Origin: Pseudomonadota bacterium
GTDB lineage: Bacteria > Pseudomonadota > Alphaproteobacteria > UBA2136 > JAPKEQ01
Length of the DNA stretch: 64,000 nt
Direction: 5' to 3'
Assembly: GCA_036141575.1 (NCBI GenBank)
Contig: JAYZXF010000006.1
Span: 1-64,000 of the forward strand
Part shown: piece after piece, positions 1 to 64,000 of the stretch
Numbering within the stretch: position 1 is the first letter of the stretch
Layout: the number at the start of each line of letters is the position of its first letter
Program-made: the position numbers and the translations under genes
Notes under the pieces: model-generated
Databases searched by the model: none
What the model was told of the DNA's origin: nothing
The model's input: the letters and a program-made list of their open reading frames with translations, nothing else

Positions 1-999
1 GTCAAAGGCATTGAAAATGAGTTTGTTGGCCACGCATTGGTATTTGGCAAGTTTATGCCGCCCACCAATGGCCATCTGTTCCTCATTGACTTTGCCAAGG
101 CTTCTAGCCGTAAGGTCACAATTTTGGTCTGTTCTCTGCCTTCTGAACCCATCCCGGGGGAAGAGCGCTACAAATGGATCAAAAAGCTCTACCCTGACTG
201 TAATGTGGTGCATCACGCAGTGGAAATTCCTCAGTACCCTGAGGAAGCTCCTGACTTCTTTAATATCTGGAAAGACAGCATCCATCGCCACTGCCCAGGG
301 GAAAAGTTTGATGCGATCTTCGCATCAGAGCCTTACGGCTATGACATGGCCAATATCATGGGGCTACGCTTCATTCCTGTGAATACGCGCCGCGATATTG
401 TGCCCATTACCGGCACTGAAATGCGCAACCAGCCTATGAAGCACTGGGACCAACTGAACCCCGTGATTCGGCCCTACTTTGCCAAGCGGGTTGCCATTAT
501 TGGCCCAGAGCATTGCGGCAAAACAGCGCTATCTCAGGCTTTGTCTGAGCGCTTCAAAACTGTGATGGTCGGCGATTATGCAGAGATTTTGGTGGATGAC
601 TATCAAACCAACATCCCTGACTATGATCGTGAAAGCATGCTGAATGTGGGTGATGTGTCCACTGTGGCTCGCGGCCAATTGGCCAGCATGGAAGCACTTC
701 TGCCCCAATGCAACAAAGTGATCTTCAGTGACACTGAGCTGATTACAACCATGCAGCGCTCCAAAAAGCTGTTTGGCGAGGTACCAGACTGGGTGGAGGA
801 TTTGTCCTATTCGCAAGAATACCACCTGTATCTGCTAATCAAACCAAGCAGTCAGGCCGACAAAGAAACGGTCTCCTCTTATAAGTGGCTGCGTGGCGAG
901 ATGATTCGCCGCAACCTGTCCTTTGTGGAGATTCACGCAGAAAAACCTGAAGCCATGTGCGATCAAGCCTTCCCTCATGTGGCAGAACTGATCTCTTAA
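1..999 (+). CDS. nadR: NadR-like NMN adenylyltransferase / ribosylnicotinamide kinase (5' end outside window)
   Basis: The frame is open from the first base of the window, so the real start lies upstream; a TTG at 37 is in frame but would remove residues just before the nucleotide-binding loop. The visible N-terminus has GKFMPPTNGH (residues 16-25), the HxGH-type ATP site of nicotinamide-nucleotide adenylyltransferases. Next comes GTEMRNQPMKHW, matching the linker seen in NadR proteins, and then a P-loop GPEHCGKT (168-175) opening a ribosylnicotinamide-kinase-like domain. This is the domain order of bifunctional NadR, which salvages nicotinamide riboside to NAD in the cytosol. No DNA-binding HTH is visible, although one could lie off the edge. 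The gene ends 9 bases before a strong terminator. Family assignment is confident from motifs; the regulatory role of enterobacterial NadR is not claimed. Confidence 0.88.
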   Translation, partial: VKGIENEFVGHALVFGKFMPPTNGHLFLIDFAKASSRKVTILVCSLPSEPIPGEERYKWIKKLYPDCNVVHHAVEIPQYPEEAPDFFNIWKDSIHRHCPGEKFDAIFASEPYGYDMANIMGLRFIPVNTRRDIVPITGTEMRNQPMKHWDQLNPVIRPYFAKRVAIIGPEHCGKTALSQALSERFKTVMVGDYAEILVDDYQTNIPDYDRESMLNVGDVSTVARGQLASMEALLPQCNKVIFSDTELITTMQRSKKLFGEVPDWVEDLSYSQEYHLYLLIKPSSQADKETVSSYKWLRGEMIRRNLSFVEIHAEKPEAMCDQAFPHVAELIS

Positions 1000-1008
1000 A
1001 CGAAAGAA

Positions 1009-1036
1009 AACAGCCCCTATTTAGGGGCTGTTTTTC
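1009..1036 (+). terminator. Rho-independent terminator after nadR
   Basis: An inverted repeat AACAGCCCC / GGGGCTGTT with a short TATTTA loop is followed directly by a T run. It sits 10 bases after the nadR stop codon, and just outside the left boundary of the integrated elements. Confidence 0.9.
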
Positions 1037-1042
1037 ATTAAA

Positions 1043-1063
1043 AAAATGGTGCCGTCGAGAGGA
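1043..1063. repeat. Attachment-site direct repeat A (outer left end of tandem elements)
   Basis: This 21-base stretch, containing ATGGTGCCGTCGAGAGGA, is identical to the 3' end of the tRNA-Leu gene (14502-14522) and to a middle copy (4362-4382). Identity to the tRNA stops at 1063, where the middle copy continues into ACTCGAACC. It is read as an att site left by integration into the tRNA 3' end. Confidence 0.88.
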
Positions 1064-1135
1064 GGGCAGACCAGATTCTAAAACCTATTTTCAAACAATG
1101 TGTTATTCCACACCTAGGTTTTGATTGTTACATAG

Positions 1136-1149
1136 GATTGTACCACCTG
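1136..1149. repeat. Arm-type motif, left end of left element
   Basis: GATTGTACCACCTG is repeated exactly, in the same orientation, at 4292-4305 beside the other end of the same element. Copies lie about 75-90 bases from their att cores, a spacing typical of integrase arm-binding sites. The rest of 1064-1203 holds no gene that I can see. Confidence 0.55.
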
Positions 1150-1203
1150 CAATAAGAAAAGAGCCATGCAATTAATGCACAGCTCCTTAGATTCGCTTTA
1201 TAA

Positions 1204-1671
1204 CTACCGTTGAGGGCGGATAAAGTAATACTCCGTCTCATCAGGCAGGTAGTCGCCATGTGACTGGCTCACAAGCATAAATCCATGTCTATCAAGCAAG
1301 CTCTGTAGCTGGGGTAAGTTTACTCCTGAGACAGTAATGCTTATCTCAGCACTTTCAAGAGTAGCGATACTCTCTTGCATCAGGATTTTACCAATACCAG
1401 CTTTGCGGTATTCTTGCTGAACAAACAAAGTGCAAATTTTGTGTTCATCATGACTCTTTTTCAGAAAGGCAACACCAACAGGCTCACCAATCTCGTTAAA
1501 CACCGCCACAATAGCACGAGTACCAGCTTTTAAGTCTGGAAGGAATGTGTTAAAAAACCATTCTCTATGCTTTGGATAGTAGGTGTTGATGTAGTCAGTT
1601 AGCTCATAGAGCTTTGTGTACAGAATGTCATTATGTTGACTGTCTGATGTATAAGTAACAACGTTAAGCAT
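1204..1671 (-). CDS. GNAT-family N-acetyltransferase
   Basis: The protein is a 155-residue single GNAT domain. The acetyl-CoA-binding motif A is visible as VQQEYRKAGIGKILMQE (R/QxxGxG/A pattern), preceded by the beta-strand GVAFLKKSHDEHKICTLFV. The start at 1671 is chosen because AAGGAGGTGG lies 4-5 bases upstream; an open extension to 1734 has no ribosome site and would run into the divergent gene at 1721. The substrate cannot be read from sequence. The gene is cargo of the left tRNA-Leu element, divergent from the ASCH gene with about 50 bases between starts, so the two probably share a promoter region. Confidence 0.82.
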   Translation of the reverse strand: MLNVVTYTSDSQHNDILYTKLYELTDYINTYYPKHREWFFNTFLPDLKAGTRAIVAVFNEIGEPVGVAFLKKSHDEHKICTLFVQQEYRKAGIGKILMQESIATLESAEISITVSGVNLPQLQSLLDRHGFMLVSQSHGDYLPDETEYYFIRPQR

Positions 1672-1720
1672 TTGCCACCTCCTTAGGGTAGTGTGCTTAA
1701 AGTAAACAGAAGGGATTGAA

Positions 1721-2059
1721 ATGATGCACCACAAGATGTCGGTACAAACAAAGTATTACAACCTCTTAAAGACTGGCTCAAAAACTATTGAACTCAGGCT
1801 TTTTGATGAAAAGCGCCAACAAATCAAAGTTGGGCACAACATCACATTTTCAAATTCATCCAATGCTACTGATAGCTTTGAAGCAGAAGTGGTAGCCCTA
1901 CATAAAGCGCCCACATTTACAGAGCTCTTTTCAACCATTGACGTAAACGTCACAGGTGAGAGCCATGCGGAAACAATGGTGAATGTTCTTGAAGAGTTTT
2001 ACCCACGAGAGAAGCAACTAGAGCATTCAGTCGTAGGTATTGAAGTAAGAAGGTTGTAG
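1721..2059 (+). CDS. ASCH-domain protein
   Basis: This 112-residue protein matches the small ASCH (PUA-like) fold. It opens with the family pattern YYNLLKTGSKTIELRLFDEKR, then KVGHNITFSN and a C-terminal VVGIEVRRL strand. ASCH proteins are predicted RNA- or modified-nucleotide-binding proteins, and one branch has RNase or amidohydrolase activity; which applies here is unknown. AAGGGA lies 6 bases before the first ATG of a tandem ATGATG. It sits in the left tRNA-Leu element, divergent from the GNAT gene. Confidence 0.78.
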   Translation: MMHHKMSVQTKYYNLLKTGSKTIELRLFDEKRQQIKVGHNITFSNSSNATDSFEAEVVALHKAPTFTELFSTIDVNVTGESHAETMVNVLEEFYPREKQLEHSVVGIEVRRL

Positions 2060-2215
2060 TGTGAAGCTTTCAGCTGGTGGGTTTAAGGCATAACATACAC
2101 CTCCACTAAGCTAGAGCACAGACCAAAAAGCCTGAGCAGTAAAGATTCAGATAAATAATCTTCCCTTTATGAACCCAGACAAAACTCAAAAATGACAACT
2201 AAAAGTTGATTCAAA

Positions 2216-3097
2216 CTAAACTGTCAATTTTGCAAGAAACATAACTTCCTCATGGATAGAGTTGGGCTTTAAACTTGGGGGAGGGAAAAGGGCAAATCCA
2301 TCCTCGCTAGCCTTAATATCTCCTTGATCTCCAGAAGCAATAACATCACCCTGAGTAACTTTAGAAAAGTGTTTAAACTCTTTAGCAAGAGAGTCAGAAG
2401 AATCTCTGAACACAATACTATCAAACACAGTATAGTGAGCAGGCATCTCTAAGGCTTCCTCAGAATGGTCAACAACACCAGTATTTCTTAAAAAGGCAAG
2501 CATAGCCTGAGTTGCATTATACCCAGCCTGTTCATCCTCATGTGATCCTGCTTCATAACCAATACACTCTCCAGCATAAAAACCAATTGCAGGTGTTCCG
2601 ATTTGTTTCTCCACAATACCCTCTATAGCAAGTTTAGCAGGGATACCTTGATATAAAGCCTTAGGTGTTCCCTCTGGTAAAATCAACATTGTGTCTGATG
2701 GCAAGGCTGTGCTGTGTATATCTAGAGCATAGTCAAACTGCTGGTATATCGGTTTAAGTTCCTGAACACGTTTAAACTCATAACTATCCTTGTTCTCAGA
2801 TGTAATACGATTCATGTTTTCATCTATGAACCGACACCGTCTTTTCTCCTTTGCTGAAGTAGCTTGAAAGTACTGCTCCCCTGCTTTGATGTTATTGAGG
2901 CAGAAAAACACCTTACCCTTTTTTAGAATATCAGAATGTTGAGAAAAGTAGTTATAAGCATCAAGGCCACAAGGCTCGTTCCCGTGCGTCATAATAGTAA
3001 TGGCAACAGAAGGGCCAGCAACTCCTGAATCAAAGAGCTTTACTCCTTGGGCACCCTCAAAACTTAAAGAAGCCAAATCTCTAAACACTGTTTCCAT
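2216..3097 (-). CDS. Succinylglutamate desuccinylase / aspartoacylase family zinc hydrolase
   Basis: About 293 residues. The N-terminal zinc site HGNEPCG (H and E ligands of the M14 carboxypeptidase-like AstE/ASPA fold) is followed by DENMNR and by the third ligand in LDIHSTALPSD. These are the expected motifs of an N-acyl amino acid deacylase. A C-terminal beta-rich segment ending VMFLAKLTV is in the usual place. Start 3097 is preferred over 3133 because GGAAAGG is upstream of it and nothing comparable precedes the longer form. It is cargo of the left element with no partner genes that reveal the substrate. Confidence 0.8.
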   Translation of the reverse strand: METVFRDLASLSFEGAQGVKLFDSGVAGPSVAITIMTHGNEPCGLDAYNYFSQHSDILKKGKVFFCLNNIKAGEQYFQATSAKEKRRCRFIDENMNRITSENKDSYEFKRVQELKPIYQQFDYALDIHSTALPSDTMLILPEGTPKALYQGIPAKLAIEGIVEKQIGTPAIGFYAGECIGYEAGSHEDEQAGYNATQAMLAFLRNTGVVDHSEEALEMPAHYTVFDSIVFRDSSDSLAKEFKHFSKVTQGDVIASGDQGDIKASEDGFALFPPPSLKPNSIHEEVMFLAKLTV

Positions 3098-3448
3098 ACC
3101 TAACCTTTCCACATAAATCTTTGCTGTACACATGAGAGTTTACACAAATATACACAATAAGCTACCCACCACAGCATTCCTTAGACTTCAATTCTAAGGC
3201 TTTAGCATCTTGTAATATGTTGATTTTCTGCTGACACTAAACACTATTAAACCATTGATTTACATAGAAATTAGATTGACAAATGGCAATACCTTAGGTA
3301 TAATGCCTAGGTATATTAATAGAGAATATAGATGTATCAACTATCTAACTTCTTATAGATTAACCTTCTACCACCATACCTTAGTAGACCAAAACGGAAT
3401 AAACATATGATTTAATTTAAAAAACATATGAACAAAAAATGGAGAAAC
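3098..3448. other. Gene-free AT-rich stretch containing a promoter
   Basis: No convincing coding sequence lies between the divergent aspartoacylase-like gene and the orphan gene at 3449. The stretch is AT-rich. It holds one textbook promoter (3276-3304) with inverted repeats across its -10 region, and a CATATG...CATATG pair just before the downstream gene. Confidence 0.6.
3276..3304 (+). promoter_or_regulatory. Consensus sigma-70 promoter with overlapping operator-like repeats
   Basis: TTGACA (3276-3281), a 17-base spacer and TATAAT (3299-3304) match the housekeeping consensus perfectly. TACCTTAGGTA and CCTAGG inverted repeats straddle the -10 hexamer, which suggests a repressor site. It points at the orphan gene at 3449. 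Confidence 0.75.
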
Positions 3449-3895
3449 ATGACATACGATAAACTTGAAACAACCCTTCAGCTCGCAACAAGCCAGCCAA
3501 CACACTTCTTTAAAGCAGATTACCTTCTGCTAGACCTTAAAGCCACATGGCATGCATCACGAAACAAACAAGCAGAACAAGCCCTCAGAGCCCTTTGTAA
3601 GAACATTGGTGAAAGACCTATTGCAAAGAACTTACAGAGCCTTAAAATGCTTCTTATCAACCTCTGCGAAGGCCTTAAGGTTAGCACTGTTTCAGCTATT
3701 GCCTACCCAAGTACAGCATTAAGTTTTAAAAAGTTTACACCCAAGGATAATCCCTATGGCATCACGCCTTACATTCAAAAGATTGTTATCAAACTACAAG
3801 ATCAAGGTTATGCTCTTCACAGAGCCATCCACAAACCTGAGGTGCATCACAAGGCTCTTGAGTACCTTGCTCAAGCAGTTCATCTCTCATTGTGA
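3449..3895 (+). CDS. Orphan element protein of unknown function (possibly altered 3' end)
   Basis: 148 residues, not recognised. It is basic and helical, with a segment FKKFTPKDNPYGITPYIQK followed by IKLQDQGYAL that could be a winged-helix-like unit as in small replication initiators; that is a guess. Start 3449 follows GGAG by 4 bases; an ATG at 3428 has no ribosome site. It is driven by the near-perfect promoter at 3276. Its last 107 bases overlap the opposite-strand truncated integrase, so its C-terminus may be foreign sequence joined by the deletion that removed the integrase 3' end. Confidence 0.5.
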   Translation: MTYDKLETTLQLATSQPTHFFKADYLLLDLKATWHASRNKQAEQALRALCKNIGERPIAKNLQSLKMLLINLCEGLKVSTVSAIAYPSTALSFKKFTPKDNPYGITPYIQKIVIKLQDQGYALHRAIHKPEVHHKALEYLAQAVHLSL

Positions 3896-4289
3896 CAGGA
3901 ATTAAATATTCTCCATCAAAGTCGCTCTCAGTACGCTTTAGGAGTTCTTGACCTATGGATGGATCAAAATCATGAATATCTACATCTCGAAGGTTTCTCT
4001 CGTACTCTAACATTCTATCCATCTCAAGAATTCCCTCACGGAAATAAGCTCTCACAATATCTTTTGCCTCTTGGTCGCTTAATGTTCGCCTGATGTTAGA
4101 CACGATCTGAAATATCTTCTTTGCCATTTGAGCCAAAAATAGCCCCTTTACCTTTGCATCATCATAACAGTAGGCCTTAAGGGAGTAAATCAACTCACCC
4201 TTACCTAGGAATTTCTTTAAATGTTTAGGGACTGGATGACGGAAATAATAGACTCCACCTCGCCTTTGAATATACGAAACCTTAGCCAT
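3789..4289 (-). pseudogene. Truncated tyrosine integrase of the left element
   Basis: 166 codons remain. The N-terminus YIQRRGGVYYFRHPVP followed by GKGELIYSLKAYCYDDAKVK is the DUF6538-like start seen in many phage and island integrases, and it resembles the N-terminus of the intact integrase at 12910-14439 (HGVYYFRYPIP). No R, HxxR or Y catalytic motif is left, and the frame ends in unrelated sequence antisense to the gene at 3449. Start 4289 has AGGTGG 9 bases upstream; that ribosome site lies inside the arm-type motif at 4292-4305. It is too short to catalyse recombination. Confidence 0.78.
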
Positions 4290-4291
4290 GC

Positions 4292-4305
4292 GATTGTACC
4301 ACCTG
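4292..4305. repeat. Arm-type motif, right end of left element
   Basis: An exact second copy of GATTGTACCACCTG (see 1136). Read on the minus strand it contains the ribosome-binding site of the truncated integrase, so binding here could also have regulated that gene. Confidence 0.55.
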
Positions 4306-4361
4306 TTTGTACGGGTTACTTTTACATGGAACAACGTGTTTGAAAGGCTTGGATTTCTAAG

Positions 4362-4390
4362 AAAATGGTGCCGTCGAGAGGACTCGAACC
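4362..4390. repeat. Attachment-site direct repeat B (junction of the two elements)
   Basis: The stretch carries the core ATGGTGCCGTCGAGAGGA plus ACTCGAACC, identical to the last 29 bases around the tRNA-Leu 3' end (14502-14530). After this it diverges from the tRNA. It is the shared boundary of the left and right elements. Confidence 0.9.
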
Positions 4391-4399
4391 CACTTTGCT

Positions 4400-4490
4400 A
4401 AAGCACCGTTTTCGCTCAATCACTTACTCATAGCACCTAGCTAATTTCAGTTCTTTTGTTGCACCTAATTGTAGCACTTTGTTGCGCCTT
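4400..4490. repeat. Cluster of GCACC-type arm motifs, left end of right element
   Basis: Within about 90 bases there are AAGCACC, TAGCACC, GTTGCACC, ATTGTAGCAC (4468-4477) and GTTGCGCC. The same block, AATTGTAGCACCTTTG then TGTAGCACC, lies at the opposite end of this element (14440-14464). The region holds no gene and is read as integrase arm-binding DNA. Confidence 0.5.
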
Positions 4491-4540
4491 GGCAATAGCG
4501 AACATGATGAAGACTTAAACTATGAAAGCATAAAAACACT

Positions 4541-4897
4541 TTACCATATTCCCTTAAAGTCACTCCAATTAAGCAACACACTAATAAGCATGACAGCCAA
4601 AAACAATATACAGTATGCCAAGGTACCTACAGCTCCTAACCTAAAGAAATATTTAAAAAACAAATTAGAGTTGGAGCTACACTTCCAAAGCATTTTCGCA
4701 TATGGGGCAATATGCCAAATAAGGAGTAGCACCAACGCACCTGCCCATATAACCAATGCCCTCATATCAAAGTATTCCTCAAATGACATAATAACACCGT
4801 AAGCAATCATGATTAAGCATGATGGAATAAGGGAACAGTACAGAAAGATCTTACTGCAAAACTCCTCACCTTTAAGTGCTCTTTGAATAAACCCCAT
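4541..4897 (-). CDS. Small multi-spanning membrane protein, unknown function
   Basis: 118 residues, not recognised. Three hydrophobic stretches are visible: about 18-37, 47-66 and 88-112. The start has a perfect AGGAGG 7 bases upstream, and this is why the minus-strand frame is chosen over an overlapping plus-strand frame of similar length. It is the distal gene on the metal-island strand, 281 bases after the DUF2231 gene and separated from it by a strongly structured region, so it may be a separate transcription unit. Confidence 0.62.
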   Translation of the reverse strand: MGFIQRALKGEEFCSKIFLYCSLIPSCLIMIAYGVIMSFEEYFDMRALVIWAGALVLLLIWHIAPYAKMLWKCSSNSNLFFKYFFRLGAVGTLAYCILFLAVMLISVLLNWSDFKGIW

Positions 4898-5178
4898 TTA
4901 TAAACCTCCTGTAATATTAACAATAGTAAATGACCGCTCAATGAGCGGCCGGAGGTTCGAAACTGCATAGAAGTACAGCCAGTGCCTTTTAGGCAAAGCC
5001 TTGGACATAGGCACTGCCTCCGGCCTTATAAACCGAAGACAGCACTTTGTTAACGATGATGCTATCACCGCTTCTATTGGAGTTTCGACGCTCCAGAACA
5101 GCAAAGCTTGTTCCGCCAACAACCCTAATAATAGAGTCATTCAAAAGCAAGCTAAAAGATTTTATAATTCAAAAACAA
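4898..5178. other. Non-coding spacer with nested inverted repeats (4934-5025)
   Basis: No credible gene is seen. The spacer contains a palindrome CCGCTCA-A-TGAGCGG (4934-4948), then a nested structure: GGCCGGAGG (4947-4955) pairs with CCTCCGGCC (5017-5025), CAGTGCC (4980-4986) with GGCACTG (5010-5016), and AGGC with GCCT (4991-5001). It lies between the DUF2231 stop and the start of the small membrane gene. It could be a structured leader RNA, a folded recombination site or a mobile-repeat scar; sequence alone does not decide. Confidence 0.55.
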
Positions 5179-5739
5179 CTAATGCGCATGGTCATGTCCC
5201 TCATGACCGACTGGCACCTCTTGCACGTCTTCAAGAGTTACATGTTCCTGCCCCGCTACATGCCCGTGATCATCATGTCCTCCTGCACTTTGTGGCATTG
5301 ACATAACGCCAAGACCATAGCGATAAACCAGTTCCCCGCCTTTAAAAGCAGTTACTGCGAGGATACCTGTAGCAATAATGAGGACAACCAAGAAGGTCGT
5401 TCCTACTTTTACTCGAGTAAAGGTTTTAAAAGACCAAAGCGTCACAAGAGTAAAAAGAGCAGCCGTTACAAACGCCCAGTTTTTATGATCAGTCATCGCC
5501 ATATGAGATGGTCCATCATGATTCACAGTATTATAGGCATATAAACCAGCAGAAACAGTAGCAATGGTTGCCAGTGCACCCAGCCATAAATTAATATGCG
5601 CCGCCTTAATTATAGCTTTTGCCCACTCTCTCTTATTAAAGAGCCTTCCCAAGATAAACAGCCCAGTGGAAGCGCTAAATAAAGCTACCGTAAAATGGAC
5701 AAAAACAGGATGCCAATTCGGAATGATTTCAATGATCAT
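5179..5739 (-). CDS. DUF2231 membrane protein with His-rich C-terminal tail
   Basis: 186 residues. It begins IIPNWHPVFVHFTVALF, the DUF2231 signature (conserved H-P-x-x-V-H), and has four hydrophobic helices up to about residue 140. The last 35 residues include GGHDDHGHVAGQEH and end GHEGHDHAH, a likely metal-binding tail. It starts inside the cusA stop codon (ATGA overlap), so it is translationally coupled as the last gene of the efflux operon. DUF2231 proteins often accompany heavy-metal RND genes; a role as metal sensor, chaperone or redox partner is inference. Confidence 0.8.
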   Translation of the reverse strand: MIIEIIPNWHPVFVHFTVALFSASTGLFILGRLFNKREWAKAIIKAAHINLWLGALATIATVSAGLYAYNTVNHDGPSHMAMTDHKNWAFVTAALFTLVTLWSFKTFTRVKVGTTFLVVLIIATGILAVTAFKGGELVYRYGLGVMSMPQSAGGHDDHGHVAGQEHVTLEDVQEVPVGHEGHDHAH

Positions 5740-8700
5740 TTTATATTTCCTTTATTTACATTTTTGAAGCGTTTTCCTTCCCATAAGTAGTAAATGACAG
5801 GAATAACAATAAGAGTAAGGATAGTTGTGCTGACCATACCACCAAGCATTGGCAATGCAATACGACGCATCACGTCTGAGCCTAGCCCCTCAGTAATAAA
5901 GATAGGAGCTAAACCTACAAATATGGTTAGCACAGTCATAAGTTTAGGCCTCACCCTCAACACGGCACCATGCACTACGGCATTAAATAGTTCCTGTAAG
6001 TCTTTTGGAGGACACAAGCGCATTTGCTGATCAATATATAAAAGCATCACCACAGCTGTTTCCGCAGCTATTCCTCCCAAGGCAATAAAGCCTACACCAA
6101 CAGCAACGGAAAAATTATACCCAGCAATATAAAGCGCCCACACACCACCTATTAATCCAAACGGCAATGACAACATAACCATTAAGGTGCGATCCAATCT
6201 GCCAAAATGAAGCATCAAGAGTACAAATATAATCATGATAGCTAATGGGATGGCAATTTTCATACGTGCCTCAGCTTCAAGCATTTGCTCAAACTGACCA
6301 GACCACTCAATTGCATAACCAGCAGGAAGCTTGACCTGGCTTGCCACAACCTTTTGTGCATCCTCAACATATGAGCCAATATCTCGTTCTGCAATATCAA
6401 CAAACACCCAGCCCGTCAGTCTTGCATTCTCAGATTTAATCATTGGTGGCCCTTCCACAAACTCAATACTAGCAAGCTCACCTAAAGGAATATGCTGTCC
6501 ATGTGGCGTTGGAACCAAAACATTGCCAAGATCTTCAGAATGCTCACGGAAAGATCGCTCATAACGAAGCATAATATTATAACGCTCACGCCCTTGAACA
6601 GATTCTGAAATTCTCATACCACCAAGAGTCGTTTGGATAACTTGTTGGAACATACCAAGGTCAATGCTCTGCCTTGCAAGCTCATCACGATTAGGCGTAA
6701 TTTCAAGATATTTACCGCCAATTACGCGATCAGCAAACGCAGAACGTGTCCCTTTCACATCTTTTACTGCAGCTTCTATATCTAATGAAATACGACTAAT
6801 TTCACCAAGATCAGCCCCTGATATCTTGATGCCAACCGGGGTACGGATTCCCGTGGAGATCATATCCATACGAATTTTGATTGGATACCCCCAACTGTTG
6901 ACGAGGCCCGGTAACTTAACAGCCTGATCCAACTCTTCAACAATCTTCTCAACAGTGATACCTGCACGCCATTCGTCTTTAGGCTTAAGCTTAATCCAGC
7001 TCTCGATCATAGATATAGGCGCAGGATCTGTTGCTGTATCTGCGCGCCCGACCTTACCAAATACATGGTGCACCTCTGGCACGCTTTTAATAAGCCGATT
7101 GGTTTGTGCCAAAATTTCCTTAGACTTAGTAATAGACACACCGGGTAATGTAGTTGGCATATAAAGCAGCTCACCCTCATACAGGGCAGGCATAAACTCT
7201 GAGCCTGTACGCCATAATGGAATTGCCATGCTCATAAGAAACCCACCCGCAAGAGCAACCGTTAAGTATTTACGGCGCAAAGCAGCATTCAGTACAGGTT
7301 TATAGATATGTACAAACCAGCGATTGATAGGGTTATCTTCCTCTCTCTTTATCCTTCCTCGCACGAGCCACAACATCAATACCGGAACAAGTGTTACGGA
7401 AAGAATTGATGCAAATGCCATCGCATAAGTTTTCGTAAAGGCTAGAGGTGAGAACAAACGAAAGGATTGTCCTGTCAATGCAAACACAGGTAAGAATGAC
7501 ACAGTAATAATCAACAAGGAGAAAAACAATCCCGGACCAACTTCTTTAGCAGATAACAATATAGCAGCACGCTTTTCTTCTGCGCTTGCACCTTCTGCCA
7601 TTTCAGAAAGTTTACGGTGGGCATTTTCAACCATGACAATAGAAGCATCAACCATTGCTCCTATCGCAATTGCGATACCACCAAGAGACATAATGTTTGC
7701 GGTAATACCTTGCATAGACATAATCATAAAGGCACCAAGAATACCTAGAGGTAAGGTAATAATGGCAACAAATGCTGATCTTACATGAAGCAAGAAAATC
7801 AAACATACAAGCCCAACAACAAGAGCTTCTTCAATGAGTTTTGTTGTCAGGTAATCAACTGCGCCCTCAATCAAAGGAGCACGATCATAAACCGTTTCAA
7901 TCTCTATGCCTTCCGGAAGGCCTTGCTTTAGCTCTTCTAGCTTCTCTTTAACAGCCTCAATAACCATTAGAGCATTTTCGCCAGAACGCATAACAACTAC
8001 GCCACCAACAACTTCACCTTCACCGTTTAACTCCACAATACCTCTGCGCAGTTCAGGCCCTTCAATAATGCGTGCAACGTCAGATAAAACAACAGGCGTT
8101 CCTCCTTTGGCATAAACAACAACTTTTTTCAGTTCATCTAAATTGGTGATATACCCTTTAGAACGAATCATAAGCTCCATTTCACCCTGTTCAATGACAC
8201 GCCCACCCACTTCTTTACTGGCGGCTTGTACTGCCTGAGTAATGCGATGCAATGGCACGTCATAAGCACGAAGTCTGTTAGGGTCAACTAAGACTTGGTA
8301 CTCTTTTACAAACCCACCTACAGACGCAACTTCAGACACACCATCCACAGTGGCCAACTCAAACTTAAGAAACCAATCTTGAAGAGATCTTAAATAAGAC
8401 AGGTCATGCTTGCCTGTTCTATCTACTAAGGCATATTGGTAAACCCAACCAACCCCTGTGGCATCAGGTCCAATTTGTGGCACTGCGCTTTGTGGTAAGT
8501 CGCCTTGTATTTTTGACAAGGCCTCAATCACACGACTTCTTGCCCAGTACTGATCTATCTCGTCTTCAAAAATGATATAAACAAAGGACGTACCAAACAT
8601 TGAGAAACCACGTACGTCTTTTGTTTTGGGTAAGCCAAGCATAGTGGTAGACAGAGGGTACGTCACAAGGTCTTCTACAATTTGAGGAGACTGTCCCGGA

Positions 8701-8900
8701 AAGTCTGTTCGGATAATAACTTGAGTGTCAGATAGGTCAGGGATCGCATCCAACGGTGTATTCTTAACAGACATCCACCCTGCAACCAATAGAGCAATCA
8801 TACCAACAATAACTAGAAGCTGGTTCTTAACAGACCACTCTATGACCTTAGCCACACCTGACTGTGTTGGGTCATGGCTTAAATGATTAGTGTCCTGCAT
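5736..8900 (-). CDS. cusA: CusA/CzcA-family heavy-metal RND efflux permease
   Basis: 1054 residues, the normal size for the HME branch of the RND superfamily. This inner-membrane proton antiporter pumps metal ions from periplasm or cytosol through the tripartite complex. Diagnostic features are IAIGAMVDASIVMVENAHR in TM4 (single Asp plus VEN, typical of HME rather than drug pumps), DLSDTQVIIRTDFPGQSP near the N-terminus, and SEFMPALYEGELLYMPTTLP with the Met residues characteristic of Cu(I)/Ag(I) pumps. AGGAGG lies 5 bases before the ATG. It overlaps cusB by 14 bases and the DUF2231 gene by 4, so the operon is tightly coupled. Metal preference (Cu/Ag rather than Co/Zn/Cd) is inferred from Met-rich motifs and the neighbours. 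Confidence 0.93.
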   Translation of the reverse strand: MQDTNHLSHDPTQSGVAKVIEWSVKNQLLVIVGMIALLVAGWMSVKNTPLDAIPDLSDTQVIIRTDFPGQSPQIVEDLVTYPLSTTMLGLPKTKDVRGFSMFGTSFVYIIFEDEIDQYWARSRVIEALSKIQGDLPQSAVPQIGPDATGVGWVYQYALVDRTGKHDLSYLRSLQDWFLKFELATVDGVSEVASVGGFVKEYQVLVDPNRLRAYDVPLHRITQAVQAASKEVGGRVIEQGEMELMIRSKGYITNLDELKKVVVYAKGGTPVVLSDVARIIEGPELRRGIVELNGEGEVVGGVVVMRSGENALMVIEAVKEKLEELKQGLPEGIEIETVYDRAPLIEGAVDYLTTKLIEEALVVGLVCLIFLLHVRSAFVAIITLPLGILGAFMIMSMQGITANIMSLGGIAIAIGAMVDASIVMVENAHRKLSEMAEGASAEEKRAAILLSAKEVGPGLFFSLLIITVSFLPVFALTGQSFRLFSPLAFTKTYAMAFASILSVTLVPVLMLWLVRGRIKREEDNPINRWFVHIYKPVLNAALRRKYLTVALAGGFLMSMAIPLWRTGSEFMPALYEGELLYMPTTLPGVSITKSKEILAQTNRLIKSVPEVHHVFGKVGRADTATDPAPISMIESWIKLKPKDEWRAGITVEKIVEELDQAVKLPGLVNSWGYPIKIRMDMISTGIRTPVGIKISGADLGEISRISLDIEAAVKDVKGTRSAFADRVIGGKYLEITPNRDELARQSIDLGMFQQVIQTTLGGMRISESVQGRERYNIMLRYERSFREHSEDLGNVLVPTPHGQHIPLGELASIEFVEGPPMIKSENARLTGWVFVDIAERDIGSYVEDAQKVVASQVKLPAGYAIEWSGQFEQMLEAEARMKIAIPLAIMIIFVLLMLHFGRLDRTLMVMLSLPFGLIGGVWALYIAGYNFSVAVGVGFIALGGIAAETAVVMLLYIDQQMRLCPPKDLQELFNAVVHGAVLRVRPKLMTVLTIFVGLAPIFITEGLGSDVMRRIALPMLGGMVSTTILTLIVIPVIYYLWEGKRFKNVNKGNIK

Positions 8901-10569
8901 GTGCGCCTCCTACTGGTGCAGTTACAACTGGCACCTTTGCGTTCACTTCATCTGGTAGATCTACTTCTACAGCATGACCAGCACCATAAGGATGAGCCAT
9001 AACTCCGTCTAATTGCAGCCAATAAAAACCTGTTCCATGATCAAGATACAGCTTAATCCCCTTATCCTTGTAATGCTTCGGTTTTCCTTCTGTAATCCAA
9101 GGCTTTAAGGCTTTAACGAGTTCTGCTAAGGCTTTATCACGCTCTGTTTCAGTAATTGCTTCATTGGCACTGTTGAGCGCCTCTTCAGCAGACTGCAGAA
9201 TAAACTTCAGCTTTGTCCCCCTGAACTGTGGCAATAAATGGTCATTTAGTTTAAGTGCTGGCATCAGCATTTTTGAGTCAGCTTCAAATCCATTGGCCTG
9301 AGCATCATGTAAATAAAGTGCAGCATCCACTAGATGGTCAATCATAGAGAGCTGGTCCTGCGTGATATCAATCAAAGCGAGTGGCGTTTGTGCGCTCTCC
9401 AACTTACGGAATGATTCACGTAGAGAGCTTTCAGAGTCGATCATAAACTGACTACTTACGACCACATCTTCACCTTCTTCCAAACCACTCAGAACCTCTG
9501 TGCGCCCCTTATTATGGATCCCTGTTTGCACGGCTTGCGGCTGAAACTTACCACCGCCTAAAGCTACAACAACAAAGTCACCCTCGGAGCTTTTTAAGAT
9601 TGCTTCTGAAGGAATGCTTAAGCGTTTATCAATATTTGTTTCAAACTGAACATCTGCATATGCGCCCGGCTTTAGATGACCGCCAACATTATCCAGCACC
9701 AAGCGCACCTGACCTGTTCTGCTATTAACATTAATTGTCGGGTGGATGTAGTCAACTTGTGCTGTACGCTCTAAGTTCCCTAAATTAGGAAATGTTACAG
9801 TTGCCTGACTACTTTTTGTTAAAAACTGCAGATCCTTTTCAGCAACGCTCACATCAATCCAAACACTGCTGTAGTTTTGAATCGTCGCAATCTGCATTCC
9901 GGGTTTTATATAACTGCCTTGGCTCACCATCAGCTGGCTCACAATTCCATCCGTTTCTGCATAAAATGGTAAATATTCCATTTTCTTACGACTAACACGT
10001 ATTTCATCAATGGCTTTCTGACTTACCCCTAGAGATTTCAAACGTTTTGCACTTGAATTCATACGTCCTTTTACTCCAGTTGCAATAGATGAAATATAAT
10101 CCTGCTGAGCAGAAATAAGGTCTGGGCTATATAGCGTAAAGAGTAAGTCACCCTGTTTAACTTCATCACCTATAGCCGTAATTTTAAGGTCTTCTACCCA
10201 ACCTGCTACACGCCCTGAAATAGCATGAGTGAGACGCATGTTCTCTTTAATAAGACCAAAGCTTCTCACATGCGTTCCAAAATGCGCCGCTTCTGCTTTT
10301 TCAGTTCTTACGCCAATGTTCTGAATTGTTTCTGGTGGAATCGTAATGGACTTACGCTTATTCCCACTCATGTGCGCACTATGATCCTCTTCCATGTCAC
10401 CTTCCTCTGAGCTTTCCATGGGTACTAAATCCATGCCACAAATCGGACATGTTCCCATTTCAGTTGAGATATAGTGTGGATGCATTGGGCATGTATATTT
10501 TTGTGCTTGTGCCCATACAGGGCTTAACGTAAGTATTAACATTACGAGAAGTATTTTAATTATTCTCAT
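8887..10569 (-). CDS. cusB: CusB-type RND periplasmic adaptor with heavy-metal-binding domain
   Basis: 560 residues with a signal peptide ending around AQA. Residues about 24-50 form the heavy-metal-binding mini-domain YTCPMHPHYISTEMGTCPIC followed by GMDLVP. The adaptor core (lipoyl, hairpin, beta-barrel) runs to about 370. The C-terminal third (LIDITQDQLSMIDHLVDAAL onward) resembles the DUF3347-like domain attached to some CusB proteins, and the chain ends GGAHAGH. It bridges CusA and CusC and can hand metal to the pump. It overlaps its neighbours on both sides by 14 bases. Confidence 0.9.
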   Translation of the reverse strand: MRIIKILLVMLILTLSPVWAQAQKYTCPMHPHYISTEMGTCPICGMDLVPMESSEEGDMEEDHSAHMSGNKRKSITIPPETIQNIGVRTEKAEAAHFGTHVRSFGLIKENMRLTHAISGRVAGWVEDLKITAIGDEVKQGDLLFTLYSPDLISAQQDYISSIATGVKGRMNSSAKRLKSLGVSQKAIDEIRVSRKKMEYLPFYAETDGIVSQLMVSQGSYIKPGMQIATIQNYSSVWIDVSVAEKDLQFLTKSSQATVTFPNLGNLERTAQVDYIHPTINVNSRTGQVRLVLDNVGGHLKPGAYADVQFETNIDKRLSIPSEAILKSSEGDFVVVALGGGKFQPQAVQTGIHNKGRTEVLSGLEEGEDVVVSSQFMIDSESSLRESFRKLESAQTPLALIDITQDQLSMIDHLVDAALYLHDAQANGFEADSKMLMPALKLNDHLLPQFRGTKLKFILQSAEEALNSANEAITETERDKALAELVKALKPWITEGKPKHYKDKGIKLYLDHGTGFYWLQLDGVMAHPYGAGHAVEVDLPDEVNAKVPVVTAPVGGAHAGH

Positions 10570-11782
10570 TGTAAGATCTTTCTATAATATGGCTATTAAA
10601 CTCTGCTGAAAGGCGAGCATATCGACTGCGCTGCTTCGCAAGCTGAGATGCAATAGTGAGTTCATCAATTTGTGCATCTAAAACACTTTCTAATGGCGCA
10701 TTACCTGATTCATAGTTTCGGTTTGCTGCCTCTACCATTTCTTGAAGCGATGCTCTCTTCCCTTTCAATAAAGCAATATTGTCCTGCGCAACTTCACGCT
10801 CAGCTTTCAATTCAGACATACGCTTAACCCAGTAGCGAGCAGTTTCATCGTAAGCAAACTCAGCACTACGTTTTTCTGCTTGTGCTGCACGTAATTTAGG
10901 TTTTTGGTTCTTCTTGTACCAAAGAGGAATAGAGACTGTTGCTTGAACACTAAACCAGTCATCACCAGAATAAGTGCTGCCAGATTCCCGTTGTTTATAA
11001 AGAGCTTGAATGCCGTAATTTGGCTTAAAAGCAGCCAGAGCAGCATCAGTGCCTTTAGATGCAGCATTGACACTTTCAGATGCAATTGCGACAGGATACA
11101 AGGAAGCCTGCTCTCTATGCCAAGCAACATCTGGCAAAGCAGGTAATTCAAGATGGGGCACTTCTCCAACTAAAAAGATAAGCTCCTCTTCAATGGAAAC
11201 ACGCTCAGCTTTTAAACCATTTAAGTACTGCTCTATTTCTGTTCGTTCCACATCAATCTCAGAGAAACGTCCATAAACAGGCTGCCCTGCTTCTAACTGA
11301 CCTTTAAGGTCATCCTCCATGAGCTTGTAATAACCAAGCTGCTTTTTAGCAAGCTTTTCGAGCTTTTTAACTTTATCTAACTCACTTAACTCGCTTAATA
11401 AAATAGCTTTTAAACGCTTTTGCGTGTACTCCGCCATAAGCTGTTGGCGCTTAGATAGCATAACTTGCTTTCCAGCTTTAGCTTTGCGAAGCGAATAGCT
11501 TGGTATTTGCTGTTTAAAACCTATTGTTTTTGACGTTGGTAAAAACCTATCAAACTTTGGCGAGTTTACTGGCACATTATCAACTCCCAGAATGAGCTGA
11601 GGGTCAGGTAGACCCATTTCAGAAATAGACAGCTCTTTAAGTTTATAGCTTTGCTCTAATATCTGCGTAACTTGAGGATGTTCTTCAAGTTTTTCAAGAT
11701 ACTTTTGTAGTGCTTGCTCCTCTGTATGCGCTTGAATAGAAGCTAAAAGCAGAGTCACAACACCAAGATATTTTATAATCAT
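10556..11782 (-). CDS. cusC: CusC-type TolC-family outer membrane efflux protein
   Basis: 408 residues with a Sec signal peptide (MIIKYLGVVTLLLASIQA) and no lipobox cysteine. The body shows the two-repeat coiled-coil pattern of TolC-like channels, for example ELSELDKVKKLEKLAKKQLG and ESGNAPLESVLDAQIDELT. Start 11782 is chosen because GGGAG precedes it; an ATG at 11800 has no ribosome site and would break the signal peptide. It forms the outer-membrane exit for the CusBA pump and is first of the three efflux genes. Confidence 0.85.
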   Translation of the reverse strand: MIIKYLGVVTLLLASIQAHTEEQALQKYLEKLEEHPQVTQILEQSYKLKELSISEMGLPDPQLILGVDNVPVNSPKFDRFLPTSKTIGFKQQIPSYSLRKAKAGKQVMLSKRQQLMAEYTQKRLKAILLSELSELDKVKKLEKLAKKQLGYYKLMEDDLKGQLEAGQPVYGRFSEIDVERTEIEQYLNGLKAERVSIEEELIFLVGEVPHLELPALPDVAWHREQASLYPVAIASESVNAASKGTDAALAAFKPNYGIQALYKQRESGSTYSGDDWFSVQATVSIPLWYKKNQKPKLRAAQAEKRSAEFAYDETARYWVKRMSELKAEREVAQDNIALLKGKRASLQEMVEAANRNYESGNAPLESVLDAQIDELTIASQLAKQRSRYARLSAEFNSHIIERSYNENN

Positions 11783-11867
11783 AATAATTCTCCCGGTCAT
11801 AAATTAAGGGGCGGCTGGCAAAAAGATGCACGTATCCCACAAGAACACAACAACTGTGTCAATTTAT

Positions 11868-12239
11868 CTAAGAGAGGAGTTTAGGAGGATGCTCGATACC
11901 CTGCAGGCCAGCAGAGTGGTAAAGAACAGCTTTAAGAAGGTTGTTTTGTGTATGTGTTGGCAGAGCTGCTGCTTTATGATTTAAAATCATACTCTGCGTT
12001 GGAACTTTACAGTGATCACAAGCACACGTATCACATTCCATAGTATTTTGTGCATGCTTATTCGCATCCATATCAGCGTCCATGTCCATCATGTCATGGC
12101 ATGGCACATCAGAGGACACAACATTTGATGACAACATCTCAATGCAATCACATAAAGACAATGAAGTAACCGCATACGCATTCAGCGTAAATGCAAGCAT
12201 AACCAGCGCAACCAGTATGTTTTTTATATACTTCATCAT
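11868..12239 (-). CDS. Cys/Met/His-rich small exported protein, candidate metal chaperone
   Basis: 123 residues with a signal peptide ending AYA. The mature part is loaded with soft-metal ligands: CDCIEML, CHDMMDMDADMD, then ECDTCACDHCK, plus scattered His. It lies 85 bases upstream of cusC on the same strand and is probably the first gene of the operon, where other cus-like loci place a small metal-binding protein such as CusF. It is not a recognisable CusF (no OB-fold pattern), so copper chaperone or sensor is inference. A tandem ATGATG start leaves the exact first codon open. Confidence 0.7.
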   Translation of the reverse strand: MMKYIKNILVALVMLAFTLNAYAVTSLSLCDCIEMLSSNVVSSDVPCHDMMDMDADMDANKHAQNTMECDTCACDHCKVPTQSMILNHKAAALPTHTQNNLLKAVLYHSAGLQGIEHPPKLLS

Positions 12240-12264
12240 TCCACTCTAGCACCTCTATTTATGA

Positions 12265-12314
12265 GTTGCTACTTATTTTGTTTATTTAGTCTGGCTGCTT
12301 ATGCATGTTGCTAC
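12265..12314 (-). promoter_or_regulatory. Paired GTTGCTAC sites upstream of the metal operon
   Basis: Two identical octamers (12265-12272 and 12307-12314), read as GTAGCAAC on the operon strand, are 42 bases apart, about four helical turns. They lie 25-75 bases upstream of the Cys-rich gene and could be operator half-sites. I do not see a convincing -35/-10 pair with them. Confidence 0.3.
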
Positions 12315-12894
12315 AAATAATTTTTTCCAGAACCTAACAGACTGACATACTAAAAATTTAAATTTCTGATATTACAAACTCAAACATTCTTCAAGTTTAG
12401 CTCTTCCATATACAGCCATATAAATCATTTTATTTTTGCAAAGCTATGGTTGTACCAAACAGTACTCATAACACATCAGAGAGTAGCTTATCATTCGAAT
12501 TTGAAGAGGTATTAATTACAAGAGTAGCTAACTATTAATAGAGTATAGATTTAACAAGAATTTTTCATAAATCTAATACTCAATATCTTATCTCAACATC
12601 TCATTACTATCAAGAATAAATATCACCAAACATAAGAACAAGTAACTTAATCTAAGTAGATATACTGCTACTTATCAATACTTATACTTACTAATAAATA
12701 TACTATATAAATAATATTATAATTATTCTAAATAAGACCCTATAAAACTATATAGTCCTATATACAAGGGGGAAGTGTAGATTTATATATATATTTATAT
12801 ATAAGAAATCCTCTGTATTAAATTTTGAGACTATTTTCAAAAAAACTTATGAATATCTTTGAAGTCACAATAGATAGAAAGTAACTCTTGATTT

Positions 12895-12906
12895 CCCCCT
12901 AGGGGG
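12895..12906. repeat. Perfect palindrome after the integrase
   Basis: CCCCCTAGGGGG is a loop-free 12-base palindrome three bases beyond the integrase stop codon. It lacks a T run, so it is a poor terminator candidate and may be a protein-binding site. Confidence 0.5.
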
Positions 12907-12909
12907 TAC

Positions 12910-14439
12910 CTACTGAGGTTCTTTGAATAAAGATATAGCTCTTAACTTTTGTTCGAGGGTATACCCATCATTATACCTTTGGGTAATAGTTTTCTTGCCA
13001 TGACCAACAACGCTTGCAATTAGGGCCTCTTTTTCATCAGCTCTTTCAAGAACAGAAATAAAGGTTCGCCTTAAACTATGCATATCAACGTGCTTACTCT
13101 TCAAACCTAACTTAGTCAAAAAACCATTCTTGTTGTCATTGAACCAGCGACTTACATTCTTAGCATATGTACCTCTATTTGGCTGGTAGTTAAGTTCAGG
13201 AAACAGCCTCTCCGAACCCTCTTGCCTAATACTCTCCACATACTCCAAGAAACCTAAACCTACAAGATGCAGGTGAATGGGAACATGCCGCCTACTGGAG
13301 TCAGTCTTAATGCTCTGATTTTCAAACCTGTCACTGATTTCTATGTAGCGGATTCCATCCTCTTCATGAATATTCTCAACATACAGCTGAGCAATTTCAT
13401 TAAGCCTCGCACCAGAAAACATGAGGATCATTGTGATCCAATAATTGTGAATTTTATTACGCTTAGACTCGGCACAAGCGGCTCTGTATTGTTGAAGGGA
13501 CGTGTAAAGGGATAGTAATTCGTCTTTTTCAAACCCTCTGACTTCTCGGGAGCCTGTATTCCCTTTAAATTTAACAGAATCAAACAAAGGCTCTTTACAA
13601 TATCTCTGTCCCTTACACCAAGCGAAGAAGCTACGATAGAATGACACATACTTCTGTTTAGTTGGTATAGCCTTGTTTTCAGCATCTAGCGCATCCCTAA
13701 CCAAGTCCACCTGCTCATATGATAAACTTCCTACAGCAACAGACTCACCAAGAGTCTTATACAGATACCTTACATATGTTTGATAATCACGCTGAGTAGA
13801 TGGAGTCCAAACATTACTATTCTCTTTGAAATATCTATCTACAGCATCTGATAAGGAGATCAGCCCTCTCTGACTAATAGGAGACGCATGAGAAGTATTT
13901 ACAGACATAAGGTTACTCACTGTATAAGCAGGGTCGGAAAGCTCTTCATTTAGCCTTACACGCTCTTTATTATAATGAGCAAGTCCCTTAAGAATTTCAT
14001 CATACACATCAGAGTCATTGCAACCCTCTAGGCCAGCCTCTTTCTTAATATCTTGAATAACATTGCTGGCAAGCAAGTGTGCCTGCCCCTTCTCAATTCG
14101 TAAAGCAAGCTGCTCTGACTGAATAACCTCCTCTGAAGAGAGCAAACCACCCTTATGCATATCAGCTCTATCAGCCTCCAGCATATCCTTAAAGCATTTC
14201 TGTATAAGCTGTTTCTTCTCAATGTAGTCCACTGGTAAACCTTCAAGGTAAGTTATCAATTGGCGTACAGCATACCTCAGACGTGCTGAACAAGCCAAGG
14301 CCTCCTTACGGCAGCTTGTCTTGAGACTCACCTGAATACTTTCACGCCTACGCTGCGGGTGGATAGAAAGCGGTATAGGATACCGGAAGTAGTACACACC
14401 ATGACGTGATTTAAGTAGATATGAAGGATTATAAACCAT
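12910..14439 (-). CDS. Tyrosine site-specific integrase of the right element
   Basis: 509 residues. The N-terminus HGVYYFRYPIP is DUF6538-like and is followed by a SAM-like core-binding domain (LSDAVDRYFKENSNVWTPST). The catalytic domain has SGARLNEIAQL (Arg I), DMHSLRRTF (HxxR), VVGHGKKTITQRYNDGY (H and nucleophilic Tyr). All active residues are present, so the enzyme should be functional. Start 14439 is used because AGGTGC precedes it, inside the ATTGTAGCACC arm motif, which mirrors the arrangement at the truncated integrase; an ATG at 14481 has no ribosome site. It lies beside the tRNA-Leu gene it has used as target. Confidence 0.92.
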   Translation of the reverse strand: MVYNPSYLLKSRHGVYYFRYPIPLSIHPQRRRESIQVSLKTSCRKEALACSARLRYAVRQLITYLEGLPVDYIEKKQLIQKCFKDMLEADRADMHKGGLLSSEEVIQSEQLALRIEKGQAHLLASNVIQDIKKEAGLEGCNDSDVYDEILKGLAHYNKERVRLNEELSDPAYTVSNLMSVNTSHASPISQRGLISLSDAVDRYFKENSNVWTPSTQRDYQTYVRYLYKTLGESVAVGSLSYEQVDLVRDALDAENKAIPTKQKYVSFYRSFFAWCKGQRYCKEPLFDSVKFKGNTGSREVRGFEKDELLSLYTSLQQYRAACAESKRNKIHNYWITMILMFSGARLNEIAQLYVENIHEEDGIRYIEISDRFENQSIKTDSSRRHVPIHLHLVGLGFLEYVESIRQEGSERLFPELNYQPNRGTYAKNVSRWFNDNKNGFLTKLGLKSKHVDMHSLRRTFISVLERADEKEALIASVVGHGKKTITQRYNDGYTLEQKLRAISLFKEPQ

Positions 14440-14440
14440 A

Positions 14441-14464
14441 ATTGTAGCACCTTTGTGTAGCACC
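14441..14464. repeat. Arm-type motifs, right end of right element
   Basis: ATTGTAGCACC (14441-14451) and TGTAGCACC (14456-14464) sit between the integrase start and att core C, matching the block at 4468-4490. They overlap the integrase ribosome-binding site. Confidence 0.5.
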
Positions 14465-14501
14465 AGATGCAATTCGTACAATTAAGTAATTGATTATAAA
14501 G

Positions 14502-14530
14502 AAAATGGTGCCGTCGAGAGGACTCGAACC
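14502..14530. repeat. Attachment-site direct repeat C inside tRNA-Leu
   Basis: The core ATGGTGCCGTCGAGAGGA plus ACTCGAACC covers the acceptor and T-arm 3' half of the tRNA gene. The same 29 bases recur at 4362 and the first 21 at 1043. Confidence 0.9.
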
Positions 14531-14590
14531 TCCACACCTTGCGGCACTAGCACCTCATGCTAGCGTGTCTACCAATTCCACCACGACGGC
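14506..14590 (-). tRNA. tRNA-Leu (anticodon GAG)
   Basis: 85 nucleotides read on the minus strand. The acceptor stem is GCCGTCG / CGACGGC with encoded CCA. The D-arm contains GTGGAATTGGTAGACAC, and the anticodon arm is CTAGC-ATGAGGT-GCTAG, giving anticodon GAG. A long variable arm (TGCCGCAAGGTGTG) marks it as a class II tRNA. The T-arm is GAGG-TTCGAGT-CCTC. The gene is intact and is the integration target of the adjacent elements. Confidence 0.97.
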
Positions 14591-14707
14591 AAGCTCGGCT
14601 TGTTCTACTTTCACTCCCACAAACATTGCTGTTACTTCTAGCGGTTGTTTGTGCTTGTAAAAAGCAGTACACTTTGCTTATTCACGATTTATAGCAAGGA
14701 AACGCCA

Positions 14708-15379
14708 GTGACGCAAGCACCAATCCGTATTATTCATGTCGGACAAGATGTCCCTTACGAGGACGTGGTAAAGCTGCAAGAAGATGCTGTGCAAAATGTG
14801 ATAAACGGTGGTGAAGAAGTCATCTTTTTTGTGGAGCACGCCCCTGTTTATACTGGTGGAACATCGTTTGAAGAAGGCGCAGTTGGCTCAATTGGCGATA
14901 TCCCCCTCGTTCATACAGGCCGCGGTGGTAACGTGACTTATCACGGCCCTGGCCAGCGTGTTATTTACCCCATTTTAGACCTCACCAAACGTGGCCGAGA
15001 TATTCGTGCTTACATTTGCATGCTACAAAAGTGGATGAAAAGCATGCTTGATGAATATAACATTCCAACAGATATCTGCGATGAAATTGGAGTCTGGGTA
15101 CCTATGCCTTCAACCGCACCAAAGGAGCAGAGATCTATCCTAGGAAAAAGCCCACAAGTGGGCAAGATTGCTGCCATTGGTGTACGTGTACGCAAGTGGG
15201 TGACCTTCCATGGTATCGCACTGAATGTAGATCCCAATATGGAGCACTTCACACGCATTACCCCATGCGGCATTACTGATAAAGGCGTTTGCGCTATTAA
15301 ACACTTTGCACCAGATGTCACCATGGACGAAGTGGATGAAAAACTAAAGCGCCATATGATGACGCATTTAGGCGCTTAA
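14708..15379 (+). CDS. lipB: Octanoyltransferase LipB
   Basis: 223 residues, usual length. It transfers octanoyl from acyl carrier protein to lipoyl domains in lipoate synthesis. Motifs: EHAPVYTGG, GRGGNVTYHGPGQ (signature RGG-x-TxHGPGQ), catalytic Lys in GKIAAIGVRV and catalytic Cys in ITPCGI. The GTG at 14708 is chosen because AAGGA precedes it and because family members start here; the frame is open further upstream but that extension does not look like LipB. It is convergent with and overlaps by 4 bases the gene at 15376. Confidence 0.95.
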   Translation: MTQAPIRIIHVGQDVPYEDVVKLQEDAVQNVINGGEEVIFFVEHAPVYTGGTSFEEGAVGSIGDIPLVHTGRGGNVTYHGPGQRVIYPILDLTKRGRDIRAYICMLQKWMKSMLDEYNIPTDICDEIGVWVPMPSTAPKEQRSILGKSPQVGKIAAIGVRVRKWVTFHGIALNVDPNMEHFTRITPCGITDKGVCAIKHFAPDVTMDEVDEKLKRHMMTHLGA

Positions 15380-16302
15380 AGCAGAGACGCAATACTTGAT
15401 GAGCTGCCGTTTTGAATATCTGTGAGCAAAGACCCTAAATCATTACGGTTACTACCTTGATCTTCCCCATTCAGAATACTCAAAAACAGAGATGTCGTTT
15501 GCGCACGAGACTCAAGAAGGAACGAACTCATAGAATTGGCTTCTGCTTGCTCAAACAGTTCCGCAAGTTCATTTAAAAGCTTTTCTGCTTCACTCTTTTC
15601 AGCAGCGCTTAGTTCACGTGCAGGCTTTTCTGTACCGTACTCTGTAAAGGCATTATCAATATTTTGAGCAATCACTGCAGCGCGCTCTGTTTCAGATGCC
15701 GAAAGCGACCCTCCACCAGAGACAAGCTCAGCCAGCACTTTAAACTGTGCGATCACATCTTCTTGAATATCAGCGGGAAGGTCTGCAATATTATGACTTG
15801 ATCGCACGCGGCTCTGATCTAACAGCACATCAAGCTCAGCTGTTAAGCGATTCATCTCTGCCTGCTGTTCATCTGTTGGCTCAACTCCATCAGGAATACC
15901 TTCATAAATGCTAGAAAGCTCTGTAATGATCTCCGCACCTGCGGCACGGTTTTCTTCTGTCATATACAGATACGCCTCAGATGGTGGAACTGTTTCAACA
16001 TCGTAAATATCGTCAAGCTTTGCTGTGATTTCAGAAATTTGCGTAATTTCACCCTGCGTCAGCTGGCGCCCACCCAGTTGCGTTTGAATCGTGTTTAAGT
16101 GGCTTGTGAGGTTATCAATACGCTCAAGCGCTGCACGCGCCTCAGGAGACAGCGAAACTGCATCATCTTTCCAGTTGGTTTCCTCAACAATTGCACCTGT
16201 CTCAGTGTTCACACGTACACCCGCAATTTCTTGCGTGTTTTGTGATCCTGTTAAAAGGTTATTTGTGTAGCTTGTTAAGCTTTGTAATGAAGATGAAATC
16301 AT
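15376..16302 (-). CDS. Hypothetical helical protein with VSLSPEA motif
   Basis: 308 residues, function not recognised. Low-complexity acidic and helical throughout, Ser/Glu/Leu rich, with no signal peptide or membrane segment. An early segment DDAVSLSPEARAALERI resembles a short motif common in uncharacterised proteins of alphaproteobacteria with flagella- or surface-related contexts, but that gives no function. Both ends are Ser-rich (MISSSLQSLTS; NGSSSSIASLL). It stops 4 bases inside lipB on the opposite strand, and the parC terminator lies upstream of it, so it has its own transcription start. Confidence 0.75.
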   Translation of the reverse strand: MISSSLQSLTSYTNNLLTGSQNTQEIAGVRVNTETGAIVEETNWKDDAVSLSPEARAALERIDNLTSHLNTIQTQLGGRQLTQGEITQISEITAKLDDIYDVETVPPSEAYLYMTEENRAAGAEIITELSSIYEGIPDGVEPTDEQQAEMNRLTAELDVLLDQSRVRSSHNIADLPADIQEDVIAQFKVLAELVSGGGSLSASETERAAVIAQNIDNAFTEYGTEKPARELSAAEKSEAEKLLNELAELFEQAEANSMSSFLLESRAQTTSLFLSILNGEDQGSNRNDLGSLLTDIQNGSSSSIASLL

Positions 16303-16349
16303 CTCAGCGTATCCTTTGTTTAAACATACAGATAAATACGCAAGATATA

Positions 16350-16379
16350 GGCCAAAAAGAAGAGCCCTGCAGGGCTCTT
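16350..16379 (-). terminator. Rho-independent terminator of parC
   Basis: AAGAGCCCTGCAGGGCTCTT forms a perfect stem two bases after the parC stop and is followed on the minus strand by CTTTTT. Confidence 0.88.
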
Positions 16380-16381
16380 AC

Positions 16382-18895
16382 TTAATCATCTTCTTGTTTG
16401 CGGAGGAAATCAAACAGGTCATCAATGTTAGATGTGTCAGGCTTTTCTTCCTTCTTCTCAGCTGGTTTCTTCGCCGCTTCACCACGCACAATTGGAATTG
16501 GGTCCGATTGTGGCAGGTCCATCAGTTTATCATCTGCAGGCGCTTCAGATTTCGCCTCACCGTCTTTTTTGAGGAAGTCAGATGGCAGCTCTTTCTTCGG
16601 CTCTTCATCGCCAGTGGCTTTCATTGCCCCTTCAACAAGCTCTTCATTTGAACGTGTCTTTGTTGGCGCACTGTCTGAGCCTTCTGGCACAAACAGGTAA
16701 CATTCTTTTGTAAAGCCATGCGGTGGTACTTTACCAACCTGTGCACGCTTACCAACCCAGTCTTCAAACTCGTTAAGGACACGGTCTTTTGTACCAATTG
16801 TGTTCTTAAGTCCAATACCAACACTACTGTTGAACGAAACAAGATCAGCAAGGACAGCTTCTTTGGCTTCCATCAGCTTCACACCCTTACCACGGCCAAG
16901 AACACTGATCTGATCACGATCAAACATCAACAGACGACCATTCTTGTTTGTGAGTAGGCATGTTGACAGACCAACCATATCATACGGTGCTTCCACCATA
17001 AACTTAGCCTTATCGCCTTTGGCAACGTTAATAATTTGCTTACCGTTCTTGGTTTGTGAGAACAGGTTATCTTTTTCAACAAGGAAACCAAAACCACCTT
17101 CGCTTGCCATCAGCACATACTGAGATGACGGCACAAGCGCTGTCACAATTTCTTGACCAGGTTTTAGATCAATACTGACATTAATCGGCTCACCAAAGCC
17201 GCGCCCGTCAGGAAGCTTAGAGCCATGAAGTGTGTAAACCTTACCATCACTACTTAGGAAACAGATGTTATCCGTTGTGTAAGCCGGGATACGTACAAGC
17301 TCATCATCACCCTCTTTAAAGCGGTATGTCGTGTCAGCAGAGCTGTGGCCCTTCATGGCACGCACCCAACCTTGCTGAGAGAGCACCATTGTAATTGGCT
17401 CTTTCTCAATCTGGTCTTCAAGAGAGACAACAACTGCCTCTGGTGCACCCAGTACTTCTGTACGACGCTTATCACCAAACTCTTTTTCCATGTGCTGAAT
17501 TTCTTCAGTCAAAATGCGAGTTTGCTCTTCGTAAGAGGCGATAATTTTTTCTAAGCCAGCAAGTTCAGCAGTCAATTCATCGTACTCACGTTGAATTTCC
17601 ATTTCTTCTAGCTTACGCAGACGGCGCAGGCGCATGTTCAAAATGGCATCAGCCTGAATCTGATCAATCCCGAAGCGTTCCATCATAATTGGCGCTGGAT
17701 GATCGTTCTCTTTAATAATCGCAATCACCTCATCAATGTTGAGGTAAACAATCTTGTAGGCTTCAAGGAGGTGTAGACGCTCAGCGATTTTACCACTGCG
17801 CCACTTAGATTTACGCACAAGCACCACACGACGGTGGTCTAGGAATTCATCCAGAGCTTCCTTCAGGCTCACACATGCAGGTGTACCGTTAGAAAGAATC
17901 ACGTTCATGTTTAGTGAGAAACGTACTTCAAGGTCTGTGAGCTTAAAGAGCGTTTCCATAAGAGCGGCGGCATCAATTGTGCGGTTCTTTGGTACAAGTA
18001 CCATACGGATGTTTTCATCCGACTCATCACGCACATCTTCAAGCCATGTAATCTTTTTCTGGTGCATCAGGTCAGCGATTTTCTCAATCACTTTACTCTT
18101 CTGCACTTGGTAAGGCATTTCCTTAATAATAATTTGGTACTGGCCACGATCCAGTTTTTCAATCTCGTATTTTGCACGGACACGCATGCTGCCACGGCCT
18201 GTTTCATAAGCCTTAACAATCGTTGCATGGTCTTCGTTTAGCGTACCACCCGTTGGGAAGTCTGGGCCTTTTACACTGCGCATCAGTTGTGCTGTTGATG
18301 TTTCTGGCGCTTTCAAAAGCGTCAGCATCGCTCGGCAAAGTTCACCCACGTTATGCGGTGGAATGTTTGTTGCCATACCTACGGCAATACCCGTTGTCCC
18401 GTTTGCAAGTAAGTTCGGGAAAGCAGCAGGCAACAGCATTGGCTCTTCATCTGAGCCATCGTATGTTGGCATAAAGTCAACGGTGCCAGACTCTAGGTCA
18501 CGCATCATAGCAATGGCAACTTTGGTCATACGAGCTTCCGTGTAACGCATCGCCGCGGCGCCATCACCATCAATCGAACCGAAGTTCCCCATACCATCAA
18601 CCATTGGGTAACGCAGAGAAAAATCCTGCGCGAGACGCACCATTGCATCGTAAACCGATTGGTCACCATGTGGGTGGTATTTACCAATCACGTCACCGAC
18701 GACGCGGGCACACTTTTTGTAACCTTTATCTGGATCAAGGCGAAGCATACGCATTGCGTAAAGCAGGCGACGCTGTACAGGCTTAAGACCGTCACGAACA
18801 TCAGGTACAGCACGAGACATAATGGTTGAGAGCGCATACGTGAGGTAGCGACTCTTCATCTCATCTGCAAAATTACCTTTAACGATCTCTGTCAT
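16382..18895 (-). CDS. parC: DNA topoisomerase IV subunit A (ParC)
   Basis: 837 residues. It cleaves and rejoins DNA as the A subunit of topoisomerase IV, which decatenates daughter chromosomes. Visible: [15 protein letters not shown], the quinolone-region [14 protein letters not shown] (74-87), and catalytic Tyr118 in [12 protein letters not shown]. The QRDR positions equivalent to E. coli Ser80/Glu84 read Gln/Asp, as in many alphaproteobacterial ParC. About 90 residues at the C-terminus (from roughly 745) are a charged, Pro/Lys/Glu-rich tail ending [13 protein letters not shown], longer than usual. GyrA is the alternative; the [15 protein letters not shown]-terminus and reduced C-terminal repeats favour ParC. 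Confidence 0.92.
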
Positions 18896-19125
18896 AAATA
18901 CACCTAATATTTGTTTGGCACTGCGCTCTCATCAGCGCAAAAGCGTGGTTTTGCTCGATGCTCACACGTGGCTGTGGCAATCCGTGCCCCAGCTCGCTGG
19001 GTTTAGGCAATTGCCTAAACAGCTCTAAAACCCTTTGAATTTGGCGCATTATAGGGCTTTTCGGGGCTTTCGTAAAGGATCAGATACCTGTTTTTATGAG
19101 ATTTTTTGCTTAAAATAGGCGCATT
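18896..19125. other. parC upstream region with a 20-base perfect palindrome
   Basis: There is no gene in this stretch. GTTTAGGCAA directly abuts its own reverse complement TTGCCTAAAC at 19001-19020, about 105 bases upstream of the parC start. It could be an operator for a dimeric regulator. No T run follows on either strand, which argues against a terminator. Confidence 0.6.
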
Positions 19126-19588
19126 TTAGGTAAGGGCAGCAATAGAGTAGGCTACTTTTGTTTTTTCTCGCCCACTTAAACAGCCCGAATACAGCAAATC
19201 ATATTTATGAATATTCGCAGCATTCACTTCTACGCAGTGCACTAACGTCCCCGGAACAAATTGCCATTCTTCATAAGCTGGCCCATAACATGCGCTCGGC
19301 AAAATCTCGTAAATATCCTCTTTGATATACCTTGCTAAAACAGGGCGGTAGCACCACTTGCCCAGCAGGCACACCGCAACTTCTCTTTTCTCGAGGCAAG
19401 ATTTCAAATAGATCACGACATACATGTCTCACAGAGACACGGTCACCCTTTTTCAAAAGGGTTGCATCCACCTGCACAAGATTCACATCAACATATATAT
19501 CTTTTGCAAGAGGGTACATGCGATTCAAAACGTATTCTTCAAGACCGTAGCGCTTAATATAAGATATGATTAACCTTGCCTTAAACAT
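19126..19588 (-). pseudogene. Frameshifted hypothetical gene
   Basis: Two overlapping frames together read as one protein of about 150 residues. The first frame starts at 19588 (MFKARLIISYIKRYGLEEYV) through KKGDRVSVRHVCRDLFEILPRE. The second continues REVAVCLLGKWCYRPVLARY through ACYGPAYEEWQFVPGTLVHC to a stop at 19126. They join if one base is removed from the TTTT run at 19386-19389 (AAAA on the coding strand). Either the gene is broken by a 1-base slip or the assembly has a homopolymer error. The product is a small cytosolic protein of unknown role. Confidence 0.6.
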
Positions 19589-19721
19589 AACTATTTAACC
19601 AACTCATAAGACTTCTTTTCGTATAACTTAAACACAAGACGTCCTTTACCTTTATTCAGATATAGACATATGTTTATAATACTGCCACACATGACAAACA
19701 CAATTTAAAATTGCAGAAACA

Positions 19722-20096
19722 ATGAAAAAGCTCTTTATTCTTTTAACATTGGTAACAACGCCTTTCACATCAATTGCTCAAACACAGGCTGAAATGAATA
19801 TGGATGCACTGGAAACATTGAAGTCCTATAAAAGAACAGAGCAACTTGTATTGAATGGTGCTTTATCAAGAGCAACCCCAACACAACAGAAAAAACTCCA
19901 AAGAATGCAAGAACTCTGGGAAGAATACACCAGAATCTATTCTTCACTATATATAGAAGGGCATACGGGGAGCGCACGCCCCATGTGTGCAAGCTATGTG
20001 CAAGAGGCGCTTACCAACCAAAACGCTCAGAATCTAAAGAGCCTCATCACAAGAGAAGAAGGCGATGTTTGTACCCCTGTTTGGATGCTAAACTAG
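19722..20096 (+). CDS. Small exported protein of unknown function
   Basis: 124 residues with a clear signal peptide (MKKLFILLTLVTTPFTSIAQ, cleavage near AQTQ). The mature part is helical and has two cysteines (MCASYVQ and DVCTPVW) that could form a disulfide in the periplasm. No family is recognised. It converges with the lysozyme remnant and overlaps it by 4 bases. No ribosome-binding site of note precedes the ATG. Confidence 0.68.
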   Translation: MKKLFILLTLVTTPFTSIAQTQAEMNMDALETLKSYKRTEQLVLNGALSRATPTQQKKLQRMQELWEEYTRIYSSLYIEGHTGSARPMCASYVQEALTNQNAQNLKSLITREEGDVCTPVWMLN

Positions 20097-20494
20097 GGCT
20101 CCTTCCTAAACAGTGCCTCCTCTCGGGCTCTCCGCTTAATCAACCCCCTACTTACGACCTTCTTGCCATCTACAGTAATCTTGTTCCATCGTTTAAATTC
20201 ACTAGCAGCTTCATCATAAGCGCCGTTATTTAAACGTTTGATTAATGTTGAATCTTCAAAATTTTTAGCTCCCACGTTGTAGCCAAACGATACTAAGGCA
20301 TCAAACTGGTTTTGATTAAGAGGAACGCTAACATGAGTACGCACCGCATCTGTTGCAACTTGAACATCTCTTTTCAGCAAGTCTTCAGCCTCTATTTCTG
20401 AAATCCCTTCAGAAAAATCTTCACCAGACTGAATTAAATGCCCGTACCCAATAGTAGGAAGACCTGCCTGTATAGAGGTTTGAAGGGTGTGAAT
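20093..20494 (-). pseudogene. N-terminally truncated GH24 (T4/R21-type) lysozyme
   Basis: The frame runs from directly after the recO stop codon without any ATG, GTG or TTG before the conserved TIGYGH motif. It continues IEAEDLLKRDVQVATDAV, PLNQNQFDALVSFGYNVGA, RWNKITVDGKKVVSRGLIKR and REEALFRKE, all GH24 endolysin landmarks. The catalytic Glu normally some 10 residues before TIGYGH, in the EG motif, is missing, because recO ends there. The first ATG at 20380 would leave only the C-terminal lobe. It looks like a phage endolysin fused end-to-end to recO by a deletion and is not expected to be active. Confidence 0.75.
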
Positions 20495-21205
20495 TTAAGA
20501 ATCTTTAGTTTGTGCAAGCGCAATCAAATGACGTCTCGCATCACTCTTTTTGCCATCTAGTGCACGCTCTAGAAAGTGACCTGTGAGGGTAAATACATCC
20601 TGAATGTCTTCGCTTTTACCGCCAAATACCTTATGGAGAGGAAGAAGCTTATCGCGATACGGCGCACCAGCTACTTCACCCACCGCGCGGCCACTACGCG
20701 GAGACACATAAGCCAGCTGCTCGCCTTCGCTTTCCACCACCGCCTGTTCGGGTTTGAGAGAGAGACCATAGCCCAGTTCAAGCAGAAGCTTAAATTCAAA
20801 CACACCAAACTTTGGCAGAAGTGCGCCTTCTGGCATGGTGCACACATCTCTGAGGAAGCTTTCAGTATAGCCGTAAAAGGCTGTGTGAGGATCATCACTT
20901 TCAAAAGATTTAAGAATAAGATCAGAAACAGCACTCACTGTAGTGAGGCGCTCCTCACTCATCATACACTGTGCAGCCACAGGGTGCTCAAGTTCTACAG
21001 AGAACGTCCCAAGTTGGGTTTCTAGCCTGCGGTAGCGAGTAATGTTCACCACATTACCTTGTTGAAGCGCATTCATCTTTTTCTTTGCCGCCTTCACCAT
21101 GCCACGGCTTACACCCCACTCTTCACTAAACACAGTAAGGAGCACCGCGTTCTCATTATAAGGTGCAGCTTTTAAAACAATGGCTTTGGTACTTTGGCTT
21201 GACAT
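20495..21205 (-). CDS. recO: DNA repair protein RecO
   Basis: 236 residues. It acts with RecF/RecR in loading RecA on gapped DNA. The N-terminal OB-fold reads STKAIVLKAAPYNENAVLLT then FSEEWGVSRGMVKAAKK, the standard RecO opening. The C-terminal helical part contains FKLLLELGYGLSL, and YVSPRSGRAV in the zinc-loop position of some RecO, here without a full cysteine set. The stop codon lies at the junction with the lysozyme remnant, so the natural C-terminus may have been altered; it ends LIALAQTKDS, which looks plausible for an intact protein. Confidence 0.9.
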   Translation of the reverse strand: MSSQSTKAIVLKAAPYNENAVLLTVFSEEWGVSRGMVKAAKKKMNALQQGNVVNITRYRRLETQLGTFSVELEHPVAAQCMMSEERLTTVSAVSDLILKSFESDDPHTAFYGYTESFLRDVCTMPEGALLPKFGVFEFKLLLELGYGLSLKPEQAVVESEGEQLAYVSPRSGRAVGEVAGAPYRDKLLPLHKVFGGKSEDIQDVFTLTGHFLERALDGKKSDARRHLIALAQTKDS

Positions 21206-21347
21206 AATATCTTACTCTACCTTAAACCAAGGCATACACACCATCTTTTTTACGTTCCTTTGGAGATTCCTCATGGAAAGTTTTGCACTTCAAAAAAAAC
21301 CTTTAAAGGCAAATGAAGCAGCCCTAAGCAAGTGATTTGAGCATATT

Positions 21348-21602
21348 ATGCTCATCGTTACGGTGGCTTCTATTGTTACAGGGCTTATCTGCACACTCCT
21401 TATCAATGGCCTTCTCTATCAATATTGGAGCAGCAACCTCCCCGGCATAATGAAAAGCGCTGCAGGGCCCTTAACATTGGTTTTCTCGGTCATGCTATTT
21501 ATGACCTTCTCCCAGCTCGCAGCCATTGCGTATTGCGGCATTCTGCAACGCCTAGGCCTCACAGACACATGGAAGTTTTGGATATATATGGATACACGTT
21601 AA
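21348..21602 (+). CDS. Small two-helix membrane protein
   Basis: 84 residues with two hydrophobic helices (about 3-26 and 40-66). The family is not recognised; residues such as GLICTLLINGLLYQYW suggest an inner-membrane protein. No strong Shine-Dalgarno precedes the ATG. A convincing terminator follows it by 8 bases, which supports expression as a single gene. Confidence 0.6.
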   Translation: MLIVTVASIVTGLICTLLINGLLYQYWSSNLPGIMKSAAGPLTLVFSVMLFMTFSQLAAIAYCGILQRLGLTDTWKFWIYMDTR

Positions 21603-21610
21603 CCGACTCA

Positions 21611-21639
21611 AAAACACAGCTTCATGCTGTGTTTTTTTT
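21611..21639 (+). terminator. Rho-independent terminator
   Basis: AAACACAGC-TTCAT-GCTGTGTTT followed by a run of Ts, 8 bases after the small membrane gene. Confidence 0.9.
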
Positions 21640-21721
21640 ATTTATTTTCACCTCGCCCCTTGATCTGCACAAAAAATAGGCATATATATCTTAAAAGCAA
21701 ACGATCAAAAGGAAACACTGA

Positions 21722-22168
21722 ATGATCAATACCGCTAGCACCTCTACATTCAGCCAAGCTGAATCTTTGATTCAAGATTTTGAATCTCAAACCCAAATGA
21801 ATGCCGTAAAAGACTTTGCCAGACGCACTCTTAACCTAGAAGAGTACGAATGTTCATTGATCTTTATGAGTGAAAACAGCCATGTCTACCTTATGAAGGA
21901 CGGCTCACTTGTACTTGAAGCCCTTACAGAGAGCTCAGTACATGCCATTACAGCAGACGAGCTTAAAGAAATGGCTCGCGCTGAACGCATGGCACCTAAG
22001 GGGTCTATTCCAGATGTCATTAACAACAAGGCCATTGATGAAGCCTTTGCACGTGCAGCCAGCATGAGCGATGCTTCTAAAGTGCCTCTACTTTGCAAAG
22101 CAAACACCTTCAACATGACAAGGGCTCTGCTTGAGAACCCAGTTGAAGTGATGGCACAAGCCGCTTAA
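21722..22168 (+). CDS. Hypothetical cytosolic protein
   Basis: 148 residues, not recognised. There is no signal peptide or membrane span. The middle CSLIFMSENSHVYLMKDGSL looks like a small alpha/beta fold, and the rest is helical. AGGA lies 8 bases before the ATG and a clear terminator follows, so it is a monocistronic gene. Codon choice resembles that of the neighbouring core genes. Confidence 0.7.
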   Translation: MINTASTSTFSQAESLIQDFESQTQMNAVKDFARRTLNLEEYECSLIFMSENSHVYLMKDGSLVLEALTESSVHAITADELKEMARAERMAPKGSIPDVINNKAIDEAFARAASMSDASKVPLLCKANTFNMTRALLENPVEVMAQAA

Positions 22169-22182
22169 TGCGCACACATTTA

Positions 22183-22212
22183 AAACCCTCCCAAACCATG
22201 GGAGGGTTTTTC
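22183..22212 (+). terminator. Rho-independent terminator
   Basis: AAACCCTCCC-AAACCAT-GGGAGGGTTT with a T tract, 15 bases after the hypothetical gene. Confidence 0.92.
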
Positions 22213-22304
22213 TTGCAGTATAGGGGCCGGATCCCTATAATGGCGCCAACACAAGCGAATATGAATGTGTCACAACCAAATAGGATAAAGGATGAAAGGA
22301 CGTC

Positions 22305-23336
22305 ATGATGTCTGTAGAAACAATTCAAAAAAACGGTTATGAAACAATTGTTAAAGCCACTGACCCAGAAAGCGGTCTAAAAGCGATTATCGCTGTTCAT
22401 AACACCAATCGTGGTCCTGCCGTTGGAGGTACTCGCCTTTATCCATACTCATCTGAAGAAGAAGCTATGACAGATGTTCTTCGTCTTTCTCGCGGTATGA
22501 CTTACAAATCAGCTCTTGCTGGTATCCAGTTTGGTGGTGGTAAGTCTGTTATTATTGCTGATCCAAGCAAAAAGAGCCCAGAGCTTCTTAAAGCGTTTGG
22601 TAAGTTTGTAAACAGCCTAGAAGGTAAGTACTTCTGCGCTGAAGACATGAACACAACACTTGCAGACATGGACACAATTAAAACAAGCACAGACTTTGTA
22701 CTTGGCCGCGCAAGTGGTGACCCTTCTCCAATGACAGCGCTTGGTATCTTCATTTGCCAAAAAGTTGCTGCTGAAGAATTCATTAAAACACAGATGTCTG
22801 ACCTGACAGTTGCGATCCAAGGTGTCGGTAACGTTGGTAAAAACCTTATTAAATGGCTTACAGAAGCTGGCGTTAAAGGCGGTAACATTACAATTGCTGA
22901 TGTCAACCAAGACGCTCTTACTGAAATGGCAACAACATACGGCTGCACAGTGGTACCAACTGAAGACATCCACAAAGTGCCATGCGATATCTACGCGCCA
23001 TGTGCAATGGGTGGTATCCTGAACGAAACAACAATTCCAGAGCTGAACTGTAAAGCTGTCGTTGGTGGTGCAAACAACCAACTGGCCACTGAATCAGACG
23101 CTGACCTTCTACAAGGCCGCGGTATTCTGTACGCACCAGACTACCTTGTAAACGCTGGTGGTATCATTAACGTGTACTACGAAAACCTAGAAGGTGGTTA
23201 TGAGAAAGACCAAGCTCTTAAATCAATTCACGGTATCGGTGATACACTGCGTGAAATCTTTGCGATGGCAGAAAAAGAAGGCATCCTGCCTGCAGAAGCT
23301 GCTGACCGCGTTGCTGAAAGCCGCTTTACACACTAA
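22305..23336 (+). CDS. ldh: Leucine (Glu/Leu/Phe/Val) dehydrogenase
   Basis: 343 residues, matching leucine dehydrogenase length. It oxidatively deaminates branched-chain amino acids with NAD. Substrate-site motifs: GPAVGGTRLYPY, the catalytic Lys in QFGGGKSVI, and AEDMNTT. The Rossmann motif is AIQGVGNVGKNLI, and VVGGANNQLA plus YLVNAGGIINVYYE are conserved C-terminal elements. AAAGGA precedes the tandem ATGATG start by 4-7 bases. Strong preference for a narrow codon set suggests high expression. It is monocistronic with its own terminator. Valine or phenylalanine preference cannot be excluded. Confidence 0.92.
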   Translation: MMSVETIQKNGYETIVKATDPESGLKAIIAVHNTNRGPAVGGTRLYPYSSEEEAMTDVLRLSRGMTYKSALAGIQFGGGKSVIIADPSKKSPELLKAFGKFVNSLEGKYFCAEDMNTTLADMDTIKTSTDFVLGRASGDPSPMTALGIFICQKVAAEEFIKTQMSDLTVAIQGVGNVGKNLIKWLTEAGVKGGNITIADVNQDALTEMATTYGCTVVPTEDIHKVPCDIYAPCAMGGILNETTIPELNCKAVVGGANNQLATESDADLLQGRGILYAPDYLVNAGGIINVYYENLEGGYEKDQALKSIHGIGDTLREIFAMAEKEGILPAEAADRVAESRFTH

Positions 23337-23358
23337 GCGCTTACATGCGAAACCATTT

Positions 23359-23389
23359 AAAAGCCGCTCCTTTTGGGGCGGCTTTTTTG
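23359..23389 (+). terminator. Rho-independent terminator of leucine dehydrogenase
   Basis: AAAAGCCGCTCC-TTTT-GGGGCGGCTTTTTT stem-loop 22 bases beyond the stop. Confidence 0.92.
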
Positions 23390-23466
23390 TTGCTATAAAC
23401 CTTTTCTTTATGTATACCACGGAGTATTCTTTATCTGTGTCCCTCTTTCATGAAAGGAATAAAACC

Positions 23467-23994
23467 ATGAAACTCGACCTGACAGGCTTCAAAAAAGACA
23501 CCCCTGCCAAGGCGATCATGTATTTTCGTGGAGAGTTTAAATTCCTCTCCAACATGGAACCTTGCAGCGTCACCCTGCCTGCTGAACCGGAGTTTGGCCT
23601 ACCCGCCATTGAGTGCGGCAGCACTGAAAATGCCTACATGGCATGGAAAAGTGTCGATCCAGAAATTCGAGCTATGCTGGCGACTATGGACCCGAAGGAA
23701 GCCAAAACCTTCACCCATGAAGATGATTTCATCACCCGTCCTGACGACAGCCCTGAAGGGCGCATTGCCATCATGACGGAAGTTAACAAGCAAAAGTACT
23801 CAGAGCGAAACCCTGAACTTCGCGCAAAGCTTCTGGCAACAGATGATGCGCCGCTTTTTGAAGGCAATATCTGGGAAGATAAATTCTGGGGCATTGACCT
23901 TCTGTACGGCAAAGGTGGTGAAAACTACCTTGGCCGCATCTTGATGGCCATACGCTACGATATCCAACTGAAACAAAGACTTTTTCAACGATAA
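23467..23994 (+). CDS. NADAR (YbiA/RibX-like) family protein
   Basis: 175 residues. The fold is recognisable from FRGEFKFLSNMEPCSVTL (usual F-x-G-x-x-x-LSNF-x-P), ECGSTENAYMAWKS (the S-x-E-x-A-Y-x-A-K motif) and FEGNIWEDKFWGIDL then NYLGRILMAIR. NADAR enzymes are N-glycosidases acting on riboflavin precursors or ADP-ribose; the motif residues look intact. The ATG at 23467 has AAGGA 9 bases upstream, and longer upstream readings run through the ldh terminator. It is flanked by terminators on both sides. Confidence 0.85.
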   Translation: MKLDLTGFKKDTPAKAIMYFRGEFKFLSNMEPCSVTLPAEPEFGLPAIECGSTENAYMAWKSVDPEIRAMLATMDPKEAKTFTHEDDFITRPDDSPEGRIAIMTEVNKQKYSERNPELRAKLLATDDAPLFEGNIWEDKFWGIDLLYGKGGENYLGRILMAIRYDIQLKQRLFQR

Positions 23995-23996
23995 AT

Positions 23997-24027
23997 AAAA
24001 GCCCCGTAATGTACGGGGCTTTTGTTT
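23997..24027. terminator. Bidirectional terminator
   Basis: AAAAGCCCCGTAATGTACGGGGCTTTT lies between convergent NADAR and TPR-sulfotransferase genes, with T tracts in both directions. Confidence 0.88.
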
Positions 24028-24036
24028 ATTTAAAAC

Positions 24037-25809
24037 TTAGAGTTTTTCGCCGAGAATATCAGCGAGCGGTTTCAGTCCGCTCCCATATCTGCGCCATTTA
24101 TCTACTGAACCTGTGTAAATCGGCTGACGCACTTGGTTGAGGCTCGCCGTATGTACACTTCGTGTTGATTTATGGAATTCAAGAGCTTCTTCTACCCATT
24201 CCAGCCCCACATATGCAAACAGCTCTTTACTCTCTGCTTCTTGATCAGCCACCATATCTTCATATTTCACAGTGTAAATATCATCAAATAGCTCATGCCA
24301 ATACGCCATCAGCTCCTCATGCATCATGTAGTAACGCCCCAGCTCATCAAGGTCATAGCTGAAACCTTGGCCATGTGTGAAGTTCTTCTGGAAGCAAGAC
24401 AGGCACGTATCCATACCGCTACGCTCACAATGAATAATCTTCGCTTGCGGGAACATGAGCTTAATAAAGCCAACAAGCAGTGCATTTGATGGCATCTTAT
24501 CGCTCACAAACTTGGCACCACTTTGCGGGTCCTCTGCACTTGCGAGCGCGAGGTACTCCTGCGCCCATGTTTTCAGCTTATCTGCCGTTACAGGCTCTGC
24601 CCAATCAGAAAAATCTTTAAAGAGGTTATTGGTTTTCTTGAGGCCTAGTACTTGTTGCAGGTGGTTTAACTCCCCTGCGCCATATACATCGGCACTGGTT
24701 GAAAGTATCTGCTCCACAAGCGTTGTACCACTACGCGGCATACCCAAAATAAACACGGGCTTTTCTGTTGAAAGACCGCTACCAGAAAGCTCTGCCACTT
24801 TCTCTTTTGTAAAGAAGGACTTCATCGCTGAGATATGCGCGCGCGTGTTTGATTCCTCATAAGAGAGGAACGGACGCTTCAAACGGCCTGCCGTTTTCAG
24901 AAGCTCCAAACTCTCTTCGTACATCTTGCTGTTCTCATAAATCGCAGCAAGTGTGTAAGCCGCTTTGTATTTATCAGGGTTTGTATCCGGCAATGTTTCA
25001 AGCGCTTTCCTAATATGCGCAACATTCTCATCATCGCTTTCAACCTTCTTAATACGGATACGCTGATACTGTAGCCCCATATCATCAGGGAAAGCCTTTA
25101 CACCCTCTTCAATAATCATGCTCGCCTGCTGCTTGTGGCCTAGCTGAAGCTGAACACTTGCATAAGCATTATACAGCGGTGCAACGCGGTAGCCTGCATT
25201 GTAAAGGTCTGCAAAGTAGCGAAGCGCCTCTTCACCTTTACTTTGGCTATTAAGAAGTAGACCCATGTAGAGTTTCGCCATCAGAAACTCTGGCGCAATA
25301 GATAGCGCCTTCTTCAAATCCATTTCAGCCAATGGATACTGACGATGACGTAGCCTCACGACAGCGCGGTGTACCAGTGAAATAGGTAAGTTCTCATCCA
25401 GTGTAAGCGCCATATTTAAATGATGAAGAGCCTCATCATCTTTATGCTGTTCCTGTGCACATACGCCAAGCCCCTGCAAAGCATGGACATGCCCTGCGTC
25501 ATGGTCAAGTGCATCCTGAAATGCCTTTTCCGCCTCAGCATAATTCAACGCCTGCAAATATACATTCCCCAGTGTTGTCCAGTACACCGGCGTGCTACTG
25601 TGGAGCTCAAGCGCCTTTTTTGTAAATTCTTCTGCCTTTTCATAAGCGCCACGTCCAAGCTCAATTTGGGCCTTCATATGCCATGCATCAGGCATGCTTG
25701 GTTGGTGCTGAAGCACCTCATCATACATCGTCTCAGCTTTAGATAAATCACCCTGTTGATGAGACAAAAGGGCATCTTGAAGAGTTTTTACAGCTTGTTC
25801 TGGCGTCAT
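24037..25809 (-). CDS. TPR-repeat sulfotransferase
   Basis: 590 residues. Residues about 5-290 are tandem TPR units (for example AEKAFQDALDHDAGHVHALQ). From about 345 a sulfotransferase domain begins with the PAPS 5'-phosphosulfate loop FILGMPRSGTTLVEQIL, with a 3'-phosphate-site Ser/Arg segment IHCERSGMDTCLSCF and DKWRRYGSGL near the end. It has no signal peptide and no membrane helix. This architecture is widespread in proteobacteria; the acceptor (polysaccharide, lipid or protein tyrosine) is unknown. It is monocistronic. Confidence 0.9.
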   Translation of the reverse strand: MTPEQAVKTLQDALLSHQQGDLSKAETMYDEVLQHQPSMPDAWHMKAQIELGRGAYEKAEEFTKKALELHSSTPVYWTTLGNVYLQALNYAEAEKAFQDALDHDAGHVHALQGLGVCAQEQHKDDEALHHLNMALTLDENLPISLVHRAVVRLRHRQYPLAEMDLKKALSIAPEFLMAKLYMGLLLNSQSKGEEALRYFADLYNAGYRVAPLYNAYASVQLQLGHKQQASMIIEEGVKAFPDDMGLQYQRIRIKKVESDDENVAHIRKALETLPDTNPDKYKAAYTLAAIYENSKMYEESLELLKTAGRLKRPFLSYEESNTRAHISAMKSFFTKEKVAELSGSGLSTEKPVFILGMPRSGTTLVEQILSTSADVYGAGELNHLQQVLGLKKTNNLFKDFSDWAEPVTADKLKTWAQEYLALASAEDPQSGAKFVSDKMPSNALLVGFIKLMFPQAKIIHCERSGMDTCLSCFQKNFTHGQGFSYDLDELGRYYMMHEELMAYWHELFDDIYTVKYEDMVADQEAESKELFAYVGLEWVEEALEFHKSTRSVHTASLNQVRQPIYTGSVDKWRRYGSGLKPLADILGEKL

Positions 25810-26130
25810 TTTTTTTGCTTTTTTATTTACGCTTTACTTCCCAACAGGCTTGCGTTGGTCCTGAAACAAAAGCTTAGCTTTTTATTTTTTTAATAGCGCA
25901 CTTCTTGCTTATGCGCTTGCGTTGGTTTGGGTATGCTTACGTAGCTTTGCACCATTATATACCAAAACAAAATATGGCACGAGTGCCAAAAGGGCGACCG
26001 AAGTCGCCCTTTTGAATTTCGATTATGACATACTACATGAGCGCATGAATAACAGATGCATATTTTGCAGGGTAAGATGCGTAGAGTACTAAAGGGTACT
26101 TAAGCAGGTTACCTTGATAAATAGGCGCTG
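25810..26130. other. Intergenic region with terminator and short direct repeats
   Basis: There is no gene. It holds two copies of GCTTGCGTTGGT (25848-25859 and 25915-25926) upstream of the TPR-sulfotransferase gene and a strong hairpin at 25988-26013. Nothing else stands out. Confidence 0.55.
25988..26013. terminator. Rho-independent terminator-like hairpin
   Basis: AAAAGGGCGACCGAAGTCGCCCTTTT is a near-perfect stem with a short loop and A/T tails on both sides. It probably ends the NUDIX transcript on the minus strand, 118 bases after that stop. Confidence 0.75.
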
Positions 26131-26718
26131 TTAGGCTGCGTTCCTATCCGCATGCATGCGCCAACCCTTCTGCATTTTCTCAATGCGCAGCTGGTGGCAA
26201 AGCAAAACGTCAAGTTTAGCAGCCTCTTCAAGTGTCACCCATTTCATGTCCATGCTTTCATGGCTAATTTGCAGAGGAACACTCTCACTCACTTCAAACA
26301 AGAAGCACGCATTCAAGTGAATATGCTCAGGTTCAAGCTTGCCGTGCTTCACTTGAGTTGGCTTGTGCATACCGCCAACATCAAACAGCTCCATACCATG
26401 TACAGGTTTCAGCTCAGACTCAGGAATCCCAGTCTCTTCTTCAACCTCACGTACCGTGGCTTCGTAAGCATCAGGGCTGCCATCACAGTGTCCACCAGGA
26501 CCAACCCAAAGGCCATCATCACCGTGCTGAAGCATCAAAATTTTTGTACGTTCAGGGTTTACAATCCAAGCATCACCACAAATGTGGCCCAGCAGGTTTG
26601 AGCGGCAGTACGGGTTATCAGACGTATTTAGAAACTGTTCCATCTGCTCAACAAAAGCAGCTTCAAAGTCGTTATAAGGGGTAAAAGCAGCAAGCTTCTT
26701 CTTCAGGTCAAAAGTCAT
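26131..26718 (-). CDS. NUDIX hydrolase
   Basis: 195 residues. The Nudix box is complete: GGHCDGSPDAYEATVREV followed by EEETGI (GX5EX7REUXEEXGU). It is preceded by LQHGDDGLWVGPGG, as in family members acting on nucleoside diphosphate derivatives. Start 26718 has AAAGGAGA 5 bases upstream; an ATG at 26757 has no ribosome site. The specific substrate is not readable. The gene upstream on the same strand is accA, 100 bases away, so joint transcription is possible. Confidence 0.9.
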   Translation of the reverse strand: MTFDLKKKLAAFTPYNDFEAAFVEQMEQFLNTSDNPYCRSNLLGHICGDAWIVNPERTKILMLQHGDDGLWVGPGGHCDGSPDAYEATVREVEEETGIPESELKPVHGMELFDVGGMHKPTQVKHGKLEPEHIHLNACFLFEVSESVPLQISHESMDMKWVTLEEAAKLDVLLCHQLRIEKMQKGWRMHADRNAA

Positions 26719-26818
26719 GACATCTCCTTTAAGAGTTCGTGAGAGAGTATTGTGCAAGAAAAGCGAACAAAGATCAAAACAGAAACGTACTTTTAACGAA
26801 GTTCCTGCAAAAGGTCAA

Positions 26819-27766
26819 TTAGTATACGCCGTCTAGAGCAAGGAAACGCTGACGTCTCGACTTCTTATCGCCTTTAAGATCTTTCAGGTGATCTGTAATA
26901 GATTTAGAAACACGCTTAATAGTGAGGTCTTCATCACGATGCGCGCCACCTACTGGCTCTTTAATAATTTCATCAACAACATTCAGCTTAAGAAGTTCGT
27001 CAGCAGTCATCTTCATGGCACCAGCAGCTTCACTTGCTTCTTTAGCATCACGCCACAAAATAGAAGCGCAACCTTCTGGAGAGATCACTGAGTACGTGCT
27101 GTTTTCAAGCATAAGCACTTTATCTGCTACAGCAATAGCAAGAGCACCACCACTTCCGCCTTCACCCGTAATCACACTCACAACAGGTGTGTTGAGGTTT
27201 AGAAGTGTTTCAATGCAGCTCGCAATAGCTTCACTTTGGCCGCGTGCTTCGGCGTCAATCCCCGGGAAAGCCCCTGGTGTATCGACAAAGGTAATGAGAG
27301 GCAGGTTAAATTTATCTGCCATTTTCATGATACGTTCAGCCTTACGGTAACCTTCAGGCTTTGGCATACCAAAGTTAAACTTCACACGCTCAGCTGTTTT
27401 ATGCCCCTTTTGTGTGCCAAGAATAGCAACACTCTGGCCATTAAACTTACCAATACCTGCAAGCATGGTTTTATCGTCTGCAAAGCGACGGTCCCCTGCA
27501 AGTGGTGTAAAGTCTTCAATCATCAATTTTACATAGTCTGCAGGCTGAGGACGTGCTTGGTGGCGCGCCACTTGTACACGCTGCCACGGCGTAAGGTTAC
27601 GGTACAGACGTCTAAGAATTGTTTTTTCCTTCAACTGAAGGCGCTCAATTTCACCATCTACATCCTTAACAGCAGGGTGCTCCACACCTTGCTCTTTGGC
27701 TGCACGAAGTTCATCCATTTTAATATGGATATCTTCAATCGGACGCTCGAACTCTAGAAACATCAT
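26819..27766 (-). CDS. accA: Acetyl-CoA carboxylase carboxyltransferase subunit alpha
   Basis: 315 residues, normal length. It makes malonyl-CoA with AccD as the alpha half of the carboxyltransferase. Landmarks: FLEFERPIEDI at the N-terminus, RVQVARHQARPQ, FVDTPGAFPGIDAEARGQSE and ITGEGGSGGALAIAVADK, then SPEGCASILWRD. It follows xerD on the same strand (77 bases), an order common in alphaproteobacteria. The ATGATG start has no strong ribosome site, so either Met may be used. Confidence 0.97.
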   Translation of the reverse strand: MMFLEFERPIEDIHIKMDELRAAKEQGVEHPAVKDVDGEIERLQLKEKTILRRLYRNLTPWQRVQVARHQARPQPADYVKLMIEDFTPLAGDRRFADDKTMLAGIGKFNGQSVAILGTQKGHKTAERVKFNFGMPKPEGYRKAERIMKMADKFNLPLITFVDTPGAFPGIDAEARGQSEAIASCIETLLNLNTPVVSVITGEGGSGGALAIAVADKVLMLENSTYSVISPEGCASILWRDAKEASEAAGAMKMTADELLKLNVVDEIIKEPVGGAHRDEDLTIKRVSKSITDHLKDLKGDKKSRRQRFLALDGVY

Positions 27767-27843
27767 GGGATGTGTCTTTGCCTTTCAGTTAGTGGAAATT
27801 TGAGTTATAAACCAAAACGTCTGATTTGTAAAATTATTGCGTT

Positions 27844-28743
27844 TTAGATGGCCTTCATATTGGCAATAGGATGAGATGACTCCAAAACAGTGCGTAAACG
27901 ATCTCTCACGACATCTGTATAAATTTGCGTCGTCGACAAGCTGGCATGCCCCAATAAAATCTGAACACTACGCAAGTCTGCCTCATTTTGAAGCATGTGA
28001 GTTGCAAAACTATGGCGCAAAACGTGCGGCGAAATCGCAATGTCTAAATCGTATCCAATTTGTTTACAAATTTGCTGAACTCTCTGCCTTGTCAATGGCT
28101 TACGCACATCCTTCGGTGAAGGAAATAAGTAAACAGATTGCTGCTGCCCTAACATGGTCCGACGCGCGCCCTGCATGTAACCAACCACAACAGCACCCGC
28201 CATGTCCCCCAGTGGCACAAGCCGAACCTTACCGCCCTTACCTTGAATTTGAATATAAAGATGTTCGCCCGCATCAATGTCGCTCACCTTAAGGCCTATG
28301 AGCTCACTTACCCGAAGTCCCATGGAGTACATTAAATAGAGAAGCGTATAATCACGTTGGCCGCGCTCGTCCGTTGTATCAAATTGATCCAGCACTTTAC
28401 GGACTTGCTCCTTGCTTAAAGCTTTTGGCAGGCTCTTTTTACGTTTAGGAAAAGCAATGCCCTCTGTTGGATCATCATTGCGTAAGTTTTGTTGAATCAA
28501 ATACACAAAAAATTGGCGCATAGCACTGAGATGGCGAGCCTGTGTATGAGGGTGTTTATCTTGGAACGTTTCTAGATACCCCTTCACGTCATCTGCTGAA
28601 AGAGATACCAAAGATTTTTCAAGCACACGCTCCACTGCAAGAAGGTCAAGCTTGTAGCTATTATGGGTATTCATAGAAAGCCCTCGCACAGATAACAGAT
28701 GATTTAAAAATCCTGCAAGTTCTGGCGAGGGTTGTTGTTTCAT
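27844..28743 (-). CDS. xerD: Tyrosine recombinase XerD (or XerC)
   Basis: 299 residues. It resolves chromosome dimers at dif. The catalytic set is complete: GLRVSELIGL (Arg), GKGGKVRLVP (Lys), SPHVLRHSFATHML (HxxR), LGHASLSTTQIYTDV (His and Tyr). The ADLRSVQILLGHASLSTTQI segment reads more like XerD than XerC, and location next to accA agrees with alphaproteobacterial xerD. It starts 8 bases after the stop of the upstream gene and is probably co-transcribed with it. XerC cannot be formally excluded. Confidence 0.9.
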   Translation of the reverse strand: MKQQPSPELAGFLNHLLSVRGLSMNTHNSYKLDLLAVERVLEKSLVSLSADDVKGYLETFQDKHPHTQARHLSAMRQFFVYLIQQNLRNDDPTEGIAFPKRKKSLPKALSKEQVRKVLDQFDTTDERGQRDYTLLYLMYSMGLRVSELIGLKVSDIDAGEHLYIQIQGKGGKVRLVPLGDMAGAVVVGYMQGARRTMLGQQQSVYLFPSPKDVRKPLTRQRVQQICKQIGYDLDIAISPHVLRHSFATHMLQNEADLRSVQILLGHASLSTTQIYTDVVRDRLRTVLESSHPIANMKAI

Positions 28744-28751
28744 ATATGAAA

Positions 28752-30935
28752 TTACTGGATTTTCATTTCTGCAACTGCCGCACTCACAAACAGTTTGCGC
28801 GCCTCTTCTTGCATACCCATCAGGCGGAATGCAGACGTTACGTTCGCAAGTGTGTTTGTACCGAGCTGGTCAGGTGAGCGCTTGCTGAGTGGTACCAATG
28901 CACGCAGCATTGATTCACCAGTACGACCACTGTTTAGGCTAGAACCCAGTAGACGCAGCCATAGGGCACCTGTTTCTTCTGTGTGCATTTCACTTGAAAG
29001 CGTGTCGTCAAAACGCAGCCATACAGACTCATCAACAGCCACACCAAGTGCTTCAAGCAAAGTGAGAAGGCGCACAACGTCATCGTTACGAGCCGCAGGC
29101 TGAGAGAGTGTCCACTCTGTTGCAGACCCCGCAGTGAGTTTACCGTCCATAACTTCAAACAGTACGTTTACGTCTGCGCGCTGCTTCTTAATACTTTGAG
29201 AGAGAGTTTCATTGCCTTTTAGAACTGTCATCCACTGACGCGCCAGCGCAACGTTACCGCTGTTTAGGCTAGATTGGATCACATGTGGCGCAAACCAAGC
29301 GAGTTTTACATCTGGTTGAATGCGACGCTTATCTGGGCTAAGAACCACAGAAAGCTTATCAAGGCCGTCTTTATCCGCTTCACCCCAAAGCTTTTTCAAG
29401 ATCAGAGCACGCTCACTACTCAGGCGTTCTTTTTCAGCCGCCTGCCAGAGAAGAGCACGCGCACGGCTGCCTGTAACATCATCCCCCACGCGTTGCAACG
29501 CATGTTTCATAAGCTCTTTATCAAACTGTTGAGCTTCATAAAGCTGAAGAAGAAGCAGGCCATCTGCTGTTTTACCGTAGCTGTTTACAAGACGCTCCAC
29601 ACTGTACAAACGTGTCTCCATTGGCGCACGTGTATTGGTTGCGATAGTACGCAGAGAGACATCGCTTAGTTGGTCCATGTGGTTTTCTGTCAGACGCTCA
29701 GGGTAATGCGCAAGCAGAGCTTGGCTCAGAGGGCTCCAACGGCGACCACTATCAAGCAGGATAAAGTTATCGCCTTCTTCTGCGCTCAGGTAATCATCAA
29801 GCAGTGTCATCACATCGCTTGCATCTTTCACCTTTTTAGAAATATTCAGGCTCAGCTTTAGACCCGCTTTATCACCTTTCATCGCTTGGCATGTCCAAAG
29901 GGCATGTTTCCAGAAAATCGTATCCACGTTTGGAATCATCTCCTGCACGTATGTACAGACTGAAGTATCTCCTTTAAGGAGGCGTGTTTGCACCCAAAGC
30001 TCAGGTACACCTGCATCTACAGGCACACTCTCAGGGCTAGCCATACGCTCAACAAGTGTTGTGGCTGCGCCGGCAAGGCCTTGCTGAATCAGTGTGTTGG
30101 CACGAACAACTTTCCAGCGCTTTTCATTCATACCTGATGGTGCAAGACCTTCTGGTGCTGGCACATCGCTCAGCATGAGGCGCTCCATAATATCGACCAC
30201 CATTGGCGCGCTGTATGGCGTTGGTTCAATTTTATTTAGAAGAGAAAGGATTGTTGAAGAATCTGTATTTTGCCACAGATTTACAGGAAGACCTGTTTCA
30301 TCTGTCTCGGCAAGCACAGGGCGTTGAATCGGTTGTGGTTTGTATGGCTCAGGCGCCACCTCTGGCATTGGGCGTTGCATGCCTTTTGGCTCTGCAGGTA
30401 CACGCTCTGCTGCACGTTCCTGCGCTTCAAGGCCTTCGGCTTGCATTTCACGGAGAACATTCTCAAGCATATCATCACTCAGTTCAGCAGGGGCTGCTGC
30501 AGCTGCACTGCCTTGCAGTTGCGCTTGCTCTGGCGTTGTGCCGCCACTCATTTTAGGGACACGTTTTAGGTCCCCAATGGCAAAGCTTTTAGAGCCAGCT
30601 TGTGGTTGAGGCATATTTTTAGGCGTTTCAACTTTTGTTGGTGCCGGAGAAGGAATTTGCTGAGTCGCTGCACGTACGGCAGGTGTACCGTTTAAAAGTG
30701 CTTCATCGCTTGCAAGTGCATTCTCATCAATCAGCAGCTCATTCCCAGATGGAGGAGGTGCTAAAACATCCTCACCTGTGAATGATTTAAAGATGCTGCC
30801 AATGAGTGATTTTTTCTTAGGAGCTTCCTCCTGAACCTGCTGTGGTCTTGGGAAGTTTGGATCTTCCTGACCAAACAAATATGTCAGCACCATAATGCCA
30901 ACCATAAACATCACAATCCAACGAAGAATAGCCAT
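28752..30935 (-). CDS. Large membrane-anchored helical protein of unknown function
   Basis: 727 residues. A single N-terminal transmembrane anchor (AILRWIVMFMVGIMVLTYLF) is followed by a long Pro/Ala/Glu-rich linker to about residue 215. A helical-repeat body then runs to the end (FRLMGMQEEARKLFVSAAVA), resembling solenoid or TPR-like folds. Start 30935 follows AAAGGA; an ATG at 30977 is without one. Proteins with the same position beside xerD/accA and a CorC gene, often annotated loosely as antifreeze-glycopeptide-like because of the Pro/Ala linker, occur in alphaproteobacteria. A periplasmic scaffold is my inference. Confidence 0.75.
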   Translation of the reverse strand: MAILRWIVMFMVGIMVLTYLFGQEDPNFPRPQQVQEEAPKKKSLIGSIFKSFTGEDVLAPPPSGNELLIDENALASDEALLNGTPAVRAATQQIPSPAPTKVETPKNMPQPQAGSKSFAIGDLKRVPKMSGGTTPEQAQLQGSAAAAAPAELSDDMLENVLREMQAEGLEAQERAAERVPAEPKGMQRPMPEVAPEPYKPQPIQRPVLAETDETGLPVNLWQNTDSSTILSLLNKIEPTPYSAPMVVDIMERLMLSDVPAPEGLAPSGMNEKRWKVVRANTLIQQGLAGAATTLVERMASPESVPVDAGVPELWVQTRLLKGDTSVCTYVQEMIPNVDTIFWKHALWTCQAMKGDKAGLKLSLNISKKVKDASDVMTLLDDYLSAEEGDNFILLDSGRRWSPLSQALLAHYPERLTENHMDQLSDVSLRTIATNTRAPMETRLYSVERLVNSYGKTADGLLLLQLYEAQQFDKELMKHALQRVGDDVTGSRARALLWQAAEKERLSSERALILKKLWGEADKDGLDKLSVVLSPDKRRIQPDVKLAWFAPHVIQSSLNSGNVALARQWMTVLKGNETLSQSIKKQRADVNVLFEVMDGKLTAGSATEWTLSQPAARNDDVVRLLTLLEALGVAVDESVWLRFDDTLSSEMHTEETGALWLRLLGSSLNSGRTGESMLRALVPLSKRSPDQLGTNTLANVTSAFRLMGMQEEARKLFVSAAVAEMKIQ

Positions 30936-31053
30936 GTATTTTTCCTTTTGTTCTTCTCGCGAGAGATAATGTATCATATTCTTCTACTCCAGCAACGGAA
31001 AAGACAACATTTTAATTGCAAAAACAAAGGTGTTTTGCTAAAAAGAAAAAACG

Positions 31054-31581
31054 ATGGACATAGACCCCAATTTAGATATTTCGACTTTCAGCCATACCCA
31101 CCTGTATGATCATAAATTTGACGTGGACGATATTATCCACGCGCTTTGCAGTGCAGGAGACGCATCTTTTGCTGGAAGATTCCTATTAGACACTGAAGAA
31201 AAAGAGCTTTTACAAGATACAGGCACACATGCTTCTGTTAAAGAAGGCGACAAAGATGGCCACATTTTTGAAATTACGCCCCTACCCCTTGAAAGTTTAA
31301 AAACTGAGCTTACATCTCATGTCATGTTACAGAGACTCACAGAGGAAGACAGGCAAGCTGTGCTGACACAGATTGACACCTCTACTCATATTGCAGACTT
31401 CCCCGCTCTTTTTGAGCAGGAACATACTGGCGGCTGGCTCCGTGAGCGCATTAAAGAAAAAGCGCTTGAGTGGCTTGATGCCAGAAATCTTATCCCACCA
31501 TCAATGGACCACGTCTACGATCGGAATATCTATAAAACACCCCCTGCGAAAACGCAGATTCAATTTACTGAGGAGAACTAA
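31054..31581 (+). CDS. Hypothetical acidic protein upstream of corC-like gene
   Basis: 175 residues, not recognised. It is soluble and His/Asp/Glu rich (SHTHLYDHKFDVDDIIHAL), with no signal peptide. It ends 6 bases before the CNNM/CorC gene, so the two are almost certainly one operon. The purine-rich AAAAGAAAAAA before the ATG is a weak ribosome site. The start is in tight divergence from the membrane-anchored gene at 30935. Confidence 0.7.
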   Translation: MDIDPNLDISTFSHTHLYDHKFDVDDIIHALCSAGDASFAGRFLLDTEEKELLQDTGTHASVKEGDKDGHIFEITPLPLESLKTELTSHVMLQRLTEEDRQAVLTQIDTSTHIADFPALFEQEHTGGWLRERIKEKALEWLDARNLIPPSMDHVYDRNIYKTPPAKTQIQFTEEN

Positions 31582-31587
31582 AACGCC

Positions 31588-32862
31588 ATGAGCGACCCCA
31601 ATGTCACGATGACCTTTGCCACAATTGCAGGACTGATTGCCTGCTCAGGATTCTTTAGTGGTAGTGAAACTGCGCTCATGTCAGCTTCTAAAGCAAAGCT
31701 GCACGCTCTAGAAAAAGACGGCAACAAAGCTGCCAAGCGCGTCATTCAACTGACAGAAAACCCAGATGTTCTTCTTTCAACAATTCTACTCGGTAACAAC
31801 CTTGTAAATATTCTGTCTGCCTCTCTTGCAACTAAACTTGCTCTAGATTTATACGGCGATGCAGGGATTGCGTTTGCAACGATGATTATGACTGTCGTAG
31901 TTCTTATTTTTGCAGAGATCTTGCCGAAATCTATTGCCAGCAGAAAAGCAGAAACCTTTGGTATGTTGGTCAGCATTCCCATGTTGTTTATTGTAAAAAC
32001 TCTCCGACCAATGACTCTTGTTTTACAAGGCATTAACTTTAGCATTATCCGCGCACTAGGATTTAAAGGTGACGGTGATTCATTTGATGAACGTGATGTA
32101 CGCGGCGCCATTGGTATGGGCCTTGAACATGGTGTCCTTGATGACGGCGAGCAACGCATGCTGGATAGCATCCTTGACCTTGATGATATGGTGGTTGAAG
32201 ACGTCATGATTCACCGTTCAAGCATTGATGCAATTAGTGCAACGTGCACAACCGAAGAACTTATTGATGCCTTTGCTGAAACAGATTACAGCCGATTACC
32301 TGTATATCTAGATGATGAAGATAACATTATTGGTGTCATTCATGTACGTGAATTTTATAATGCGTTACATACGGCACAAAAGAATGGCACGCCATTTGAC
32401 CCCAACTCTGTCATGAAAAAGCCTTACTTTGTACCAATGACAGCTTCAATTGATGATCAACTGCTTGAGTTCAAACGCCTACGCACGCACCTTGCGCTTG
32501 TTGTTGATGAATATGGTGATTTGCAAGGTCTTGTAACACTTGAAGATATTCTTGAGGAAATCGTTGGAGATATTGTTGATGAATTCGATACTCACGAAAA
32601 CCTTTATAAAGCCCAAAGCGACGGTAGCTTTGTGGTTTCAGGTACACTTACCGTACGTGATGCCAACCGTGAGCTAGACTGGGAACTTCCAGCAGATGAT
32701 GCTGTTACTCTCGCCGGTCTTGTGATAGAAGAGCTCGGACGTATTCCAAACGTTGGTGAAGAAGTAACGGCCTACGGCATGACCTTCCGCATCATGGCTA
32801 AAAAACGCCAAGCAATTGTTAGAATGCTTGCCAAAGTAAATCCGAAAGAAGCTGACGAATAA
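31588..32862 (+). CDS. CorC/HlyC (CNNM/DUF21-CBS) family transporter
   Basis: 424 residues. The N-terminal DUF21 membrane domain (FFSGSETALMSASKAKL and LLGNNLVNILSASLAT) is followed by two CBS domains (EDVMIHRSSI...YSRLPVYLDDEDNIIGVIHV; HLALVVDEYGDLQGLVTLED). A C-terminal CorC_HlyC domain (DGSFVVSGTLTVRDANRELD) completes it. These proteins are implicated in Mg2+ or other divalent cation export at the inner membrane. The stop shares a base with the next gene's ATG, so translation is coupled to a Ca2+/Na+ exchanger. Confidence 0.92.
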   Translation: MSDPNVTMTFATIAGLIACSGFFSGSETALMSASKAKLHALEKDGNKAAKRVIQLTENPDVLLSTILLGNNLVNILSASLATKLALDLYGDAGIAFATMIMTVVVLIFAEILPKSIASRKAETFGMLVSIPMLFIVKTLRPMTLVLQGINFSIIRALGFKGDGDSFDERDVRGAIGMGLEHGVLDDGEQRMLDSILDLDDMVVEDVMIHRSSIDAISATCTTEELIDAFAETDYSRLPVYLDDEDNIIGVIHVREFYNALHTAQKNGTPFDPNSVMKKPYFVPMTASIDDQLLEFKRLRTHLALVVDEYGDLQGLVTLEDILEEIVGDIVDEFDTHENLYKAQSDGSFVVSGTLTVRDANRELDWELPADDAVTLAGLVIEELGRIPNVGEEVTAYGMTFRIMAKKRQAIVRMLAKVNPKEADE

Positions 32863-33815
32863 TGACCGTACTGATTTTGCCAGCCCTGATGTTTCTTGCA
32901 GGGCTCGTTATCCTTATGAAAGCAGGTGATTATCTTGTTGATGGCGCCGTAAGCATTGCCCATAAATTTAAACTCTCAGATGTCTTTATTGGCGTCGCGA
33001 TTATTGGCTTTGGCACAAGCTTACCAGAACTCCTCTCTTCGCTGTCTGCCATGAGACTCGGCAGCCCAACTCTTGCTGTTGGTAATGCAATGGGAAGTAA
33101 CATTGCTAACGTAGGCCTTATTCTTGGTCTAACTTTGCTTGTCGCGGGTACATTTAAACGTGCGGCAGGTCAAGAGCGTGAATATATCTCCATGATGATT
33201 GTGACCTTCCTCTTCCTTGGCGCTCTGTTTGTCTTTGATAGCATTAACCTTGTGCTTGCAGGCCTTATGGTTGCAGTACTCTTTGCTTACCTTGCACTTG
33301 CTCTAATGGCTGGTAAAAAGAACTTTGACGCCGCTCTCGAAGAAAGTGCTGAGTCTCACGAAGATACAAACATGAAGCGCGCAGGCCTTATGGTTGCGCT
33401 TGGTCTACTTGGTCTCTTTGCAGGTGCAGAACTTTTGGTACGTGGCGCAGTTGATATTGCACACTTCTTTGAGGTTCCTGAACGTATTATTGGTCTGACA
33501 CTCATGGCCATTGGCACAAGCCTTCCTGAGCTTGCCGCCGCCATTAGTGCTGCCAAACGTGGCCGTAGTGCTCTCACATTCGGTAACATTATGGGCTCTA
33601 ACGTCTTTAACCTACTGGGCGTACTTGGTGTGGCAGGTCTGTTTGGCACCATTCCACTGGTAGAAGGTACTATGACTGATGGCTTTATTATGACTGGCTT
33701 TGCCATTGTGCTGATTCCGCTGTTCTGGCAAGCATTTGCTAAAAATGCGTCACGCGTTTGGGGAATAGGCCTTCTTGTGGCTTACTTTGCTTACATTGCA
33801 AGCCTAGCCCTGTAG
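32862..33815 (+). CDS. Calcium/sodium antiporter (YrbG-like, CaCA superfamily)
   Basis: 317 residues, about ten transmembrane helices. Both alpha repeats are present: GFGTSLPELLSSLSAMRLG then GNAMGSNIANVGLILG, and AIGTSLPELAAAISAAKRG then GNIMGSNVFNLLGVLG. The Ser/Thr-Pro-Glu and Gly-Ser-Asn ion-binding residues are intact. It is translationally coupled to the CorC-like gene, forming a cation-handling operon in the inner membrane. Confidence 0.93.
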   Translation: MTVLILPALMFLAGLVILMKAGDYLVDGAVSIAHKFKLSDVFIGVAIIGFGTSLPELLSSLSAMRLGSPTLAVGNAMGSNIANVGLILGLTLLVAGTFKRAAGQEREYISMMIVTFLFLGALFVFDSINLVLAGLMVAVLFAYLALALMAGKKNFDAALEESAESHEDTNMKRAGLMVALGLLGLFAGAELLVRGAVDIAHFFEVPERIIGLTLMAIGTSLPELAAAISAAKRGRSALTFGNIMGSNVFNLLGVLGVAGLFGTIPLVEGTMTDGFIMTGFAIVLIPLFWQAFAKNASRVWGIGLLVAYFAYIASLAL

Positions 33816-33826
33816 GAGAATACTTT

Positions 33827-34399
33827 ATGAAACACCTGACTGGCCTTTGTTTATTCCTAAGCATCGCCACGATGGTGTTTCTTCTTCCGCTCAGCGCATT
33901 TTACTTTAATCTGCTTGACCTTAACCCTGCTGTTTTGCCTGTTTTGCAAGGGCTTTCTGAAGCTGAAACTTTACACCATGTCTTTGTTAATAGTCGTGGG
34001 TTTGAGTCTCATGAAATTGAACATTTTGCAGATGTCCGCGCTCTTATTGTGAAAGGGCAAATGCTTCTCCTTTGCACAAGCGTTGTTCTTGTTGGCATCG
34101 CTCTCTACAAACCAGAACATCTTAAACATAGTCTCAAACACCCTCTTCTTTATACAGGCGGGCTCGTGAGTTGTGTTGGTCTGGTTTGGATGGTGCTGGG
34201 ATGGAAGAAACTTACAGCGATTTTACACACCCTTGCCTTCCCTGCTGGCAATTGGCGCTTTTCAAGCAGCAGCCTAACGATTGAACTTTATGGCCGTTCA
34301 CTTATGCAAACTGGTGTTCTCACCACAGTTGGATTATTACTTTTAATTTCAGTAGGGCTATTTTTCCTACAGAAGAAACTCTCTAAACAACCTCTATAA
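33827..34399 (+). CDS. DUF1461 integral membrane protein
   Basis: 190 residues with four hydrophobic helices (about 5-27, 75-97, 108-130, 160-182). The segment EIEHFADVRALIVKGQM is the conserved DUF1461 motif. Its biochemical role is unknown. AGGAG precedes the ATG at 33827 by 8 bases; the frame is open upstream but overlaps the antiporter gene. The stop of the antiporter is 11 bases away, so it is the last gene of the 31054-34399 operon. Confidence 0.8.
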   Translation: MKHLTGLCLFLSIATMVFLLPLSAFYFNLLDLNPAVLPVLQGLSEAETLHHVFVNSRGFESHEIEHFADVRALIVKGQMLLLCTSVVLVGIALYKPEHLKHSLKHPLLYTGGLVSCVGLVWMVLGWKKLTAILHTLAFPAGNWRFSSSSLTIELYGRSLMQTGVLTTVGLLLLISVGLFFLQKKLSKQPL

Positions 34400-34517
34400 A
34401 CAGGATTAAGTGCGCAGCACGTTTTGAGAGTAGATATTTTAATTTGAGCTGCCGCAGAGTAGTCCCGCCCTACTTCAGGCAGAACACAAGTAAAATAGAT
34501 ACCTCAAATAAGCGAGT

Positions 34518-35096
34518 TTATTCGTCCTCAGGTTCCTCAATATTTAGATACGGCACCCACTGCTCTGGGAAGCGCCCTGTCGGATCAATCTCACGACTGT
34601 TCTTCCATAGCTCTCTTACTGTTGGCTGATGTGGTTTACGATTCAGCTTCATCCCTGCTTGCTCAGGTGTACGACCACCCTTCTTTGTATTACAAGGGCT
34701 GCAACTGGCCACCATGTTTTTATAACCTCTACCACCGCCTACACACTTTGGAATCACATGATCCAAAGTCAGCGCACCACCTTTACGAATCCCAGGAATA
34801 TTACCTTCTTTTCCGCAATATTGGCACTCAAACATATCCCTCAAATACAAGTTCACCCGGTTAAAGGCCGGGCGTTGTTGAGGCGTTATGTATTCGTTAA
34901 GTACGATTACACTCGGCATATCCATCTCAAAAGAGGGAGAGTGTAAGGTGAGGTCGTAGCTGGCTGCGATGTGGGCTCTGCCCATGAAAAATGCTTTCAC
35001 AGCATCTTTCCAACTTACCACCGAGAGAGGGTACCAGCTGAGAGGTTGATAGTCTGCATTTAGAACCAACACAGGTTTATTATATCCCGCTGTCAT
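34518..35096 (-). CDS. HNH endonuclease family protein
   Basis: 192 residues. The stand-alone HNH protein carries CQYCGKEG, LTLDHVIPKCVGGG and ASCSPCNTKKGGRTP, i.e. the zinc Cys pairs plus the H-N-H catalytic triad. The N-terminal LVLNADYQPLSWYPLSVVSW belongs to the chromosomal HNH subfamily common in proteobacteria and is not phage-specific. AAAGGA lies 8 bases before the ATG. Its cellular role is unknown. Confidence 0.88.
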   Translation of the reverse strand: MTAGYNKPVLVLNADYQPLSWYPLSVVSWKDAVKAFFMGRAHIAASYDLTLHSPSFEMDMPSVIVLNEYITPQQRPAFNRVNLYLRDMFECQYCGKEGNIPGIRKGGALTLDHVIPKCVGGGRGYKNMVASCSPCNTKKGGRTPEQAGMKLNRKPHQPTVRELWKNSREIDPTGRFPEQWVPYLNIEEPEDE

Positions 35097-35327
35097 GACG
35101 TCTGTCCTTTATCGTTGTTGAAGTCTAGGTCTCCTTATTTGCCATTTTTGATGCATTTTTCTCTTTTGCATCTTGTATTTATCTCTCTTCTATCTTATGT
35201 ATGTCTCTATTAATATTGTAAGCATAAATTGCCTATTTTTTGTGCAATTTCCACTTATTTACCTCTTGTATCTCTTTCTCTGCACGCACCCTGCGTGGCA
35301 GATTCACAACATCCAAGGACACCACCA

Positions 35328-35648
35328 ATGGCTCCATACTCACTCAAAAATGCCCTTAATTTACTTTGGGTTAGCTTAAAAAAGAAGCGGCGAGGCTTCT
35401 CCATGGCCATCAACAATGATTGCCTACAAATCCGCGCACGCAGCATGCCTGGGCAAAGTTTTTCTCTCAAACGAGGAGACAAAGCCTGGCAAATCAAAAT
35501 CCAAGGCCCTCGCAACATGCTGATTGAACTGGAAAACCCTTCCTTGAAGGCCTTGTTCCTTGAGCTTTGTGCCGCCATCAAAGAAGAGCAATGGTGTGCA
35601 GAATTTACACCCATCGCTGAATCAGGCGCCGAAGCCTTTGCAGCATAA
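35328..35648 (+). CDS. Hypothetical 106-residue protein
   Basis: Not recognised. The protein is basic at the N-terminus (LKKKRRGFSM) with a beta-rich middle, no signal peptide and no membrane span. The ATG at 35328 follows AAGGA by 8 bases; readings from farther upstream would add a translated AT-rich leader without a ribosome site. A strong terminator follows. The 231 bases between its start and the divergent HNH gene hold no visible gene. Confidence 0.6.
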   Translation: MAPYSLKNALNLLWVSLKKKRRGFSMAINNDCLQIRARSMPGQSFSLKRGDKAWQIKIQGPRNMLIELENPSLKALFLELCAAIKEEQWCAEFTPIAESGAEAFAA

Positions 35649-35658
35649 ACGATAGATC

Positions 35659-35687
35659 AAGCCCCCACTTTGGGGGCTTGCTTTTTG
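35659..35687 (+). terminator. Rho-independent terminator
   Basis: AAGCCCCCACTTTGGGGGCTT followed by GCTTTTT, 10 bases after the preceding stop. Confidence 0.88.
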
Positions 35688-35753
35688 ATAACATGGTTGT
35701 ACGCGACCTGAAAGCTCTGACACAGTTAAAAGAACGCTTCAAATCATAAAACG

Positions 35754-35782
35754 AAAAAACCCCCTTCGCATACGCAAAGGGG
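35754..35782 (-). terminator. Rho-independent terminator
   Basis: On the minus strand CCCCTTTGCG-TAT-GCGAAGGGG is followed by TTTTTT. It serves the membrane-protein gene that ends at 35808. Confidence 0.88.
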
Positions 35783-35807
35783 ATCTCTCTATCGATTAAA
35801 AAAGGGG

Positions 35808-36320
35808 TTAACCTTCGGCGGGTGCTGCTACATCGGCAGTAGGTGCTTCAGGAGCAGCAGTTTCCGCCACCTGCGCAGGCGCGGCTGTTGCTTTTTTCCG
35901 GCGCGGCAGCACAGACATCAGCGCAAAAATCACCAAATAGGCACCAATTGCGCCCAAACCTGACCAAGCCAAGCTTTGAACGTCATCCGTCCGCACAAGC
36001 TGGTCAAGTGTCATGCTTTGTGCTTGCAGGCCTTCAACAGCAGCCTGAATGGTCTGGTAAGCCGAGTTATTGCTATATTGCATCGCGGCTTCTGTACCCA
36101 GAGGAACAAACAGCAGGCCAGCAAGTATCGGCGACCAACGCGATGCCAGCGCACAAGCAGCCGCAGCGCCTGCTGTGATCGTGAAGAGTGGGTTTCCCTG
36201 CACAGCTTGCAGCAAGCCCGTACCGAATTCGGCAATATTGCTGAGCACCAACGATGCCTGGTCAGCAAACGTCAAAGTGGTTTCGGTCGCGGAAGTTGCC
36301 ACAGTTTCATTAGCCATCAT
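35808..36320 (-). CDS. Membrane protein of unknown function with Pro/Ala tail
   Basis: 170 residues. It has an extended N-terminus, hydrophobic segments at about 45-78, and a C-terminal helix near 120-138 (LGAIGAYLVIFALMSVLP) followed by RRKK and a disordered Ala/Pro/Glu tail. The topology suggests a small inner-membrane protein with a cytoplasmic tail. AAGGAG precedes the tandem ATGATG; the second Met (36317) has the better 8-base spacing. No family recognised; monocistronic. Confidence 0.65.
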   Translation of the reverse strand: MMANETVATSATETTLTFADQASLVLSNIAEFGTGLLQAVQGNPLFTITAGAAAACALASRWSPILAGLLFVPLGTEAAMQYSNNSAYQTIQAAVEGLQAQSMTLDQLVRTDDVQSLAWSGLGAIGAYLVIFALMSVLPRRKKATAAPAQVAETAAPEAPTADVAAPAEG

Positions 36321-36454
36321 GTATTCTCCTTATGAGGCGTGGATAGAAAAAGGAAAGCTCCCCCAAAAGGGCGGAGCGGTATATTCATTTGCAGAGGGGA
36401 ATATAGCGAGTTTTCCTGAACTTGCAAGGGGTTTTTACACAAAAGTATACATTT

Positions 36455-37105
36455 TCATTCTGAAAGCTGTTCTTCGTAGCGCTCCCAAGCCTTTTTAGCG
36501 TACTCAAAGCTAAAGCCACGACCAATCAGGAAGCGTAGCCCTTTATCTTTAATTTTTTGTTTTTCGGCGTATTCATCAGGCAAAGTGCCATCTGTCTTAC
36601 GACTCATCCAGCGTTCTAAAAGCTCAAAAGCACGGTCATCTTCACTCTGCTCTTCTTCTTCAAGGTCATATGATGCCTGCTCAATAAGTTCACGTGGCAA
36701 ACCTTGCTGCTTTAATTCTTGTGCAATACGCATCCAACCCCAGCCAGACACATTACGACGGTATTCGATGCGCCCCTTAAGGTACTTTTCATCATCCAAA
36801 TATTCCATCTCATAGAGGCGGGCGATTGTAGCAGCAATCTCTTTTTCGTCATACTTTTTAGCCGTGAGTTTTTCTACCATCATGGATTCAGATACATTAC
36901 GGCGAGCCAGAATATCAATGGCAGCTTCAGTGCAAGTACGCTTAGGCTTGCGCTGCCTTTTCTCTTTCTTAGGTTTGTCTTCCCAAGACTCAGTGGATGA
37001 TTTGCGCGTATACTTGCCCCCCCGAGGCTTTCTCTGCTTTTCTTCCGGTGTATCAGGTACATCCGCCAAAGACACAATAATCTTGTCTAAATCCAACTGT
37101 TTCAT
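36455..37105 (-). CDS. recX: RecX regulatory protein
   Basis: 216 residues. It modulates RecA filament growth. The body consists of the RecX three-helix repeats: AAIDILARRNVSESMMVEKL, AATIARLYEMEYLDDEKYL, GWGWMRIAQELKQQGLPREL and FLIGRGFSFEYAKKAWERY. The N-terminal 55 residues are a Lys/Arg-rich extension. Start 37105 is chosen for homology, since no good ribosome site is visible; the upstream open frame crosses the recA terminator. It lies 174 bases after recA on the same strand. Confidence 0.85.
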   Translation of the reverse strand: MKQLDLDKIIVSLADVPDTPEEKQRKPRGGKYTRKSSTESWEDKPKKEKRQRKPKRTCTEAAIDILARRNVSESMMVEKLTAKKYDEKEIAATIARLYEMEYLDDEKYLKGRIEYRRNVSGWGWMRIAQELKQQGLPRELIEQASYDLEEEEQSEDDRAFELLERWMSRKTDGTLPDEYAEKQKIKDKGLRFLIGRGFSFEYAKKAWERYEEQLSE

Positions 37106-37121
37106 GAGGCGTATCTTAGCA

Positions 37122-37146
37122 CAAAAAAGCCGCCCCATGGGCGGCC
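37122..37146 (-). terminator. Rho-independent terminator between recA and recX
   Basis: GCCGCCC-ATG-GGGCGGC followed on the minus strand by TTTTTT. It ends only 17 bases before the recX start, so recX is expressed by readthrough or is poorly translated from its own start. Confidence 0.85.
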
Positions 37147-37278
37147 TTTCAAATTTTATAAACTTTCTAGATGTGAGCGAAAATTCTTTATTTTGAGAAC
37201 CGCCCCGCAGTGTACTTATAGGTACATGAGGAGCGGCAGCACAAAAATAATGGATTTGCAGCCACACTCTAGGAGTGT

Positions 37279-38307
37279 TTAGGCAGTTGGCTCAGTGCCT
37301 TCTTCACCATCCACAGGTGTACCTTCAGGCAGGTCAGTCCCGCGAATTTGCGCTTCAATTTTAGCAGCAACTTCAGGGTTCTCCGTTAGGAAGGTCTTTG
37401 TCTTTTCACGGCCCTGACCAATACGGTCACCGTTGTAGCTGTACCAAGCACCGGCTTTTTCAACAACGCCCTGCTTCACACCAAGGTCAAGGATTTCACC
37501 TGTCTTAGAGATACCTTCACCGTACATGATGTCAAATTCAACTTCACGGAATGGAGGCGCGACTTTGTTCTTAAGAACTTTAACACGTGTTGAGTTACCG
37601 ATAACTTCGTCTTTATCTTTAATGGCACCTGTACGACGGATATCTAGGCGTACTGACGCGTAGAACTTAAGCGCGTTACCACCCGTTGTTGTTTCAGGGT
37701 TACCAAACATAACACCAATCTTCATGCGAATCTGGTTAATGAAGATCACCATGCAGTTTGTACGAGAAATGTTACTTGCAAGCTTACGTAGGGCTTGGCT
37801 CATTAGGCGTGCGTGCAGACCCATGTGGCTATCACCCATCTCACCTTCAATTTCAGCACGTGGTGTTAGGGCAGCAACAGAGTCAACCACAACAAGGTCA
37901 ACCCCACCAGAACGCACAAGCGTATCTACAATCTCAAGAGCTTGCTCACCGTTATCAGGCTGAGACACAAGAAGTTCTTTTGTTTTTACGCCAAGCTTTT
38001 CAGCGTAACCAACATCTAGCGCGTGCTCAGCATCGATAAATGCACAGGTACCACCCGCTTTTTGCGCTTCTGCAATCGCGTGTAGAGTGAGCGTTGTTTT
38101 ACCAGAAGATTCTGGGCCATAAATTTCAATGATACGGCCTTTCGGGAAACCGCCAATACCCATTGCCATGTCTAGGCCAAGTGAGCCTGTAGAGATCGCT
38201 TCAATGTTTTTTTGTACAGAGTCGTCAGCTAGGTTCATAAGGCTTCCCTTACCGAACTGCTTTTCGATCTGTGAAATCGCTGCTTGTAGTGCCTGATTAC
38301 GGTCCAT
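37279..38307 (-). CDS. recA: Recombinase RecA
   Basis: 342 residues. It catalyses strand exchange and triggers the SOS response in the cytosol. Walker [19 protein letters not shown], Walker [13 protein letters not shown], and the L2 loop region [19 protein letters not shown] are all canonical. The acidic C-terminal tail [14 protein letters not shown] is typical. GAGG-type purines precede the ATG. No GTTC-N7-GTTC or GAAC-N7-GAAC box is visible upstream, so SOS control, if present, uses a different operator. Confidence 0.98.
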
Positions 38308-38547
38308 TATTATTTTCCTCTTCTCGTATAAAAATTAGTGACTAAAGAGTACCATTTTTGATTCTAAGCTGTCTATGAAAAGGGTGAATTCATCAGACGA
38401 ATGCACGAAAAAAAGGCAAAAAAAGCACAGCCTATCTGGGCTTTTCAGAGTCAGGCCCATTCCAGTCCCCTTTTTCCTGTCGTTTTTTGATTAAAAGCCC
38501 TTACCATAAAGAGGAGTTAACTTTAGGGATTTTTGAATAGGACAAGC
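38308..38547. other. Divergent recA / chemosensory-operon promoter region
   Basis: 240 bases with no gene. It must hold the promoters of recA (minus) and of the STAS-MCP-Che operon (plus), but no hexamer pair with acceptable spacing is convincing to me. Confidence 0.5.
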
Positions 38548-38838
38548 ATGAAGCTCAAAGCACTAAAAACAAAAACAACGGTTGAGTTACCTGATCTCGT
38601 GACAGCAGACATCGTTACAGAACTTGCAGAACTGCTTAAGGAAGCGGTCTCTCTTGGCAAGCCAATCACTCTTTCAGCAAAAACAATTCAGCACATTGAT
38701 ACGTTGGGTTGTCAGCTTTTTGTTTCACTCAAAAATTCTTGTCAGGAAAAGAGCATCGATCTTGAGGTTAAAAACCCAACAGAAGCGTTTGAGACAAGCA
38801 TGAGTATTCTCGGCCTAGATATGATGGAGGCCTCATGA
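38548..38838 (+). CDS. STAS-domain protein (first gene of chemosensory operon)
   Basis: 96 residues, a single STAS domain ([18 protein letters not shown], then [14 protein letters not shown]). The position of the phosphorylatable Ser of anti-sigma-factor antagonists is occupied by Thr in IDTLG, so switching by phosphorylation may still work. AGGA precedes the ATG at 38548 by 6 bases. The gene overlaps the following MCP gene by ATGA. The second STAS at 45958 carries the canonical DSS, so the two STAS proteins may have different roles. Confidence 0.85.
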
Positions 38839-40265
38839 TCCGTAATCTCTTCCCAAGTATTCTTGTCTTTATCTGTGCCTTGGTAGGAGGATACTTCCTC
38901 CTAGATACGCTTGGCATGGATATTCCTGTAAGTGCGCTTATTATTGCATCAGCTCTTATTTTTACAGCCTTGGCAACTGCCTGCCTTACTTACTACTTCC
39001 TCCTTCAAGAGAAGGATAAATCTCACCTCCATATGTTTGGAAATACACATACCAAAAGTTTGCAGATCCTAAGTGAGCACATTAAAGATATTACAGAAGA
39101 TATCGAAAGCTCTATTGGCGGTATTATCCAAGAGTTCATGGATATTTCTACACAAACCAAAGAGCAATCAACTCTAATTGAAAAAGCAATCCTCGCAAGC
39201 TCTGACGTAGAGATTAGCGGCGAAAACGTAACAGCTCTTGAGCTTGTTGCCAACGTACGCGACATGCTTGAAGAAATGAGCGGGACTATTGTTTGGTTTA
39301 GCAGTAGCTCTCTTAAAATTGCTGAGTCTATTTCTGACCTGACAGGTCGCATTGAGACAGTTAACAACTTCATGGAACAAATTGATAGTATTTCTAAGCG
39401 TACAGAGCTTCTTGCTCTTAACGCAACGATTGAGGCCGCACATGCCGGTGAGCATGGTAAAGGCTTTATGGTCGTTGCCGATGAAGTCCGTAAGCTTGCC
39501 CTGCAGTCTGCTGAGTTTAACCAAAACATTCAGATGGAAGTGTCTGAGATCACAAAGCTCCTAAAAGAATCTCATACAGGTGCACGTGAAGTGATCTCTA
39601 AAGATATGACACACATGCTGGTTCATAAGAACAAGACAGAGCTGGTGATTAAAACACTGACCGAGCAAAAAGAAGAACTTATGAAGCTTCTTAATAAAGC
39701 GGCAAGAGACTCTGACAATACGGCCCAAAACATTTTTGGCATTGTCCAAAAGCTACAGTTCCAAGATCGTACAAAACAGCGTCTTGAGCATGTGGCGCTC
39801 CCTCTACATACCATTTCAAATGAACTTCAAGCCATTGTTGCTGAAGAAAAGTGGCCTGTGCATATGTCTTATGTTGATGAAGAGTTCCTTGCGTCATTCA
39901 GCAGTAAGTACACCATGTTTAGTGAGCGTGAAAAACACGATGCCATCATTGCAGGTGAAGATATTTCACATATTGAAGCCCACGATTACTGCGCAGAAAC
40001 AGAAGTTGAACTTTTTGGCGAAGATGCAGAACCAGAGCCAGCACCTGTTGAAGTGCAGACACTGCCTGAAAGCTCTGACGAGCTTGATGACATCTTCTTT
40101 GGCAATACACCAGAGCAACCAGAAGAAGAACGTGCAGTTACCGCAGAAACCGTTTCAGAACCTGAAGCTTCAACAGAAGTGAAAGAGGAAGAAGTAAAAA
40201 CACAACAAAAACCATCCAAGACAACATCAGAAGATGCGCTTGGAGATAACGTCGATCTCTTTTAA
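38835..40265 (+). CDS. Methyl-accepting chemotaxis protein without a periplasmic sensor
   Basis: 476 residues. Two adjacent N-terminal helices (about 8-26 and 34-57) leave almost no periplasmic loop, so input must come from the membrane or cytosol. The signalling hairpin is clear at about 185-222: [20 protein letters not shown] then [18 protein letters not shown]. Most of the last 100 residues are acidic and disordered, ending GDNVDLF. That ending resembles the CheD C-terminus of this operon (GDIELF) and may be a docking tag. It overlaps the STAS gene by 4 bases. Confidence 0.9.
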
Positions 40266-40292
40266 TCAAGAGTACAAACAGGGGGAAAACCT

Positions 40293-40658
40293 ATGAGTAA
40301 AACAATTTTGGCTGTAGATGATTCTGCTTCTATCCGCCAGATGGTGGGCTTCACGCTCAAGCAAGCAGGCTACACTGTAGTAGATGCTGAAGATGGCGTA
40401 GATGGTCTGAATAAAGCAAAGGGCACAAAAGCTGACCTTATTATTACCGACCTCAATATGCCCAATATGAACGGTATTGAACTGATTAAAGCGCTACGCC
40501 AAGAATCAGACTATAAATTCACACCTATTCTCATGCTGACAACAGAAAGTGATGACAGCAAAAAGGCTGAAGGTAAAAACGCTGGCGCGACAGGCTGGAT
40601 TGTTAAACCTTTCAACCCAGAGCAGCTCATTAAAGTTATTGAGCGCGTTCTTCCTTAA
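40293..40658 (+). CDS. cheY: CheY-type response regulator
   Basis: 121 residues, a lone receiver domain. The acidic pocket is Asp9-Asp10, the phosphoacceptor is Asp53 in ITDLNMPN, the switch Thr is in MLTTES, and Lys105 lies in IVKPFNP. It is expected to be phosphorylated by the CheA encoded 28 bases downstream. Flagellar motor or another target cannot be decided, since no motility genes are in the window. Confidence 0.93.
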   Translation: MSKTILAVDDSASIRQMVGFTLKQAGYTVVDAEDGVDGLNKAKGTKADLIITDLNMPNMNGIELIKALRQESDYKFTPILMLTTESDDSKKAEGKNAGATGWIVKPFNPEQLIKVIERVLP

Positions 40659-40686
40659 TTTATAAAAATAAAAAGCTGAGATTCCT

Positions 40687-42828
40687 ATGAACATAGATAT
40701 GAGCCAATTCCAGGATACGTTCCTTCAAGAAGCAACGGAAAACCTGGAAGAACTCGAACAAGGCCTTCTGGCTCTTGAAAGTGGTGATAGCGCCGATATG
40801 AACGCTATCTTTAGAGCGGCTCACTCTATTAAAGGGGGTGCAGGTACCTTTGGTTTTATGCCAATTAGTGACTTCACTCACACTGTGGAAAGCGTGCTGC
40901 AAATGGCACGTGATGGCGAACTTGATATGACGGCTGATCTTGTCACAGCTCTTCTTGCAAGTTGTGACATCATCTCAGAAATGGTTGATATTGCCAAAGC
41001 TGGTGGTGACACCGCTGAGGTAGATACAAAAGATTGCCTTGCAACGCTTCAAAAATTTGAACACTCAGACGCATCCCCCGCGACTGATGCAAATGATGAC
41101 GATTCAGACGACAATTCTGATGACCCATTTGATGACGGCCTTGCAGGTCTCTTCCTTGATAGTGAATGGCATATTACATTTAAGCCCAAACCACACCTTC
41201 CACTCACAGGTTCTGACCCTGTTAACATTCTACGTGAGTTGAAAACGCTTGGTATTATGAAAACGATTATTCATACAGAAGCGGTGCCAACAGTGGATAA
41301 ACTCTTCCCTGAAGAACTTTACCTGTGGTGGGAAATTATCCTGACAACAGATGCCAGTGAATCAGATATTAAAGATGTCTTTATGTTTGTTGAAGACGAC
41401 GCAGATATCGAGGTCAAAAAACATGATGCGCCTGCGCAAAATGTTGTACAGATTGAAGAGCCTGTTAAAGAAGAAAAAGCCGAACCAGTTGCCACACCCA
41501 TGGATGATCGCCGTGAAGGTGAAGACCGTCGTAAAAAACAAGATCGTCGCCAAGCGCCTGCTGGCAAAGAACAGCAATTTATCCGCGTTGCCATTGATAA
41601 GGTTGATAACCTGATTAACCTTGTTGGTGAGCTTGTCACAACCAACGCCATGGTGGAGCAGCACGCCGGCAATGAAGAACAGAATGACACAAGGCAACAG
41701 CAGCTGATCTCTGCTCTGCAAGATATGTCTATGCATACGCGCAATCTGCAAGAAAGCATTATGGCGATTCGTATGATGCCTGTTGATTTTGCGTTCTCTC
41801 GTTTTCCACGCATGGTGCGTGACACCGCTAACAAACTAAACAAGAAAGTGAATCTTGTTACAGATAGTGGCCAAACAGAACTTGATAAAACAGTGATTGA
41901 AAAAATCAGTGATCCTCTTACACACCTTGTGCGTAACAGTGTGGATCACGGTATTGAGCTTCCAGCAGAACGCGCCGCAGCAGGCAAGCCAGAAGAAGGC
42001 ACAGTCACACTACGCGCCTTTTATAAGGGTGGCAGCGTTATGATTACCATTACGGATGATGGTAAAGGTCTCGATAAAGAAAAAATCATAGCGAAAGCCA
42101 TTGAAAACGGTGTTATTACCTCAGCAGATGGCATGAGCGATACTGACATTTACAACATGATCTTTGAAAGCGGTTTCTCAACGGCAGAAGTCGTGACCGA
42201 CGTAAGTGGACGGGGTGTAGGTATGGACGTTGTCCGCAAAAACATCCAATCTCTTGGCGGAAGCGTATTTATTGATAGCACACCTGGTCAGGGCAGTACG
42301 TTCTCTATTTCACTGCCGCTCACCCTTGCCATTGTAGATGCCATGGCGACAAAAGTTGGTGGGGAAATTTACATGGTGCCGCTGCTTTCTATTGTGGAGA
42401 GCATTCGCCCAACAGCAGATATGATTCAACAAATTCAAGGCAATTCAGAAGTTCTGAACGTCCGTGGTGAGTACCTACCACTCCTACGTTTAGGTAGCGC
42501 TATGAACACGCCAACAGATAAATATCAGCCAGACCCAACGCAAGCGATTGCCGTCATTATTGAAGCTGAGAATGAAAAGCTTGCCCTTGTGGTCGATGAT
42601 CTACTTGGTGAACGCCAAGTGGTGATTAAGAGCATTGAAAAGAACTACCAAAGCGTGGAAGGTATTTCTGGTGCCACGATCCTTGGTGATGGTTCTGTTG
42701 CTCTTATTCTTGACTTGCCAGGCGTGATTAAACTTTCTAAGCGTGATGGCCGTTTCCAAGTGCCAGAAGCCGCTGCACCAAAAGTGACACAACAAGAAAC
42801 AACCCCAAGTACGGAGGAGCTCTCATGA
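40687..42828 (+). CDS. cheA: Chemotaxis histidine kinase CheA
   Basis: 713 residues. The P1 Hpt domain has His46 in AAHSIKGGAG. An acidic linker leads to a segment about 155-245 (WHITFKPKPHLPL...WWEIILTTDA) resembling the CheY/CheB-binding P2 region. Then P3 dimerisation, the P4 ATPase (HLVRNSVDHGIELP, ITDDGKGLD, FSTAEVVTDVSGRGVGMDVV) and the P5 CheW-like domain follow. All kinase motifs are intact. It overlaps cheW by ATGA. Confidence 0.96.
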   Translation: MNIDMSQFQDTFLQEATENLEELEQGLLALESGDSADMNAIFRAAHSIKGGAGTFGFMPISDFTHTVESVLQMARDGELDMTADLVTALLASCDIISEMVDIAKAGGDTAEVDTKDCLATLQKFEHSDASPATDANDDDSDDNSDDPFDDGLAGLFLDSEWHITFKPKPHLPLTGSDPVNILRELKTLGIMKTIIHTEAVPTVDKLFPEELYLWWEIILTTDASESDIKDVFMFVEDDADIEVKKHDAPAQNVVQIEEPVKEEKAEPVATPMDDRREGEDRRKKQDRRQAPAGKEQQFIRVAIDKVDNLINLVGELVTTNAMVEQHAGNEEQNDTRQQQLISALQDMSMHTRNLQESIMAIRMMPVDFAFSRFPRMVRDTANKLNKKVNLVTDSGQTELDKTVIEKISDPLTHLVRNSVDHGIELPAERAAAGKPEEGTVTLRAFYKGGSVMITITDDGKGLDKEKIIAKAIENGVITSADGMSDTDIYNMIFESGFSTAEVVTDVSGRGVGMDVVRKNIQSLGGSVFIDSTPGQGSTFSISLPLTLAIVDAMATKVGGEIYMVPLLSIVESIRPTADMIQQIQGNSEVLNVRGEYLPLLRLGSAMNTPTDKYQPDPTQAIAVIIEAENEKLALVVDDLLGERQVVIKSIEKNYQSVEGISGATILGDGSVALILDLPGVIKLSKRDGRFQVPEAAAPKVTQQETTPSTEELS

Positions 42829-43334
42829 ACACTGAGATCACAACAACAGGACAAGACATTATGAACTCGTCTATTGGTGAAGGCCAGTTCTTGACGTTTG
42901 AACTCAATAACGAAATGTACGGCGTCGATATCCTCAAAGTACAAGAAATTCGTGGTTGGACAGAAGTCACAAATATTCCAAACGCACCGCACTTTATTCG
43001 CGGTGTGGTTAACCTACGTGGAGCCATTGTTCCTATTCTAGATATGCGCCGTCGCTTTAATATGGATGAGCTGGTGTTCACACATCAAACTGTTGTGATT
43101 GTTGTGAATGTCTCTGACCGTACCATTGGTATGGTGGTTGACGGCGTGAGCGATGTTGTGAACATTCCAATGGAAGAGCTCCGCCCTGCCCCAGACTTTG
43201 GTACAGGTATTGATGCCAGCTTCCTACAAGGTCTCGCGCCAATTGATGAAGAGAACATGGCGATTATTCTGAACATCGATGAAATGCTACAGGCGTGCGA
43301 GCTTGTACAACTTGATAAACTAACAGATGCGTAA
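42825..43334 (+). CDS. cheW: Chemotaxis adaptor CheW
   Basis: 169 residues, one CheW domain preceded by about 18 extra N-terminal residues. Landmarks: FLTFELNNEMYGVDILKVQE, IRGVVNLRGAIVPILDMR and RTIGMVVDGVSDVV. It couples the MCP to CheA in the cytosolic array. The gene starts within the cheA stop (ATGA); a second Met (at FLTFEL minus 9) is also possible. Confidence 0.94.
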   Translation: MNTEITTTGQDIMNSSIGEGQFLTFELNNEMYGVDILKVQEIRGWTEVTNIPNAPHFIRGVVNLRGAIVPILDMRRRFNMDELVFTHQTVVIVVNVSDRTIGMVVDGVSDVVNIPMEELRPAPDFGTGIDASFLQGLAPIDEENMAIILNIDEMLQACELVQLDKLTDA

Positions 43335-43342
43335 GAGGTTCA

Positions 43343-44233
43343 ATGAGTATAGCCAACATGCAAAATCCAAATACTGAGTTTGAACTTTCACAAGAAGATT
43401 TTGAGTTCCTAAGAGACCATATTACAAAGCTCACAGGCATTCAGCTTCCTGATCATAAAAAAGCCCTCATGTACACGCGCCTTGCGCGCCGTTTACGTGC
43501 GCTAGAAATTGATTCATTCAAAGAGTACCGCACGATGCTGGATAGACAGATTGGCATGGGCGATAACGAAGAGCTTTTAAACGTTGTAAATGCTATGACA
43601 ACTAACGTAACAGCGTTTTTTAGAGAAGAGCATCACTTTAAAGATCTTACAGAGCACCTGCCAAGACTTATTGAGCGCTTTGGCCGTGTGCGTATTTGGT
43701 CCAGCGCCTCATCTACAGGTGAAGAACCATGGAGCATTGCCATGACCGTTGCTGAATATAAAGAGCAGCACCCCATGGCTGATATTAAAATTGTAGCAAG
43801 CGACATTGACACCAATGCAGTTGAAAACTGTAAAAAGGGTGAATATGAAATGTCAGAAGAAGACTTTAAAAAGCATAAGCTTCTTAAAAAATACATGGAA
43901 GAATACGAGCAAGCAGAGCCTTCTATTTCTGTGCGTAGCGGCTTTAAAAAGGCCTACCGTATCAAGCCAGAACTCAAACGTCTTGTAGATTTTAGAAACA
44001 TCAACCTTCTACATGCACCTTACGCTTTGCCGTTTGACCAACTACATGTCATCTTCTGCCGTAACGTCATTATCTACTTCGGCAAAGAAACAAAGATTGA
44101 GCTCTTTAAACAGTTTTCAAACCTGCTGCAGCCAGAAGGCCTGATGATGATTGGCCACAGTGAAAGCCTCATGGGTATTAGTGATGACTACGAACTGCTC
44201 GGCAGAACACTTTACAAGAGGAAGGGTGCATGA
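43343..44233 (+). CDS. cheR: MCP methyltransferase CheR
   Basis: 296 residues. The N-terminal helical domain (YTRLARRLRALEIDSFKEY) and SAM-dependent domain (NVTAFFREEHHF, WSSASSTGEEPWSIAM, FRNINLL, FCRNVIIYF) are complete. It methylates receptor glutamates using S-adenosylmethionine. It starts 8 bases after cheW and overlaps cheD by ATGA. No TPR or pentapeptide tether is visible. Confidence 0.95.
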   Translation: MSIANMQNPNTEFELSQEDFEFLRDHITKLTGIQLPDHKKALMYTRLARRLRALEIDSFKEYRTMLDRQIGMGDNEELLNVVNAMTTNVTAFFREEHHFKDLTEHLPRLIERFGRVRIWSSASSTGEEPWSIAMTVAEYKEQHPMADIKIVASDIDTNAVENCKKGEYEMSEEDFKKHKLLKKYMEEYEQAEPSISVRSGFKKAYRIKPELKRLVDFRNINLLHAPYALPFDQLHVIFCRNVIIYFGKETKIELFKQFSNLLQPEGLMMIGHSESLMGISDDYELLGRTLYKRKGA

Positions 44234-44835
44234 GCGAAGCGTCTTTCCATAAAAGCACCTGCAAAACCTATTTTGATAGCTACCTCAAAGCAGAAGCCAT
44301 CAAAATTCTACCGGGTGAATACCACGCTACAAACGGCGATGAGATGATCGTGACTACACTAGGGTCATGCATTAGCGCCTGCATTCGTGATACCCGCACA
44401 GGCATTGGCGGCATGAACCACTTTATGCTTCCACAGAGTGATGGTGGTGAATGGGCTGGTGCCAGCGCCTCTTCTCGCTACGGTAACTTTGCCATGGAGT
44501 ATCTCATTAACGAAATGCTCAAAATGGGTGCGTCAAAAATCTTTATGGAAGCTAAAATTTTTGGTGGTGGCCAAATGTTTGGTGAAACGCAGCTCAACGT
44601 GGGCCGACGTAACGAAAACTTTGCTCTCGAATACCTTAAAACAGAGGGCATCCGTGTTGCTGCACATGATGTTGGCGGCGCCTATTCTAGGAAAGTTTAC
44701 TTCCAGCCAAGTACAGGGAAAGTCATGTTGAAAAAGCTGACTGTTCTTAAGAACGATACCATTCTTAAACGTGAAAAAGAGTACGAGCAAACGCTCGCAA
44801 CAGACAAAATTGATGGGGATATTGAACTGTTTTAA
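44230..44835 (+). CDS. cheD: Chemoreceptor glutamine deamidase CheD
   Basis: 201 residues. The catalytic Cys is in TTLGSCISACIRD and the His in GGMNHFMLPQ, with FGGGQMF and VGRRNENFALEYL following. It deamidates receptor glutamines and can act as a CheY-P-linked regulator. The C-terminal tail ends KIDGDIELF, similar to the last residues of the MCP in this operon. Start overlaps the cheR stop. Confidence 0.94.
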   Translation: MSEASFHKSTCKTYFDSYLKAEAIKILPGEYHATNGDEMIVTTLGSCISACIRDTRTGIGGMNHFMLPQSDGGEWAGASASSRYGNFAMEYLINEMLKMGASKIFMEAKIFGGGQMFGETQLNVGRRNENFALEYLKTEGIRVAAHDVGGAYSRKVYFQPSTGKVMLKKLTVLKNDTILKREKEYEQTLATDKIDGDIELF

Positions 44836-44853
44836 TGGGTTCATAGGGGACAT

Positions 44854-45954
44854 ATGACAACAGATAAAATTAAAGCACTCGTCGTTGATGATTCACTCAG
44901 TATTCGCCTGCTTATTAAAGGCATGCTTGAGAAATCAGGTCGCGTTAAAGTGGTTGCCACAGCAGAAGATGGCCGCGACGCACTACAAAAAATTAAAGAG
45001 CATCAACCTGATGTGATTACGCTGGATGTTGAAATGCCTGAAATGGATGGCATTGAATGCTTGAAACGCATTATGGCACTCCGTCCAACACCTGTGGTGA
45101 TGATCTCTACCCTCACGGAAAGAGGCAGTCGCACAGCACTCAAAGCGCTTGCCCTTGGTGCCATCGATGTATTTGGTAAGCCAAGTCAAAAATCAGCTGA
45201 AATTGCACAATACCAAGACGATATCATTCGTATGGTTGAGGCTGCTGCACACGCTCGCGTACAAGGCTATGCGCCGAGACCTGCTCTTAAAAACAAACCG
45301 CCCCTTCATAAGCCTGTTCATGACGAAGGCATGACAAAAAACATTCTTATTGATGATTTCATGACACCTGTAAGAAAAAGTAGAGAGATGGGTCCATGCA
45401 TAGCCATTGGTGCTTCAACGGGCGGCACAGAGGCACTTAAAACATTTGTGGAACCTCTTAAAGCACCCTGCCCGCCTATTTTTGTTGTTCAGCATATTGC
45501 TGCAGGGTTTAGCCAAGCCTTTGCAGAAAGCCTGAATAAAAAAACTGATCTTACCGTAGTTGAAGCTAAAAACGGTATGACTGTTGAAGACAACCATATT
45601 TATATTGCGCCTGCGACACATCACCTCACAGTTCGTGGCGTTGGTAGCCTCGTGCGTTGTAACGTGATTGAAGGCCCACGTATTAACCGTCATAAACCAT
45701 CTGTAGATGTTCTATTCAGATCCGTACATGAAGTGTACGGCACAGGTGCTGTAGGTGTTGTACTCACCGGCATGGGTGATGACGGCGCACGAGGCTTGAA
45801 AGAATTAAAAGATATGGGTGCCACAACGTACGCACAAGACGAAGCGTCTAGCACAGTTTACGGCATGCCTCGCGCTGCAAAAGACATGGATGCAGCCTCA
45901 CATATTTTACCACTTAAAGACATTCCACATCATATTCAAAAGAAGGGAAAATAA
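44854..45954 (+). CDS. cheB: Protein-glutamate methylesterase CheB
   Basis: 366 residues. An N-terminal receiver with LDVEMPEMDG (phosphoacceptor Asp) is followed by a methylesterase domain with the catalytic triad: Ser in AIGASTGGTEAL, His in VVQHIAAGFS, and Asp in VLTGMGDDGARG. It removes receptor methyl groups when phosphorylated by CheA. The linker between domains (about 125-175) is basic and disordered. The stop lies 3 bases before the next ATG. Confidence 0.95.
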   Translation: MTTDKIKALVVDDSLSIRLLIKGMLEKSGRVKVVATAEDGRDALQKIKEHQPDVITLDVEMPEMDGIECLKRIMALRPTPVVMISTLTERGSRTALKALALGAIDVFGKPSQKSAEIAQYQDDIIRMVEAAAHARVQGYAPRPALKNKPPLHKPVHDEGMTKNILIDDFMTPVRKSREMGPCIAIGASTGGTEALKTFVEPLKAPCPPIFVVQHIAAGFSQAFAESLNKKTDLTVVEAKNGMTVEDNHIYIAPATHHLTVRGVGSLVRCNVIEGPRINRHKPSVDVLFRSVHEVYGTGAVGVVLTGMGDDGARGLKELKDMGATTYAQDEASSTVYGMPRAAKDMDAASHILPLKDIPHHIQKKGK

Positions 45955-45957
45955 GAC

Positions 45958-46269
45958 ATGAATGTTATTGAAAACGGTGATAACACAACGAGTGTAATCC
46001 TAGATGAGAGTTTTGACTTTGAATCTCATAAAGCATTTAGAGATATGATTAAAAGCATTATTACAAAGCGCCCAGAGCACCTGATTATTGACTTTGGTAA
46101 GGTTGAGTACATTGACTCATCTGCCCTTGGTATGCTGATGCTTGCACGCCAAGAAGCCAGCACAATTGATTGCAAAATGAAGCTTGTAAATGTTGAAGAC
46201 GGCCACACGCTGAACGTTCTTAAGCTTGTAAAGTTTGACACTCTATTTGATATCGAAACAAAGGCGTAA
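45958..46269 (+). CDS. STAS anti-sigma-factor antagonist
   Basis: 103 residues. YIDSSALGMLMLAR holds the canonical phosphorylatable Ser (54 or 55) of SpoIIAA/RsbV-type antagonists. This is the expected substrate and partner of the kinase-phosphatase encoded 9 bases downstream, making a complete partner-switching module except for a visible sigma factor. Its target protein is unknown. Confidence 0.9.
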   Translation: MNVIENGDNTTSVILDESFDFESHKAFRDMIKSIITKRPEHLIIDFGKVEYIDSSALGMLMLARQEASTIDCKMKLVNVEDGHTLNVLKLVKFDTLFDIETKA

Positions 46270-46278
46270 CCCACACCT

Positions 46279-48219
46279 ATGGATTTAAACCATCTTCACT
46301 TTGACAGAAGCGTCCCACGCGCTGAACGTAAACCTTTCTACACACATATGACAGAAGGGTTCGGTGCACCAGAGAAAAGTATTCTCGTGACGAAGGAACT
46401 CCAGAAGAATCAGCTCTTCTTCACACCGCTCTACCACATCTACCTAATTGGAGATGATCTGAATGGTTTGATTGATCACCTTAAGGAGATTCCCGATCCT
46501 GAAGATGGCACAATCCTAACGATTATTGCCACAAGTGCATCGCTGCATAAAGCAGGCCTGCCAGAGCATATTGAGCTCTATCTTAAGCAACAAGAATACC
46601 TTGATCATGCACATGCCCATACGTTTAAACTTGCCTTGCAAGAAAGCGTTATGAATGCCATTGAACATGGTAATCTTGGCCTTTCAGAGAAAAAGAAAGA
46701 GTTTTCTCAAAAGTCAGATGGCCTCATCCAGTTCCATAAGCATGTGGAATCTCTCCTGAAAGAGGAAGAGCATGCCAACACACGTGTCATTGTGCGCGTT
46801 CATATGCAAGATGGACTCCTCTCTACAAGTATTGAAGACTTTGGTGAAGGCTTTGATTACCGAAGCGTTATGAAGGACTCTAAAAAACAAGCAAAAGATG
46901 ATTCTACTGCAGGCTCTGGCCGTGGGATTGATATCATGCTCCGCAGTACAATTCACTTTGGATTTGACCAAGGTGGTCGGCGCGTTAAGTTTGCTGTCCC
47001 AGCTCTAAACAGACCTGAAATTAGTAAACACCTGCGTCCAATTTCAACAGAAGAAATTAAAAATACGTCTAAAATTCTTCTGGTAGATGACCAAGAAATT
47101 AACGTCACGCAGATGAAAGAGTTTCTGATCCGTGATGGTTACAAACATATCTTTACAGCTGAAAATGGTATTGAGGCCGTTAAGGTGGCTGTAAACCAGC
47201 AACCAGACATTATCCTTATGGATATTATTATGCCTGAGATGGATGGTTTTGAAGCTTGTAAGCGTCTTAAAATTGCAGAGGCTACAGCAGATATTCCTGT
47301 TCTGTTCCTGTCTGGTCTTACAGATAGTGGTAACCGCGCACAGGGTTATACCCTTGGTGCCGTTGACTATATTAACAAGCCCATTGACCGCGACGAGTTT
47401 CTTGCGCGTACGCTTGTACACCTTCAAAACGGTTTGCAACGTCGCATGATGCGTTCTTACTCTGAGTATATTCGTAACGAGCTTCAAAAAGCACGTCTTT
47501 TCCAAAAGTCTCTGCTGCCTGATGATCAGCAGATTAAACGCATGATTGATACGCATAAAACCTACATTGAAATGGCAATGATCTCTTGTGATGAGCTGGC
47601 TGGTGACTACATTTCTGCCTATGAAATTGATGATGAGCACCTTGCTGTCATCATGGCAGACTTCACAGGACACGGCCTAAGCGCCGCCCTCCATACCATT
47701 TGGTTAGACGCAATTCTCAAAGAGCTTCAATCTTCTGCACATGACCCTGTTAAACTGATGAGTGATTTGAATGATAACCTCTTCAACGTACTCGCTGTTG
47801 AACAGTTTGCAACATGTTTCTACGGTGTTTTAAACACCAAGACCGGTGACTTTAAGTACATTAGTGCCGGCGCACCTGAAGTGCTACACTTTGACTCTAA
47901 AGGCGCTCTGCAAAAACCACTCAAAGCCGCCGGCCTTCCCCTTGGTATTATCCCAAGTAAAGATCTTGGCCTTGAGATGGAAACCATCACCCTACACAGC
48001 TGTGATTCACTCATGCTCTATAGTGACGCGTTGGTTGAAACAACGCACCGCGGTAAAAACATGTGGGATAAGTCTTATATTACAGGCCTAGCAGGACGCA
48101 TTCTTTCAGAAGAACAACCACTGCTTCATGGTATCAGAAAAGCCTTCTACCGTAGCGCTGATCTCCCGCTTCGCGACGATTTAAGCCTGATGACAATTGA
48201 ATGGCAGCCTGAAAAGTAA
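46279..48219 (+). CDS. RsbW-like ATPase / receiver / SpoIIE-RsbU phosphatase fusion
   Basis: 646 residues with three modules. About 100-245 is an anti-sigma kinase-type HATPase (N-box ESVMNAIEHGN, IEDFGEGFD, GSGRGIDIML). About 263-385 is a receiver (KILLVDDQEINV, phosphoacceptor in LMDIIMPEMDG, K in YINKPIDR). About 395-640 is a PP2C-type SpoIIE phosphatase (coiled coil LQKARLFQKSLLP, DELAGDYIS, ADFTGHGLSAA, LRDDLSLM). So kinase and phosphatase for the STAS protein may share one chain, gated by phosphorylation from CheA. This is the operon's likely output. Confidence 0.92.
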   Translation: MDLNHLHFDRSVPRAERKPFYTHMTEGFGAPEKSILVTKELQKNQLFFTPLYHIYLIGDDLNGLIDHLKEIPDPEDGTILTIIATSASLHKAGLPEHIELYLKQQEYLDHAHAHTFKLALQESVMNAIEHGNLGLSEKKKEFSQKSDGLIQFHKHVESLLKEEEHANTRVIVRVHMQDGLLSTSIEDFGEGFDYRSVMKDSKKQAKDDSTAGSGRGIDIMLRSTIHFGFDQGGRRVKFAVPALNRPEISKHLRPISTEEIKNTSKILLVDDQEINVTQMKEFLIRDGYKHIFTAENGIEAVKVAVNQQPDIILMDIIMPEMDGFEACKRLKIAEATADIPVLFLSGLTDSGNRAQGYTLGAVDYINKPIDRDEFLARTLVHLQNGLQRRMMRSYSEYIRNELQKARLFQKSLLPDDQQIKRMIDTHKTYIEMAMISCDELAGDYISAYEIDDEHLAVIMADFTGHGLSAALHTIWLDAILKELQSSAHDPVKLMSDLNDNLFNVLAVEQFATCFYGVLNTKTGDFKYISAGAPEVLHFDSKGALQKPLKAAGLPLGIIPSKDLGLEMETITLHSCDSLMLYSDALVETTHRGKNMWDKSYITGLAGRILSEEQPLLHGIRKAFYRSADLPLRDDLSLMTIEWQPEK

Positions 48220-48224
48220 GGCCT

Positions 48225-51200
48225 TTAGCCAAACACTCTCTTCCATAGTTTCTCAATGTCGTGCGTCACCAAAATGAGGCACGGCACAAGGAAGAGAATC
48301 ACAACTGTCGCAAACAAAATCCCCATCGCAAGAGATGTTACCATCGGGATCAGGAATTTCGCCTGCATGCTTTTCTCCATAAGAACAGGAAGTAGGCCGA
48401 GGCATGTACTGAAAGTTGTGAGTAGAATTGGTCTGAAACGTCTCTGAACGGCTCTGAGAGAACTTTCAAGCATATCCACACCACTTCGTGCATGTGTGTT
48501 GAGATAATCCACCAGAACCACGCTATCGTTTACCACAACTCCGCTCAGTGCCACCATACCAAACAGTGAAATAAAGCTTAAATCTTGTCCGAGAATATAG
48601 TGACCAAGAATAGCTCCCGCTAACCCAAACGGAATAGCCGTCATAATAATAAATGGCTGTACATAACTTCGCAGCTGTGCACCAAGCAGTACAAAGATAA
48701 GAAGTAATGCCACGAGCATGTTACGCCCAAGGCTGGCAAGGTCTTCACTTTGCTCACGGCTCTCCCCTTCAAAGGAGAACTGAAGCCCTTGGTAGGTATC
48801 TTGCAGCGTTGGCAGAATATCCATTTGCAGCTTCGCCATAATATCTGTTGGTGTTGTCTTTTCAATGTCTGCATCTGCTGTCACGCTCACAATACGGCGC
48901 GTATTATAGGTTTCAATTTGTGAGAACCCAGTTTGCGTTTCAATATCCGCCACATCAGCCAAAGGCACTTGGCGTCCATCAGGGAGTTTAATTTTAAGGC
49001 TACGCAGAGACTGTCTATCACGACGGTCTTCTTTCGGGTAGCGTACATACACAACCACTTCATTACGGCCACGCTGCAAACGTTGCGCTTCAAGGCCAAA
49101 GTATGCTGCACGCAATTGTGAACCAAGCTCAGATGGCGTGAGACCAACGGCACGACCTGCATCATTCAGCTTAAACAGATACTCTGTCTTACCCACATCA
49201 AAACTATCTTTCACGTTCACGGCACCGTCTACCGTTTGCATGTAAGCCTTTAGTTTTTCTGCCGCCTCACTCAACATGTCCTCATCACGGTGAGAGAGCC
49301 ATACTTCTACATCTGGCTCATCACCAATAATAGAACTTCTAAAGTCGAGAGATTCAACACCTGTGAGATGGTCAAGTTTATCACGAATCATATTTCCGAT
49401 ACTTGATGCAGGAAGCTCTCTAAAGTCAGATGGCACAAGCTGTACAATCACCTGTCCGAGGTTATTAGCAGAGCCACCACCAGTCCCTGCATCAGGGCCA
49501 GCTGTTTCTGCTGTTGTTGCACCAATTGTTACAGAAAGGTTATCGTAAATACTGCCACCTGTACGTTTTTGGTCTAATTCATCACGCACTTCAATCGCTG
49601 CTTTTTCAACTTCCAGCGTCGCATGTTCTGTGAGTTTAAACGGTGTTCCTTGCGGCATTGTCACTGTAATCTTAATTTGGTCGCCTTCAACATTCGGGAA
49701 GAACACAAAACGGATCACGCCACCTTGCACCATAGAGACAATAATAATTGCTGCCGCCACAAAGAACGTCAGCGTTGCATAGCGATATACCAGAAGCTTT
49801 TTACCAACTGGAGTCAGAATGTAATCAATAAACCAGCCGAGCATCTTAGAAAATCCATTACGGATATCCTTCATAATACCAAGGCTCCACGTTGTACCAC
49901 TTGAAAGGTGAGCAGGTAGAATAAAGTACGCTTCAAGAAGTGAGATAAAGAGAATAGGAATCACCACTGCAGGAATCACCGCAATAATTTGCCCTAGCGT
50001 ACCTGTACTAAACATAAGCGGTGCAAATGCACAAATGGTTGTGAGTACCCCCACCGTTACAGGCGCGAGAACGCGACGCACACCAATAATAGTCGACTGT
50101 GGATCTTTCGGGCGTTTTTCCTGAGAGTCAAAAATACTCTCACCCATAATAATGCCATCATCGACAACCACCCCAAGCACAACAATGAGTGCAAAGAGTG
50201 TAATCATATTCATGCTGTAACCCATGAAGTGGATCAACATCAAACCACCAAAGAATGAAATTGGAATCGCAGCACTTGTCCAGAAAGCCAGTTTCAGATC
50301 TAGGAAGAGAAGAAGGATCAAGAAGACCAACATAAATCCAAGAATACCATTACGGGCCATAAGGCTGATACGGTCTTTCAAAGCAACTGTTTCATCACTT
50401 TGAAGTGAAAGCGTTACACCTTTTGGAAGCTCTACAGTTTCAAGGTATGTTTTAATGTCAGAGGCAACAGTTAGCGTGTCTGCGCTATCTGCACGTTGCA
50501 CATCAATAAAACCTGCTGCTTCGCCGTTAAAACGGCTAATCAAATTGGTATCTGTAAAGTCATCAACAATGCGCGCAACATCACCCAGAGTCAGCACTGA
50601 ACCATCAGGCAGAGTCTTAATCGCGACGCTTTTAAACTCATCTTCTACGTAACGTTTTTCCTGAACACGAAGTAAAATATCCTCTGATGCAGTTTGCATT
50701 TGTCCTGCTGGCACATCTACCGAGTAAGCCTGAACAGCCGCACGTACATCGGCCAAAGACAGGTCGTAATAATCCAACTGCGCTTGCGGCACTTCAATAG
50801 AAATTTCATAGTCTCTCACCCCACGAATTACCGTGACAGCCACACCCGGAATTTGGCGAATATTTTCTTCAATACTCTCCACCCAGAACTTCAACGTCTT
50901 CTCATCCACATCGCCATGCACAGCAAGAGACATCACGTTTGGTGTTGCACGTGCCTTAGTAATAATGGGGCGCTCTGCATCCTCAGGCGGAAAATCAACA
51001 AGACTGTTTACCGCGGTTTCTACATCGTTATACACATCATCAGGATTCACAAAATCTGTGAGCTGCACCATGATTGTGCCATGCCCTTCCGAGGCTGTTG
51101 CCGTAATACGTTTTACGCCATTAATGCCAGAAAGAGACTCTTCCACACGACTGGTTACACCTTCCGCCACTTCATATGGCGTTGCACCTGGGTAAGGCAC

Positions 51201-51380
51201 ACTTACTGTAATCAGTTTCGGGTCAATACTTGGAAACGTTTCTGTACGCATGTTCATCAAACTGACAAACCCACCAAGAATAAACAAAAGCATCAAAATA
51301 TTGGCAGCGACATGGTTATGTAAAAACCAATCAATTAGACCTGTTTTATGGCGATGCGGCGTTGGTGCAGAATGGAACAT
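48225..51380 (-). CDS. RND-type multidrug (HAE1-like) efflux permease
   Basis: 1051 residues with the usual 12-helix, two-loop layout. The TM4 proton-relay pair is visible in GVVVDDGIIMGESIF (Asp-Asp around 407-408), which separates it from the metal-type CusA earlier in the window. Other landmarks are NILMLLFILGGFVSL near the start, VSVPYPGATPYEVAEGV and the C-terminal GMVALSGVVVNDSVVLVDYL. It is downstream of MFP and OMF genes on the same strand. Substrate range is unknown. It is convergent with the RsbU-like gene (5-base gap). Confidence 0.92.
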   Translation of the reverse strand: MFHSAPTPHRHKTGLIDWFLHNHVAANILMLLFILGGFVSLMNMRTETFPSIDPKLITVSVPYPGATPYEVAEGVTSRVEESLSGINGVKRITATASEGHGTIMVQLTDFVNPDDVYNDVETAVNSLVDFPPEDAERPIITKARATPNVMSLAVHGDVDEKTLKFWVESIEENIRQIPGVAVTVIRGVRDYEISIEVPQAQLDYYDLSLADVRAAVQAYSVDVPAGQMQTASEDILLRVQEKRYVEDEFKSVAIKTLPDGSVLTLGDVARIVDDFTDTNLISRFNGEAAGFIDVQRADSADTLTVASDIKTYLETVELPKGVTLSLQSDETVALKDRISLMARNGILGFMLVFLILLLFLDLKLAFWTSAAIPISFFGGLMLIHFMGYSMNMITLFALIVVLGVVVDDGIIMGESIFDSQEKRPKDPQSTIIGVRRVLAPVTVGVLTTICAFAPLMFSTGTLGQIIAVIPAVVIPILFISLLEAYFILPAHLSSGTTWSLGIMKDIRNGFSKMLGWFIDYILTPVGKKLLVYRYATLTFFVAAAIIIVSMVQGGVIRFVFFPNVEGDQIKITVTMPQGTPFKLTEHATLEVEKAAIEVRDELDQKRTGGSIYDNLSVTIGATTAETAGPDAGTGGGSANNLGQVIVQLVPSDFRELPASSIGNMIRDKLDHLTGVESLDFRSSIIGDEPDVEVWLSHRDEDMLSEAAEKLKAYMQTVDGAVNVKDSFDVGKTEYLFKLNDAGRAVGLTPSELGSQLRAAYFGLEAQRLQRGRNEVVVYVRYPKEDRRDRQSLRSLKIKLPDGRQVPLADVADIETQTGFSQIETYNTRRIVSVTADADIEKTTPTDIMAKLQMDILPTLQDTYQGLQFSFEGESREQSEDLASLGRNMLVALLLIFVLLGAQLRSYVQPFIIMTAIPFGLAGAILGHYILGQDLSFISLFGMVALSGVVVNDSVVLVDYLNTHARSGVDMLESSLRAVQRRFRPILLTTFSTCLGLLPVLMEKSMQAKFLIPMVTSLAMGILFATVVILFLVPCLILVTHDIEKLWKRVFG

Positions 51381-51388
51381 TGAGGTAA

Positions 51389-52543
51389 CTACCCTTCCCC
51401 ATTCAAGCGTTCAACTGTCATGCCATCAATGGCACCAGACAGACGACTTTTCACAACTGTAAGAGCACCGCCACGGCTACGAATCGCCACGTGATCTTTA
51501 TTGCGGTAAATAATCTCAGGCACAAATGAAGACACCGTATTATCTGTATTATACACCCACACTTTACCATCTGATTGGAGCGCACTCACTGGAAGTTTAA
51601 GGACGTCTTGCTCTACAGGCCCCTTAAGGAAAACCTTAGCCAACTGCCCTGGATACAGATAAGATTCACGCTCTTTAAAGTCAAAGTACACAGGTGTAAA
51701 ACGTGTTGTACTTTCTGCAAACACATCCCCTTGGCGCAAGATGACTGGCACGCGGTGCATGCTCCCGAGATACTCAACTTCAATTTCAGCTTCAGCCTTC
51801 TCACTTGAGATCATCCAGTCTAGCTGTTCAGCATCCAACGTAACACGGGTTTGTAGTTTTTCAGCGTTGTAAGCTGTGCCGTATGACTGGCCTGCTTGTA
51901 GATACTGCCCTTCAATCACGCGGCTTTCAACAACCACACCATCAAACGGAAACAAGAAAGAGGTTCTCACCAAATCTCTCTTTGCGTTTTCAAGTGCTGC
52001 GCGTGCAGATGTAACAGCAGCTTCAGCTTGCCTCAGCTGAGGGGCGCGAGACACAAGCTCAGGAATCTCTTTTGAGCCGTGTAAGACTTTCCATTCTTTC
52101 ACTGCAGCCGAGGACTCAGCGCGCTCAAGAGCTAGGGCTGTTTTAGCTTGCGCAAGCTCGCTATCACGCTGCGCGACAAGGAGCTCATAATCGCTGGTAT
52201 CAATTTGGAATAGTGGCTGGCCAGCCTTAAAGTTTGCACCACTTCTTGCTGAAGCATTTACTTTCACAACACGGCCGCTTACTTCTGGCGTGAGCTGAAG
52301 TTCGCTCGGTGCTTCAACAAGGCCCGGCACAGAAAATTCTACATGGTAAGGTGCAGGTGAAACATTCATCACATCCACAATTGTGCGCTTACTTTCAGCC
52401 TTCTTCACTTGCGGAAGGGCTTTGTTTGTTTTCAAAGCATTTGAGGCCATGAATGACCCCACAATGAACGCAATAATCAAAATAAGCTGCAAGAGTCCTT
52501 TTGCGACATCCTTGCTTGAATGGGCACCGTTATCCTTGTCCAT
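51389..52543 (-). CDS. RND periplasmic adaptor (MFP/HlyD family)
   Basis: 384 residues. An N-terminal signal-anchor (GLLQLILIIAFIVGSFM) precedes the lipoyl halves (VVKVNASARSGANFKAGQPL and TSFLFPFDGVVVESRVIEGQ), a coiled-coil hairpin and a beta-barrel (LYPGQLAKVFLKGP). It links the permease to the outer-membrane channel. It overlaps the OMF gene by 14 bases and lies 8 bases before the permease. Confidence 0.92.
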   Translation of the reverse strand: MDKDNGAHSSKDVAKGLLQLILIIAFIVGSFMASNALKTNKALPQVKKAESKRTIVDVMNVSPAPYHVEFSVPGLVEAPSELQLTPEVSGRVVKVNASARSGANFKAGQPLFQIDTSDYELLVAQRDSELAQAKTALALERAESSAAVKEWKVLHGSKEIPELVSRAPQLRQAEAAVTSARAALENAKRDLVRTSFLFPFDGVVVESRVIEGQYLQAGQSYGTAYNAEKLQTRVTLDAEQLDWMISSEKAEAEIEVEYLGSMHRVPVILRQGDVFAESTTRFTPVYFDFKERESYLYPGQLAKVFLKGPVEQDVLKLPVSALQSDGKVWVYNTDNTVSSFVPEIIYRNKDHVAIRSRGGALTVVKSRLSGAIDGMTVERLNGEG

Positions 52544-54017
52544 TACTATCCTTTCTCATCAACTTAACGAGGAACATATCCTCGGCTGGATCTGTTTCTG
52601 CAGGCTCTTCTGGCTGTTCTGGCTCTGCAAACCAATCACCACCAAGAGCAAGATAAAGCTCAATACGCTTTTGCCACTGTTCGCTCACAAGCGTGACATA
52701 ACGTTGCTCTGTCCCAAGGCGGCTTTGCTGAATATCTAGATATGTTTTCAGAGGAATCATACCCTGTGTGTAACGTGTGTAGTAAATCTCTTCGCTGGCA
52801 CGCATCGCTTCAAGAGAGGCTTTCAGAGCAGTACGTTCTTTGCGCAGAGCCTCTTCAGCCATTAGCGCTGTTTCAACTTCTTTCAGAGCTGTGAGGACTG
52901 TTTCCGTGTAAGCGTAAACAAGTTCCTCTGTTTGGGCTTTACGCAGGCGAATTTGCGCACGCAGACGGCCACCTTCAAACAGTTTTTGTGTAATACCTGC
53001 AGCAATAGAGCCAGCAACCTGCTCAGAACGGAACAGTCGCGAAAACTCTGTTGCTGTAAAACCAAGGCTTCCACTCACTGTCAGATCTGGGTAAAGATCT
53101 GCTACTGCCACACCAATGTTTGCGTTTGAGGCTTTCAAGCGCAGTTCTGAGGCTTTCAAGTCTGGACGACGGTCAAGCAGTGATGCTGGAGAGTCCATCG
53201 CAAAAAGTTCAGGCTCAGCATCAAAATCAAAGGTAATATTTTCAGCCATAGATGTGCCAATCTTCTGACCGAGCAGTACATCGTAAGAGAATAGCAAGGT
53301 CTTCAAAGCACGTTCTGCGCTTTGGAAGTTTGCTTTTGCTGTGCTCATCGCTTCTTCAGCCAGAAGTACATCACCAGAAGTTACACCGTTTGCACCAGAC
53401 TCGTAACGCTGTTTAAGCAGCATGTGTGTACGTTCACGATTTTTAAAGGCATCTTCAGCCAAGAAAGTTTGTTTCTTTTGAGCTGCAATTTGAATACGTA
53501 AAGAAATAAGCTCTGCAATAAGGCTATGCGTGACCGCTTCTGCATCAAACTTTGACGCCTTAAACGAGGCGCGTGAAGATTCATAAGTACGGCGTACTTT
53601 ACCAAATACATCCAACTGCCAAGAGAGTGCGCCTGTTGCACTAAAACTGTTGCTATAAGTGCGGCTGCCTGTGCCTGTTGGTGTACCCGAACGGCTGGCA
53701 TCGCCTGTGGCGCTAAAGCTTGGAAGGAACCCTGCCAGGCTACTTCTTAAATTTTCTTCTGATTGCAGCACACGTGCGCCAGCTTGCTTCACGTCAAGGT
53801 TTTGCTTCAGCAAAGTCTCAACAGAGACGTTCAGCGCATCGTCCTCAAAGCCATGCCACCATAGGCCCATGCTTTGTGTTTCTGCTACATTTTCAGAGGC
53901 ATTCAAAAAAGAAGATGTAGTAAGATTATCTGTATTTGGACGTACAAAATCAGGCCCTACAGAGCAGGCCGTAAGCATTACCGTAGAGGCAATAAGAACT
54001 GTGTTTAATTTCAGCAC
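52530..54017 (-). CDS. NodT-family outer membrane efflux lipoprotein
   Basis: 495 residues. The signal peptide ends in a lipobox LTAC with Cys18, then SVGPDFVRP, the standard NodT/OprM opening. The body has the paired TolC repeats (SWQLDVFGKVRRTYESSRA; SASLLDRRPDLKASELRLKA equivalent reads SPASLLDRRPDLKASELRL; SLGFTATEFSRLF). It forms the exit channel of the pump. It is first in the OMF-MFP-permease operon, so its upstream 54018-54121 should hold the promoter. Confidence 0.93.
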   Translation of the reverse strand: MLKLNTVLIASTVMLTACSVGPDFVRPNTDNLTTSSFLNASENVAETQSMGLWWHGFEDDALNVSVETLLKQNLDVKQAGARVLQSEENLRSSLAGFLPSFSATGDASRSGTPTGTGSRTYSNSFSATGALSWQLDVFGKVRRTYESSRASFKASKFDAEAVTHSLIAELISLRIQIAAQKKQTFLAEDAFKNRERTHMLLKQRYESGANGVTSGDVLLAEEAMSTAKANFQSAERALKTLLFSYDVLLGQKIGTSMAENITFDFDAEPELFAMDSPASLLDRRPDLKASELRLKASNANIGVAVADLYPDLTVSGSLGFTATEFSRLFRSEQVAGSIAAGITQKLFEGGRLRAQIRLRKAQTEELVYAYTETVLTALKEVETALMAEEALRKERTALKASLEAMRASEEIYYTRYTQGMIPLKTYLDIQQSRLGTEQRYVTLVSEQWQKRIELYLALGGDWFAEPEQPEEPAETDPAEDMFLVKLMRKDSNGQG

Positions 54018-54121
54018 GTATTCTTTTCTTCTTTTTCGCCCGTTTAGACAGCCCTAACGGTAGCACAAAACGTGCCATTTAGGCGACCTTTGTTTCATGA
54101 AAATGGAAAGATTTTTTAAGG

Positions 54122-57100
54122 CTAATGTGCCTTGCGCATGCGGTGCACAATTTCTAGAGTTTTACTGTAAATGTGCTCTAGCTCTTTCATGTGACCATTT
54201 TCTTCAAAATCACCCGGTTTCATTTCAGCATTTGCACAAATTTCAGCAAGCGCATTCGCACCAATATTCCAAGAAGAGCCCTTAAGTTTATGAGCCGCAA
54301 CAATCCATTCTTTTGAACCAATAGGCTCTGTTCTCATTTGTTCTAAGCTTTCTGCAAGCGTACTCTCATAAGCAACAAGAATCATCTTCTGGAGCTCTTC
54401 ATCACCCATCGTAATATCCTCAAATCTCTCTAAGCTAAATAAATCTGGCATTTTTTCTTCTTTTTCTACTTTTCCTTTAATATCCTCATGAGGCATATCA
54501 TGCATTTCATCTCTTTCCCAAGCTTCAATAGCCTGCAACACTGTTTCCGATGTCACAGGCTTAGTTAGAAATCCATTCATGCCTACCTCAAGACAACGTT
54601 CTTTATCTGTTTTAGAGGCATTTGCCGTAAGGGCAATCACATGCAATGGATCTTTCACCAATGTATTGGCTTCATGTTCTCTCAAAATACGTGTGGCTGT
54701 CAAACCGTCCATCACAGGCATCTGCATATCCATAAGCACAAGATCAAAGTCACCACTATCAATCATAGTGAGAGCCTCTTTACCATTGCCTGCAATTTCA
54801 ACACTGCACCCAAAACCTGTAATAATTTTCTCTGCCACTTTTTGGTTTACAACATCATCTTCTACCACAAGCACACGGTAGTCTCGGCGCATACTATCCT
54901 TACTTTCACTTACTTTACCTGTTTTAAGTTTTTGACTGGTAATAAAGCCTTTATGCCCCTCTTTAAAGAGCTTAAGAACTTTATGAATATCACCATCTTT
55001 AAACGGCTTAGAAAGAAGACTGCTAAACCCTGCATCCTCAAATGTTTTATAATCTCCACGCAACGAAATCGGTACGAGCGCAAGAGAAGAAACATGCTGG
55101 CAGCATCTCTTTTTAATTTTCATAAGCTTCTTCAAATCACTCTGAATATCATCACTCACAAAGAACTCACGAATAATAGCATCGTAATTATCATCAGGAA
55201 GAGTTTCTGCTTCCTCAATAGTTGGCATAGACACAAAATCAACGCCCCAATATTCCATATATTCTTTTAGGAGATGGGTCGTTGTTGGCTTATGGCTAAT
55301 AGATAGAACGCGCATACCTTCCAAGCTGCCCTTCATCTCATCCACGTCTTCTTCACCCTTAGCAACCTCAACAGTAAACCAGAAGGTAGATCCTTCTCCA
55401 AGCAGGCTGCTCACCCCAATATCACCGTTCATAATTTCAGAAAGCTGCTTACAAATTGCAAGACCAAGACCTGTTCCGCCAAACTTTCTTGTTGTGCTTT
55501 CATCTGCTTGGGTAAAACGCCCAAAGACATCAGAAAGACGATCTTTTGGAATACCGATTCCGGTATCCTCCACCTCAAATTTCAAGAGGGATTTTTCACC
55601 AGTAATATGTGCGTATTCCTGCACATTAATGAGAATATGTCCCGTATCCGTAAACTTAATGGCGTTGTTCACAAGGTTAGTCAGGATCTGCTTGATGCGC
55701 CCCGGATCGGCCATAATATGGCGCGGTGTCCCTGGCTTAAAGCGTACAGCAAGGTCAACCCCTTTCTCTTCTGCAGAGGCCGCAAAGATATCAGCCACAT
55801 CATCTACAAGATCACTCAAACAAAACCGCACAGGTTCAAGTGTCAGAGCACCTGCTTCAATTTTTGAGAAATCAAGAATATCATTAATGACACTTTGCAA
55901 AGATTCAGCCGATTTTTTAATCGTGCAAGCAAACTCTTCCTGCTCAGATTCCAGCTCACATTGCAGCAGCAGATCAGTCATACCAATAACACCATTCATC
56001 GGTGTTCTCAGTTCATGACTCATATTGGCAAGGAACTGTGATTTTGCATCACTCTTTCTACGCTCACTCTCCGCTTGCTTCTCTGCTGAAATATCACGGA
56101 TCATGGCTGTATAGCTTTCACGTCCTTCAAAGTAGATACGCGAAATACTCAGCTCAATTGGAATGCTTTGCCCGTCATCCGTCAGAACTTCATACTCCTT
56201 ACGGGCAGAGCCTGTCTCTTGCACATAGTTCTTAATGCTGAAGTTTTTATGACCGGTTACACGCAAAATATCAGGAATCATTTCCTGAATGGTTTTGCTC
56301 AACACGTTTGATTCCTTCTCCTTAAAAATAAGAAGAGCAGACTTATTACAAGATGAAATTTCCCCACCAGCCTGCAGGGTCATAATTCCGTCAGCAGCAT
56401 ATTCAATAACCGCCTGATACTCAGCACGGCTCCTCTCTACCCGACGACTTGAAATTTCCAAACTATGCAGGGCCTGATCTTTTAAGGCCTCAGATTCTAA
56501 AATAGCGCGCTGCCATTTTCGTAAAATAAACCAACCAACAAGCCAGCCCAATGACACAATCAACAATATCCCACCAGCGAGAATAATTTTACGAATAAGA
56601 CTCTCTTGCAAGGCCTGTACTTCTTGCGTAACAAGCTCATCCACCCCCTCACTAATCATCCTTAAGTTTTCATCAAGGATTTCGGAATATGTCTGATGTT
56701 CATAACCAATAAGCATATCAAGGGCCTCTTCGGTATAGTCAGCATCCCTTAAAAGAAAAGCTGAGTGATGAATATCCATAATACGGTCATGGGCCGCGTT
56801 GATTTTTTCAGCATATAAACCAATCACGCGAGGCGCCCTTACCTCTAACTTTTCAAAAACTTCCTCCATTTTCACACGGTACATCGCATAGGCATCTTGC
56901 CATTTATTTTCACCTGTAAGCACATGCATTTGCGCTGCATTATTCATCAAACCATTGTAATAGAGAATCTGCACTTCAATAGCTTTTGTCTCTAAAAGCA
57001 CAGCCTGTTTTTCTTTGTAGGTTTGATAAGCGTCAAAAATGGTAAAGAGGACGGCTGCGAGAGAAATTAAACTCAAAGCAATAACAGCAGCGAGAAGATA

Positions 57101-57148
57101 CAGAGGACCACTCTGAGTCGTTCTATATTCTTGATTCCTATTCTCCAC
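54122..57148 (-). CDS. Hybrid sensor histidine kinase with pseudo-receiver, receiver and Hpt
   Basis: 1008 residues. TM1 (about 14-36) and TM2 (about 190-210) flank an all-helical periplasmic sensor. A PAS domain (about 235-355) leads to HisKA with His near 376 in FLANMSHELRTPMNGVIG, and HATPase (NLVNNAIKFTDTG, EDTGIGIP, GGTGLGLAICKQ). Next is a degenerate receiver (about 603-722) lacking the acidic pocket. A true receiver follows (VLVVEDDVVNQ, Asp near 804 in LMDMQMPVMDG), then Hpt (His near 951 in AAHKLKGSSW). The chain supports a full phosphorelay, but no cognate response regulator is nearby. Divergent from the binding protein at 57245. Confidence 0.92.
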   Translation of the reverse strand: MENRNQEYRTTQSGPLYLLAAVIALSLISLAAVLFTIFDAYQTYKEKQAVLLETKAIEVQILYYNGLMNNAAQMHVLTGENKWQDAYAMYRVKMEEVFEKLEVRAPRVIGLYAEKINAAHDRIMDIHHSAFLLRDADYTEEALDMLIGYEHQTYSEILDENLRMISEGVDELVTQEVQALQESLIRKIILAGGILLIVSLGWLVGWFILRKWQRAILESEALKDQALHSLEISSRRVERSRAEYQAVIEYAADGIMTLQAGGEISSCNKSALLIFKEKESNVLSKTIQEMIPDILRVTGHKNFSIKNYVQETGSARKEYEVLTDDGQSIPIELSISRIYFEGRESYTAMIRDISAEKQAESERRKSDAKSQFLANMSHELRTPMNGVIGMTDLLLQCELESEQEEFACTIKKSAESLQSVINDILDFSKIEAGALTLEPVRFCLSDLVDDVADIFAASAEEKGVDLAVRFKPGTPRHIMADPGRIKQILTNLVNNAIKFTDTGHILINVQEYAHITGEKSLLKFEVEDTGIGIPKDRLSDVFGRFTQADESTTRKFGGTGLGLAICKQLSEIMNGDIGVSSLLGEGSTFWFTVEVAKGEEDVDEMKGSLEGMRVLSISHKPTTTHLLKEYMEYWGVDFVSMPTIEEAETLPDDNYDAIIREFFVSDDIQSDLKKLMKIKKRCCQHVSSLALVPISLRGDYKTFEDAGFSSLLSKPFKDGDIHKVLKLFKEGHKGFITSQKLKTGKVSESKDSMRRDYRVLVVEDDVVNQKVAEKIITGFGCSVEIAGNGKEALTMIDSGDFDLVLMDMQMPVMDGLTATRILREHEANTLVKDPLHVIALTANASKTDKERCLEVGMNGFLTKPVTSETVLQAIEAWERDEMHDMPHEDIKGKVEKEEKMPDLFSLERFEDITMGDEELQKMILVAYESTLAESLEQMRTEPIGSKEWIVAAHKLKGSSWNIGANALAEICANAEMKPGDFEENGHMKELEHIYSKTLEIVHRMRKAH

Positions 57149-57244
57149 GGGTCGTCCTGTTTTCTTTCTAACCTCTTGCCAGAAGTTTGAAGATATGGGT
57201 TAATATTAACCTTATGTTTTTTAATAATAATAAAGACTTTTAAA

Positions 57245-58459
57245 ATGCTATCCAAACATATTCTATTCCCGACATTTGTATTTGCATCAGCCTTTTTCTT
57301 TTTGAATCAAGCTGTTGCAGAATCTCCTGTCAGTTTTTCAAATGAATCACACGTCCAGGGTGTGTCTGACAAAGAAGTGATCATTGGTATGTCTAACGCC
57401 CTTTCAGGGCCAGCACAGGATTTAGGAACCAACCTTAAATTGGGAGCAGAAATTTACTTTGATAAAGTCAATAAAGCTGGCGGCGTACATGGCCGCCAAA
57501 TCAAGCTGATTAGCTACGACGACGGTTATGAACCTGTACGTACAATTACAAATACTAAAAAACTACTAGAAGACGATGTGTTTGCACTCTTTGGCTATGT
57601 TGGGACACCGACTTCTAAAGTCGCAGTACCCATTGCGGTACGCGCAGATATCCCATATCTCTTCCCGTTCACAGGCGCAGAATTCCTGAGAAAGCCTGTT
57701 ACAAAGAATGTCTTTAACTTGCGTGCAAGCTATTTTAATGAAACAGCCTTTCTCGTGAACCACCTGGTTCATGATCGCAATGTAAAAAGAGTTGCCCTCT
57801 TTATTCAAGATGACGGATATGGCGCAGCAGGGCGTGCAGGTGTTCAACGTGCCCTTGAAAACTACGGTCAAGAGGTTGTTGCAGTCGGCAAGTACACACG
57901 TAACACAGTTGATATTGATAAAGCCTATGCCAAAGTATGGGATGCAAACCCTGATGCAGTGATTATGGTTGGTGCATATCAGCCCTGTGCAGAGTTTGTC
58001 AAAAAATCAAAACGCGAAGGCAAACAAGCTGCCATTCTGAACATCTCATTTGTAGGAACAAACTCTTTTATTAAAGAAGCTGGCCCTGCTGGTGAAGGCT
58101 CATACATCTCCCAAGTGGTTCCGCATCCAATTAGCTCCAACTTAGATGTTGTCCGTACTTACCGTAATGATTTTGTAAATACAGGCCATGCAGAGTCTAT
58201 TAACTTTGGTACACTTGAAGGTTATTTAAATGCCATAACTTTTGTAAAGGCATTAGAAGAAGCTGGAAAAAAGCTCTCTAGAAAAAAATTTATAGAAACA
58301 ATGGAGTCCTTGAAGTTTAATGAAGGCGGCCTTCCTATTTCATTCACTCCAGAACAACACCAAGGCTTAAAACGAGTTTATCTCACAAAGATTGTTAACG
58401 GTAAAGCCGTTGAAATCGAGCATGTAAGCCCGAACGGCCTAAAAACCTTTGGACATTGA
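57245..58459 (+). CDS. Branched-chain amino-acid-type periplasmic binding protein
   Basis: 404 residues. A signal peptide (MLSKHILFPTFVFASAFFFL, cleavage after AVA) is followed by a type I periplasmic-binding fold: VIIGMSNALSGPAQDLG, EIYFDKVNKAGGVHGRQIKL, ALFGYVGTPTSKVAVPIA and TLEGYLNAITFVKALEEAG. Usually such LivK/UrtA-type proteins serve an ABC transporter, but none is encoded here. It is divergent from the hybrid kinase with only 96 bases between starts, suggesting that it presents its ligand to the kinase's helical sensor, as TorT does for TorS. Confidence 0.9.
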   Translation: MLSKHILFPTFVFASAFFFLNQAVAESPVSFSNESHVQGVSDKEVIIGMSNALSGPAQDLGTNLKLGAEIYFDKVNKAGGVHGRQIKLISYDDGYEPVRTITNTKKLLEDDVFALFGYVGTPTSKVAVPIAVRADIPYLFPFTGAEFLRKPVTKNVFNLRASYFNETAFLVNHLVHDRNVKRVALFIQDDGYGAAGRAGVQRALENYGQEVVAVGKYTRNTVDIDKAYAKVWDANPDAVIMVGAYQPCAEFVKKSKREGKQAAILNISFVGTNSFIKEAGPAGEGSYISQVVPHPISSNLDVVRTYRNDFVNTGHAESINFGTLEGYLNAITFVKALEEAGKKLSRKKFIETMESLKFNEGGLPISFTPEQHQGLKRVYLTKIVNGKAVEIEHVSPNGLKTFGH

Positions 58460-58472
58460 ACATCTCACCATA

Positions 58473-58499
58473 AAAAAGAGTTCCTTTGGGACTCTTTTT
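58473..58499. terminator. Bidirectional terminator
   Basis: AAAAAGAGTTCC-TT-TGGGACTCTTTTT sits between the convergent binding-protein gene and the toxin-cluster strand. Confidence 0.85.
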
Positions 58500-58507
58500 A
58501 AATGCAT

Positions 58508-59278
58508 CTATCCAAGCTTAAAATATTTTATAAACTCAGCTAAAATCTCTGACTCCATAGACTCAAATTGTGCATCTTCAGGAACATTCCCTTTGTCACA
58601 TTCTCTATAAAACTCATTGCGTATCGCCACATCAAAGGTACCCAACTCACAGCCTATTTTTTCTAAAGGATTACCTAAAGTTTGTAGACCTGAAATAATA
58701 AAAGTACTTAACCAACTGGCGATATCCTCATGTGCCACAAAGAACTTCTGTTCCAAATCTAACACGTGAATAACATGATCATTAAACGCATCAAGTTCAT
58801 CATACACTTTCTGCCAAACAGGGTCTGAATGCTCATATACCTTAATCTCACCACCCCATACCTTTGTATGTGTTTTTGAGATATTTTGAGGTTTTTCTTC
58901 TGTGAATTCTGGAATATGCTCTTTATGAACAATATGCCCATCTATTTTCCATGTGTTATCTATATTGATATCTTCATCCGTGTACGGAATACCAAAGTAG
59001 TTATAATACTCTTCTAGAAGCAGATAAAACGTTCTCGTCATCTCCCCTTCAGGGTATGGCGTAAAAAGAGCTTTCTTTTTTGCTAAGCGATATAAAGCGT
59101 CTTCTACGTGGTGTATTTTAATGCCAATATCATCCGCATATTCAAGTTCTTCTAATGGTTCTAGTATAGCATGAGAGAGCTTGTCTGATGTCAGATTCAA
59201 CCAGCCAGAAAGGTTAAATTTAGTAATAATATGTTCTGCGAAATCTAACTCTGTTTTATTTAGGTACGGGAATTTCAT
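58508..59278 (-). CDS. Unknown protein at distal end of toxin-immunity cluster
   Basis: 256 residues, not recognised. It is soluble and acidic, rich in aromatic residues (LLLEEYYNYFGIPYTDEDIN), with no signal peptide. Its ATG is within the CYTH gene stop (ATGA overlap), so the two are translationally coupled. Location at the 3' end of an immunity-gene array suggests immunity or a recently captured cargo gene; no family supports either. It ends at a strong terminator. Confidence 0.68.
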   Translation of the reverse strand: MKFPYLNKTELDFAEHIITKFNLSGWLNLTSDKLSHAILEPLEELEYADDIGIKIHHVEDALYRLAKKKALFTPYPEGEMTRTFYLLLEEYYNYFGIPYTDEDINIDNTWKIDGHIVHKEHIPEFTEEKPQNISKTHTKVWGGEIKVYEHSDPVWQKVYDELDAFNDHVIHVLDLEQKFFVAHEDIASWLSTFIISGLQTLGNPLEKIGCELGTFDVAIRNEFYRECDKGNVPEDAQFESMESEILAEFIKYFKLG

Positions 59279-59853
59279 GAATTCATAAACATTTCAAGCG
59301 TTGGTGGTTTTTCAAACGTAAGCACATCAAGATTATTAATCATCTCTGCTGTGATACCAACCTGCTTTGTATAAACTGTATCAACACCACCAAAAAGAGC
59401 CTCTTCCATATTAAGGTTTAACTCCTTGCAAGCTGAAATAACAGATTGTTCCGATGGCCCTTCAACCTCAATAAAAGGTGTAAGCCCTGGCCATGTATCG
59501 ATCATTACTTCAATGCTATCTTTGTGCCATATTTCTCGTTTTGTTTCTTGGAAAGCCACACCATAAAAACCCGACATTTCTAGAACTTTCACCCCTTCAT
59601 CAAAATTGTTAATGATAACTTCAGCCTCATTCACACCGCTCAGGTCATTATCTTTTACAATTTCTTTGATGGTCAGCGTAATTTGATTCCCCTCATCACG
59701 CACCCGTGCCCATTTGTTTTTATTGCCTTCAACATGAAACGCTTTACGCGTCATTAGTATTTCAGGAGATGCACATGTATAGCCGTGAGAATCAAGAAGC
59801 TCCCTAGCTGATTCTAATGTAAATCCAGTAAACTTTGCTTCAAACTCTTTCAC
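59275..59853 (-). CDS. CYTH-domain protein (class IV cyclase / triphosphatase fold)
   Basis: 192 residues from a GTG at 59853. This start has AGAGGGAG 7 bases upstream and places the hallmark ExExK motif (EFEAK) at residues 3-7, as in CYTH proteins. Further landmarks are ARVRDEGNQITLTIKE, EVMIDTWPGLTPFIEVEGPS and SEQSVISACKELNLN, the usual C-terminal CYTH helix. Members hydrolyse triphosphates or make cAMP; adenylate cyclase versus thiamine/inorganic triphosphatase is open. The reading frame is open farther upstream but crosses the preceding terminator. It is coupled to the gene at 58508. Confidence 0.82.
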   Translation of the reverse strand: MKEFEAKFTGFTLESARELLDSHGYTCASPEILMTRKAFHVEGNKNKWARVRDEGNQITLTIKEIVKDNDLSGVNEAEVIINNFDEGVKVLEMSGFYGVAFQETKREIWHKDSIEVMIDTWPGLTPFIEVEGPSEQSVISACKELNLNMEEALFGGVDTVYTKQVGITAEMINNLDVLTFEKPPTLEMFMNS

Positions 59854-59900
59854 ACTCAAACTCCCTCTTACGTTTAATCTAAACCTATCACACACTTCGT

Positions 59901-59999
59901 CAAACAAAAAGCCCCCGACTGGGGGCTTTTCATTCGCTTTACTGAAATTCTTTAGGCACATTAGCTTTAATTTGCTCAAGAGCTTTTTCCTTAGTCCAC
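59901..59999. repeat. Duplicated terminator plus immunity-gene 3' end, copy 1
   Basis: About 99 bases matching 61037-61136 at all but roughly four positions. It spans the terminator hairpin and the last 20 codons of the zinc-ribbon gene (WTKEKALEQIKANVPKEFQ in both). Confidence 0.9.
59906..59930 (-). terminator. Rho-independent terminator of immunity paralogue
   Basis: AAAAGCCCCC-AGTC-GGGGGCTTTTT on the minus strand, 9 bases beyond the zinc-ribbon paralogue stop. Confidence 0.88.
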
Positions 60000-60226
60000 A
60001 CTTCTGGTTTGTTGCCTTTTGTAAACCAAGTTGCACCGCTCTCTAGCCATTCATTACGGATAGCCACAATCTGCTGTGGAGAGGTACTACCATCAGGCTC
60101 ATACTCGTTGTTGAGCTCTACCCCACAGCAGTCGCATATTTCATAGCGGCACTCCACCAAAGGAATTCTCCAGTCAAAACCACAAATAAGACACCTTGTA
60201 TGTTTTTGGTTTAACTTAGTTAGCAT
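59939..60226 (-). CDS. Zinc-ribbon putative immunity protein, orphan paralogue
   Basis: 95 residues. Two Cys pairs (RCLICGFDW and YEICDCCGVEL) form a zinc ribbon, followed by RNEWLESGATWF and a C-terminus identical over its last 19 residues to the immunity protein at 61076. Small Cys-pair proteins of this kind occur as immunity genes next to polymorphic toxins. It starts 10 bases after the SUKH gene, without its own toxin, so it looks like an orphan immunity gene kept after toxin exchange. Confidence 0.78.
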   Translation of the reverse strand: MLTKLNQKHTRCLICGFDWRIPLVECRYEICDCCGVELNNEYEPDGSTSPQQIVAIRNEWLESGATWFTKGNKPEVWTKEKALEQIKANVPKEFQ

Positions 60227-60236
60227 AAAAACTCCT

Positions 60237-60815
60237 TTAGCGAGGCGGGAATACTTTTTCCCAGTTATTCCTTAAAGCAAGTATAAAGCGCTTATACAAA
60301 GATGGGGGATATTCCCATTTGTACTCGTACAAGCCCTCCATAAACTCTTTAAAGCTATCTGCAACCAGAATCATATTACTCATATCAGGCTCTTCACCTG
60401 CATCAGCTTCTTCTTCATGGTCCCAGAACCAGACTTCGCCCAGCTGTTCAGGCGCCAAGCCTAAAAGCAAGCAATTGCCGCCCGAGTCTTCACCAATTGG
60501 TAGAAAGTTTGAAGGAATTCTATTAGATAAAGTACTCAGATTCCATTCTAGTGTGCGTGAAGCATTATCGACACTAGAAATTAAAGAGAAGAACATCAGC
60601 AACTCTGATCCATTCTCCGATCCCTTGAAGTTAAAGTTACTCCATTCATCCTTTGGGCTTGCACCGTTAGATGACAGAATGAAATCACGATAATCTTCAG
60701 CGTGAATATGACCCACTTTACTTTCTAGGCGCTCTAGCGCTGTTTCTAGCTCTTCTCTTTCAGGTAAACTGATACCATCAAAGTCAAGCTTTTCTAGCAT
60801 GGTTTTAGTTTCCAT
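60237..60815 (-). CDS. SUKH (SMI1/KNR4) family immunity protein
   Basis: 192 residues. HAEDYRDFILSSNGASP is the SUKH opening (fold motif Y-x-x-F/L-L-x-x-N-G), then SNFLPIGEDSGGNCLLLGL and GEVWFWDHEEE, and DSFKEFMEGL near the end. SUKH proteins neutralise HNH/EndoVII nuclease toxins. Start 60815 overlaps the tail of the WHH toxin fragment by 11 bases, as in intact toxin-immunity pairs; an upstream ATG at 60869 lies inside the toxin fragment. Confidence in family is good, cognate pairing is inference from overlap. Confidence 0.88.
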   Translation of the reverse strand: METKTMLEKLDFDGISLPEREELETALERLESKVGHIHAEDYRDFILSSNGASPKDEWSNFNFKGSENGSELLMFFSLISSVDNASRTLEWNLSTLSNRIPSNFLPIGEDSGGNCLLLGLAPEQLGEVWFWDHEEEADAGEEPDMSNMILVADSFKEFMEGLYEYKWEYPPSLYKRFILALRNNWEKVFPPR

Positions 60816-60984
60816 ATTTCCGCCCATTCCTTTGTTGATACTTAGCAACCCCACCAGTATGTCTAACATTACGATGCAAGTCCCTCGGAATTAATTCCAT
60901 GCGACTTTCTCGTTGATGGTGATGCCAAGTCAAACGAGACGTCACCGCCTTGGCTCGTGGCAGAGGTTTGGCACAAACTCCACC
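60805..60984 (-). pseudogene. Beheaded WHH-type (HNH/EndoVII) toxin tip
   Basis: An open frame without a start codon runs from just after a TAG (60985-60987) to a stop at 60805. It reads AKPLPRAKAVTSRL, then TWHHHQRESRMELIPRDLH and RNVRHTGGVAKYQQ. TWHHHQ...MELIPR..H...HTGG is the WHH nuclease signature found at the C-termini of polymorphic toxins. The AKPLPRAKAVTSRL part matches ARPLPKTKAVTSRL in the intact toxin at 61380-62708, also at DNA level (CCAAGGCGGT-ACGTCTCGTTT). It is a displaced toxin tip with its linker but no delivery domain, directly upstream of and overlapping its likely SUKH antidote. Confidence 0.85.
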
Positions 60985-61036
60985 CTACCTTCTTTCTGAT
61001 GGTGCCATGTTTAGTAAAACCTAACACATGTACCCC

Positions 61037-61136
61037 CAAACAAAAAGCCCCCAACTTGGGGGCTTTTCATTCGCTTTACTGAAACTCTTTAGGCACGTTA
61101 GCTTTAATTTGCTCAAGAGCTTTTTCCTTAGTCCAC
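61037..61136. repeat. Duplicated terminator plus immunity-gene 3' end, copy 2
   Basis: Partner of 59901-59999; includes terminator and last codons of the zinc-ribbon immunity gene. Confidence 0.9.
61042..61066 (-). terminator. Rho-independent terminator of the immunity gene
   Basis: AAAAGCCCCC-AAGTT-GGGGGCTTTTT on the minus strand, 9 bases after the zinc-ribbon immunity stop. Modules downstream (WHH tip, SUKH) would need readthrough or a separate promoter. Confidence 0.88.
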
Positions 61137-61399
61137 CCTACCGGCTGGTGTTCTGAGTAGTCCCATTGACCATCTTTCTTATTCAACCAGTAGTGCCGAT
61201 ATTCTACAACCTCTGCTATGGATGGAGCTACAACAGGATAAGTATAACCAACCTGCGCACCACAGCAATGACAGATACTCTGCCAAGCATCTGTTGTAAG
61301 TTCATCGTGCATATTATTGCCGCATACTAAGCAATGGCTTCCTAAAGGTGTTTGTTCTAAGTCATCTTCATAAAACTCTTTATTGCCTTCGAATGCCAT
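61076..61399 (-). CDS. Zinc-ribbon putative immunity protein of the intact toxin
   Basis: 107 residues. Cys pairs CLVCGNN and ICHCCGAQVGY make a zinc ribbon, followed by YRHYWLNKKDGQWDY and the C-terminus GWTKEKALEQIKANVPKEFQ shared with the paralogue at 59939. The ATG at 61399 lies inside the toxin gene, whose stop is at 61380 (20-base overlap), the arrangement expected for a toxin and its antidote. Longer in-frame readings overlap the toxin further and are not needed. Confidence 0.82.
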   Translation of the reverse strand: MAFEGNKEFYEDDLEQTPLGSHCLVCGNNMHDELTTDAWQSICHCCGAQVGYTYPVVAPSIAEVVEYRHYWLNKKDGQWDYSEHQPVGWTKEKALEQIKANVPKEFQ

Positions 61400-62708
61400 A
61401 GAAATACTCTTTAGGGCTTGCATAATTTTCAGCCTTATACCCATACGGGTTTTTTGTAGACCGTGGACCAACTTTAAAAAAAGTTTGGATTTCACCATGT
61501 TTTGATATGACTCCATATAGCTTAGTTTTAGGGTTGTAGCGCACAACATCGCCATTATACTCTCTAATACGAGTCAATGTACCACGTGGAGGTGAGTTTA
61601 AAAAGCGCTTTGCCGCATTGTGATATGCATCAGCACTAGATACATCACCAACCCTTTTACCATGTTTTGCATAATGGTCATTCAGGCTCTTTTCTGAAGT
61701 CGATCGCAAAGGGTTTCCCTTATTAGCACGCCAACTGTCACCTGCCTTCACAGCATTAGGACCAGTTGTGTTTGCAGTCACACGTCGTGCCTTGGCATCA
61801 TGCCTTGCAACACGAAGGGCTTTTGCAGGCCTTGCCACCACACCAGAACGAGAAAATGCCCTGAGGCCTTTTTTCATAGAGGGCAGTACCTTTTTGCCCC
61901 AAACCAATAAACGAGACGTGACCGCCTTGGTTTTTGGGAGAGGTCTGGCGCCTTTAGCTGTACCCTTGGGTGGTTTCCCAAAAATACGGAAGCGTGCCTC
62001 CGTTGGCTGCAAGGTCGTGGCACTCGGCGTATAAGCCTCTTGGTACATCTGAGCAGACACAGGTACAAGAGTTGCACTGTATGCATTCAAACGCGCATCT
62101 TCATCTAGAGCACTTTCTTCCAAAACAGGTTGCTCTTGCGTATAAGGCAAGCGCTTTTCTGGTGGAATGTAGGGCTCTATGCTTTTGTAGAACACCAGAT
62201 AGAAAAGTAGGTTCACAATAAGGACGAGAAGAAGAAACAGCGGGTACAAGGCAAAGCGAGTAAAGAACAAGCTTACAAATACACCAACAATCAGCAGGCC
62301 AAGAAGCTCTTCTTGCCAAAGCTCAAGTTGAATGGGCAGCGTAAACTGCATCCAAACAGAAGCAACAGCACAGCCGATAGAGACAAGCCCCATCAGCCTG
62401 CCGCCTATGTGCTTAAGCAGATAGTCTAGGCCTTGTGCAAGTTTATAAGACAGATAGATGCCTCCTGCTGCAACCGCACCCGCAATAACAGCACTTAAAG
62501 CAAGGTCTAAGAATGGGATAATAAACACCCATGCAAAGAAGCTGACAACAAAGAGAACCAGTTGAGCGACTTCAAATACAGCCAAGGCTGCATAAAGGCT
62601 TGCAAGAGCGCCGATGATAAAGAAGCACACGCAGAGTACATTATTGGCAAAAGGCCGCACGTACTCATCTGCTTCTTGTTGAAGGGTATGAATCATGTCC
62701 GTAGACAT
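61380..62708 (-). CDS. Membrane-anchored polymorphic toxin
   Basis: 442 residues. The N-terminal 175 residues hold about six hydrophobic segments (for example LCVCFFIIGALASLYAALAV). A basic linker (about 230-335) includes ARPLPKTKAVTSRL near 255-268. The C-terminal 100 residues, SLNDHYAKHGKRVGDVSS then GDVVRYNPKTKLYGVISKHG and EIQTFFKVGP, match the small RNase-like (BECR-type) tips of polymorphic toxins. AGGAGG lies 7 bases before the ATG. No PAAR, VgrG, RHS, CdiA or LXG trafficking domain is present, so how it is delivered is unknown. It overlaps its putative immunity gene. Confidence 0.8.
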   Translation of the reverse strand: MSTDMIHTLQQEADEYVRPFANNVLCVCFFIIGALASLYAALAVFEVAQLVLFVVSFFAWVFIIPFLDLALSAVIAGAVAAGGIYLSYKLAQGLDYLLKHIGGRLMGLVSIGCAVASVWMQFTLPIQLELWQEELLGLLIVGVFVSLFFTRFALYPLFLLLVLIVNLLFYLVFYKSIEPYIPPEKRLPYTQEQPVLEESALDEDARLNAYSATLVPVSAQMYQEAYTPSATTLQPTEARFRIFGKPPKGTAKGARPLPKTKAVTSRLLVWGKKVLPSMKKGLRAFSRSGVVARPAKALRVARHDAKARRVTANTTGPNAVKAGDSWRANKGNPLRSTSEKSLNDHYAKHGKRVGDVSSADAYHNAAKRFLNSPPRGTLTRIREYNGDVVRYNPKTKLYGVISKHGEIQTFFKVGPRSTKNPYGYKAENYASPKEYFYGIRRQ

Positions 62709-62769
62709 TTTGATTCCTCCTTTAGAAAAAAGTGAAGAAGAGCGGCAGGGCCACTCTTCTGATGAAGGG

Positions 62770-63237
62770 TTAAGACGGTTCTTCTCGACTGGGGTTCACC
62801 CCGAAAACCGAAAGAAGAATAAACAAAGCCGGAAGCATATCGCAGGCCAGAGCAAAGGCCCAACCAATACGAATTTCCGATGCATATGTGTACACCGCAG
62901 TGGTCACATGAATGGCATCAAACTCTGGGAAAGTTGGCACAGGACGTTCATCCAGTAGCGCAAGCTCTTCCAATAAGTCTTGCTTAATGCTCCGTACCGT
63001 CGTAGTTAAGGTTTCTATACCTTCTTTTTGACGTTTGGCAATCTCAGGGTTAGAGCTTAGCCTTGTACCAGCGAAACTGAACAATTCTAAGTTTTCCACA
63101 AAACCGCCTAGCATATTGCTTGCATTTTGGCTCAGCAGTGCTGATGTTTCAGCCTGAAGAACGCTAATCTGCTGCACAAAGTGTCGTTCTCGTGCTTTCA
63201 CACTTTCAAACGACTGCTGGCTTAGGTCTTTGCTCAT
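62770..63237 (-). CDS. Coiled-coil tail-anchored membrane protein upstream of toxin
   Basis: 155 residues, not recognised. A long helical, coiled-coil-like stretch (about 1-90) is followed by a C-terminal hydrophobic segment (EIRIGWAFALACDMLPALFI) and a short Arg/Glu tail. GGAG is 5 bases before the ATG. It is 61 bases upstream of the toxin and on the same strand, most likely the first gene of that operon, and could be a partner of the toxin's membrane domain. That role is inference from position and topology. Confidence 0.72.
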   Translation of the reverse strand: MSKDLSQQSFESVKARERHFVQQISVLQAETSALLSQNASNMLGGFVENLELFSFAGTRLSSNPEIAKRQKEGIETLTTTVRSIKQDLLEELALLDERPVPTFPEFDAIHVTTAVYTYASEIRIGWAFALACDMLPALFILLSVFGVNPSREEPS

Positions 63238-63391
63238 TTGCTCCAGAAGAGCGCCTAAAGCGCTGGATCAATGAATATATAAGTACATATATTTACATTT
63301 TCAATGTTTAGTTTCTCATTTTTTGCCACTTAGACGAGTGACTGTCCTCATTAAATCCATTAAGATAAGCCAGAGAACATAAGGATACGTG

Positions 63392-63607
63392 ATGGAAAGA
63401 CGTAAAAACAATCAGCCAACAGACTCTGAACTCTATAAAGAGTTCAAGACAGGCAAACGCATAAAGCACGAACGTCGCTCAGATGAGCTCTCTCGCCTGC
63501 AAGAAATCCACTCACAAAAAGTACTCTGGTGGAAAGTTATCACGGCTTGCTTTGCACTTAATACAGTCTTTATCATTCTTGCAATATTAGGAACTATGGG
63601 ATCATGA
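63392..63607 (+). CDS. Small single-span membrane protein
   Basis: 71 residues. A charged N-terminal half (ERRKNNQPTDSELYKEFKTG) precedes one transmembrane helix (WWKVITACFALNTVFIILAI). Start 63392 is preferred because AAGGA lies 6 bases upstream; a GTG just before it is too close. It overlaps the next gene by ATGA, so the two are coupled. No family recognised. Confidence 0.65.
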   Translation: MERRKNNQPTDSELYKEFKTGKRIKHERRSDELSRLQEIHSQKVLWWKVITACFALNTVFIILAILGTMGS

Positions 63608-64000
63608 AGCTTATACACAAGCAGACCGCTGGTTGGATTCAAGCTGCTGTAGCCGTTTTTATTTTTATGGGGATCTCCAATGTATTTGGTCGCTATGGCG
63701 CACATATTTACAAAATACAGCCTGTCATCTTCTCATGTGCAGCATTTGCAAGTTGCGCATTATCTCTTTTATTTTTTGCAGGAAAAGGGCCTCTGGGTAA
63801 AGAAACCATGAGAAGTTTAGATACTTGGGCATATGGAATGGTCCTCATGCTTAACTATATCTTAGGTATCCATTTATTTATGTACGTTTCATCAACAGAA
63901 GGCACAATGCTTCAAAAGCTAAGCGTGTTCTTTGGTGTTATTGGGAGTTGGTTTTTCCTTATGAGAAAACCCGATACATACCAATTCTTAGGAACCCTAC
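63604..64000 (+). CDS. DMT/EamA-like membrane transporter (3' end outside window)
   Basis: The frame is open from the ATG overlapping the preceding stop to the window edge (132 codons). It begins KLIHKQTAGWIQAAVAVFIF and then GISNVFGRYGAHIYK, with four hydrophobic segments in the visible part (ending GVIGSWFFLMRKPDTYQFLG). The pattern of short helices with small loops and the late LSVFFGVIGSWFFL segment fits EamA/drug-metabolite transporters. Substrate unknown, and the assignment rests on a partial sequence. Confidence 0.6.
   Translation, partial: MKLIHKQTAGWIQAAVAVFIFMGISNVFGRYGAHIYKIQPVIFSCAAFASCALSLLFFAGKGPLGKETMRSLDTWAYGMVLMLNYILGIHLFMYVSSTEGTMLQKLSVFFGVIGSWFFLMRKPDTYQFLGTL

Follow-up and report, generated by a model that had tools for sequence, protein, structure and literature searches.

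An alphaproteobacterial variant of the ancestral F7 chemosensory system with a probable partner-switch output and a candidate CheZ-type phosphatase

Introduction

The chemotaxis system of Escherichia coli descends from ancestral F7 systems (PMC7184735). Stage 1 F7 clusters have been described in gammaproteobacteria, where their function is stated to be unclear (Ortega et al. 2020, PMC7184735). Among their products are the McpA-like proteins, whose strikingly conserved C-terminus has no clear function; they are not needed for F7 arrays and occur where the F7 cluster lacks cheZ (PMC7184735). The catalytic pair of CheZ itself is DxxxQ (PMC7750401). For Shewanella McpA, core units with the flagellar CheA3 and clustering with CheA3/CheW3 have been reported, and its overproduction raises swimming.

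The wiring of a Che system to a partner switch is already published for Shewanella oneidensis Che1 with CrsR/CrsA, the closest studied case (PMC9855816). The operon described here resembles Che1, in which one operon combines a STAS antagonist and a kinase/phosphatase response regulator with six che genes and two MCPs (PMC9855816). A second precedent is SypE of Vibrio fischeri (PMC10120452), which combines an N-terminal serine kinase, a central receiver and a C-terminal PP2C phosphatase, and acts on a small STAS protein, SypA. Since both the Che1/CrsR wiring and the stage 1 F7 gene set have been published, the idea of such a connection is largely known, and the present locus is an alphaproteobacterial variant of it.

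The operon and its F7 affiliation

The window, the 64,000-nucleotide stretch of DNA that was analysed, belongs to a 1.85 Mb, 97.7% complete genome from the alphaproteobacterial order to which the MAG UBA2136 belongs. Positions 38548-48219 hold ten tightly packed genes on the + strand; with -4 to +28 bases between neighbours, they probably form a single operon. It starts with STAS1 (38548-38838), a STAS_2-type protein of 96 aa, followed by an MCP-like protein (38835-40265), CheY (40293-40658), which is a single receiver of 121 aa, CheA (40687-42828, 713 aa), CheW (42825-43334), CheR (43343-44233), CheD (44230-44835), CheB (44854-45954), STAS2 (45958-46269), which is of the anti-sigma-antagonist type, and finally a 646-aa fusion of an RsbW-type kinase, a receiver and a PP2C phosphatase (KRP, 46279-48219). 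Pfam matches above cut-off were obtained for STAS_2/STAS, MCPsignal, Response_reg, CheW, CheR, CheD, CheB and STAS. CheA is complete by Pfam (Hpt, dimerisation, HATPase and CheW domains), and HATPase_c_2, Response_reg and SpoIIE/PP2C all match above cut-off within KRP. The original prediction of ten co-directional genes joining a full Che set to two STAS proteins and a kinase-receiver-phosphatase fusion is borne out by these matches and by the active sites discussed below. The operon is flanked by recA/recX upstream and an RND-type efflux system downstream, both on the opposite strand and named from reading the translations. Promoter and terminator scans gave signals at chance level.

In a CheA tree built without F6 and F8 reference CheAs, the window CheA groups with Vibrio stage-1-like, E. 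coli and alphaproteobacterial operon CheAs in a clade with support of 97/83; the flagellar CheA of the same genome falls apart from this F7 clade (100/100). The CheAs of UBA2136 and a second genome of the set (G005) are identical. Like the stage 1 F7 clusters (PMC7184735), the operon contains STAS, cheY, cheA, cheW, cheR, cheD, cheB, McpA-like, second STAS and serine phosphatase genes, with cheR-cheD-cheB in the same cluster as the McpA-like, STAS and phosphatase genes; it has no cheZ, and it coexists with a separate flagellar system. It differs from them in that the McpA-like gene is second, ahead of cheY, that a single cheW is present and an Aer2-like receptor is not linked, and that kinase, receiver and phosphatase are fused in the order kinase-receiver-PP2C.

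Neither an Aer2-like receptor with a CheR-tether pentapeptide nor a second MCP was found in the operon. Since the linked receptor is missing, the assignment as an F7 variant is made by CheA phylogeny and gene set, and by these the operon is an alphaproteobacterial variant of the ancestral, non-flagellar F7 chemosensory system. The nearest receptor candidate for it is an unlinked MCP of the same genome (C17:53821) that ends in DDDDIDLF. In a sister genome (G003), a 507-aa MCP is linked to the operon and carries no CheR tether.

A CheZ-type helix in the McpA-like protein

The protein encoded at 38835-40265 (476 aa) begins with two transmembrane helices that have a loop of about 5 residues between them; it lacks a periplasmic domain, much as had been predicted of an MCP with almost none. 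An MCP hairpin follows, and the protein ends in DNVDLF. It is McpA-like, with an MCP domain and a conserved C-terminus whose last residues are x-[VI]-x-x-F, with a non-aromatic residue at position 2; the comparison took in the Vibrio homologue of locus L271, not PA0180 itself. Among 17 aligned McpA-like members, one F, a QFQD---Q element and the last F are invariant, and nothing else is.

This element, which reads QFQDRTKQ in the window (residues 308-315, positions 39756-39779, + strand, with D311 and Q315 as the DxxxQ pair), matches the CheZ active-site helix; the CheZ of the window’s taxonomic order reads NFQDLTGQR. The D and Q are near-invariant across proteobacteria and are kept amid changes in their neighbours (QFED, QFAD, QFYD), one paralogue excepted, and only isolated copies among the McpA-like proteins examined lack the helix. 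Alignment of the McpA-like C-terminal family with CheZ by hhalign gives a score of 41.1 (P 1e-5), against at most 19.1 for 100 column shuffles, 19.4 for true MCPs and 14.7 with the motif removed. The C-terminal profile also recovers real CheZ proteins in whole-genome searches, with E values of 4e-7 and 7e-7.

The protein is thus like CheZ in having an FQDxxxQ catalytic helix of about 31 residues and an acidic C-terminal peptide, but it is built on an MCP-like scaffold, with no similarity detected beyond the helix. The Pfam CheZ model PF04344 does not match it at E values up to 1, so it is not filed as CheZ. Fold searches with McpA-like models returned MCPs or generic helices and no CheZ; the AlphaFold models are helical, with mean pLDDT values of 67.6 for the window protein and 72.0 for a tip-less Curvivirga copy (L106), have no CheZ match in the PDB and are uninformative on this point. 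Homology to CheZ over the whole length is rejected, as the profile signal is gone once 11 motif columns are removed, and because the likeness is limited to about 31 residues, homology and convergence are indistinguishable. A PDB profile match to the chaperone CesA lies outside the motif and is taken as coiled-coil chance.

The simplest reading of these comparisons is a CheY-P phosphatase on an MCP scaffold, and we propose that the 38835 protein may be the one missing from F7 systems. For the wider proposal, that the McpA-like “chemoreceptors” of many proteobacterial F7 systems would be CheZ-type CheY-P phosphatases positioned in the array by the MCP scaffold they are built on, we consider the case evenly balanced. 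The association of Shewanella McpA with CheA3 and the increase in swimming fit a phosphatase and fit a receptor too.

The second reading, in which the McpA-like protein is a true receptor that senses a signal inside the cell or in the membrane, its conserved C-terminus serving just as a docking site for CheR, CheB or CheD, is a serious possibility that we regard as somewhat doubtful. It agrees with the retention of most of the MCP hairpin tip (MCPsignal match 9e-24), with the clustering of Shewanella McpA with CheA3/CheW3 and the effect of its overproduction, and with the C-terminal peptide type common to the McpA-like protein and CheD. Window CheD ends in GDIELF, and McpA-like proteins and CheDs of F7-type operons share endings of this kind, such as IELF and VELF, or VTLF in both proteins of Nitrospira; the strict form of the shared peptide is matched by none of 1140 other ORFs. 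However, the MCP tip is lost in the Curvivirga copy, and Nitrospira has a stand-alone version directly 5' of cheY that lacks the MCP domain, and both retain FQDxxxQ. Furthermore, the receptors of the same operons bear their own W/F-x-x-F tethers, and the F7 array is unaffected by deletion of McpA (PMC7184735).

The 38835 protein is therefore probably not the sensor, as far as its sequence can tell, which makes the absent periplasmic domain uninformative on the signal. The earlier argument from the topology of this MCP, that the signal must be internal, does not hold for an McpA-like protein whose most conserved parts are a CheZ-type helix and an xLF peptide.

The output module

The catalytic residues of KRP are intact in all three domains: E122/N126 of the N-box and the DxGxG at 187-191 in the kinase; D270, D271, D315 and K367 in the receiver; and D443, D461, GHG 464-466, D583 and D633/D634 in the PP2C phosphatase. 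KRP resembles SypE in domain order and in being paired with a small STAS protein, but SypE is driven by RscS and lies outside che operons (PMC10120452), whereas KRP is linked to a cheA gene. From CrsR it differs in arrangement, the CrsR homologue HsbR being ordered receiver-PP2C-kinase (PMC6482189); the target of CrsR is RpoS.

STAS2 carries the Ser-after-Asp acceptor of partner switches, D53 S54, which is invariant in 12/12 homologues, as the original prediction of a DSS-type STAS protein would have it. The corresponding position of STAS1 is T52 in the window and T, S or A in homologues. By this alignment T52 is probably not a conserved phosphoacceptor, and STAS1 was rejected as a second phospho-switch.

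We favour, as a reasonably probable account, an ancestral-type F7 system with a KRP/STAS2 switch as its output and the McpA-like protein as a CheY-P phosphatase. Receptors other than the 38835 protein would control CheA, which would phosphorylate CheY, CheB and the receiver of KRP. On the model of SypE/SypA and CrsR/CrsA, phosphorylation of that receiver would shift the balance of KRP between its kinase and phosphatase action on Ser54 of STAS2, which would then engage a putative partner; gene linkage yielded no candidate for it. The McpA-like protein, as an array-bound CheZ-type phosphatase of CheY-P, would end the signal.

The last step could take two forms by analogy: either the KRP kinase domain acts as an anti-sigma factor, like CrsR, or STAS2 is the downstream element, like SypA. 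That KRP is an anti-sigma factor in the manner of CrsR for RpoS, its kinase domain holding a sigma factor that STAS2 releases, we consider unlikely. CrsR is a precedent within a Che operon, and since KRP is the sole RsbW-type kinase over cut-off in the window genome, no separate anti-sigma factor was found. Against this, the genome has just four Sigma70_r2 proteins (frames of 682, 296, 186 and 180 aa; a 288-aa sigma factor is only listed), and RpoS was rejected as a target because none of the four is shown to be RpoS; in SypE/SypA, which has the same domain order, it is the STAS protein that acts downstream.

Distribution of the system

The same genes co-occur in related genera, in unrelated alphaproteobacteria, in Nitrospira and in Vibrio, which argues for a conserved system and not a chance neighbourhood. 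Within the order, the operon is complete in the window genome and in G006, and in G005 except for an unconfirmed STAS1; two further genomes (G001 and G002) show only fragments of it, located at the ends of contigs. In G003 the genes are split between two contigs, one with STAS1-McpA-CheY-CheA-CheW-CheR-CheD and the other with a CheY-STAS2-KRP unit that holds a second CheY. A Vibrio record has the order STAS-CheY-CheA-CheW-CheW-receptor-CheR-CheD-CheB-McpA-STAS-regulator, which is that of the published stage 1 F7 cluster (PMC7184735).

A class-wide search for McpA-like loci found CheA nearby in 20/24, CheR, CheD or CheB in 21/24, STAS in 19/24, PP2C in 15/24 and a kinase in 16/24, counted from all ORFs, as greedy ORF picking misses genes in GC-rich loci. 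Relatives of KRP were scanned at 80 named loci, 28 of which have CheA, CheR, CheD or CheB nearby; these Che-linked relatives occur in Kiloniella, Maricaulis, Hirschia, Curvivirga, Rhizobiales, Nitrospira, one betaproteobacterium and others. Most of these encode kinase and receiver-phosphatase in two genes, and the kinase-receiver-phosphatase fusion order was seen in the window’s order and in one other genome (G027).

Some observations count against the favoured account. Sister genomes include cases of STAS2-KRP without accompanying F7 che genes, and the receiver is intact in some of them, which implies that other kinases can drive KRP and that the output module is separable from the Che module. 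In family f6, some genomes keep the KRP gene, mostly with STAS2, and the single CheA found is of the flagellar type; three genomes of one genus have a degenerate KRP receiver, and two genomes of another genus an intact one. The Hirschia locus is Che-linked, yet its receiver reads as degenerate in the scan. Receiver integrity was rejected as proof of coupling: receivers are intact in 41/44 Che-linked and 31/40 unlinked cases, a difference that is too weak by itself, and short contigs hide linkage.

Relation to flagellar chemotaxis

The window genome is that of a flagellated organism, with FlhA present and a CheW gene nearby. A second set, CheA-CheZ-CheY, adjoins FliM, FliL, FliD and flagellin (C6:126-137 kb), so the window operon is not the obvious flagellar system. 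This second set has no cheB or cheR. The interval between flagellar cheZ and cheA holds cheB in other families of the order, but in the window genome and its congener G002 it is a gap of about 50 bases, and no CheR or CheB besides the window copies was found in the 97.7% complete window genome. Because flagellar cheB and cheR have been lost in the genus, CheR and CheB of the operon may also adapt the flagellar receptors and so serve both systems.

That the Che genes act on the flagellum, or on both, beside independent STAS/KRP neighbours is improbable: flagellar receptors may depend on the sole CheR and CheB, and STAS2-KRP stands alone in family f6, but the flagellar set has its own CheA, CheY, CheZ, CheW and FliM encoded elsewhere, the linkage of che to STAS, PP2C and kinase genes recurs across classes and phyla, and the second cheY of G003 lies within the STAS2-KRP unit, away from cheA. 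The separate flagellar Che set, the F7 placement of CheA and the recurrent linkage to STAS2, kinase and phosphatase genes across many genera instead support the predicted non-motor output, which is probably a partner switch.

Implications

A complete ancestral-type F7 unit is thus seen in a small alphaproteobacterial genome, with a kinase-receiver-phosphatase output in a single protein. The genus has lost flagellar cheB and cheR, which recalls an early stage in the F7 takeover of flagellar control described in the literature. If McpA-like proteins are indeed CheZ-type phosphatases, this would explain the absence of cheZ from ancestral F7 clusters, the dispensability of McpA for F7 arrays and the conservation of its C-terminus, and possibly the presence of McpA in flagellar arrays and the increased swimming upon its overproduction. 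No paper linking McpA-like proteins to CheZ was found in the literature searched, with most subscription papers outside its coverage, and a CheZ-type motif in a sensor-like gene is new as far as searched. The helix gives a previously unexplained conserved region of McpA a specific, testable candidate role.

The McpA C-terminal domain and its terminal peptide

The McpA-like protein (38835-40265), CheD (44230-44835) and an unlinked MCP (L050:3821-5752) share the C-terminus D[IV][ED]LF. The CheD and McpA tails vary in parallel from lineage to lineage, the Nitrospira version being VTLF, and this covariation, together with the common peptide, implies from sequence that these proteins may have a docking partner in common. 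In Nitrospira, the McpA C-terminal domain stands alone, lacking an MCP domain but retaining the motif QFQDITRQ and the VTLF terminus, with cheY directly 3' of it (L160:2678-3265; L177:27-458).

In McpA-like proteins, a small β hairpin, at residues 120-133 of the 38835-40265 protein, is predicted to break up the long helix; its counterpart in relatives resembles a 13-residue peptide. The G027 McpA-like protein (L235:9098-11188) matches the C-terminal profile twice within a single 696-aa frame, and its gene adjoins STAS and a fused kinase-receiver-PP2C protein.

Che genes outside the operon

The sister genome G003 has a second CheY copy beside STAS2 and the kinase-receiver-PP2C fusion, separate from the main che operon (L053:8113-11003; L084:47-5938). 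The kinase-PP2C proteins of L058, L059 and L060 have no linked che genes, and their receivers have lost the acidic pair and lysine.

Other families keep cheB between the flagellar cheZ and cheA, whereas none lies there in the window genus (L048:6309-9394, at C6:126-129 kb of the window genome; L088:7231-10280). A search of the window genome for a second cheR found none. With these two absences, the arrangement resembles an intermediate stage in which the F7 system is taking over flagellar adaptation.
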